Positions 1 to 35,847 of a stretch of DNA of 35,847 nt are shown piece after piece. The first letter of the stretch is position 1, and the number at the start of each line of letters is the position of its first letter. Both the position numbers and the translations under genes were made by a program. This stretch comes from an uncultured Methylococcaceae bacterium. Its GTDB lineage: Bacteria > Pseudomonadota > Gammaproteobacteria > Methylococcales > Methylomonadaceae. The stretch spans positions 1-35,847 of the forward strand of contig CAIVQX010000140.1 in the NCBI GenBank assembly GCA_903908165.1, read 5' to 3'. A model generated the notes under the pieces. That model had not been told where the DNA came from. It saw only the letters and a program-made list of their open reading frames with translations, and searched no databases.

Positions 1-316
1 AATATAATACATTATTGGGTAAATTAATACCACGACCTGCTAATACTTGGGCCATATCCGCTGCAGAGGAGCAGCTTTCACCTAGCATCGTCTTGACATT
101 AAATTGGGATATGAATTCTTGAGTGATAGTTAGCGAACTATAATCAGCTGGGCTGGGACGGTTATTCAAAAAAGCAATACACTTTTGACTATCCAGTGAT
201 GGAGTTCTAAACATTCCAAGCGTTGCGGAGTAATCAAGTTTCGCTTCAGCGAGAATTGAGGACCAACTCTGCCTATCAGAGGTCATATCGATATTTTTAA
301 AGATACTTTCATTCAT
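1..316 (-). CDS. Hypothetical protein, 3' end cut by the window edge
   Basis: An open frame runs leftward from an ATG at 314-316 and leaves the window without a stop, giving about 105 visible N-terminal residues. A good ribosome binding site (AAAGGGG on the minus strand) lies about 7 bases before the ATG, which supports the start. The visible protein starts MNESIFKNIDM, is polar, and has no signal peptide, membrane segment or motif I recognise. Near its visible end there is a Ser/Cys/Ala-rich stretch (GESCSSAADM). I cannot assign a family. It lies next to a gene-poor, decayed stretch, so it could be an accessory gene or the start of a broken one. Confidence 0.6.
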   Translation of the reverse strand, partial: MNESIFKNIDMTSDRQSWSSILAEAKLDYSATLGMFRTPSLDSQKCIAFLNNRPSPADYSSLTITQEFISQFNVKTMLGESCSSAADMAQVLAGRGINLPNNVLY

Positions 317-1352
317 TTTTGCGCCCCTTTATTTTAAATGGCAATTTTTTCGTAACTAAACATGCAGGCTTTTTTTATTAATCAGATGGCCTATAAAAGA
401 TCCTGTTAATTGAAAAATCTGGTGATTTATACACTAATTTTTGAATTTAAAAGTTGATTGAAATCAATAAATGGATAAATATTTCATAGGTTTTAAAACA
501 AAGAGGAAAATGCTGCAAGATTGAAAATAAAAAAATTGAGGTGCGTCTTAAACTTAACGCTTCAGTTTAGTGCAGACTGGAATAGTAGCAATAGGAGGAG
601 CTACCTCGACTTATGGTGACTATGCACCTAAGTCTAGTAATTTTTCAGTGTCTGTAATTCGTGCTTTTTAAATATTTGGAAAAATCGTACCTAGCACTTA
701 ACAATGAGGATCTCAAGACTATACAGGCTATTTCTTAAGCTGTGCTGGTGATCTAATAAAATTGCCCTGTATCCGTATGGATCGCCGCTAGCTGTCCTTA
801 ACACTGCCAATATGCAAACCAACCGCGCAGTAGCTAAGCCTAATTTTTTTTATAAAATATTTTCAGCTTTGTGATTAAAAAAGGCATGGGGGTGTTTTGC
901 GGTAAAGGGGGTGGTACTGGTATCAAGATTGTTTGAGTGGATCATAGTTCATGGCTGAGCTAGGTACTTAAATGCCAGAGGGGGGTTCTCCCTAGGGTGG
1001 GTGTTGGGGAATGCTGTTTATTTGGGATCGTTTGAGCACAATCAAGTGTATTGGAGTTTAGGTACCATCAAACCGAAAGCTGTGGGTATAGGGGTCGAGC
1101 GTGGTGACTGGGAGGATTTGTTTTTTACCTGCACGTTTTTTGCTTGACCTGATGCTGAATGATCTTAGAGCTTTTTTGTGGCACGTGTTGCGGAATTATT
1201 CAAAAACAAATTCTGGAATTGAACCCGCGTAAAAATATGTTAAATGTTCTATGCACTGAATAGTTGCTGGTAAATTTACTGGTAAATTGAAATATATAAA
1301 TTATTAACTTATTGTTTATTCAGGTTAAATTGTGTTAGCTTGTTAGTCCCCG
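317..1352. other. Long stretch without an intact gene
   Basis: About one kilobase with frequent stops in all frames. Nothing tRNA-like, no tmRNA tag coding region and no CRISPR-like periodicity is visible. The only coding-like trace is a short open stretch at 558-671, listed separately. Parts around 880-1120 are locally G-rich compared with the flanks, which suggests a patchwork of foreign or decayed DNA rather than a regulatory region. Confidence 0.5.
558..671 (+). pseudogene. Possible C-terminal scrap of a lost protein
   Basis: A 37-codon open stretch with no good start (preceded by TAA at 555-557) ends at TAA 669-671. The translated end (SSNFSVSVIRAF) has the alternating pattern and terminal aromatic residue seen at the ends of DUF1566-type or beta-strand-rich surface proteins. 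The resemblance is weak, and it may be chance. Confidence 0.2.
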
Positions 1353-1461
1353 CCACTAATTAATCTAAGTAAGTCCAAAGCCATCCTAGTGATGACTTTT
1401 TTTGCCTAAAATAAAGGGGTTCAGGTCTTTATTTGTTCATTAAAATCCAGTAACATCTAAT
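1353..1461 (+). repeat. Dispersed att-like repeat, copy A
   Basis: Matches copy B (3646-3754) over 109 bp with two mismatches (positions 1395 and 1455), and resembles the more diverged copy C near 5614-5775. It contains an imperfect hairpin, AAAGCCATC-ctagt-GATGACTTT, followed by a T run, then TGCCTAAAATAAAGGGG. The A and C copies continue past the core into GT-rich DNA and an integrase-like start codon. A terminator hairpin next to an integrase start is the usual layout at the attachment site of islands inserted in tRNA or tmRNA genes; I infer an attL-type scar. Confidence 0.75.
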
Positions 1462-1514
1462 TTACTCGGGGGTATCGGTGGGGGTATTGTTAATAATATT
1501 AACTAGAGAAAAAC

Positions 1515-1643
1515 ATGGCTGGGGGTATTGGGATTAGAAAGCTAACAGATAATGCGGTAAAGTCTTTTGTTCCAAAGCCCCACCAATTCAGCATTTTAAG
1601 ATGTTTTTTAAAGTACACTAAACCCTCAAGTCATAAGGCTTAG
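1515..1643 (+). pseudogene. N-terminal stub of a P4-type tyrosine integrase
   Basis: From the ATG at 1515 the frame reads MAGGIGIRKLTDNAVKSFV, which resembles the first residues of P4-family (DUF4102-type) integrases of genomic islands. At about 1572 the homology stops and the frame runs into a second attachment-like sequence (GCCCCACCA plus a terminator hairpin), ending at TAG 1641-1643. No catalytic R-H-R-Y region is present, so it is a dead remnant. Its position just after repeat copy A supports that copy being the integrase-proximal end of an old island. Confidence 0.6.
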
Positions 1644-1654
1644 AGGGTTTTTTT
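1577..1654 (+). other. Second att-like junction with terminator hairpin
   Basis: Begins GCCCCACCA, like the 3' end of a tRNA or tmRNA with encoded CCA. A hairpin follows: AAACCCTC at 1620-1627 pairs with GAGGGTTT at 1643-1650, with a T run to 1654, then ATGCCTATTAAG. The layout matches repeat copy A but the sequence differs, and it leads to a different integrase start at 1749. I read it as the scar of a second element that inserted inside the first element's integrase. Confidence 0.5.
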
Positions 1655-1748
1655 ATGCCTATTAAGTCTTGTTAGGTTTATTGACATCCAATTTTATTGA
1701 CGGTATAAATAACGGTATATTCAACTTTTCAAAATCCTATACCGTAAA

Positions 1749-1799
1749 ATGACTATTTCAGATACCGCCATAATTGGGTGTAAACGGGTGTCAATTTAG
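1749..1799 (+). pseudogene. Start-codon stub of a second P4-type integrase
   Basis: ATG at 1749 reads MTISDTAI, the typical opening of many P4-family island integrases (commonly followed by RNAKP). Homology is lost after eight codons and the frame stops at TAG 1797-1799. The DNA that follows is the hipBA control region, so the breakpoint lies near 1773, directly before the foreign-looking hipBA cassette. The stub differs from the one at 1515, indicating two separate integrase lineages. Confidence 0.55.
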
Positions 1800-1815
1800 A
1801 ATCGAGAGTCTTCAT

Positions 1816-1835
1816 TATTTCCCGATCGGGAAATA
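1816..1835. promoter_or_regulatory. hipBA operator O1, perfect palindrome
   Basis: A perfect 20-bp palindrome with core TTTCCCGATCGGGAAA. It lies just upstream of the predicted hipBA -35 box. Its centre is exactly 50 bp from the centre of the second, imperfect copy. Paired palindromes before hipB are the known binding sites of HipB-type repressors, so autoregulation is the likely role. Confidence 0.75.
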
Positions 1836-1839
1836 TCGC

Positions 1840-1868
1840 TTGCACATAGACCAGTTGTGGCTTAAAAT
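1840..1868 (+). promoter_or_regulatory. Predicted hipBA promoter
   Basis: TTGCAC at 1840-1845 and TAAAAT at 1863-1868 are separated by 17 bp, a good sigma-70 pair. The promoter lies between the two palindromes and its -10 box touches the second one, so a repressor bound to both would block polymerase. Confidence 0.6.
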
Positions 1869-1883
1869 TTCCCGAACGGTAAA
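1868..1883. promoter_or_regulatory. hipBA operator O2, imperfect palindrome
   Basis: TTTCCCGAACGGTAAA matches the O1 core at 14 of 16 positions. It overlaps the predicted -10 box and lies 11 bp before the hipB start. It is the weaker half of a two-site operator. Confidence 0.65.
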
Positions 1884-1894
1884 TAGGGTAAGCC

Positions 1895-2155
1895 ATGACA
1901 TCCATTCGATCACCTCAACAACTAGGCAATGCACTGCGTTTCGCTCGCAAGAAACTCGGGCTGACACAGCCTCAGTTGGCGCTGGCGGCAGGGGTTGGTG
2001 TGCGCTTCATTGTCGACCTTGAAGCAGGCAAGCCCACCTTGCGATTGGAAAACGTGCTGCGGGTCATTGATGCCCTGGGGGGGGAGGTCCAGTTGAGTGG
2101 ATTGCCATCTGTTGTTGTCGACGATCGACGTGAGGGTAGCGACCATGGCGCATGA
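1895..2155 (+). CDS. hipB: HipB-type antitoxin, XRE-family repressor
   Basis: An 86-residue helix-turn-helix protein of the XRE/Cro family. The DNA-binding fold spans about residues 8-65, with the recognition region around RKKLGLTQPQLALAAGVG. It is short and ends soon after the domain, like HipB antitoxins. It overlaps hipA by 11 bp, which suggests translational coupling. In known hipBA modules the HipB dimer binds palindromic operators and HipA, neutralising the kinase and repressing the operon; the two palindromes just upstream fit this. The gene is visibly GC-richer than its neighbours and uses more G/C-ending codons, a sign of transfer. Confidence 0.85.
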   Translation: MTSIRSPQQLGNALRFARKKLGLTQPQLALAAGVGVRFIVDLEAGKPTLRLENVLRVIDALGGEVQLSGLPSVVVDDRREGSDHGA

Positions 2156-3443
2156 GCTAGAAGTCTGGCTTTTCGCCGATCGTGTCGGCACTCTGGCGCT
2201 GGTTGATGGCCGACTGAGTTTTTGCTATGCGTCGGGCTGGCTGGCGCAATCAGACGCCGTTGCCTTGTCCGTCTCGCTGCCTCTGCAAGCGGAGCCGTTC
2301 GACGATCGTAAAACGCGACCTTTCTTTGCTGGTCTGCTGCCTGAAGGGCAGATGCGCCGCCTGATTGCGCAGCAGTTCCAAGTTTCTGGCCAAAACGACT
2401 TTGCCCTGCTGGACCACATCGGCGGCGAATGCGCCGGGGCCGTCACGTTCCTTGAGCCAGGGCAAGCTTTGCCTGTGCCAACCCGCAACGATGGTGTTCA
2501 ATGGCTGAGCGACGACGAAGTCGTTGCCATCTTGGATGAATTGCCGCGTCGACCTATGCTGGCAGGCAAAGACGGCTTGCGGCTTTCCTTGGCTGGAGCT
2601 CAGGACAAACTGCCGGTGGTATTCGATGGCGCTCGCATTGGGCTGCCCCTCAATGGCACGCCCAGCTCACACATCTTGAAACCCGCCATTCGCGCTGTTG
2701 AAGACAGTGTGATCAACGAGGGATTCTGCATGGCACTGGCTGAGGCAATGCAGCTCAAGCCCGCAAAATCAAAAGTTCACCAGGTACTGGATCGATCGTT
2801 TCTGCTGGTTGAGCGCTACGACCGACTACTGATCGATGCCCAGGGGCTCCGGCAACGGCTGCATCAAGAGGACTTCTGCCAGGCACTGGGCGTGGTGCCA
2901 GAAACGAAATACCAGAATGAAGGTGGTCCGGATCTGGCCCAGTGCTTCAATCTGGCACGCAGTGCGGCACGCCCCAGTGCACCGCAGGTTCTGCGACTGC
3001 TCGACTACGTGATCTTCAATGCGTTAATCGGCAATCATGATGCGCATGCCAAGAATTTCTCTCTGCTGTACTCAGGCAAGCACCCCGTTCTGGCACCGTT
3101 TTACGACACGCTCTCGACAGCGGTGTATCCAACACTGACACCGAAGATGGCAATGAAAATCGGCAGCAAGTACAAGTTCAGCGAAGTTCAGGCACGGCAC
3201 TGGGAGCAGTTTGCAGAAGGCGTTGGTCTCACCAAGGCGCAAGCCAAACGGCGCATTCTGGAATTGGCAAAGTTACTGCCAGCCACGGCGCGCAAGCTCC
3301 AGTCTGACTCCGGACACAGTTTTGCTGGCAATGCCTTGGTTGAGCAAATCAATACCTTGATTGAACAACGCTGCGCCCTGACGATTCAGAGGCTCACCGA
3401 CCCTGCCGCCGAAAACGACGTACCCGTCGAACCCTCTATTTGA
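2145..3443 (+). CDS. hipA: HipA-type Ser/Thr kinase toxin
   Basis: A 432-residue HipA kinase. The ATG at 2145 is chosen over the upstream in-frame ATG at 2097 because it gives the family N-terminus (MAHELEVWLFADRVG) and has GAGGG before it. The N-terminal couple_hipA domain covers about residues 1-105 and the kinase core follows. Motifs comparable to E. coli HipA are visible: LSLAGAQDK with the phosphorylatable serine near 148, SHILK with the ATP lysine near 179, GNHDAHAKN with the catalytic aspartate near 299, and FYDTLS with the metal-binding aspartate near 321. No key residue is missing, so the toxin should be active. In E. coli, HipA phosphorylates glutamyl-tRNA synthetase; other HipA types hit other synthetases, so the target here is unknown. 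GC-rich like hipB. Confidence 0.92.
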   Translation: MAHELEVWLFADRVGTLALVDGRLSFCYASGWLAQSDAVALSVSLPLQAEPFDDRKTRPFFAGLLPEGQMRRLIAQQFQVSGQNDFALLDHIGGECAGAVTFLEPGQALPVPTRNDGVQWLSDDEVVAILDELPRRPMLAGKDGLRLSLAGAQDKLPVVFDGARIGLPLNGTPSSHILKPAIRAVEDSVINEGFCMALAEAMQLKPAKSKVHQVLDRSFLLVERYDRLLIDAQGLRQRLHQEDFCQALGVVPETKYQNEGGPDLAQCFNLARSAARPSAPQVLRLLDYVIFNALIGNHDAHAKNFSLLYSGKHPVLAPFYDTLSTAVYPTLTPKMAMKIGSKYKFSEVQARHWEQFAEGVGLTKAQAKRRILELAKLLPATARKLQSDSGHSFAGNALVEQINTLIEQRCALTIQRLTDPAAENDVPVEPSI

Positions 3444-3452
3444 AACACCATA

Positions 3453-3486
3453 CGGACGCGGGCTCGATTCCTAAAATGGGAATCGA
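3453..3486 (+). other. tmRNA-like T-arm scrap and hairpin after hipA
   Basis: CGGACGCGGGCTCGATTC (3453-3470) resembles the T-arm near the 3' end of tmRNA. It overlaps an 8-bp perfect inverted repeat, TCGATTCC at 3464-3471 with GGAATCGA at 3479-3486. There is no T run, so a rho-independent terminator is unlikely. It could be a remnant of an integration target, or just the hipBA transcript end. Confidence 0.35.
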
Positions 3487-3645
3487 ACTGCTACCCACAG
3501 AACTTTGCTTCATAAAAGGTACGGGGACTGGTTTTTTGCTACGGTTCAGACTTTTATGCTACAGACCCCGCATGTTTCCGCAGCACTTTTAACGGCTGCT
3601 AATGCGTTGAGATAGGTTGATTTGTCTGGGGTTGCCGCCCCACCA

Positions 3646-3754
3646 CCACTAATTAATCTAAGTAAGTCCAAAGCCATCCTAGTGATGGCTTTTTTTGCCT
3701 AAAATAAAGGGGTTCAGGTCTTTATTTGTTCATTAAAATCCAGTAAGATCTAAT
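3646..3754 (+). repeat. Dispersed att-like repeat, copy B
   Basis: Nearly identical to copy A, 2293 bp downstream and in the same orientation, so A and B are direct repeats around the hipBA cassette. It is preceded by GCCGCCCCACCACCA, resembling a CCA-ended RNA 3' end. Unlike A and C it is not followed by an integrase start, as expected for the integrase-distal (attR) end of an island. Confidence 0.75.
3670..3696 (+). terminator. Rho-independent terminator inside repeat B
   Basis: AAAGCCATC pairs with GATGGCTTT across a 5-base loop and is followed by a T run. The A copy carries one mismatch in the stem and the C copy another, so only B keeps a perfect hairpin. Confidence 0.65.
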
Positions 3755-3958
3755 CTGATAAGGGGTATCAGCCCATTTCAAAGAACTATATAAGATACTC
3801 AACTTCTTTTACGTATTGCCGACCATCAATCCAATATTCAACCACCCTATCAATATGCTTGTAAATTATGGCGTCACCCTTGTAAGACTGAAAGTAAGTA
3901 TAAATTTATATATTGTTATTTAGAGCATATAAAAGTATATTTTTTACTAAGATGTTTT

Positions 3959-3987
3959 TTGACTGATTATTAACAGTCCTTTATTTT
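3959..3987 (+). promoter_or_regulatory. Predicted cbpA promoter
   Basis: TTGACT at 3959-3964 and TATTTT at 3982-3987 are separated by 17 bp, about 55 bp before the cbpA start. It resembles a sigma-70 promoter; in E. coli cbpA also responds to sigma-S, which cannot be judged here. Confidence 0.4.
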
Positions 3988-4042
3988 TAGGTTAGGTATC
4001 TTACTTAATACTCGACTATAAGCACATAATTAAAAAATCGGT

Positions 4043-4993
4043 ATGGAATATAAAGATTACTATAAAGTGATGGGGCTTACGCGTGATGCCAGCCAAGATG
4101 AAGTTAAACGTGCTTATCGTAAATTAGCGCGTAAATATCATCCAGATGTTAGCAAAGAAAGCGATGCTGAAGCAAAGTTTAAAGAACTGGGCGAGGCTTA
4201 CGAAGTTCTAAAAAATCCTGAAAAAAGAGCGGCCTATAATCAATTAGGCGCAAATTGGCAAGGCGGACAAGATTTTAATCCCCCTCCAAATTGGGATGAA
4301 GGTTTTGAATTTAAAGGCGGTGGCTTTAGTGATGACAAGGCAACTTCGTTTAATGATTTCTTTGAACACTTATTTAGCCAGTCAGGTCATCAAGATCATA
4401 GCAAGGCTCATCACACAGCTAATGCTTCAGGAAGCGACAGTCATGCCAAAATCCACATCGATTTGGAAGACAGTTTTCATGGTTTAACACGTAACATTTC
4501 TCTCAGCGCTCCTGAATTAAATCCACAAGGACAACTTCAGGTTAAACATCGCAGTCTTAATATCAAAATACCAAAAGGAATTAAGGCAGGCCAACATATT
4601 AAACTAGCAGGACAAGGAAATCCTGGTGTTAATCAAGGCAAACCAGGTGACTTGTTTCTTGAAATAGTATTCAATAACCACCCCTTGTTTCGCTTAGTCG
4701 ACACCGACATTTACATGGATCTTCCCGTTACACCCTGGGAAGCCGCTTTAGGGACCCAAATTACTATTCCTACACCATTGGGTTCTGTTGATCTAAAAAT
4801 CCCTCCTAATTCAAAGCAAGGGGGTAAGTTACGTTTGACAGGACGTGGCTTACCAACACAAGTGCCAGGTCATTTTTACGTCATACTCCAACTGGTACTG
4901 CCTGCTGCTGATAGTGAAAAAGCAAAAGCACTTTACCAAAAAATGCATGATGAGCTTGATTTTAATCCTCGAGATCCTTTAAAAATTCCATAG
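4043..4993 (+). CDS. cbpA: CbpA, DnaJ-type co-chaperone and curved-DNA-binding protein
   Basis: A 316-residue class II J-protein. The J domain covers about residues 1-70 with the HPD tripeptide at 33-35, which stimulates DnaK ATPase. A Gly/Phe-containing linker follows (to about 130), then two beta-barrel substrate-binding domains and a C-terminal dimerisation part. There is no zinc-finger domain with CxxCxGxG repeats, which separates it from DnaJ proper. The gene downstream, two bases after the stop, encodes its modulator CbpM, confirming the assignment. In the cell it works with DnaK in protein folding and, in E. coli, binds DNA in stationary phase. Confidence 0.93.
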   Translation: MEYKDYYKVMGLTRDASQDEVKRAYRKLARKYHPDVSKESDAEAKFKELGEAYEVLKNPEKRAAYNQLGANWQGGQDFNPPPNWDEGFEFKGGGFSDDKATSFNDFFEHLFSQSGHQDHSKAHHTANASGSDSHAKIHIDLEDSFHGLTRNISLSAPELNPQGQLQVKHRSLNIKIPKGIKAGQHIKLAGQGNPGVNQGKPGDLFLEIVFNNHPLFRLVDTDIYMDLPVTPWEAALGTQITIPTPLGSVDLKIPPNSKQGGKLRLTGRGLPTQVPGHFYVILQLVLPAADSEKAKALYQKMHDELDFNPRDPLKIP

Positions 4994-4995
4994 CC

Positions 4996-5313
4996 ATGAA
5001 TTCAAATAACATACTATTAGTTCACTCAGGAACTGTCATCGAAGATGACCGATTAACCTTGGAGCAGCTTTGTGAGGCTTGCAACGTCTCTGTAGATTGG
5101 ATACATAGTCTTATTGAAGAAAGTATTATTGAGCCTCACGGGCAGGATATACAGCTCTGGCGATTTTCAGGAGCGTGCCTTATCCGCGTCCGGAAAGCAA
5201 TCAGATTACAACATGACTTAGGGGTTAATCTTGCCGGCATTGCTTTGGCTCTGGATTTAATTGGAGAAATTGAGAGTCTTCGTGAGCAAATGAAAATGCT
5301 CAGTCAATCTTAA
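4996..5313 (+). CDS. cbpM: CbpM, chaperone modulator of CbpA
   Basis: A 105-residue MerR-like winged-helix protein without a DNA-binding role in known members. The segment LTLEQLCEACNVSVDWIHSL (about residues 20-41) is the helix-turn-helix-like part that docks on the J domain, and the C-terminal helix (GEIESLREQMKMLS) is probably a coiled coil. It starts two bases after cbpA, so the two are certainly co-transcribed. Known CbpM binds the J domain of CbpA and inhibits both its co-chaperone and DNA-binding activity. Confidence 0.88.
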   Translation: MNSNNILLVHSGTVIEDDRLTLEQLCEACNVSVDWIHSLIEESIIEPHGQDIQLWRFSGACLIRVRKAIRLQHDLGVNLAGIALALDLIGEIESLREQMKMLSQS

Positions 5314-5388
5314 GTTTTACCTTTTTTTATTTTCAAAAAATATAGTAACGATAGTGACACAGTTATTATTTACCCTATTACAATCCAA

Positions 5389-5565
5389 CTATTGACTTAA
5401 GTTATTTTGAACCCTTAGGTTATCGCCTAATTTCCATAAGCACCAGATGATTTCAAATGCCGTGTAGGTTTTACCAGTGCCGGTTGCCATTACTAATAAT
5501 ATTAGCTGCTGACCCTTAGCTACAAAACGGGAAGGTACATTCGCTTTTCTAAATACATATTCCCC
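5389..5565 (-). pseudogene. hsdR: Fragment of a type I restriction enzyme HsdR subunit
   Basis: A 58-codon open stretch on the minus strand without a start encodes FVAKGQQLILLVMATGTGKT, then YTAFEIIWCLWKLG, which matches the Walker A region of HsdR-type helicase/nucleases (KGQQR...ATGTGKT, then TAF, then IIWRLWK). It ends at a stop at 5389-5391 soon afterwards. The rest of the protein, roughly a thousand residues in the family, is missing on both sides, and no hsdM or hsdS is visible. This is a relic of a lost restriction-modification locus. Confidence 0.75.
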
Positions 5566-5613
5566 CTAAACGACTAAAGAAACACCCCCAAATGGCAATC
5601 AGATATCCCAAAC

Positions 5614-5778
5614 AATCTAAGAACATCCAAAGCAATCCTAGTGATGGCTTTTTTGCCTAAAATAAAGGGGTTCATGTCTTTTATTGTTTATTAAAATCCA
5701 GTAACATTTAATTTAATAAGGTGTATTATCAATAATGTTAACTGGAAAAAATATGGTCTGGGGTATTGGCGGGATTAG
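5614..5778 (+). repeat. Dispersed att-like repeat, copy C, with integrase start stub
   Basis: A diverged third copy of the element at 1353 and 3646: AATCTAAG, hairpin AAAGCAATC-ctagt-GATGGCTTT, GCCTAAAATAAAGGGG, ATTAAAATCCAGTAAC. Like copy A it continues to an integrase-like start (ATG at 5753, reading MVWGIGGI), after which homology is lost. It looks older than A and B. No matching right-hand end is visible in the window. Confidence 0.6.
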
Positions 5779-5904
5779 TGTGAACCGAAAAATCACTCTA
5801 TGTCACATTATTTCCTTATGGGCGAGAACGCATTTTGCAAAAATGATTGTTCTATAATTTAATATATCAACTACAAATGGTTTTTAGTAATGAGTGGTAA
5901 CCTT

Positions 5905-6198
5905 ATGAAACATAATTTCTTACATGATACTCAGCTTACTAAATCAACCTCCTTAAATATCTGGCTTATAGTAGTTCAAATTTTATTACTTTCTGGCTGC
6001 CAAAGTCTCAATCATCATTTTGATTGTAATGATTATGCAACCAATACTCTGAATAATTCAAGGTATACTACCTATGATCAATGCATGGAATGTAGGCATA
6101 CAGGTAGAACCATGGACGCTTGCGAACAGGTTATGTCTTGCGAACAAATTGATCCCAAAAGTCATACAATACCTTTATCTTGTTACGATAAAAACTAA
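5905..6198 (+). CDS. Small cysteine-rich lipoprotein, unknown function
   Basis: A signal peptide ends in the lipobox LLLSGC, so the protein should be lipidated and anchored in a membrane; the +2 residue is Gln, which suggests the outer membrane. The mature part is about 66 residues with six further cysteines, several in a CxxC-like arrangement (QCMECRH), hinting at disulfides or metal binding. The ATG at 5905 is preferred because the upstream one (5890) makes an overlong N-terminal region; neither has a strong ribosome site. It follows repeat copy C directly, in the accessory region. I do not recognise a family. Confidence 0.65.
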   Translation: MKHNFLHDTQLTKSTSLNIWLIVVQILLLSGCQSLNHHFDCNDYATNTLNNSRYTTYDQCMECRHTGRTMDACEQVMSCEQIDPKSHTIPLSCYDKN

Positions 6199-6528
6199 TA
6201 CCAGAATTTAATAAATACTTCTGTGAAACCAAGAGTTTCTTGATAAAAAAAGAAACAACAACATACAGCTCAACATTCAAATATCCACACAAAATTGAAC
6301 TGGTAAGTAATGCTTTAAAAAGGGTGAAGCAATGGTTTTTTTTTACTTTTCTTCAGCTTTTATCTTTCTTATCTCTTGATATGTCATTAAATTAAGATTT
6401 ATGAGCAAATAATATAATCACAAGAAAAATCGACAATCCCTAGTCCTCCATAATCCACTAGTTAAATCTAACAACAATTATCCTTGGTACGTTTCAATAA
6501 ACGCCAAAATTACTCGTTAATTAAAATC
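6199..6528. other. Gene-free A/T-rich intergenic stretch
   Basis: No open frame of note, no hairpin with a T run and no RNA gene could be seen. A TTG-started extension of the following gene (from 6484) is open but rejected as a start. Confidence 0.5.
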
Positions 6529-7890
6529 ATGCAATCTATTAATCCGTTTTCAGGCGAAATAATTAATCATTATCCAAAATACTCTTCATCAGAACTAGAA
6601 CAGATTATTCGTAAAGTTGATTATGCCTTTCATTTATGGAAGCAAACCCGTTTTGATGAACGATCTATATACATGAAAAATCTTCAAGCAATATTACTTA
6701 TAAAAAAAGAAGAGCTAGCCGATATTATGGTTGCTGAAATGGGCAAAGTAAAACGCGAAGCGGTAGCTGAAATTGAAAAGTGTGCACATATTTGTTCATT
6801 TTATGCCAACAATGCTGAAGAATTCCTAAAAAACAAACCCATCAGCACAGAAGCTTACGAGTCTTACATCAGCTATCAACCCATAGGAACAGTTTTCGCC
6901 GTAATGCCCTGGAATTTTCCTTTTTGGCAGGTCTTTCGTTTTTTAGCACCTGCATTAATGGCTGGCAATACAGGTGTTTTGAAACATGCTTCGAATGTAT
7001 CAGGTTGTGCCTTACGTATCGAAAAATTAGTGTATGAAGCTGGTTTTCCAGAAAATGTTTTTCGGACATTACTGATAGGTTCAGAAGCAGTGAAAGCTGT
7101 TATAGAAAACCCACTAATTAAAGCTGTCACCCTTACCGGCAGCGCTCCAGCTGGAAAATCAGTGGCTGCAACTGCAGGATCTGTATTAAAAAAATCAGTA
7201 CTCGAGTTAGGAGGTAGTGATCCATACTTGATTCTTGAAGATGCTGATCTAGAAGCCGCAGCTCGACTGTGTGTAAGCAGTCGCTTATTAGATGCTGGGC
7301 AAAGCTGTATTGGCGCTAAACGATTTATTATTGCTGACCAAATTTACGATCAGTTTAGATTAAAATTTGTATCATTAATGAGTCAGGCTACTTTCGGTAA
7401 TCCACTTGATCCTCAAATAACAATCGGCCCATTAGCACGGCTGGATTTACGTAACCAGTTACACCTGCAAGTCACAAAAAGTCGCGACCTCGGAGCAACC
7501 GTTTTACTCGGTGGATATATTCCTGATGGAGAATCTGCCTTTTATCCCCCCACTGTTTTAGAGCATGTAACACCTGGAATGCCGGCCTACCACGAAGAAA
7601 TGTTTGGACCTGTCGGTGTATTATTTCGCTTTAAAACTGAAGAAGAGGCAATTCAAATTGCTAATGATACTGTGTTCGGTTTAGGGGCTGGTATTTTCAC
7701 GGCTGATATAGAAAAAGCTAAAGTACTTGCGGAAAAAGGACTGGAAGCAGGATGCGTATTTATAAACGACTTTGTAAAGTCTGACCCTCGACTTCCATTT
7801 GGTGGTATTAAAGAAAGTGGTTATGGGCGAGAGTTATCTGAATTTGGCATAAGAGAATTTATGAATATAAAGACAATATTGGTGAAATAG
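6529..7890 (+). CDS. sad: NAD(P)-dependent succinate-semialdehyde dehydrogenase, Sad/YneI type
   Basis: A 453-residue aldehyde dehydrogenase that oxidises succinate semialdehyde to succinate in the family it most resembles. The ATG at 6529 gives the usual N-terminus (MQSINPFSGEII). Visible features: PWNFPFWQ with the oxyanion asparagine near 129, the general base in LELGGSDP near 226, and the nucleophile in GQSCIGAKRF near 260; EEMFGPV and FGGIKESGYGREL near the C-terminus are typical. Along its whole length it follows E. coli Sad/YneI more closely than GabD, including the LLDAGQSC context. It stands alone, with no GABA aminotransferase nearby, so it may serve general semialdehyde clearance or a 2-oxoglutarate bypass; that is inference. 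Confidence 0.85.
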   Translation: MQSINPFSGEIINHYPKYSSSELEQIIRKVDYAFHLWKQTRFDERSIYMKNLQAILLIKKEELADIMVAEMGKVKREAVAEIEKCAHICSFYANNAEEFLKNKPISTEAYESYISYQPIGTVFAVMPWNFPFWQVFRFLAPALMAGNTGVLKHASNVSGCALRIEKLVYEAGFPENVFRTLLIGSEAVKAVIENPLIKAVTLTGSAPAGKSVAATAGSVLKKSVLELGGSDPYLILEDADLEAAARLCVSSRLLDAGQSCIGAKRFIIADQIYDQFRLKFVSLMSQATFGNPLDPQITIGPLARLDLRNQLHLQVTKSRDLGATVLLGGYIPDGESAFYPPTVLEHVTPGMPAYHEEMFGPVGVLFRFKTEEEAIQIANDTVFGLGAGIFTADIEKAKVLAEKGLEAGCVFINDFVKSDPRLPFGGIKESGYGRELSEFGIREFMNIKTILVK

Positions 7891-8039
7891 TTAAAAAACA
7901 TCTTAACTCAATATCAAAACATATAAGAAAATATTTTTTGATTTCACTTGTAAATTTAAACAATCGGCACTTACGTTTTGCGATAAAACCCAAAAAAAAT
8001 CTTCTGTAAAGTTTATAATGTAAGACTTTTTGATGTGTA

Positions 8040-10895
8040 ATGGCAGTTGAATTAATGACAGATTTTATCCCCGGTCAACGCTGGATTAGTAATACCGAGT
8101 CAGAACTTGGTTTAGGCCTTATTCTTGAGGTAAATTTCAAACGAGTTACTGTGCTTTTTTTAGCCAGTGATGAAAAACGTATTTATGCGAGTGACAATGC
8201 CCCCTTAACTCGTGTCAACTTTGCTATTGGCGATACGATTGAGTCAATTGATGAAGAAAAAATTACGGTTACTCATTTAATTCAGAAAGACGGTCTCATT
8301 ACCTATGTGGGACACAATGAATTTGGAGAAGAAGTTCATTTGGAAGAAATTGAACTCAACCATCACATTCAGTTTAATAAACCTCAAGATCGACTCTTTA
8401 CAGGTCAAATTGACCCTAGTTCTTGGTTTTTATTACGCTATGAAACATGGCTAAGACTTCAACGACTACAACAATCTCCTATTAAGGGTTTGCTGGGTGG
8501 CCGAACTTCATTAATTCCGCACCAATTATATATTGCTCACGAATCAGCAAACCGGTCTGCTCCAAGAATTATGCTGGCAGATGAAGTGGGTTTAGGTAAA
8601 ACTATCGAAGCTGGTTTAATCCTCCACCACCGACTCATCAACAACCTGACCCAACGTGTATTAATTATTGTTCCAGAAAGCCTTTTACATCAGTGGTTGG
8701 TTGAGATGTTAAGGCGCTTTAACTTACGATTTAGTGTATTTGACGAAACTCGCTGCCTTGAAGAACTTAATCTTGACGGTCTTGATGATAGCGATAGTCG
8801 ACCAGAAGACGATAATAACCCCTTCTTAACCGAACAATTGGTTTTGTGTAGTCAGCGTTTTTTCTCTGACTATCCTCGTCGTCAGGAACAAGCCCTACAA
8901 GCAGGCTGGGATATGGTCATTGTTGATGAAGCCCATCATCTTGAATGGAATGAACAAACTGTTAGTCCTGAATACCAATTTGTTGAACAATTGAGTCTGC
9001 AAACCCCTAGCCTTATCTTACTAACCGCAACACCTGAACAATTGGGAAAAGAAAGTCATTTTGCCCGATTAAGACTATTAGACCCTGATCGATTTTATAG
9101 TTTTTCTGCATTTCTTGAAGAAGAGCGTCTGTTTGAACCCGTTGCCAATGCTGCCAAATTATTACTGGCAGGGCAAACACTTGATGATGACGATCATCAC
9201 CATTTAACCAAGTTACTTAAAGATGATAATGTCAGCGGCCTATTGGAAAATCTTAATGATGCTTCAAAATCGGTCGCAGCACGAGAAGCGTTAATTAAAA
9301 TACTACTTGATCATCATGGTACCGGACGTATTTTGTTTAGAAATTCTAGACAAACTGTAAAAGGCTTTCCAGAACGTGAACGTTATGGCTATGCGTTAAC
9401 CGGCTTACAAAACGATGCCAACTTGCTACAGGATCCTCGTTATATTTGGCTGATTGACAAATTAACATCTACACTGACTAGTGACTCAAATACCTCTCTT
9501 CGTGGACAGAAAGCTTTATTAATCTGCAAACATGCTCAAACAGCCATCGATCTTGAACAAACCTTAAAAAACAGAGGGGGCATTGCATCGGCGGTTTTTC
9601 ATGAAGGTATGACTATTATTGAGCGAGATCGAGCAGCCGCTTATTTTGCTGATGAAGAGAGTTCCGCACGCTTATTAATTTGCTCAGAAATTGGAAGCGA
9701 AGGTAGAAACTTTCAGTTTGTCCATCATTTAATTCTATGGGACCTCCCAAACAACCCTGACTTATTACAGCAACGTATTGGTAGACTCGACCGTATCGGA
9801 CAAAAACATATTATTCAAATTCACATTCCATATCTAGAAAATACGCCTCAACACAGCTTGTATAGATGGTATGACGAAGGACTTAATGCGTTTTGCACTA
9901 ATAATTCAGCTGCACAAGCAGTTGCAGATCAACTACACGATGATCTATTCGAGCTATTAGATAATAATAATCAAACCCATATTGATACCTTCATAACTAA
10001 AACACGCCTCTTAAGTGCTGATATTGAGAAACAATTACACAATGGCCGCGACCAATTATTGGAATTAAACTCCTGTCGCCGAGACTTAGCTGACCAACTA
10101 ATAGCCCAATTGAACAACTATGAACGTGAAGGCATGGTCTGGCCTTACATGGAAAATGTCTTTGAATGTTATGGTGTTGATACCGAATTCCATTCTCCTG
10201 ATTGTTTTATTATTCGACCCAGCGATCATTTACGTGTCTCACACTTTCCCGGCTTATCTGAAGATGGCATGACGCTAACGGTAAATAGGCAAATTGCCTT
10301 GGCACGTGAAGAACTACAATTTTTAACGTGGGAACACCCAATAGTAACCGCCTCAATGGATTTGATTTTATCCAGTGAAACCGGTAATGCCGCCATCAGC
10401 GTAATTAAACACAATGATCTGAAAGCCGGTCAATTTTTGCTGGAATGTTTATTTATCGTCGAATGTAGTGCGCCTGCCGAATTACAAATCAACAGATTTT
10501 TGCCACATACGCCCATACGAATTCTCATCAACCAGCATGAGAAAGATTTGACCTATTCCATAGACCATCAAAGCTTGCTAGAAACAGGTAAAAATTTTGA
10601 TAAACAACAAATTATAAGCTTCTTAAATAATCAACGACTACCCATCACTACACTTTTGGCTTCAGCAGAACAAAAAGCTAAGATTGAAATGCAAGAAGTC
10701 ATCGACAGTGCAACGAATAATATGCTTGAATCACTTTCTGCAGAAATTAAACGTCTGGCAAGATTGAAAAAAGTTAACCCGACAATCCGAGCTGAAGAAA
10801 TCGAAGAGCTAAAAGATATGACCATGCTGGCTCATGAGAATATACAAGCGGCTCAATTACGATTAGACGCCGTTCGTTTCATCATTACCAGTTAA
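8040..10895 (+). CDS. rapA: RapA, RNA polymerase-recycling Swi2/Snf2 ATPase
   Basis: A 951-residue protein collinear with E. coli RapA (968 residues). It binds core RNA polymerase and uses ATP hydrolysis to release it after transcription. The N-terminal Tudor-like part starts GQRWISNTESELGLG. The helicase motifs are intact: LADEVGLGKTIEAGL (Walker A), VDEAHHLEW (DEAH box), LLTATPEQLG, SEIGSEGRNFQF and QRIGRLDRIGQ. The C-terminus (RLDAVRFIITS) is also typical, so nothing is truncated. A second ATG at 8055 is an alternative start; a TATAAT box at 8014-8019 leaves a very short leader for the first one. The next gene begins 8 bases downstream, so they are probably co-transcribed. Confidence 0.96.
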   Translation: MAVELMTDFIPGQRWISNTESELGLGLILEVNFKRVTVLFLASDEKRIYASDNAPLTRVNFAIGDTIESIDEEKITVTHLIQKDGLITYVGHNEFGEEVHLEEIELNHHIQFNKPQDRLFTGQIDPSSWFLLRYETWLRLQRLQQSPIKGLLGGRTSLIPHQLYIAHESANRSAPRIMLADEVGLGKTIEAGLILHHRLINNLTQRVLIIVPESLLHQWLVEMLRRFNLRFSVFDETRCLEELNLDGLDDSDSRPEDDNNPFLTEQLVLCSQRFFSDYPRRQEQALQAGWDMVIVDEAHHLEWNEQTVSPEYQFVEQLSLQTPSLILLTATPEQLGKESHFARLRLLDPDRFYSFSAFLEEERLFEPVANAAKLLLAGQTLDDDDHHHLTKLLKDDNVSGLLENLNDASKSVAAREALIKILLDHHGTGRILFRNSRQTVKGFPERERYGYALTGLQNDANLLQDPRYIWLIDKLTSTLTSDSNTSLRGQKALLICKHAQTAIDLEQTLKNRGGIASAVFHEGMTIIERDRAAAYFADEESSARLLICSEIGSEGRNFQFVHHLILWDLPNNPDLLQQRIGRLDRIGQKHIIQIHIPYLENTPQHSLYRWYDEGLNAFCTNNSAAQAVADQLHDDLFELLDNNNQTHIDTFITKTRLLSADIEKQLHNGRDQLLELNSCRRDLADQLIAQLNNYEREGMVWPYMENVFECYGVDTEFHSPDCFIIRPSDHLRVSHFPGLSEDGMTLTVNRQIALAREELQFLTWEHPIVTASMDLILSSETGNAAISVIKHNDLKAGQFLLECLFIVECSAPAELQINRFLPHTPIRILINQHEKDLTYSIDHQSLLETGKNFDKQQIISFLNNQRLPITTLLASAEQKAKIEMQEVIDSATNNMLESLSAEIKRLARLKKVNPTIRAEEIEELKDMTMLAHENIQAAQLRLDAVRFIITS

Positions 10896-10903
10896 ATATT
10901 CCT

Positions 10904-11731
10904 ATGTTAAATATCGGTAAAATAAATACGTTAAATGTAGTCAAAAAACAAGGTGCTAATATCTACCTTGCTAAGGGTATGTCTGCCAACGTATTACTGG
11001 CAGACAAGAAACCACCTGAAAACAGTCAAATAGGAGACACATTGGATGTATTTGTCTATGTTGACTCTGAAGGTCATCTTGCAGCAAGTACAAAAATACC
11101 ATTGGCACAGGTTGATGATATTGCTTGGTTAAAAGTAGTATCACTTAACTATGTTGGGGCTTTTTTGGATTGGGGCTTACCCAAAGATTTATTAGTCCCA
11201 TTTAGTGAGCAACACCACGAAATGGAAGTCGGTAAGTCTTATTTGGTTAAACTGTTTCTTGATGACAAAAACCGAATTGCCGCAACTACCAAAATCGATC
11301 GTTTTATTGAAGATGAATCCATTAATTTTGAACTAGGTCAAAAAGTCTTACTTATCATCGCTGATAAAACCGAGCTAGGAGTTAAAGCCATTGTGAACCA
11401 TACTCACTGGGGTATGTTGTATCAAAATGAACTCTTTAAACCGGTCAGAAAAGGCCAAAAAACTTATGGCTACATTAAACAAATTAGAGAAGATGGGAAG
11501 ATTGATCTCATTCTGCAAGAACCCGGTTACGGTAAAGTCATCTCACTAACCGATAAAATCTTAATCAAACTAAATAAAAACAATGGTGTGCTGATGTTAA
11601 GCGATAAAAGCCCACCAGATGCTATTTATGCAGCCTTTGGCGTCAGTAAAAAGGTATTTAAACAAGCAATTGGTGCGCTGTATAAAAAACAGTTAATCAG
11701 CATTGATAAAAATGGAATTAAGTTGGTTTAA
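10904..11731 (+). CDS. CvfB-like S1 RNA-binding protein
   Basis: 275 residues, resembling the YitL/CvfB family: several S1-like beta barrels followed by a C-terminal winged helix. The clearest S1 segment is about residues 68-130 (WLKVVSLNYVGAFLDWGLPK then DLLVPFSEQ), with a further one near 145-205, and the C-terminal part (AAFGVSKKVFKQAIGALYKK) fits the winged helix. Family members bind RNA and in Staphylococcus affect virulence gene expression; the role in Gammaproteobacteria is not settled. It starts 8 bases after rapA, suggesting a shared transcript and an RNA- or transcription-related job. It converges on the gene at 11773 with no clear terminator between. Confidence 0.82.
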   Translation: MLNIGKINTLNVVKKQGANIYLAKGMSANVLLADKKPPENSQIGDTLDVFVYVDSEGHLAASTKIPLAQVDDIAWLKVVSLNYVGAFLDWGLPKDLLVPFSEQHHEMEVGKSYLVKLFLDDKNRIAATTKIDRFIEDESINFELGQKVLLIIADKTELGVKAIVNHTHWGMLYQNELFKPVRKGQKTYGYIKQIREDGKIDLILQEPGYGKVISLTDKILIKLNKNNGVLMLSDKSPPDAIYAAFGVSKKVFKQAIGALYKKQLISIDKNGIKLV

Positions 11732-11772
11732 TAAATAGAAATATTGACAATCTTGACTCTTACTCTTCTAAA

Positions 11773-12540
11773 TTAATACCGCTGCTCTATTACCAGTGCC
11801 CATGGCCGGTCCTTTATAGGAAGTACTTTTCCTGTTACATCTAATTTAATATGGGCCATACTAACCGCATCAGCAACATTACCCCCAATCACATCCAGTT
11901 CACCAGGTCTTTTTGCTACGACTAAATCACAATGGTAAGCCCCCCGCTTTAAGTCATTATAATTATGAATGGACTGGATAAAAACGTCACCCCGCGGCGC
12001 ACAAATAATGTCACCTGGTTTTGGCGTATAAGCATTGACAGGATGGCTTACAAATCTGTTTTCTGGACTAGCATCCAGCAGATGTTCAATATAATCCCAA
12101 TGTAACACGGTAGAAGGGAAGTCACTTTCTGGTACACCGGCACTTCGAACTAACCAGACCATAAAAGCACCCGACCAAGGTCTAATTTCTCCTTGATGGC
12201 CAATTATTGGTAAGTCTGTCGCCCTATACCAATACATAAAAATCCGGCTGAAAAACGGTGGAAGCTTTTCATGCCCATGGATAACATTAATCGGGTAAGT
12301 CACTGCTGGTGGTTCACTATCATAATTGATCTCAGGGTTACCAAATAACTCCCACTCCTGACGAGCAAGATATATCATTCTTTCTCTAATGTTTGGAATA
12401 ACAAACGAAGAAGACACAGTATGTTCAACTGCAATGACGGGGGTTAGACCCTGTTTCTGCATAGCACAACCCGAAAGTACTAAAACAAAACAAACAAAAA
12501 AATAGGATGTGCTTAAATAACATCTAAGATTCATCATCAT
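11773..12540 (-). CDS. DUF2272 lipoprotein
   Basis: 255 residues with an N-terminal signal peptide ending in a lipobox (VLSGC, Cys near 25; Ala at +2 predicts the outer membrane). The remainder looks like the DUF2272 family: RERMIYLARQEWELFGNP, then PWSGAFMVWLVRSAGV, then a PGDIICAPRG segment; the Ser-Gly-Ala/His-type layout resembles amidase or NlpC/P60-like folds, but no catalytic activity is proven. Its ATG overlaps the gluQRS stop (TAATG), so it belongs to the dksA-gluQRS transcript. Confidence 0.75.
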   Translation of the reverse strand: MMMNLRCYLSTSYFFVCFVLVLSGCAMQKQGLTPVIAVEHTVSSSFVIPNIRERMIYLARQEWELFGNPEINYDSEPPAVTYPINVIHGHEKLPPFFSRIFMYWYRATDLPIIGHQGEIRPWSGAFMVWLVRSAGVPESDFPSTVLHWDYIEHLLDASPENRFVSHPVNAYTPKPGDIICAPRGDVFIQSIHNYNDLKRGAYHCDLVVAKRPGELDVIGGNVADAVSMAHIKLDVTGKVLPIKDRPWALVIEQRY

Positions 12541-13442
12541 TACATGGCTACATTAAGCTCAGTCGGATTACTAAGACGACTTATTGATCTGCAACTTTTT
12601 AACAATATTGGATCCCAATGCTTAATACCCCAGTTAAGCATCTCAGTTACCGGAGCCTGTTGGAGCTCCGTAGGCGGGTTTTGTTTTAATAAGGTCAGTA
12701 CTTCATAAATAATTTTACTAGGATTTTTTAAATCAACTGCAGTAGCCAGAGTTTGTTTACTGAGCTTATAGCCTTGTTCATCAATAATGACCGGAACATG
12801 CATATAACGAGGCGTATCAAATCCTAATATTTGCTGTAGATAAATTTGTCTCGGAGTCGCTTCTAGTAAATCGTATCCTCGCACGACATGATTAATCTGC
12901 TGCCTGTTATCATCAATAACTACTGCAAACTGATAGGCAATAATATGATCTTTTCTTTTTAAAATAAAATCACCGTGCGTAGCAAGATTATATGAGATTA
13001 ATCCTTGCAACTCATCGTTAAAAGAAATCACCCGACTATCGGTTTTAAGTCGATACGCATAAGGATTTTGTGGCTCCCCGTGTTTTTCACGACACCGCCC
13101 TGAATAGATATCAGTCAATATTTTTCGACTGCAGGTACACGGATAAATGAGGTTTTCTTTAAATAATTCATCAAGCACTTCCTGATAAATATCTACTAAC
13201 TGACTTTGATAAAATACGCTTTGATCCCAATGTAAACCAAAGATATCAAGTGTTTTTAATATGCTATCAGCAGCACCTTTTATATTGCGAGGGATGTCTA
13301 GATCATCGATGCGCAGTAACCACAACCCCTGTTTTGATCGGGCTTGAAGAAAACTGGCTAATGCTGTGTAAAGTGAACCAAAATGTAAAGGGCCGGAAGG
13401 CGAAGGTGCAAACCGGCCAATGTAGGGCTGTTTATCAAACAC
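12540..13442 (-). CDS. gluQRS: Glutamyl-Q tRNA(Asp) synthetase
   Basis: 300 residues, the length of a truncated glutamyl-tRNA synthetase lacking the anticodon-binding domain. It attaches glutamate to queuosine at position 34 of tRNA(Asp). The HIGH-like motif is SGPLHFGSL (about 16-24) after GRFAPSP; a zinc site is formed by CTCS and SGRC near 100-120; the KMSKS-like signal is YKLSKQ. It lies 11 bases downstream of dksA, the classic gammaproteobacterial arrangement, where read-through from dksA drives expression. Confidence 0.93.
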   Translation of the reverse strand: MFDKQPYIGRFAPSPSGPLHFGSLYTALASFLQARSKQGLWLLRIDDLDIPRNIKGAADSILKTLDIFGLHWDQSVFYQSQLVDIYQEVLDELFKENLIYPCTCSRKILTDIYSGRCREKHGEPQNPYAYRLKTDSRVISFNDELQGLISYNLATHGDFILKRKDHIIAYQFAVVIDDNRQQINHVVRGYDLLEATPRQIYLQQILGFDTPRYMHVPVIIDEQGYKLSKQTLATAVDLKNPSKIIYEVLTLLKQNPPTELQQAPVTEMLNWGIKHWDPILLKSCRSISRLSNPTELNVAM

Positions 13443-13453
13443 GACAAACCGGT

Positions 13454-13888
13454 TTAGCCCATTTGTTTTTCTCTAATTTCATCAAGCGTTTTGCAGTCAA
13501 TACATAAACTAGCTGTTGGCCTGGCTTCAAGGCGTCGTATACCAATTTCAATACCGCAAGACTCACAAAAACCATAATCACCTGATTCGATTTCTTTAAG
13601 AGATTCATCAATTTTTTTGATAAGCTTACGTTCCCTGTCGCGCGTCCTTAATTCCAAACTAAACTCTGACTCCTGAGTTGCCCGGTCATTTGGATCAGGG
13701 AAGTTTGCAGCATCATCCTGCATATGATGCACAGTACGATCTACTTCGTGCATTAGTTCAGCTTTCCAGTTACTCAAAATAGTCGCAAAATGTTCTAATT
13801 GAGCTTCATTCATATATTCTTCGCCTTTTGTTTCGATATAAGGCTTAAAACTGAAAGGTGATGCAATTGGTTTAGCACTATCGGTCAT
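13454..13888 (-). CDS. dksA: DksA, RNA polymerase-binding stringent response factor
   Basis: 144 residues, slightly shorter than the 151 of E. coli. DksA enters the secondary channel of RNA polymerase and works with ppGpp. The coiled coil holds [10 protein letters not shown], with the two tip aspartates needed for activity, and [12 protein letters not shown] four-cysteine zinc finger follows (CESC then CIDC, flanking [13 protein letters not shown]). AGGAG precedes the ATG, and a strong promoter lies at 13929-13957. First gene of a dksA-gluQRS-DUF2272 unit, divergent from the aminotransferase. Confidence 0.96.
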
Positions 13889-13928
13889 CCATTAACTCCT
13901 ATAGATCAATATAAATAAAAACTTCGCA

Positions 13929-13957
13929 TTTATAACGGAATAATAACGCTTTGGCAA
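13929..13957 (-). promoter_or_regulatory. Predicted dksA promoter
   Basis: On the minus strand TTGCCA and TATAAA are separated by 17 bp, about 40 bp before the dksA start. It is among the best sigma-70 matches in the window. It also rules out the TTG at 13964 as a likely start of the divergent aminotransferase. Confidence 0.6.
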
Positions 13958-13999
13958 GAATTATTGGTATCATCTCTCTTTTTTACAGATAGGCCTTAT

Positions 14000-15166
14000 A
14001 TGAAGAATCGATTGGCGAAGCGGAATTCAAAAGTTTCTTCATTTTATGTCATGGAGTTACTTCGACTAGCCAAACAATTAGAAGCACAAGGTGTTGACGT
14101 GATTCATATGGAAATTGGTGAACCGGACTTTCCTACACCATCAACTATAATCAATGCCGGCATTAAGCACCTTCAATCAGGTGAGGTTAAATATACACCT
14201 GCCGCTGGACTACCTGAATTGCAAAATAAAATTTCATCGTTTTACTTGAAACGCTATGGCGTAAGTATAGATCAACGACGTATTTTTGTAACCCCAGGGG
14301 CTTCTGGCGCATTTTTACTAGCTTTTGCAGTCAGTCTCAACCCAAATGAAGAAGTGCTAATGGCAGACCCCTGTTATCCCTGTAACAGCAACTTTGCCAC
14401 TCTATTTGGCGGCAATACTAAAAGCATCCCTGTTGATGCCAGCACCCACTATCAACTAACCGCTGAACAGATCAAAAAACATTGGTCTTCAACTGCTAAA
14501 GGGGCATTAATTGCCTCACCTTCAAACCCTACTGGCACCCTAATTCCCCCTGAAGAATTAAAAAAAGCCATCAATGCTGTCAATGATCTAGAGGGATGTT
14601 TTTATTCAGACGAAATATACCATGGCTTAGTTTACGATCAAACAGCACAAACTGCACTCATGTATAGCGACAATGTCTTTATTATCAACAGCTTTTCCAA
14701 GTATTTTGGTATGACAGGTTGGCGCATTGGGTGGTTAATCGTACCTAACGACTTTATTGAAGCTACTGAAAAACTAGCACAAAATATTTATATTGCAACA
14801 TCTACTCAAGCCCAATACGCAGCCTTGGCTGCATTTGATGAGGATACCCTGTCAGAACTTGAGGATAGGCGCTTACAATTTGCCGCCAGACGTGACTTTC
14901 TCTATGAAAATTTATTACGCCTAGGCTTTGAAATACCCATTAAACCAGATGGTGCATTTTATATTTATGCCAATTGCAAAAAATTTACCGATGATAGCCA
15001 TCAATTTGCTTTAGATTTTTTAGCTAAAGAAGGCGTAGCTATAACACCGGGAATAGACTTTGGAAAATACGAGGCTCATCATATGCTACGCTTTTCTTAT
15101 ACCACTTCCCTAGATAAAATGACCGTGGCAATGAAACGTTTGGAACGATTTATTCAACAGAGATAA
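14000..15166 (+). CDS. Class I/II PLP-dependent aminotransferase
   Basis: 388 residues from the ATG at 14000; the upstream in-frame TTG (13964) is rejected because the family starts at KNRLAKRNSKVSSFYVMELL. Fold type I features are visible: EIGEPDFPTP near the start, SPSNPTGTL, the YSDEIYHGL aspartate that contacts the pyridine nitrogen, and SFSKYFGMTGWRIGW with the Schiff-base lysine and the phosphate-binding arginine. The C-terminal LRFSYTT holds the substrate carboxylate arginine. The substrate (aspartate, alanine or other) cannot be read from sequence alone. A rhodanese gene follows after two bases, and the two look like an operon. Confidence 0.85.
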   Translation: MKNRLAKRNSKVSSFYVMELLRLAKQLEAQGVDVIHMEIGEPDFPTPSTIINAGIKHLQSGEVKYTPAAGLPELQNKISSFYLKRYGVSIDQRRIFVTPGASGAFLLAFAVSLNPNEEVLMADPCYPCNSNFATLFGGNTKSIPVDASTHYQLTAEQIKKHWSSTAKGALIASPSNPTGTLIPPEELKKAINAVNDLEGCFYSDEIYHGLVYDQTAQTALMYSDNVFIINSFSKYFGMTGWRIGWLIVPNDFIEATEKLAQNIYIATSTQAQYAALAAFDEDTLSELEDRRLQFAARRDFLYENLLRLGFEIPIKPDGAFYIYANCKKFTDDSHQFALDFLAKEGVAITPGIDFGKYEAHHMLRFSYTTSLDKMTVAMKRLERFIQQR

Positions 15167-15168
15167 CT

Positions 15169-15492
15169 ATGACTGTACGACAACTTTCAGTAAATGAACT
15201 GCAAAATAAAATTAATCAGAAAGAAAATATTTTTTTACTTGATGTCAGGGAACCGAGTGAATTTCAGTACGCGCATATTGAAAACAGCACACTAATTCCT
15301 CTTAATCAAATACCAAACCGGTTGGCAGAGCTGAATATTGATCGAGAAATCGTTGTCATCTGCCATCATGGCATGCGCAGCCAACAAGCCGCCAACTACC
15401 TTATTCAATCAGGCTTTAAGAATATTACTAATTTAACAGGTGGTATTGATGCTTGGTCTTGTATTTGCGATAACTCGATCCGTCGTTACTAG
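15169..15492 (+). CDS. Rhodanese-domain sulfurtransferase
   Basis: 107 residues forming a single rhodanese domain, as in GlpE-type proteins. LLDVREPSEFQYAHI is the conserved CH2A-like motif, and the active-site loop is CHHGMR with the sulfur-carrying cysteine near residue 65. NLTGGIDAWS closes the domain. It likely transfers sulfane sulfur to a partner. It lies two bases downstream of the aminotransferase, and a link between the two (for example cysteine metabolism) is possible but unproven. Confidence 0.88.
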   Translation: MTVRQLSVNELQNKINQKENIFLLDVREPSEFQYAHIENSTLIPLNQIPNRLAELNIDREIVVICHHGMRSQQAANYLIQSGFKNITNLTGGIDAWSCICDNSIRRY

Positions 15493-15622
15493 AAAAATAA
15501 AAACTTATACATTTTTGAAATCTTGAGACCATTACCACACAAACACTGTTCGAAAAAAAAATACGCGCTCAAGAAAATAGCTTTATGATAGCTGCCCATA
15601 TTACAATTTATGAGAATTAACT

Positions 15623-15859
15623 ATGCCCTATACACAAAACATTGTAGATGAAATTAATATTTTAGTTCTCTATAACCTTAGCACTACACAAGAAGGAATA
15701 AAGGTGCATAAAACTGCTGCACCAGAGTCAATTGCAGCAACAAAACGTTTATACGATAAAGGGTTGGTCACGCAAGAAGATGGTGGTTATTTAACTACTT
15801 TAGGTCACGAAGCAGCTGAGCAAGCACAGGCTGTTTTAAGCTTGTTAAACCCTGCTTGA
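15623..15859 (+). CDS. TIGR02647-family small protein
   Basis: 78 residues with the recognisable family pattern: LVLYNLSTTQEGIKVH, AAPESIAATKRLYDKGLVT, then DGGYLTTLGHEAAEQAQ. The last part has the shape of a winged-helix tail, so nucleic-acid binding is possible, but no function is established for the family. It has a separate leader, 130 bases after the rhodanese gene, and ends before a bidirectional terminator. Confidence 0.78.
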   Translation: MPYTQNIVDEINILVLYNLSTTQEGIKVHKTAAPESIAATKRLYDKGLVTQEDGGYLTTLGHEAAEQAQAVLSLLNPA

Positions 15860-15928
15860 ATCTAGAATCATCCAGTCTCAAAAAGCCAAATTATCATTCT
15901 CATTGAGAATATGATAAGGACATACACA

Positions 15929-15967
15929 AAAAAAAAGGCTTAACGATCAATCGCTAAGCCTTTTTGT
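15929..15967. terminator. Bidirectional terminator between TIGR02647 gene and rpoH
   Basis: AAAAAGGCTTA pairs with TAAGCCTTTTT, with CGA/TCG pairing inside after one mismatch and a TCAA loop. A runs and T runs flank both sides, so it can end both convergent transcripts. Confidence 0.85.
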
Positions 15968-15996
15968 TAATTTAAAATACACCTATGAATCAGCGT

Positions 15997-16854
15997 TTAG
16001 GCTTCCATAACGACAGCTGTCTTGATTTTTTTCATCGCATTTTGCTCTAACTGCCTGATTCTCTCTGCAGACACATTGTATCGATCAGCAAGTTCATGCA
16101 AAGTAGATTTTTTCTCAGTCAACCAACGACTCGAAATAATATCAAAACTTCTCTCATCTAATTCCGCCATTGCAAGTGACAATCGATCCTGACCATGCCC
16201 CTCCCAATCAGAATTCTCTAACAATATAGACGGATCAGTACCATATTGATGGAGGTAGCTTGCTGGATAAGTTCCACTTTCGTCTGAAGACTCATCAACA
16301 GGCATATCAAATGACAAATCCTGATTGCCTAAACGTTTTTCCATTTCATAAACGTCAGTCACATCAACATTCAAATCTGCGGCAATAGCGATAGCTTCGT
16401 CATTAGACAACCAACCTATGTTTTTCTTTGACTTACGTAGATTGAAAAAGAGTTTACGCTGAGCTTTAGTTGTAGCGACTTTTACTATGCCCCAATTTTT
16501 TATCACATATTCGTGAATTTCAGCTTTAATCCAATGTACCGCAAAAGATACTAAGCGGACACCTATGTCAGGATCAAAACGTTTTACTGCTTTCATCAGC
16601 CCTACATTACCTTCTTGAATAATGTCAGGCATTGATAAACCATAACCACTATAGCCTCTCGCGACATGAACAACAAAACGTAAATTAGTCATAATTAACT
16701 CACGTGCAGCTTCCAAATCACCATCATCTCGATATCTTAATGTTAAATCACGTTCTTCATCAACGGTCAATCTTGGCATTTGCCGAACTAAATTCAGATA
16801 GGCATCAAATGTCCCAACCGATAAATTAACCGGTAAAGCTAATGCATTACTCAT
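15997..16854 (-). CDS. rpoH: RpoH, heat-shock sigma factor sigma-32
   Basis: 285 residues, essentially the length of E. coli RpoH (284). It directs RNA polymerase to heat-shock promoters. Region 2 is clear (PDIIQEGNVGLMKAVKRFDP, and SFAVHWIKAEIHEYV), followed by the RpoH box QRKLFFNLRK that separates it from other group 2-3 sigmas, and a region 4 helix-turn-helix near the end (LHELADRYNVSAERIRQLE). AGGAGG sits just before the ATG. It is the last gene after ftsX but is separated by 79 bases carrying its own promoter and a CIRCE-like operator. Confidence 0.97.
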   Translation of the reverse strand: MSNALALPVNLSVGTFDAYLNLVRQMPRLTVDEERDLTLRYRDDGDLEAARELIMTNLRFVVHVARGYSGYGLSMPDIIQEGNVGLMKAVKRFDPDIGVRLVSFAVHWIKAEIHEYVIKNWGIVKVATTKAQRKLFFNLRKSKKNIGWLSNDEAIAIAADLNVDVTDVYEMEKRLGNQDLSFDMPVDESSDESGTYPASYLHQYGTDPSILLENSDWEGHGQDRLSLAMAELDERSFDIISSRWLTEKKSTLHELADRYNVSAERIRQLEQNAMKKIKTAVVMEA

Positions 16855-16886
16855 ACGACCTCCTAGAAAATAACTTTAAGTTAATT

Positions 16887-16913
16887 CTAGCACTCTATAA
16901 GAAAGAGTGCTAA
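16887..16913 (-). promoter_or_regulatory. CIRCE-like HrcA operator before rpoH
   Basis: On the minus strand TTAGCACTC, nine bases, then GAGTGCTAG. The established CIRCE consensus is TTAGCACTC-N9-GAGTGCTAA, so 17 of 18 arm bases match and the spacer is exactly nine. It lies 33-59 bases before the rpoH start. No T run follows on the minus strand, which argues against an ftsX terminator. By analogy, the repressor HrcA would bind here; hrcA itself is not in the window. Confidence 0.82.
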
Positions 16914-16924
16914 TAATTTTTAAG
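16896..16924 (-). promoter_or_regulatory. Candidate rpoH promoter overlapping CIRCE
   Basis: On the minus strand CTTAAA and CTTATA are separated by 17 bp; the -10 box falls exactly in the nine-base CIRCE spacer. The match is only fair, but the position is what repression by occlusion would need. Confidence 0.35.
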
Positions 16925-16933
16925 GCTATTTCA

Positions 16934-17950
16934 CTAAGGCCTTGTGTTTTGAAGCTGACAAATAAGTACCACCCAAGAGCCCAACACACCCAAAAATGAG
17001 GTAAGACTTATCATTGCCAATGTTTCAGAAAAACTTAAAAACATTAAATGAAAACCTCCCCCATAAAGCTCCGAGAGAACTTCAACTGACTGCCTTAAAA
17101 TTAACATCAAGATAGTAACGATAAACCAAGCAGACATTCCTGAAAGAAAGCCAATCCAAAAACCAGTGTACAAAAATGGCCTATATATGAAAGAATTTGT
17201 AGCGCCCACCAATTTGGCGATAACTACTTCCTCACGTCGAGCATGCAATTCTAGTCGAACGGTATTACCAATAATAAACAACACAGCAGCTGCTAAAAGC
17301 ATATTAACCAAACTGGTAAAAAGACGCACTAAAGAGACAATAGATTGGAGTCGCTCAACCCACTGCGTATCCATCTGAGCAAAATCAACCTCAGGATACT
17401 GCTGAAAACTTTTAAATAGGCTACTTAATGTCTCTTTATCATCCAATGTGTTTTTTGCTAAAACCTCTATTACAATCGGTAAAGGATTTTCCTCTAATCT
17501 CTCAATTACAGCACCAAAGCCGCTGTAACTTTTAAAATCTGCTAATGCCTGCTCTCTGGTTATTAATTTAACCTCCTTTACATTAATATTGTCCCTCACA
17601 TTATTAGCTAATTTATTAGCGTGCATATCAGAGACATCATCCCTCAGAAATAGAGAAATTTGATTACTCGTTTCAAAATTACCGGTTAATTGCTGAAGAT
17701 TATTTACTAAAATATAAAATCCGCTGGCTAGTGAAATAGCAATTGCCAATACTGCTATTGTCATAATCGACGTAAAAGGTGAAGCAACCAATCGACCAAG
17801 ACTAGAAAACAAGGCATGTGCATGAACATCTCTATGAGCATTTATTTTATCTCGTAAACCACCCCCAGCAGATTTAGTTTGCCTTATTTCCTGCCTAACT
17901 TGCTTAACAGGTGGATCTTTTATGATACGATTTTTATATTCACGCTTCAT
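16934..17950 (-). CDS. ftsX: FtsX, cell-division ABC transporter membrane subunit
   Basis: 338 residues with one membrane segment near 60-82, a large periplasmic loop to about 210, then three more membrane segments, the usual FtsX topology. LHARREEVVIAKLVGAT before the third segment is the conserved cytoplasmic coupling region. FtsEX recruits and activates periplasmic amidases at the division site, in E. coli through EnvC. It starts three bases after the ftsE stop. The long basic N-terminal tail (KREYKNRIIKD) is normal for gammaproteobacterial FtsX. Confidence 0.95.
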   Translation of the reverse strand: MKREYKNRIIKDPPVKQVRQEIRQTKSAGGGLRDKINAHRDVHAHALFSSLGRLVASPFTSIMTIAVLAIAISLASGFYILVNNLQQLTGNFETSNQISLFLRDDVSDMHANKLANNVRDNINVKEVKLITREQALADFKSYSGFGAVIERLEENPLPIVIEVLAKNTLDDKETLSSLFKSFQQYPEVDFAQMDTQWVERLQSIVSLVRLFTSLVNMLLAAAVLFIIGNTVRLELHARREEVVIAKLVGATNSFIYRPFLYTGFWIGFLSGMSAWFIVTILMLILRQSVEVLSELYGGGFHLMFLSFSETLAMISLTSFLGVLGSWVVLICQLQNTRP

Positions 17951-17953
17951 ACT

Positions 17954-18610
17954 TCAACTCGAAACTAATTGACCATGGTCTAACTTTAAGACACGGTGAT
18001 TGAGCTGTGTAATTAATGAAATATCATGGGATGCAATCAAAACAGTAACTCCTACCTGCTGAAATTGTCCAAATAAAAACATAATTTCTGCAGACAAATC
18101 AGGATCTAGGTTACCTGTTGGCTCATCGGCAATAATAATTGGCGGCTTATTAACTACAGCCCTAGCAATACCCACCCGTTGCTGCTCACCACCCGACAGA
18201 GCCAAAGGATATTTTTTTTCTTTACCCGTCAAACTAACCTTATCTAACGCAGCTCTTACTCTACGAGTAATTTCATGATGCCCAAAACCAGCTATTACCA
18301 GAGGCAAAGCGACATTATCAAAAACCGTTCTATCTTTAAGTAACTTATAATCTTGATAAATAAAGCCCATTTTTCTCCTTATATAAGGTAATTGACTTTC
18401 TTTTGCCTGACTCAAATCCTGTCCATCTACCAATATCTGTCCTCGACCACAACGCTCCATTGCCGCAATCAACCTTAGTAAAGTGCTTTTACCTGCGCCT
18501 GAGTGTCCAGTTAAGAAAGCTATTTCTCCACGCTTTAATTGAAAACTGACATTACGCAAAACGTCACCAGTTTCAGGGTATCTTTTCCAAACATTAACAA
18601 AACTTATCAT
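17954..18610 (-). CDS. ftsE: FtsE, cell-division ABC transporter ATPase
   Basis: 218 residues, a single ABC ATPase. Motifs: Walker [12 protein letters not shown], the Q-loop in FIYQDYKLL, signature [14 protein letters not shown], Walker [13 protein letters not shown] and the H-loop in LIASHD. The pair with FtsX is certain from adjacency. It sits six bases downstream of the CtaA-FtsY fusion, so translation is likely coupled with it. Confidence 0.96.
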
Positions 18611-18616
18611 GATTAC

Positions 18617-20563
18617 TTAATCTTTCACGAATAATGCATCGACAAAACGCTCTGAATCAAAATCTTGCAAATCATCAATACCTTCTCCAATACCTATAAA
18701 TCGTATTGGAATACCTGCATGTTTAGCTAATGCAAAAATAACCCCACCTTTTGCAGTGCCATCGAGTTTGGTTAATACCAAACCCGTCAATGATAGCGCC
18801 TCATTAAACAATTTTGCTTGAGATAGTGCATTTTGTCCTGTTCCTGCATCTAATACCAACAATACTTCGTGAGGGGCTTTCTCATCAAGCTTACTCATAA
18901 TCCTTTTTACTTTTTTTAATTCATCCATTAAATTTGATTTCGTATGCAATCTACCCGCCGTATCTGCAATTAATACATCAATACCTTTAGCTTTTGCAGA
19001 CTGGAGTCCATCATAAATAACAGATGCCGAATCTGCACCCGTATGCTGCGCTACCACATGAATATTATTGCGCTCGCCCCAAACTTCCAATTGTTCAACC
19101 GCGGCTGCTCTGAAAGTATCGCCCGCAGCCAACATGACACTATGGCCTTGTGCCTGCAAACGTTTAGCTAATTTTCCAATCGTTGTCGTTTTACCTGCAC
19201 CATTAACACCAACAACTAGAATAACAAACGGTGTATCTTGCTTAGAAATACAAAGTGGAATGCTGCAAGGGTTCAATATACTTAATAACTCTTGTTTCAA
19301 AGCAATTGATAAAGCAACTCCATCTGTTAATTGATGCCGTTCAACACTTTTAGTTAAATGACTAATTATTTCTGCGGTAGCATCAACACCGACATCGGCC
19401 ATTAATAAGCTGGCTTCAATTTCCTCAAGCAAATCATCATTAATTTCTTTCTCGCCAATAGGCAGACTCGCTAATATTCCGCTAAGACCAGATCGAGTTC
19501 GCTTTAACTGTGACTTTAGTCTCAAATACAAAGACTCAGCTGGCAGTTCTACATAAGCTTCTTCAAAAACAGGCTCCGTTATCGAAACATCTTCGGTCAG
19601 CCCAATAACATTAGACTTTAACTCAACAACCTGATTATCAATGACTTGTCTATCGAGATACTCATATTTACTATAAAAACTAATAGCTATTAATGGCAGC
19701 ATTAATAATGTTGCCACAACATGATGGACTAGTACTGACCATGCTGGCATACCCATTTTGCTACTCATTATTGCCAATACAATCTGTGTAAACAACAACA
19801 CACCCAACCATATACCAGCTTTTCTAAGTACTGCTAGAGAATTGGTTGCTGTAGCCCGGAACATTACCAAGCTTAATAAGATAAAGTTAAGTAATGCCCC
19901 AACTCTATGTAGCCAATTTGCGGCAACTTGTGCTTCAAATGAAATTACGCCAGTGTAACCCGTAAATAATCCACTCAATAAATTAAGGGCATTGTAATAA
20001 TCCGCATTAGGCCACCATTGACCATTACATTGAGGAAAGCCAACGCAAACTAAGCCAGCATGATTAGCACTAACCCATATCCCTAGAGTAATTTGTAAAA
20101 ATAAACCCAAGATGACAACGCCAACAAAACGATCCACCTTATGTGTTTTTTTCAAAAAACTAAGCGCCAAACTTGATCTTAAGGACAACCAAAAGAATCC
20201 CCAGAAAGTAATCATCCCTAATAACACTTGAACCACTAAAATTATGGGCATAGCCTCTAATTCTTTCGCCCAAATCCCCAACACAGCTTGCATTGCAACC
20301 AAGATAATTAAAATAAATGAGACGGTTACTGCGGCGAACTTAAATTGATGTTGGCGCCACGAAAATAAGCCCAAGGTGAAAACCGAAAATCCTAATCCAA
20401 TTGCTAAATAATCATGAATATTAACTTTTAAGAACTCCATTAGATTTTCACTGATCAACCCCTGATCGACGCCAGATAATCTGATAAATGAACCTAACGT
20501 AATTATTATTAATGTCAAAAAAGCACTAAATAGAGATAAATATTTGAACATTTTGTTTCCCAT
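18617..20563 (-). CDS. ftsY: CtaA-FtsY fusion: heme A synthase-like membrane domain joined to SRP receptor
   Basis: One uninterrupted 648-codon frame. Residues 1-300 form a polytopic CtaA/COX15-like membrane protein: heme histidines at 50, 219 and 280/281 and a Cys pair at 173 and 179 in VCVGFPQCNGQWWPN. The first-loop Cys motif is absent, position 47 is Val where the ExxH glutamate is expected, and Gln112 stands where another heme histidine is expected. An acidic linker (about 300-342) leads to a full FtsY NG domain: N domain from about 343, P-loop GVNGAGKTTT at 452-461, DTAGR at 534-538, TKLD at 598-601. No in-frame ATG or GTG occurs between codon 288 and 388, so separate FtsY translation would need a TTG. 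The start overlaps the upstream stop (TAATG). FtsY normally targets ribosomes to the inner membrane; here it would be permanently membrane-anchored. A sequencing or assembly deletion is the main alternative. Confidence 0.9.
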   Translation of the reverse strand: MGNKMFKYLSLFSAFLTLIIITLGSFIRLSGVDQGLISENLMEFLKVNIHDYLAIGLGFSVFTLGLFSWRQHQFKFAAVTVSFILIILVAMQAVLGIWAKELEAMPIILVVQVLLGMITFWGFFWLSLRSSLALSFLKKTHKVDRFVGVVILGLFLQITLGIWVSANHAGLVCVGFPQCNGQWWPNADYYNALNLLSGLFTGYTGVISFEAQVAANWLHRVGALLNFILLSLVMFRATATNSLAVLRKAGIWLGVLLFTQIVLAIMSSKMGMPAWSVLVHHVVATLLMLPLIAISFYSKYEYLDRQVIDNQVVELKSNVIGLTEDVSITEPVFEEAYVELPAESLYLRLKSQLKRTRSGLSGILASLPIGEKEINDDLLEEIEASLLMADVGVDATAEIISHLTKSVERHQLTDGVALSIALKQELLSILNPCSIPLCISKQDTPFVILVVGVNGAGKTTTIGKLAKRLQAQGHSVMLAAGDTFRAAAVEQLEVWGERNNIHVVAQHTGADSASVIYDGLQSAKAKGIDVLIADTAGRLHTKSNLMDELKKVKRIMSKLDEKAPHEVLLVLDAGTGQNALSQAKLFNEALSLTGLVLTKLDGTAKGGVIFALAKHAGIPIRFIGIGEGIDDLQDFDSERFVDALFVKD

Positions 20564-21303
20564 TAACCAATTTGTGAAATTCTAAGTAGATGCATAAGAT
20601 CATCCTTTACTTTATATGTATTAAAACCTGCTTCATATTGCATCATTAAATTACCCAAAGGATCGATTAAAAAAAGCATGCCGTCTGGTATCGATCCCGA
20701 CCTAATTTCCATTATTTTTTTGGCCAATTCAGCACTTGGCTTGACTCTTATAAGTTCTGAATTAAGGGCGAAATCACGATTTTCACCGCCAATTAACTTT
20801 TCAATTAACTTCTCGTCTATTTTATTATCTTCGCGAAGTAATCTCGTAAAAAGAGCATTATCTTCCTTGTTTTCAGTCCGCCGTAATCGCCACAACAGCA
20901 TATCTTTCAACCACCATTCATTACTTATAACCTGGGGTATTTCTTTTAAAAGAATAACTATCCGCCGTGTTCTTGGCAACTCCTTGTTTAACATCAGCCT
21001 AAGTTGTTTGGTTTTAAGTATCGCATCCAAACAAATCTCATTACAACCCACACCAGGAATCACATTAACTATTAACCAATGGCCAGGTAACTCACCTAAA
21101 TTTGCATTTGAAAATGAATCATACCCAATAAACTCGGTACGATTAATTGATAAAGGTGGATTTATCAATTGTCCTCTATTAGTCGTTCCTTTTACTAAAC
21201 CCGGGTTTTCTTTTAATCCCCAAGCTATTAAAAAAGGAATAATAGTCATACCAAATATAACTAAGATTAACAGTCGATTTTTTTTCTGCTGAGTATTCAT
21301 CAT
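20563..21303 (-). CDS. Membrane-anchored thioredoxin-fold Cox assembly protein (PA0111-like)
   Basis: 246 residues with one N-terminal membrane segment (about 11-30) and a periplasmic domain. HWLIVNVIPGVGCNEICLDA carries a CxxxC motif at the place where SCO-type copper chaperones have theirs, and FLIDPLGNLMMQYEAGFN resembles the end of that thioredoxin-like fold. By position between surf1 and ctaA it corresponds to the uncharacterised gene seen in Pseudomonas cox clusters. A role in copper or thiol handling for the oxidase is likely but not proven. It overlaps surf1 by 4 bp and the fusion gene by 1 bp. Confidence 0.72.
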   Translation of the reverse strand: MMNTQQKKNRLLILVIFGMTIIPFLIAWGLKENPGLVKGTTNRGQLINPPLSINRTEFIGYDSFSNANLGELPGHWLIVNVIPGVGCNEICLDAILKTKQLRLMLNKELPRTRRIVILLKEIPQVISNEWWLKDMLLWRLRRTENKEDNALFTRLLREDNKIDEKLIEKLIGGENRDFALNSELIRVKPSAELAKKIMEIRSGSIPDGMLFLIDPLGNLMMQYEAGFNTYKVKDDLMHLLRISQIG

Positions 21304-22016
21304 TTTTTCAAGCTATACCAAAAAAATAGCATCGTTAAAGTAAATGCCAACGCAAACCATTGTATAGCATAGGCTGTATGTTGCTCTGGCAGCATAATTT
21401 TAGCTGCCTGCCAATCCCTTTTATAACCCTCGGGGAGATCGTTCTCCAGCTCAATCTGATAAGGAAAAACTGGATACCCAAGTTTATTAGCCAAAACTTG
21501 ATTATCTATTACTTGAACGACAGATGGCCAACCTTTAGTTGGGATTTCAGCACCATTCAATTTAATACCCACGCTAGGAAAGCTATTTATACGACCCACT
21601 ATCTCAAATTGTTGCGACTTAATTTGTATATCTGGCAAATTAGATCTATCTTGACTTAATGGAATCCAACCTCTATTGACTAAAACTGCTTTTGAGTCGC
21701 GTTCAAGAATAAATGGCGTTAAAACAAAATAACCCGCTTTTCCACCACTAATTTTATTATCAATCAAAAACTGATGTGCTTGGTCATAATGTCCTAAAAT
21801 CTGCACCTTTTTATACTTTATCGCAGCCACGTTATCGTAACTAGTGCTGGCTATATCTATAATATCGTCTGAACCTAAACCCTGCGCTTGCTTCTCAAGA
21901 ATCATTCTTTTGGTTTCTGCCCTACCCAACTGCCAGAGACCCAATGTTATTAATATTATTAAAAGCAATATATAGACCAGAGTCGGTGCTTTTTTTAACC
22001 TCATTAAATAATCCAC
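21300..22016 (-). CDS. surf1: SURF1-family cytochrome oxidase assembly protein
   Basis: 238 residues with one membrane helix near the N-terminus and one at the C-terminus, the SURF1 hairpin topology. Conserved pieces are the LGLWQLGRAETKR segment after the first helix, VNRGWIPL in the middle and TAYAIQWFALA before the last helix. SURF1 proteins help insert heme a into subunit I. It is the first gene of a tight minus-strand operon (surf1, CxxxC protein, CtaA-FtsY, ftsE, ftsX) and diverges from the DUF2909 gene. Confidence 0.9.
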   Translation of the reverse strand: MDYLMRLKKAPTLVYILLLIILITLGLWQLGRAETKRMILEKQAQGLGSDDIIDIASTSYDNVAAIKYKKVQILGHYDQAHQFLIDNKISGGKAGYFVLTPFILERDSKAVLVNRGWIPLSQDRSNLPDIQIKSQQFEIVGRINSFPSVGIKLNGAEIPTKGWPSVVQVIDNQVLANKLGYPVFPYQIELENDLPEGYKRDWQAAKIMLPEQHTAYAIQWFALAFTLTMLFFWYSLKK

Positions 22017-22108
22017 CTATTCATAATCATCCTTTTCCTGCTAATCTATTGGCACAATCGCTTCAATAAACGAAAATACATAACTACTCAATAAACTGTA
22101 ACTTTACC

Positions 22109-22369
22109 ATGATTATCAAAAGCGTCGTTATCATTGCCTTTATTCTGATAATTATCAGTCTTGGCTCAGCATTATTTCATTTGGTTAACCATAAGAATGA
22201 AGAAAATTCTCAAAAAACTGTTAAGTCACTAACTTTTCGTATCGCTCTTTCAATTGTATTATTTATTTTTATATTTTTTGCAGTAGTAACTGGACAAGTT
22301 AAGCCTCATGGACTTGGTGTCAAAATGCACACACAAGATCAAATTCAGCCAGGGCAATCAACTCAATAG
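22109..22369 (+). CDS. DUF2909 twin-transmembrane protein
   Basis: 86 residues with two membrane helices (about 4-25 and 45-63) and a short polar tail. The pattern (SLGSALFHLV, then RIALSIVLF, then GQVKPHGL) fits the small DUF2909 proteins encoded inside cox clusters of Gammaproteobacteria. Function unknown; an oxidase accessory role is inferred from location. It is the only plus-strand gene in the cluster, divergent from surf1 and convergent with coxC. Confidence 0.8.
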   Translation: MIIKSVVIIAFILIIISLGSALFHLVNHKNEENSQKTVKSLTFRIALSIVLFIFIFFAVVTGQVKPHGLGVKMHTQDQIQPGQSTQ

Positions 22370-22388
22370 ATAAACTAAACTTGCCGAC

Positions 22389-22427
22389 AAAAAAAAAGCG
22401 CCGCCTATAATTAGGCGGCGCTTTTTT
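22389..22427. terminator. Bidirectional terminator between DUF2909 gene and coxC
   Basis: An 11-bp perfect stem, AGCGCCGCCTA with TAGGCGGCGCT (397-407 and 412-422 past 22000), a four-base loop, and A and T runs on either side. It can stop both converging transcripts and separates the oxidase subunit operon from the surf1-ftsX operon. Confidence 0.92.
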
Positions 22428-22443
22428 AAGTTGAATAATTTAT

Positions 22444-23295
22444 TTAGATTAAATAAACAAACACAAACAACCCTAACCATACAACGTCAACAAAATGCCA
22501 ATACCAAGCAGCAGCTTCAAAGGCAAAATGATTTTCTGGTTTAAAATGACCTTTACTACTCCGAAACACAACAACACTTAAAATAATGGCTCCCACGCAA
22601 ACATGAAAGCCATGAAATCCTGTCAACATAAAAAAAGTAGATCCATACACTCCTGAACCCAAAGTTAAACCCATTTCAGTGTAGGCATCATGATACTCAA
22701 TTGCCTGGAATGTCACGAACAAGAAACCTAAAGCTACTGTTGCTATTAAGCCTTTGATTAACTGATCTCTATTTTTTGCAAGCAAACCATGGTGCGCCCA
22801 AGTACAAGTAACACCACTAGTTAATAAAATTAATGTATTCAAAAATGGTAAACCCCATGCACTCATAGGTTCAAAATCACCGCCTACTTTCCCTGGACCA
22901 TTTGTTGGCCATGTTGTCTCAAAAGAAGGCCACAATAGTTCTTTAGTCGCGCCCTCACCTAACCAAGGCACAGACAAATTACGCGTATACCAAAGTGTGC
23001 CAAAAAATACCGCAAAAAACACAATTTCAGAAAATATGAACCACATCATGCCATGTCGATAAGAAATACCAACCTCATGATTATACATTCCAGATTCACT
23101 TTCATTAGCCTGCAAAGTAAACCAACCCACTAACATGATAACAAAAATTACTAGGCCTATTATCATAATAGTCGGCCCAATTGATGAACCATTTAAATAA
23201 TTAGCAAATCCAGCCAACATAGTCATTAAACCAGCCGTACCAATAACGGGCCAAGTCGCTTTATGTGGAATGTAATAAGCGGTATTTGTAGACAT
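22444..23295 (-). CDS. coxC: Cytochrome c oxidase subunit III
   Basis: 283 residues with seven predicted membrane helices. Conserved stretches are MWFIFSEIVFFAVFFGTLW, LLTSGVTCTWAHHGL, ATVALGFLFVTFQAIEY, and the end HGFHVCVGAI...WYWHFVDVVWLGLFVFVY. It completes the three-subunit core of an aa3-type oxidase and is the last gene of the coxB-coxA-ctaG-coxC operon, ending just before a strong terminator. Confidence 0.96.
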   Translation of the reverse strand: MSTNTAYYIPHKATWPVIGTAGLMTMLAGFANYLNGSSIGPTIMIIGLVIFVIMLVGWFTLQANESESGMYNHEVGISYRHGMMWFIFSEIVFFAVFFGTLWYTRNLSVPWLGEGATKELLWPSFETTWPTNGPGKVGGDFEPMSAWGLPFLNTLILLTSGVTCTWAHHGLLAKNRDQLIKGLIATVALGFLFVTFQAIEYHDAYTEMGLTLGSGVYGSTFFMLTGFHGFHVCVGAIILSVVVFRSSKGHFKPENHFAFEAAAWYWHFVDVVWLGLFVFVYLI

Positions 23296-23307
23296 ATCCT
23301 TCCCCTT

Positions 23308-23859
23308 TTATTTTTTTAATGACTTTTCAGTATTATTGAAAAATGTATAAGACAGCGTAATAGTTTTATATTGCTCCGGTAATTTCGGATTAATCACAAA
23401 ACGCATCGGTAGCGTTTTCAATTCTCGGGCTTTAAAAGTTTGCTCCGAGAAACAAAAGCACTCAATTTTTTCAAAATAACTACTAGTAAGAGCAGGCGAA
23501 AAGCTGGCAATTGCTCTGGCGAGCATATCGTTATCAGTTTTATTTTCAGCATAAAAATTCACCGTGTAATACTTACCCGGATGTACCTTTAATTGTTTTT
23601 TTTCTGCCCAAAAGACCATAGGTGTTGATTCATTGAGTGTTGTAATGAACTCTACGGTAATCTCTCTATTTGTATCGACTATATAAGCTGACTCTGGAAC
23701 CTTTTTAATGTCATCAGGACGATCACGCTCTATCCATTTCCACTCACACAAAACATCGTAAATCGGAACCAGCGCATATCCAAAGCCAAACATACTTATA
23801 GCAACTAAAAGCAAGATTCGCGCTAATTTAGCGTTTTTCTTACCCACTTTTTCATTCAT
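23308..23859 (-). CDS. ctaG: CtaG/Cox11 copper chaperone for CuB
   Basis: 183 residues with one N-terminal membrane helix (about 13-32) and a periplasmic Ig-like domain. VPIYDVLCEW and ECFCFSEQTF, with the CxC copper ligands, are diagnostic of Cox11. It delivers copper to the CuB site of subunit I. Its start overlaps the stop of a 32-codon ORF (ATGA), and coxC follows 12 bases downstream. Confidence 0.94.
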   Translation of the reverse strand: MNEKVGKKNAKLARILLLVAISMFGFGYALVPIYDVLCEWKWIERDRPDDIKKVPESAYIVDTNREITVEFITTLNESTPMVFWAEKKQLKVHPGKYYTVNFYAENKTDNDMLARAIASFSPALTSSYFEKIECFCFSEQTFKARELKTLPMRFVINPKLPEQYKTITLSYTFFNNTEKSLKK

Positions 23860-23954
23860 TGAGATACTGCTTGCGCCACAGCGAAAATATAAAAAACTAA
23901 GGCAATACTCACCAAAAGTATTGCCGTTAAAATATTCTTATTTTTTGTCGTCAT
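23856..23954 (-). CDS. 32-residue membrane protein, Cox small assembly protein-like
   Basis: A short frame starting ATG at 23952-23954 encodes MTTKNKNILTAILLVSIALV, then FYIFAVAQAVSQ: a positively charged N-terminus and one membrane helix. It lies between coxA and ctaG and its stop overlaps the ctaG ATG (ATGA), which supports real translation and coupling. A similar tiny protein with the pattern charged-N-terminus plus LILASIALVFF-like helix occurs at this spot in other proteobacterial cox operons and is called cytochrome oxidase small assembly protein; the match is by position and shape. Confidence 0.7.
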   Translation of the reverse strand: MTTKNKNILTAILLVSIALVFYIFAVAQAVSQ

Positions 23955-24007
23955 AAGTCCATGGATAGATTGCAAACAGTAACATCCTAAAACGTAACTT
24001 TAATAGC

Positions 24008-25648
24008 TTAATGTGAATCCAAAACATGCTCAGTTGGAACAATTAAAGGTGGTTCCGACCAAGTATGATAAGGAACAGGTGAAGGCAAGGTCCATTCTAA
24101 ACCATGCTTGCCTGCATCCTCCCAAACTTCATCAGATACTTTTTCACCTGTACCGCCTCTAATCGTATCTATAACGATATAAAGAAACAGTAACTGACTA
24201 GCTCCAAATATAAATCCACCAATACTAGAAATCATATTCCAGTCAGCAAATTGAACCGCATAATCAGGTATTCTGCGAGGCATCCCAGCCAATCCTAAAA
24301 AATGCTGTGGAAAAAATAATATATTAACTGAGATAGCTGACAACCAAAAATGCAGCTGACCAATCTTCTCGTTATACATATGTCCTGTCCACTTTGGTAA
24401 CCAGAAATATCCGGCTGCCATTAACATAAATATAGAAGCAGGAACCAAAGTATAATGAAAATGCGCAACAATAAAGTAAGTATCATGGTATTGAAAGTCT
24501 GACGGAGCAATAGACATCATCAAACCAGTAAATCCACCCATAGTAAACAACACTACAAAAGCAATTGAAAACAACATGGGGGTTTCAAAGGTCATAGCTC
24601 CTTCCCACATAGTGGCTGTCCAGTTAAATACTTTAACGCCAGTAGGCACCGCAATAATCATGGTCGCATACATAAAGTAAAGCTCTCCAGCAAGTGGCAT
24701 ACCCACTGTGAACATGTGATGCGCCCAAACGATAAATGACAGGAAAGCAATTGATCCTGTTGCCCAAACCATTGAAGCGTAACCAAATAAAGGCTTACGT
24801 GCAAACACCGGAATGATTGTTGATGCGACCCCGAAAGTTGGCAAAATCATGATATACACTTCTGGATGCCCAAAGAACCAGAAAATGTGTTCATAAAGAA
24901 CTGGATCACCACCACCAGCGGCATTAAAAAAGCTAGTGTGGAAGAACTTGTCAGTTAACAGCATGGTCACTGCACCGGCAAATACCGGCATAACAGCAAT
25001 TAACAAAAAAGCGGTAATTAACCACGTCCACACAAACAATGGCATATCCATCATTTTCATGGCAGGTGCACGCATATTGAAAATAGTCGCAATAATGTTG
25101 ATCGCACCCATAATGGATGAAATACCTAATAAATGCACAGAGAAGATAGCAAATGGTAATGCTTTACCAACCGTAATTGGTTGCAAAACCAAAGGTGGAT
25201 ACAAAGTCCAACCACCATTAGGCGCTCCACCCTCCATAAACAGAGTGCTCGCTAATAACAAAACACCTGCAACCAACATCCAGAAACTCATATTGTTCAT
25301 GCGCGGCAATGCCATATCAGCTGCGCCAATCATCAAAGGTATCTGCCAGTTAGCTAATCCTACGAAAGCTGGCATAACAGCACCAAATACCATGACAAGA
25401 GCATGCATGGTGGTCATTGAATTGAAAAATGCAGGATCAACAAACTGCAATCCAGGCTCAAACAATTCCGCACGAATAACCATTGCCATTGCACCACCAA
25501 CAAAAAACATCAGTAAAGCAAACAATAAATACAATGTACCAATGTCTTTATGATTGGTAGTCGTAATCCATCTTAACAACCCTTTTTCAGGGCCGTGATC
25601 GTGATGATCATCAGCATGATGACCTTGTTCATCTACGACAGCAGACAT
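24008..25648 (-). CDS. coxA: Cytochrome c oxidase subunit I (aa3-type)
   Basis: 546 residues, twelve membrane helices, the catalytic subunit reducing O2 to water and pumping protons. Ligands visible: TMHALVM (low-spin heme), FFGHPEVY with the His-Tyr crosslink pair, WAHHMFTVG (CuB histidines), TGVKVFNW with the K-channel lysine, and AHFHYTLV with the heme a3 and heme a histidines. GAADMALPRMNN holds the D-channel aspartate. The N-terminus is unusually rich in His and Asp (GHHADDHHDHG), possibly a metal-binding tail. It requires heme A, yet no intact ctaA/ctaB pair is present nearby. Confidence 0.97.
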   Translation of the reverse strand: MSAVVDEQGHHADDHHDHGPEKGLLRWITTTNHKDIGTLYLLFALLMFFVGGAMAMVIRAELFEPGLQFVDPAFFNSMTTMHALVMVFGAVMPAFVGLANWQIPLMIGAADMALPRMNNMSFWMLVAGVLLLASTLFMEGGAPNGGWTLYPPLVLQPITVGKALPFAIFSVHLLGISSIMGAINIIATIFNMRAPAMKMMDMPLFVWTWLITAFLLIAVMPVFAGAVTMLLTDKFFHTSFFNAAGGGDPVLYEHIFWFFGHPEVYIMILPTFGVASTIIPVFARKPLFGYASMVWATGSIAFLSFIVWAHHMFTVGMPLAGELYFMYATMIIAVPTGVKVFNWTATMWEGAMTFETPMLFSIAFVVLFTMGGFTGLMMSIAPSDFQYHDTYFIVAHFHYTLVPASIFMLMAAGYFWLPKWTGHMYNEKIGQLHFWLSAISVNILFFPQHFLGLAGMPRRIPDYAVQFADWNMISSIGGFIFGASQLLFLYIVIDTIRGGTGEKVSDEVWEDAGKHGLEWTLPSPVPYHTWSEPPLIVPTEHVLDSH

Positions 25649-25703
25649 AATTTATACCTCAAAAATTATCAAAAGAATGTGAGTTGACAATAGCACTAAC
25701 GTT

Positions 25704-26825
25704 CTAGTCATCATCATCGGGAAGTGCAGTTTGCTTGGGTTGTAATTCATCACCCACCTTATTACCCAAATTATTACGAACATAAGTCATCAACTCTGCA
25801 TATTCCTTAGCATTTAATTTAGCAAAGGACGGCATTTTAGCTGTGCCCGCACGTAAGAAACCGTCTAATGACTCCCACTTCCCAGTTGCTATTTTACTGC
25901 CTGTTAAAGCAGGAATTAAGCCAGGCACGCCAGCACCATTAATTTGATGACAACCTACACAATTTTTTAAATAAACCGACTCACCATGAACCATTAATTG
26001 CTCACGGCTTTGATCGCTTAAATCAGGCTTTTGTTTTTGCTCTTCTAATGTCTTCTTTACCCAGGCATCATAATCTGCCTGTTCCATAGCAATAACTACG
26101 ATAGGCATAAACGCATGATCTCTACCGCACAACTCGGTACATTGTCCACGATAGATTCCTGGCTTATCCACAGACGTCCAAGCTTCGTTAATAAAGCCAG
26201 GATTAGCATCTTTTTTCCAACCTAAATCAGGTACCCACCAAGAATGTATTACATCAACTGAAGTCAATACGAAACGAACTTTCTTCTTGACAGGGATCAC
26301 TAAAGGTTTATCAACATTTAATAAGTAATGAGGCACAGAACGAGGATCTGCACTGGCAGTTCTATGAACTCTTTCACTTGCCTCATCCAAATGACTTTCA
26401 AAATGAATATCCGTATTCAAATATTTGTAATCCCAATACCATTGCCGCCCAGTAACTTGAATAGTCATGTCTGACTTTTCAACATCACTTAATTCCATCA
26501 TGGTTTTGGTTGCTGGAATAGCCATCGCAATCAAAATTAATGTTGGAATAATCGTCCAGATAATTTCAACAGTAGTATTCTCATGAAATTGTTTTGCTAC
26601 ATGGCCTTTTGATTTACGATGATGATAAATCGAATAGAACATGGCGCCAAAAACAACAATACCTATGACTACACAAATCCATAGAATAAGCATGTGCAGG
26701 TCATAAATGTCATTACTGACTTTTGTAACCCCTTTCATTAAATTGAGGGTATAGTCCGCCTGTGATGTTCTCAGACCTAAAGCCATTAAGATCAGACCTG
26801 CGAATAATTGCTTTGCTTTGTTCAC
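25704..26825 (-). CDS. coxB: Cytochrome c oxidase subunit II with fused cytochrome c domain
   Basis: 373 residues. A signal peptide is followed by two membrane helices (about 44-66 and 86-108) and a periplasmic cupredoxin domain with the CuA site: HSWWVPDLG and GQCTELCGRDHAFM (His, CxxxC, His, Met ligands). A C-terminal class I cytochrome c domain follows, with CVGCH and the distal methionine in KMPSF. This is the caa3-like layout, able to take electrons directly through the attached heme. The C-terminus ends in four aspartates. It is the first gene of the oxidase operon; coxA begins 55 bases downstream. Confidence 0.96.
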   Translation of the reverse strand: MNKAKQLFAGLILMALGLRTSQADYTLNLMKGVTKVSNDIYDLHMLILWICVVIGIVVFGAMFYSIYHHRKSKGHVAKQFHENTTVEIIWTIIPTLILIAMAIPATKTMMELSDVEKSDMTIQVTGRQWYWDYKYLNTDIHFESHLDEASERVHRTASADPRSVPHYLLNVDKPLVIPVKKKVRFVLTSVDVIHSWWVPDLGWKKDANPGFINEAWTSVDKPGIYRGQCTELCGRDHAFMPIVVIAMEQADYDAWVKKTLEEQKQKPDLSDQSREQLMVHGESVYLKNCVGCHQINGAGVPGLIPALTGSKIATGKWESLDGFLRAGTAKMPSFAKLNAKEYAELMTYVRNNLGNKVGDELQPKQTALPDDDD

Positions 26826-27063
26826 TGAGCAGCCTCTTCGATAGTAGTTATAAACTCTTGCAAGTTGTTTGTCGTCGTAATTTCAAGAACTAAAATAATT
26901 TCAAGCATTGCTCTCTTTACGTAATTTATCACAAAAACTAGCTAATTTTAACTCATGATGCCTATCTATTCCAGCTGCCTTTTTATGTTTTTTAATTAAT
27001 CTTAAAAGCTGGTTAATTTAAGCTCCTAAAATTGCCTACAAACTTCTTGGCTATATTTTATTG

Positions 27064-28953
27064 CTAGCGTAACTTAGCCAAGAAGGACGAATCAATTTTA
27101 CAACCACCAACCGATGGATGATCCAATACGTCCTGCTCAAAATCCTTATAAGTTGGCGATTGAAAGGCAATGCGATTTATTTTCCCGTCGGAAAATTCAA
27201 ACTCCAAAGCCCCGCCTTTATTACGCGGACTACCGTCTTTAGTTGTGAATAACAAGATACCCACGTTCGAAATCGGTTTTCCTTGTTGATCATAAAGTAT
27301 GCGAGCACAACTGAGTTCGTCAATAACCAAACCGGTGAAAACTTGTGTCAGCTGACGAGCACTAACAACAACACCAGCCCCTGGAATTGCGGCCGTAACA
27401 GGCATTGCTGATAACGGCGCAGAAGGCGTATTTGGCGTGCTTACAATTGCAGCAGCTGGTGTCACAACCTGATCACTCGAAAGGGCTAATAGTTTTTCCA
27501 TTCCAAAATCACCCAAATGATTTTGCAATAACACACTTCCTTCACCCTCTTTAACTGATGTCAATAAGGGAAATAATTGTTGCTCCATTTCAGTCTTATT
27601 TCCATTCTTAAGAACTGCAAATAATTGTCGTTCAATTGACTTCAGGGGAGTAAAAACCTGATTCTTTTTCTCACTCGACTCATCAATTTGCTTCCAGTCA
27701 GATGCTAAATTAACCTGCAAACCCATTGCTTTCATGACGACATAATCATCAACTGCCAGACAAGATCCAAAATTTTTACCCTGATAACTTCTAACAACTT
27801 TGCTATGAATATCTTCACTTATTACTTTTTCCGAAGGAATATTGTAATTCTTCCAATCAGTGCTATTAGCTAAAAAATAATAAATAAAAGCATTTCTATC
27901 AAATTTGTTGAACCCTAAATCCTTCATAACCACCTTAATTTTCCTACAATTGGCTTCTACCTCTTCATAATTACCCCAATTAGGCTTTAAATTTGGCTTT
28001 GCGGAATGTTGTGATTGTTCAATAAGCTGTAACAATTTAATTTCACCTGCACCTGACTTAATGGGTAAATAACCTATTTCATCGAACGATAAATCTCGGG
28101 CATCAGGTAATCCGTCTGGCGATGCCTTTAAAAGCAAAGAAGGAATAATTTCCGGATAAATTTTCAACTCACCTAAAAGCTGGGTATCTGAACCTAAAAC
28201 ATTTACTCCACCCTCAGCAACCGAGTAAACATTGAATACAGTTTGATTAAGAACACCTGCTTTACCCGAAAAAGTAACCATAGAAGCCAATGAGTGTAAT
28301 TCTGAACTGTGTTTTACAGTAGCCGAAGGGACTGTAGTCGTCTTATTTATCGGATTTGTCTTTGTCCATTGCTCAGTAAACTGTCCCACAACAGCAACAC
28401 CCATACCCACGCCCGTCAATGCCAATAAATTACTGGCAGCTGTTACATCACCGACCAATCCAGCAACATCTACATCACTATTAACGCTTGAGATAAAACT
28501 ATAATCAACGAGAGTCTCTTTCCCCAAATCTAATCGCATCCATGGGGTTAAGTTGATTTTCTTAGCCTCAAATTTAAAATTACATTTTCCTGTTGTTGCC
28601 TGATAAGAAAACCCAGCAGCTTCATTATTAAATTTAAGACTGTCATTATGTACACTAAAAATAAGTGCAGAAGACAAATCGCCTTTCTCATATGATGGTG
28701 TCATATTACTGCAACCATTTTTTGAAACGTTATCACCTTTGAAAACAAAATCCGAAATTAACCTAAGGTAATAATCATCTCCATCAATAGACTGAAAACC
28801 TGGCAATGCCTGGAACTGATGTGCCTGAAATGATTGGGCTGAATGAGAGTCACTTTCTCGAACAGAGGGATAATCAATAGCAACTTGCCGAGTAGATGCA
28901 CACCCTCCCAATACAACACTGGCAAGCAAACTAACTATATAACGAATTGACAT
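27064..28953 (-). CDS. Large lipoprotein of unknown function
   Basis: 629 residues. The signal peptide ends in the lipobox VVLGGC (Cys18, Ala at +2), so outer-membrane anchoring is expected. Residues up to about 210 appear beta-rich with a short Ala/Gly hydrophobic stretch (ASNLLALTGVGMGVAVVG) that is probably not a true membrane span. A Pro/Ala-rich linker (about 488-520) separates a C-terminal domain of about 100 residues. Some Cys residues in the middle could form disulfides. I do not recognise a family. It is single, with long leaders on both sides, and divergent from hslV. Confidence 0.8.
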   Translation of the reverse strand: MSIRYIVSLLASVVLGGCASTRQVAIDYPSVRESDSHSAQSFQAHQFQALPGFQSIDGDDYYLRLISDFVFKGDNVSKNGCSNMTPSYEKGDLSSALIFSVHNDSLKFNNEAAGFSYQATTGKCNFKFEAKKINLTPWMRLDLGKETLVDYSFISSVNSDVDVAGLVGDVTAASNLLALTGVGMGVAVVGQFTEQWTKTNPINKTTTVPSATVKHSSELHSLASMVTFSGKAGVLNQTVFNVYSVAEGGVNVLGSDTQLLGELKIYPEIIPSLLLKASPDGLPDARDLSFDEIGYLPIKSGAGEIKLLQLIEQSQHSAKPNLKPNWGNYEEVEANCRKIKVVMKDLGFNKFDRNAFIYYFLANSTDWKNYNIPSEKVISEDIHSKVVRSYQGKNFGSCLAVDDYVVMKAMGLQVNLASDWKQIDESSEKKNQVFTPLKSIERQLFAVLKNGNKTEMEQQLFPLLTSVKEGEGSVLLQNHLGDFGMEKLLALSSDQVVTPAAAIVSTPNTPSAPLSAMPVTAAIPGAGVVVSARQLTQVFTGLVIDELSCARILYDQQGKPISNVGILLFTTKDGSPRNKGGALEFEFSDGKINRIAFQSPTYKDFEQDVLDHPSVGGCKIDSSFLAKLR

Positions 28954-29238
28954 GCTACAGACCTTTGAACTACAAAATTACAGAGTGGATAAGCTAGAAA
29001 ACTTAAACTATAGAGTTTACACCAAGCCGCTATGATGTTTTATTTTTCTTAACCCTGATTATCAATCGAATCTTAATCAAATCTAATCACCATGAATTCA
29101 TTCATTAAGTAATTAAAACCTTCTCCAAGATTTCTCAGCTGATTACAAAATAGATAGTGCTTCTATATTTTTCCCACATTTTAAATTCATAACATGTAAA
29201 ATTAACCTCATATTTTTAAAAAATTTTAGGGTGCTAAA

Positions 29239-29784
29239 GTGTTTAGAGGAACAACCATACTTTCCGTACGTCGTGGTAACAAAGTTGTTATAGGTGGTGA
29301 CGGTCAAGTCACTTTAGGCAACACTGTAATGAAAGGCAACGCTCGAAAAGTTCGTCGACTTTATCATGACAAAGTTATTGCTGGTTTCGCCGGAGCAACT
29401 TCAGATGCATTTACTTTATTCGAACATTTCGAAGGTAAGCTGGAAAAACATCGAGGCAACTTGACACGAGCCGCTGTTGAGATGGCCAAAGATTGGCGCA
29501 CAGATCGCGCATTAAGAAAACTGGAAGCCTTACTAACCATTGCAGACGCCAAAACCTCTCTAATCATTTCTGGAACTGGCGATGTGATCGAACCAGAATA
29601 TGATTTAATGGCTATCGGATCAGGTGGCGCTTTTGCTCAGGCGGCCGCACGTGCCTTACTTGAAAATACCGACCTAAGCGCACGAGAGATTGTTGAAAGA
29701 TCACTAAACATAGCTGCTGATATTTGTATTTATACCAATCATAACTTGCGAATAGAAGAACTAGACGCAGAACCCACCGAGTAA
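29239..29784 (+). CDS. hslV: HslV, protease subunit of the HslUV complex
   Basis: 181 residues. The start is a GTG (29239), giving [12 protein letters not shown]; the propeptide is cut before the catalytic threonine of TTILS, as in all Hsl[21 protein letters not shown] and [14 protein letters not shown] are diagnostic. It forms a dodecameric peptidase fed by the HslU ATPase, which begins four bases downstream. In E. coli the operon is sigma-32 driven; rpoH is elsewhere in this window, but I could not see a convincing heat-shock promoter here. Confidence 0.96.
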
Positions 29785-29788
29785 ACGC

Positions 29789-31114
29789 ATGACACAAATG
29801 ACACCTAAAGAAATCGTACATGAATTAGACAAGCATATTGTCGGGCAAGCCGGCGCCAAACGCTCTGTTGCTATTGCGCTAAGAAACCGATGGCGACGTC
29901 AACAAGTTGATTCTGCTTTACGCGATGAAATAACACCAAAAAATATTTTAATGATTGGCCCAACGGGTGTTGGTAAAACAGAAATAGCTCGTCGCCTAGC
30001 ACGTTTGGCAAACGCCCCGTTTATAAAAATAGAAGCGACTAAATTTACTGAAGTGGGTTATGTGGGTCGAGATGTCGAATCTATCATTCGAGATTTAATA
30101 GACACTGCTGTTAACATGACACGCATGATAGAAATAGCAAAAGTCCAACATGCCGCATACGATGCCGCCGAAAACAAAATTCTGGATATTCTTCTCCCCA
30201 GAGCTGACGCAGGCATGCTATCTGAATCAGAAGAAAGTACCCGACAAAAAATGCGTAAAAAATTACGTGAAGGTGATTTGGATAACAAAGAAATAGAAAT
30301 TGATGTGCATATTGCTCCTATGGGGGTCGAAATCATGGCCCCTCCGGGTATGGAAGAAATGACTAGTCAATTACAAGGCATGTTCCAAAACATAGGTTCG
30401 GGGAAAACAAAATCTCGTAAAATGCCAATTAAAAAAGCTTTACACACTTTACAAGAAGAAGAAGCAGGGAAACTTGTTAACGAAGACGATATTCGTCTTC
30501 GCGCTGTTGATGCTGTAGAACAAAATGGTATCGTATTTTTAGATGAAATAGACAAAATCTGCAAGCGCTCGGAATTAGGCGGCGGAGGCGGGGAAGTTTC
30601 TCGTGAAGGTGTTCAACGCGACCTATTGCCTCTAGTCGAAGGCAGCACAGTTACTACAAAATATGGCGCTATCAAAACTGACCATATTTTATTCATCGCA
30701 TCAGGAGCATTTCATGTTGCCAAACCCTCGGACTTAATTCCTGAGCTTCAAGGTCGCTTCCCCATTCGTGTTGAATTAAATGCACTGTCAGCCGATGATT
30801 TTGTTCGCATACTAACAGAGCCTAATGCTTCTTTAACGGAACAATATGAGGCTTTATTAGCGACAGAAGGCGTGTCCTTATCATTTTCAACTGATGGCAT
30901 TCAACGGATTGCCGAACTGGGTTGGCAAGTCAATGAGACCACCGAGAACATAGGTGCAAGGCGACTACACACCATGCTAGAGCGTTTACTAGAAGAAATT
31001 TCTTACAACGCCCCTGACCTTACTGAAAAAACCATCATTATTGATGCCGCTTATGTTGACCAACACTTAACTGAATTTGCTGAAGATGAAGATTTAAGTC
31101 GTTATATTTTATAG
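29789..31114 (+). CDS. hslU: HslU, ATPase unfoldase of HslUV
   Basis: 441 residues, the usual length. AAA+ motifs: [15 protein letters not shown] (Walker A), [11 protein letters not shown] (Walker B), the pore-loop region around [14 protein letters not shown], and a sensor region [14 protein letters not shown]. An inserted I domain lies around residues 110-235. The C-terminal tail [10 protein letters not shown] docks into HslV. It unfolds substrates and passes them into the HslV chamber. Confidence 0.97.
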
Positions 31115-31170
31115 AAATATCTGACTTTATTATGACTTTGAGCGCTTTATAACTGCTTGATATTTATTGT

Positions 31171-31560
31171 ATGCATGTAACTGCAAACCCAAACAATAGT
31201 TGGCCCACTGAAATCAAGCTGCATCAAATTTCTAGTATTTTAGAAATCAGCTTTAATGACGGTAGCAGTTATCAATTACCCTGCGAATATCTTCGTGTTT
31301 TCACTCCATCTGCGGAAGCCGTTGGACATGGTCCGGGGCAAGAAATTCTTCAAACCGGCAAAGAAGATGTCACTATTAAAGAAATCAAACCCGTAGGGAA
31401 TTATGCGATTACTCCCCTATTTAGCGACGGCCATAACAGCGGAGTTTATACTTGGAATTATCTTTATCAACTAGGATCTGAATATCAAACATTATGGGCC
31501 AACTACCTAAAAAAACTTGAAGTTGCAGGTTATAGGCGTAAAGAAACACTTAAAAATTAG
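31171..31560 (+). CDS. DUF971-domain protein
   Basis: 129 residues forming one DUF971 domain (related to the N-terminal domain of gamma-butyrobetaine hydroxylase): [29 protein letters not shown], then [22 protein letters not shown] metal-binding role has been suggested for such domains (one Cys and one or more His are present), but the function is not established. It lies between hslU and ubiE, the common place in Gammaproteobacteria, and runs into ubiE with a 2-base gap. Confidence 0.85.
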
Positions 31561-31562
31561 GC

Positions 31563-32318
31563 ATGAAAATGACAGATGACAACACCACCCATTTTGGTTT
31601 CAAACAAGTAGCCACCGAAGACAAGGTTAATCTTGTACGCGGAGTATTTGATTCAGTTGCTGGACAATACGATATTATGAATGACCTGATGTCGTTAGGC
31701 ATTCATCGCATTTGGAAACGCGTAGCAGTTCAATTAAGCAATGTCCGTAAAGGTGAACAAGTACTTGATCTGGCCGGTGGAACTGGCGATCTAACCTTAT
31801 TATTTGAGCAGCGCGTTGGCAAACAAGGCCAGGTTGTATTAGCAGACATCAATTCAGAAATGTTGCGGACAGGTCGCAATCGTCTAATAGACAAAGGTTT
31901 AATCGGCAATATCCGTTATGCCCAAGTTAATGCTGAATGCCTCCCCTTTGCAGACAATACCTTTGACTGCGTCTGTATCGCTTTTGGTCTCCGTAATGTC
32001 ACGGATAAAGATGCTGCCTTACGCTCCATGTTCAGAGTCCTAAAGCCTGGAGGTCGCATTATTGTGCTGGAATTTTCGCACCCCACCGATAAAGTCACTG
32101 AAGCAGTATATGATTTTTATTCTTTCAAGCTATTACCTAAAATCGGGAAATTTGTCGCTAAAGATGAAGATAGTTATCGATATCTGGCTGAATCTATTCG
32201 CATGCACCCAAAACAGGATGAGCTGAAAAAAATGATGGAAAATGCAGGACTTGAACGCTGTGAATTTTTCAACATGTCGCAAGGCATCGTTGCTATCCAC
32301 AGAGGCTATAAAATTTAA
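31563..32318 (+). CDS. ubiE: UbiE, C-methyltransferase of ubiquinone and menaquinone synthesis
   Basis: 251 residues, a class I SAM methyltransferase. [15 protein letters not shown] is the SAM-binding motif [11 protein letters not shown] and [14 protein letters not shown] are diagnostic of UbiE/COQ5. It methylates the benzoquinol ring of the ubiquinone precursor. First gene of ubiE-ubiJ-ubiB, with a one-base gap to ubiJ. Confidence 0.96.
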
Positions 32319-32319
32319 C

Positions 32320-32952
32320 ATGTCCATCAAGCACTTATTGATAGGGGCATTAGAAACTGCAGTCAACAAATTTATTACCCTAGATCAAAACAGTAGCAAT
32401 TATCTGACACCTTTGTCAGGAAAAATAATTGCTATCACTATTTTGCCGTTTAACGAAACTGTTTATTTATACCCTTCTGCTGATTCAATACAATTGGCCG
32501 ATTTCAGCTCTGAAAGTCCGGACACACATTTAACTGGCTCAGTTTTTTCCTTTGGATTAATGGGCTTTAATTCAAATCCGATGCGATCAATTTTCTCCGG
32601 AGAGGTTAAGATTGAGGGCGACATGCAGACTGGGCGAAAATTTCAGACACTCTTCGCTAAACTTGATATAAATCTCGAACAGCAACTTGCCAAATACACT
32701 GGGGACGCTTTAGCCCATAACATAAGTCAGTTTCTAAGAATCGGTCAAAGTTGGGGTCAAGAGTCTATTGACACATTCAAACTTAATGCCTCAGAATTTT
32801 TACAAGAAGAAACTCGTGACTTACCGGCTAAACCTGAGATTGACATCTTTTATCGTCAAGTCGATGAATTACGCACTGACTTTGATCGACTACAAAGTAA
32901 AATTGAACGACTTAATAAATTTTTTAAGGATTTACCAGAAAAAACAAAGTAA
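32320..32952 (+). CDS. ubiJ: UbiJ, SCP2-domain ubiquinone biosynthesis factor
   Basis: 210 residues. The ATG at 32320, one base after the ubiE stop, is chosen over the in-frame ATG at 32242 because it yields MSIKHLLIGALETAVNKFI, the family N-terminus. An SCP2-like lipid-binding domain covers about residues 15-120 and a helical, probably coiled-coil tail follows (VDELRTDFDRLQSKIERL). In E. coli UbiJ binds the lipid intermediates and works with UbiK and UbiB in the soluble Ubi complex. Confidence 0.9.
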   Translation: MSIKHLLIGALETAVNKFITLDQNSSNYLTPLSGKIIAITILPFNETVYLYPSADSIQLADFSSESPDTHLTGSVFSFGLMGFNSNPMRSIFSGEVKIEGDMQTGRKFQTLFAKLDINLEQQLAKYTGDALAHNISQFLRIGQSWGQESIDTFKLNASEFLQEETRDLPAKPEIDIFYRQVDELRTDFDRLQSKIERLNKFFKDLPEKTK

Positions 32953-33026
32953 AAATAAAAAACATTCCTAATAATTCTAACAGAGCAGCACTAAACTCAC
33001 TTCACCCTATAAAGCAAAGGTAACTC

Positions 33027-34577
33027 GTGATTCGACCTAAATTACTATTACGCCTGATTCATATTAACTGGGTTCTGGTCTATCACGGCATGGATGAAAT
33101 TGTTTTAAAAACTCATTTATTCCGACCATTTCGGCACTTAGCTTTTCTTGCTCCAAGTTACTGGCTAAAATCCAATACTGAGTCGCGAGGCGTTAGAATT
33201 AGGCGCACCTTAGAAGATTTAGGACCAATCTACGTCAAATTTGGTCAAGCCTTATCAACTCGCAAAGATTTACTACCTGAAGACATTGCTGATGAATTAG
33301 TGAAATTGCAAGACAGAGTTCCTCCTTTTTCAAACGAAATTGCCCGTAACATTATAGAAAAAGAACTCAATATGTCTATTTCCGAGGCTTTTGCTGAATT
33401 TGACCCTTCGCCTTTGGCCTCTGCTTCTGTTGCCCAAGTACATACTGCAAAGTTACATACAGGTGAAAATGTAATTATCAAAGTTTTACGCCCGGATATT
33501 GAAAAACAAATTCGTTCAGATATTGGCTTACTATACGCATTAGCAAGATTTGCAGAAAAATTCTGGCCAGATGCCAGAAGACTTCATGCAATAGAGGTGG
33601 TAACAGAATTTGAGAAAACCACACTAGATGAACTAGATCTGGTTAGAGAAGCGGGTAATGCCACCAAATTACGTAGAAACTTTGAAAACTCACCGTTAAT
33701 CTACATACCAGAGATCCACTGGCCTTTAACTCGCAAAAAAGTCATGGTCATGGAACGAATCTATGGCATCCCAATTGGAGAAATTGATCAATTGAAAACC
33801 GCTGGTGCGGACTTTAAAAGCTTAGCTGAACGGGGTGTTGAAATATTTTTTACTCAAGTATTCAGAGATAATTTCTTCCATGCTGACATGCATCCTGGCA
33901 ATATATTTGTCGATATCCCCAACAAATATATTGCTGTTGATTTTGGTATTGTTGGCTCATTATCATTGTCTGATCAACGTTATTTAGCAGAAAACTTTCT
34001 AGCATTCTTTAATCGTGATTACAGAAAAGTCGCTGAAATGCATGTTGAATCAGGTTGGGTGTCAAGTAATACCCGTATTGAAGAATTTGAAGCTGCTATT
34101 CGAAGTGTTTGCGAACCAATCTTTGAAAAGCCTTTAAAAGATATTTCATTTGGTCAACTGTTATTACGTCTGTTCCAAACCGCACAACGATTTGATATGC
34201 ACGTTCAACCACAACTGGTACTCTTACAAAAAACTTTACTTAATATTGAAGGATTAGGACGACAACTTTATCCTGAACTGGATCTTTGGCAAACTGCAAA
34301 ACCCTTTCTTGAAAAATGGTTTCATGAACGTTTGGGGCCAAAAGCAAAGCTCAATAAACTAATAAAACAGTTCCCAGAATTTGCTGAACAATTCCCTGAA
34401 ATCCCCTCTTTGGTATATAAAGCATTAAACAATGCCGCATCTGCACAACAACAGGCGGAAGCTCAACAACGAGAACTTGTCATGTTACGCAAACAGTTAG
34501 ATGACAATCACAGCAAAACCATCTGGACTATGATAATTAGCACCACTATCATCAGCTTAATAGTATTATTTCAATAG
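33027..34577 (+). CDS. ubiB: UbiB, ABC1/ADCK-type kinase-like protein of ubiquinone synthesis
   Basis: 516 residues from a GTG start (AAAGG just before). The KxGQ motif ([10 protein letters not shown]), A-rich loop ASASVAQVH, the lysine in [16 protein letters not shown] and AVDFGIVG mark an ABC1-family atypical kinase, with the C-terminal membrane helix near the end ([16 protein letters not shown]); E. coli UbiB has two, so this form may have one. In the family it is an ATPase that supports ubiquinone hydroxylation steps by acting on lipid intermediates at the inner membrane. Confidence 0.95.
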
Positions 34578-34720
34578 CGGTTTTCAACTATCATTAAAGA
34601 TCAAGATACCATCAGAAACTAATTACCAGATAAATTCACTATAAACAAAACCCAAAGTCCAATATTGTCCTATTTTTGAAAATATCTTTCCACAACAATA
34701 TTAAACGCGTCATTAAATAC

Positions 34721-35650
34721 ATGGCCATAAGGGTTCCCATAAGAAATCGCAAGCAATCTATACGATACTGGCTTTTCACTGCCTTGTTATTAAGCCTAAC
34801 TGCAGCCAAAGGAGACGGCGATATGGGACACAGAAGCATGGGCTCTGTGGGTCTCGATGCTGGCTCACAACCCGATATAGGCGTTTATGTTGGTGATCGT
34901 TTTTTTTATTCTCATGCCAATGAATTAAAAGACAAGCATGGTAATAGCGTTCCAATTAACGGTTTAGACATTGAGTCAGAGGCCAATGTTGTAGGAACTT
35001 CAGGCACCTATAAGCTTAAAGAAGGCCCCTACTTAACTGCCGCCATTGCCGTACCCTATGCTCGTGTTACAACAAAAGCAAATGTCCCAGCAATTGACAT
35101 TGAACGACTAGGTCTTGGAGATATATTTGTTGAACCATTGATGATTGGTTGGCGGCAAAAACATTTTGACGCTGTCGCTTCTTACAGTTTTTATGCTCCT
35201 ACCGGACAGCTCAACCGAAATGGGCTTGGACAGTCTCAATGGGCACAACAATTCTCTGCAGGTGGCACTCTCTTCTTCGACGACGAAAGAGGTTGGCGCC
35301 TGTCAGCACTTACAAGCTACAATCTTTATCATAAGAAAACTGGAGTTGATGCAACTCGGGGTGACAGCGTCCAAATACAGGGAGGTTTAGGTGGAAAACT
35401 TTCCAAATTTATAGATTTCGGTCTTGTAGGTTACGGACTCTTGCAAATAGCTAATAACGAAGGTTCCGATGTTCCAAGTAGCCTAGCAGATTACCGAGAA
35501 AAAGCTTTTGGATTGGGACCGGAACTTGGCATTACAATACCTATGCTTAGATCTAAAATCACTGCCCGATATGAATGGGATATCGAAGCCGTCGCCAGGC
35601 CTCAAGGGGAAGTCCTTGTGGTCAGTTTATCCGTCCTTGCTTGGCGGTAG
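34721..35650 (+). CDS. Outer-membrane beta-barrel, MetA-pathway phenol-degradation type
   Basis: About 309 residues from the ATG at 34721; the TTG at 34676 is rejected as too long an N-terminal extension. A signal peptide (LFTALLLSLTAAKG) is followed by a beta-barrel pattern of alternating hydrophobic residues, with the PF13557-like signature VEPLMIGWRQKHFDAVASYSF and FYAPTGQLN. The C-terminal strand ends VVSLSVLAWR. The family occurs near aromatic degradation genes in some bacteria but is widespread as an outer-membrane channel of unknown substrate; no degradation genes are nearby, so no substrate is assigned. Confidence 0.75.
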   Translation: MAIRVPIRNRKQSIRYWLFTALLLSLTAAKGDGDMGHRSMGSVGLDAGSQPDIGVYVGDRFFYSHANELKDKHGNSVPINGLDIESEANVVGTSGTYKLKEGPYLTAAIAVPYARVTTKANVPAIDIERLGLGDIFVEPLMIGWRQKHFDAVASYSFYAPTGQLNRNGLGQSQWAQQFSAGGTLFFDDERGWRLSALTSYNLYHKKTGVDATRGDSVQIQGGLGGKLSKFIDFGLVGYGLLQIANNEGSDVPSSLADYREKAFGLGPELGITIPMLRSKITARYEWDIEAVARPQGEVLVVSLSVLAWR

Positions 35651-35730
35651 ATTTAAATAAGCTATTTTTAATAATCAATACTGATAAGTTAGGTATTTTT
35701 TACTTATAACTAAAGTTTCGGAGTTCGTTT

Positions 35731-35847
35731 TTAGCCGCATAGCAGTCGTTCATTCCTAGTTTCCAGGGCTTCTAGCCTTAACGTCCTAGTGTCAAGTTGG
35801 AGAACTTGCAAAAACCAGCATTCTATGTGGGCATCAATGACATCCAT
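35731..35847 (-). CDS. Possible C-terminal fragment of a gene beyond the right edge
   Basis: An open minus-strand frame runs from the window edge (its first codon in view is ATG at 35845-35847) to TAA at 35731-35733 and gives 38 residues rich in charged and Leu residues (TRTLRLEALETRNERLL), probably helical. It could be a short gene or the end of a longer one. No family recognised. Confidence 0.3.
   Translation of the reverse strand: MDVIDAHIECWFLQVLQLDTRTLRLEALETRNERLLCG

Follow-up and report, generated by a model that had tools for sequence, protein, structure and literature searches.

The window analysed here is the whole 35,847-nucleotide stretch of DNA from an uncultured Methylococcaceae bacterium. 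On its minus strand lies rpoH, whose product scored 389.8 bits against the RpoH equivalog model TIGR02392 (cut-off 323.1). A CIRCE element, the operator of the repressor HrcA, falls in the gap between rpoH and ftsX, both of which are read from the minus strand (Table 1). Read along that strand from 16913 to 16887, the element is TTAGCACTC TTTCTTATA GAGTGCTAG, with arms identical at 17 of 18 bases to the CIRCE inverted repeat TTAGCACTC-N9-GAGTGCTAA. It was the sole match at ≤3 mismatches in the whole window (one mismatch), while shuffled versions of the window held a mean of 0.03 such matches, with one found in 3 of 100 shuffles. The end of ftsX is 20 nt from the element and the rpoH ATG is 32 bases from it (16855-16886), a position within the promoter or leader region of this heat-shock gene. 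An ORF search of the window returned no plus-strand ORF of at least 100 aa starting near the element, and rpoH is therefore the gene that it can serve. A preliminary description of this DNA had placed a CIRCE-like site with 17 of 18 matching bases before rpoH, and the site is indeed there as the only one of its kind in the window; its extent, first given as 16887-16924, is corrected to a 27-base site that stops at 16913, and its distance from rpoH, first given as 33 bases, is one base shorter.

Table 1 Coordinates of the features discussed in the text, numbered from the first letter of the window.
Feature	Position	Strand	Basis or remark
HipA-like protein	2097..3443	plus	HipA N-terminal domain (TIGR03071)
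rpoH, heat-shock sigma factor sigma-32, 285 aa	15997..16854	minus	TIGR02392
Shine-Dalgarno AGGAGG of rpoH	16859..16864	minus	by eye
Predicted transcription start, approximate	16877	minus	placed from promoter position; ~7 nt after -10, leader ~23 nt
Predicted extended -10, TGC-TAGAAT, overlapping CIRCE right arm	16884..16892	minus	family conservation outside arm
CIRCE (HrcA operator), TTAGCACTC-N9-GAGTGCTAG	16887..16913	minus	9-9-9 inverted repeat, CIRCE pattern match
Predicted sigma-70 -35 hexamer TTAGCA, within CIRCE left arm	16908..16913	minus	prediction; 18-nt spacing
AAAATTA, A/T-rich, directly upstream of CIRCE, putatively UP-element-like	16914..16920	minus	each base 81-91% in family
ftsX, next gene upstream of rpoH	16934..17950	minus	same strand as rpoH
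Haem A synthase-like and FtsY-like frame, 648 aa	18617..20563	minus	PF02628; PF02881 + PF00448

Two further genes of the window deserve mention. In the 648-aa frame, residues 42-289 resemble haem A synthase (PF02628) and residues 361-645 an SRP receptor of the FtsY type (PF02881 and PF00448). This CtaA-FtsY fusion is conserved and adjoins ftsE-ftsX-rpoH; near-full-length matches were found in 30 of 35 genomes of the genus, of which two carry a single TAA in frame, and the other five genomes gave partial matches. On the plus strand, the HipA-like protein is possibly a toxin-antitoxin kinase.

The closest named RpoH records all belong to the Methylococcales, led by an uncultured Methylococcaceae bin (94%) and followed by a Crenothrix polyspora bin and a Methylococcales bin (both 89%) and Methylobacter psychrophilus (86%); by this kinship, the host is therefore probably an aerobic methanotroph. 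A search of the genome for hrcA and for further CIRCE sites, as suggested in the preliminary description, recovered both, so that the refuting condition named there, a genome lacking hrcA, does not apply. The assembly (2.78 Mb, 210 contigs) contains one hrcA (PF01628, 206.9 bits; TIGR00331, 312.5 bits with a cut-off of 197.2) and three CIRCE sites at ≤3 mismatches, each with only zero or one; a reversed-pattern control gave one match at ≤3 mismatches. Besides the site at rpoH, one precedes groES-groEL and one precedes hrcA, which is followed by grpE and dnaK.

Within the genus, CIRCE stands before rpoH at all 30 loci fetched (from 35 genomes), with 0-2 mismatches. Across the order, it was present at ≤3 mismatches in 116 of 117 rpoH loci, a set made up of 77 loci taken regardless of hrcA and 40 picked as hrcA-positive, with 20 hrcA-negative loci kept apart. 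The sole exception is an hrcA-positive locus (L118, genome G200) with no site in the ~250 upstream bases examined; at another hrcA-positive locus (L120), CIRCE lies 123 nt upstream of rpoH. Among 80 named Methylococcales records, which overlap the 117-locus set and in many cases are the same genomes, 79 carry CIRCE at ≤2 mismatches and one at 3; cultured relatives with the site include Methylobacter tundripaludum SV96 (L309) and M. psychrophilus (L292). The arms are nearly invariant and the spacer is free: 75 distinct spacers occur in 85 distinct family contexts, and the mean pairwise identity in the family is 0.95 for the arms, 0.38 for the spacer and 0.42 for the 30 bases upstream. Such a pairing of identical arms with a free spacer is the behaviour expected of a protein-binding palindrome.

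Genomes without detected hrcA offer a comparison within the order, in which 218 of 251 genomes gave an hrcA match. The genus g22, of the same family (f1) as the window, was sampled with 12 genomes (G175, G177, G180, G193, G203, G214, G221, G223, G227, G239, G242 and G249), none of which is among the hrcA matches listed; nine are recorded as misses, and for three the absence is deduced from their not being among the matches listed. CIRCE was found at none of 11 g22 rpoH loci (best 6-9 mismatches) and nowhere at ≤2 mismatches in any of the 12 genomes; heat-shock control should differ in this genus. Three further hrcA-negative genomes (G054, G103 and G205) had no CIRCE at ≤2 mismatches. At the other nine hrcA-negative order loci the site persists, in eight at ≤2 mismatches and in G205 at 3, so that 9 of the 20 hrcA-negative loci have a site at ≤3 mismatches. 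Six of these nine are at 2-3 mismatches, compared with two of 40 hrcA-positive comparison loci with at least 2 (L118 and L134). Five of the hrcA-negative genomes with a site at rpoH (G150, G154, G166, G216 and G237) have also kept the CIRCE on the groES side, and hrcA may therefore be missing only from these drafts rather than lost.

The association was also examined in a class-wide sample of 187 genomes (completeness ≥95%; for most families one or two genomes). Gammaproteobacteria in the GTDB sense include the betaproteobacteria. A match to rpoH at E 1e-50 or better was found in 179 genomes and was lacking in 8; the upstream stretches of 148 genomes among the matches listed were used, including the window's own genome and G037, and CIRCE was called at ≤3 of 18 mismatches within ~420 bases of rpoH. 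The counts leave aside the second copy of rpoH in each of G404, G288 and G333, and the hrcA-negative group includes some genomes assigned to it by absence among the matches listed. CIRCE preceded rpoH in 109 of 114 hrcA-positive genomes, leaving five exceptions, and in 5 of 34 hrcA-negative genomes (Fisher p 1.2e-20, phylogeny ignored). Restricting the sample to the first genome per family gave 81 of 85 and 4 of 18 (Fisher p 1.1e-10, phylogeny ignored). The reversed pattern at ≤3 mismatches was found in none of 146 class stretches, and the rpoH sites of G000 and G037 have one mismatch each. These comparisons point to a strong tendency, with exceptions, for CIRCE to be retained at orthologous rpoH genes and to be missing from genomes without hrcA. 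In one genome, G317, the examined rpoH upstream stretch has no CIRCE, and a GAACTT-CIRCE composite (one mismatch) lies away from its rpoH match (G317:C8:47854-47898), possibly at a second rpoH or as the result of a rearrangement.

The bases around the element reveal how it is placed relative to a promoter. Immediately after the right arm, the bases A-A-T are conserved at 87, 98 and 99% in the family and at 72, 76 and 93% in the CIRCE-aligned class contexts, and together with the right arm they spell TGC-TAAAAT or TGC-TAGAAT. Among the 85 distinct family contexts, the resulting -10 hexamer differs from TATAAT at one position in 72, two in 12 and three in one, and the TG of the extended -10 is present in all 85. 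The -35 hexamer, taken as the better of two placements, has two mismatches to TTGACA in 74 contexts, one in 10 and three in one, although the CIRCE arm largely dictates this match. Because the -35 and the first half of the -10 are CIRCE bases, their conservation alone is no proof of a promoter; since the first three -10 bases and the TG also belong to CIRCE, the evidence for a promoter lies in the last three bases of the -10. Twenty other CIRCE sites of the order served as controls: groESL and hrcA sites and one at neither hrcA nor a recognised groES (L377), with the two from the window's genome included. Only two of the 20 (L375 and L381) have N-A-T after the right arm, and the placement of operator relative to promoter there is therefore different from that at rpoH. 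The rpoH operator thus appears to be superimposed on the promoter core, where bound HrcA would be predicted to exclude RNA polymerase.

The preliminary description had looked for the -10 box in the CIRCE spacer. Inspection by eye does show a TATAGA there (four of six bases shared with TATAAT), but the lack of conservation among spacers and the better hexamer given by the conserved A-A-T led us to reject the spacer box; the -10 is probably TAGAAT overlapping the right arm. By eye, four hrcA CIRCE sites (L003, L370, L374 and L383) share an upstream stretch A-A/C-C-T-G-N-T-A-T/C-T-T-T, perhaps containing a -10 (TATTTT) ahead of the operator, unlike the arrangement at rpoH.

HrcA very probably represses rpoH in this bacterium. 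An HrcA operator acting on rpoH had been proposed in the preliminary description, and the conservation in the order, the absence in g22 and the class-wide association with hrcA, all of them sequence comparisons, support it. We consider it highly likely that the element is a working HrcA operator that doubles as the core of rpoH's main promoter, one of the sigma-70 type, with HrcA predicted to repress rpoH within a feed-forward loop. From work in Bacillus subtilis, the activity of HrcA is known to depend on GroEL. At normal temperature, free GroEL would keep HrcA active and HrcA would occupy CIRCE, covering the -35 that lies within the left arm as well as the -10 that overlaps the right arm, so that RNA polymerase would be excluded and RpoH kept low. 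Unfolded protein would occupy GroEL and leave HrcA inactive, releasing rpoH, groESL and hrcA-grpE-dnaK together, after which the released RpoH would raise its own targets and amplify the response. HrcA would in this way act on the chaperones both directly and via RpoH, forming a feed-forward loop that new GroEL would close. The sequences themselves show the operator, hrcA, the CIRCE sites at groESL and hrcA-grpE-dnaK, the conservation, the lack of the site in g22 and its overlap with a conserved core that resembles a promoter; we infer the binding of HrcA, the occlusion, the release on heating and the targets of RpoH. The link between two heat-shock systems foreseen in the preliminary description is retained, while its plain series wiring is not: groESL and hrcA-grpE-dnaK carry CIRCE as well, and a feed-forward loop therefore fits better.

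It is highly improbable that the palindrome is a matter of chance or a relic to which HrcA does not bind. The window site does have one mismatch, and some genomes without detected hrcA still carry the site, yet only 0.03 matches per window are expected at ≤3 mismatches, conserved arms with a free spacer recur in 116 of 117 order loci, and the site is absent from the hrcA-less genus g22. HrcA could instead serve as a roadblock or leader element, if the rpoH promoter lay further upstream, in or before ftsX, and CIRCE fell in the transcribed leader, possibly acting in the mRNA. Such a layout has a parallel in the same genome, where the groESL CIRCE sits directly downstream of a promoter-like TTGACA-N16-TATCAT (by eye); moreover, the ftsY part, ftsE, ftsX and rpoH all lie on one strand, and the sigma-E promoter of E. 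coli rpoH is further from the start codon (98 nt). We nevertheless regard it as unlikely, given that the A-A-T completing an extended -10 is highly conserved at family rpoH and rarely matched at the other CIRCE sites, and that so few bases separate ftsX from CIRCE.

Control by HrcA might also be real and yet minor, setting only the basal level, with the heat induction of RpoH achieved mainly through translation (an mRNA thermosensor) and protein stability. In favour of this reading, induction of RpoH in E. coli is mainly post-transcriptional. An HrcA/CIRCE regulon is lacking in E. coli according to the text of PMC545781 on Geobacter sulfurreducens. When the rpoH leader was folded together with the early coding region at 25 of the 30 genus loci, in itself a weak test, the median gave no hint of a strong thermosensor of the E. 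coli kind, the z for excess stability being -0.43 (single values -2.56 to 1.06) compared with -1.77 for E. coli. Opening of the start site from 30 to 42 °C, an equally weak test, went from 0.42 to 0.45 as the genus median and from 0.32 to 0.42 in E. coli. A minor role for HrcA is possible, though less likely than not, and repression through the promoter core remains the preferred reading.

In many relatives, the boxes of a putative second promoter are interleaved with CIRCE. The class logo and the sigma-E counts were based on 118 stretches, 88 of which had a site and enough flank, with 28 further class loci left out. Across the 88 contexts, the bases at -16 to -10 before CIRCE tend to GGAACTT and the start of the spacer tends to T-N-A; together these read as a sigma-E promoter, GGAACTT-N16-TCTNA, with the left arm of CIRCE contributing its final two bases to the -10. 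The GGAACTT box at ≤1 mismatch and offsets -17 to -15 was found in 49 of the 88 contexts, compared with 0.4% in shuffles, at a nearly fixed distance (-16 in 38, -17 in 10 and -15 in one). The spacer T and A were both at their sigma-E places in 41 of 88. At the same tolerance, GGAACTT occurred in 16 of 85 contexts of family f1 and in 10 of 30 of family f4; L182, L185, L217 and L245 are examples of class loci with the boxes and CIRCE interleaved. A combined sigma-E/CIRCE pattern (≤3 mismatches) returned 76 rows in 72 of the 187 genomes. Of the 70 rows for which an rpoH position was available, 66 were at rpoH, representing 65 distinct places (one was read on both strands), and 4 were elsewhere; 6 more were unplaceable.

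The sigma-E boxes also occur without the operator. Among 28 genomes of the class that lack both hrcA and CIRCE, four keep the sigma-E promoter exactly (none of 100 shuffles was as good) and four more have it with one mismatch, a quality reached by 1-5 of 100 shuffles; in two of these last four, both from one family, the left half of CIRCE is still visible. At the window's own rpoH, a sigma-E promoter was considered and rejected: the -35 box that many relatives have is missing, the bases at -16 to -10 before CIRCE being ATAGCCT, and most contexts of its family are likewise without the box. We lean towards the view that the ancestral gammaproteobacterial rpoH promoter was a compact integrator, comprising a sigma-E promoter with its -10 formed by the end of the left arm and the start of the spacer, CIRCE itself, and a sigma-70 extended -10 on the right arm, in which HrcA would have gated both envelope-stress and housekeeping transcription. 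E. coli would then represent the remnant left after the loss of hrcA, and the window bacterium the opposite loss, with CIRCE kept and the sigma-E boxes gone. With sigma-E, HrcA and sigma-70 elements within ~45 bp, this would, if true, be an unusually compact meeting point of envelope and cytoplasmic stress.

Accounts of the bacterial heat-shock response treat sigma-32 systems, as in E. coli, and HrcA/CIRCE systems as alternatives. Most of the related hrcA-positive genomes examined share the arrangement described here, and two systems usually described as separate thus look wired together. Permina & Gelfand 2003 may already include some CIRCE sites before rpoH. The repressor and operator are those of the familiar HrcA/CIRCE control of groESL and hrcA-grpE-dnaK, both sites of which are present in the window's genome, and the groESL and hrcA sites differ from the rpoH site in seldom having the N-A-T extension. 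The one precedent met in the literature searched is the delta-proteobacterium Geobacter sulfurreducens, for which Table 8 of PMC545781 (2004) gives a predicted candidate CIRCE, TTAGCACTC-N9-GAGTGCTAA, at -51 of rpoH. As in the window's genome, the same operator precedes rpoH, and CIRCE is also reported before groESL and hrcA-grpE-dnaK-dnaJ (PMC545781). No other rpoH site is listed in that table, and the passages on it in PMC545781 describe no promoter overlap, link to hrcA loss or sigma-E part. Agrobacterium tumefaciens, like the host, has RpoH and HrcA in one proteobacterium; their roles there are "differential and independent" by the title of the study, whereas the present site predicts control of rpoH by HrcA. 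Among the matches listed in a literature search, titles and abstract openings mentioned no other HrcA control of rpoH in Gammaproteobacteria and no sigma-E/CIRCE composite. The element at rpoH is a known one; its location there is conserved and has been little described, and parts of its distribution may have been predicted before.

The nearest counterpart on the sigma-E side is E. coli, whose rpoH has the sigma-E promoter TGAACTT-N16-TCTGA, called P3, and the same boxes and spacing surround CIRCE in many members of the class. CIRCE is missing from the rpoH upstream region of E. coli K-12, where the best match has 8 mismatches, whereas the window's genome has CIRCE and no sigma-E -35 box. The lack of an HrcA/CIRCE regulon in E. 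coli K-12 is also stated in the G. sulfurreducens text of PMC545781. If HrcA commonly acts on the rpoH promoter in hrcA-positive Gammaproteobacteria, it would be a top repressor that is missing from the E. coli model, and the reliance of E. coli on translational control of rpoH may, if this is true, follow from the loss of HrcA.
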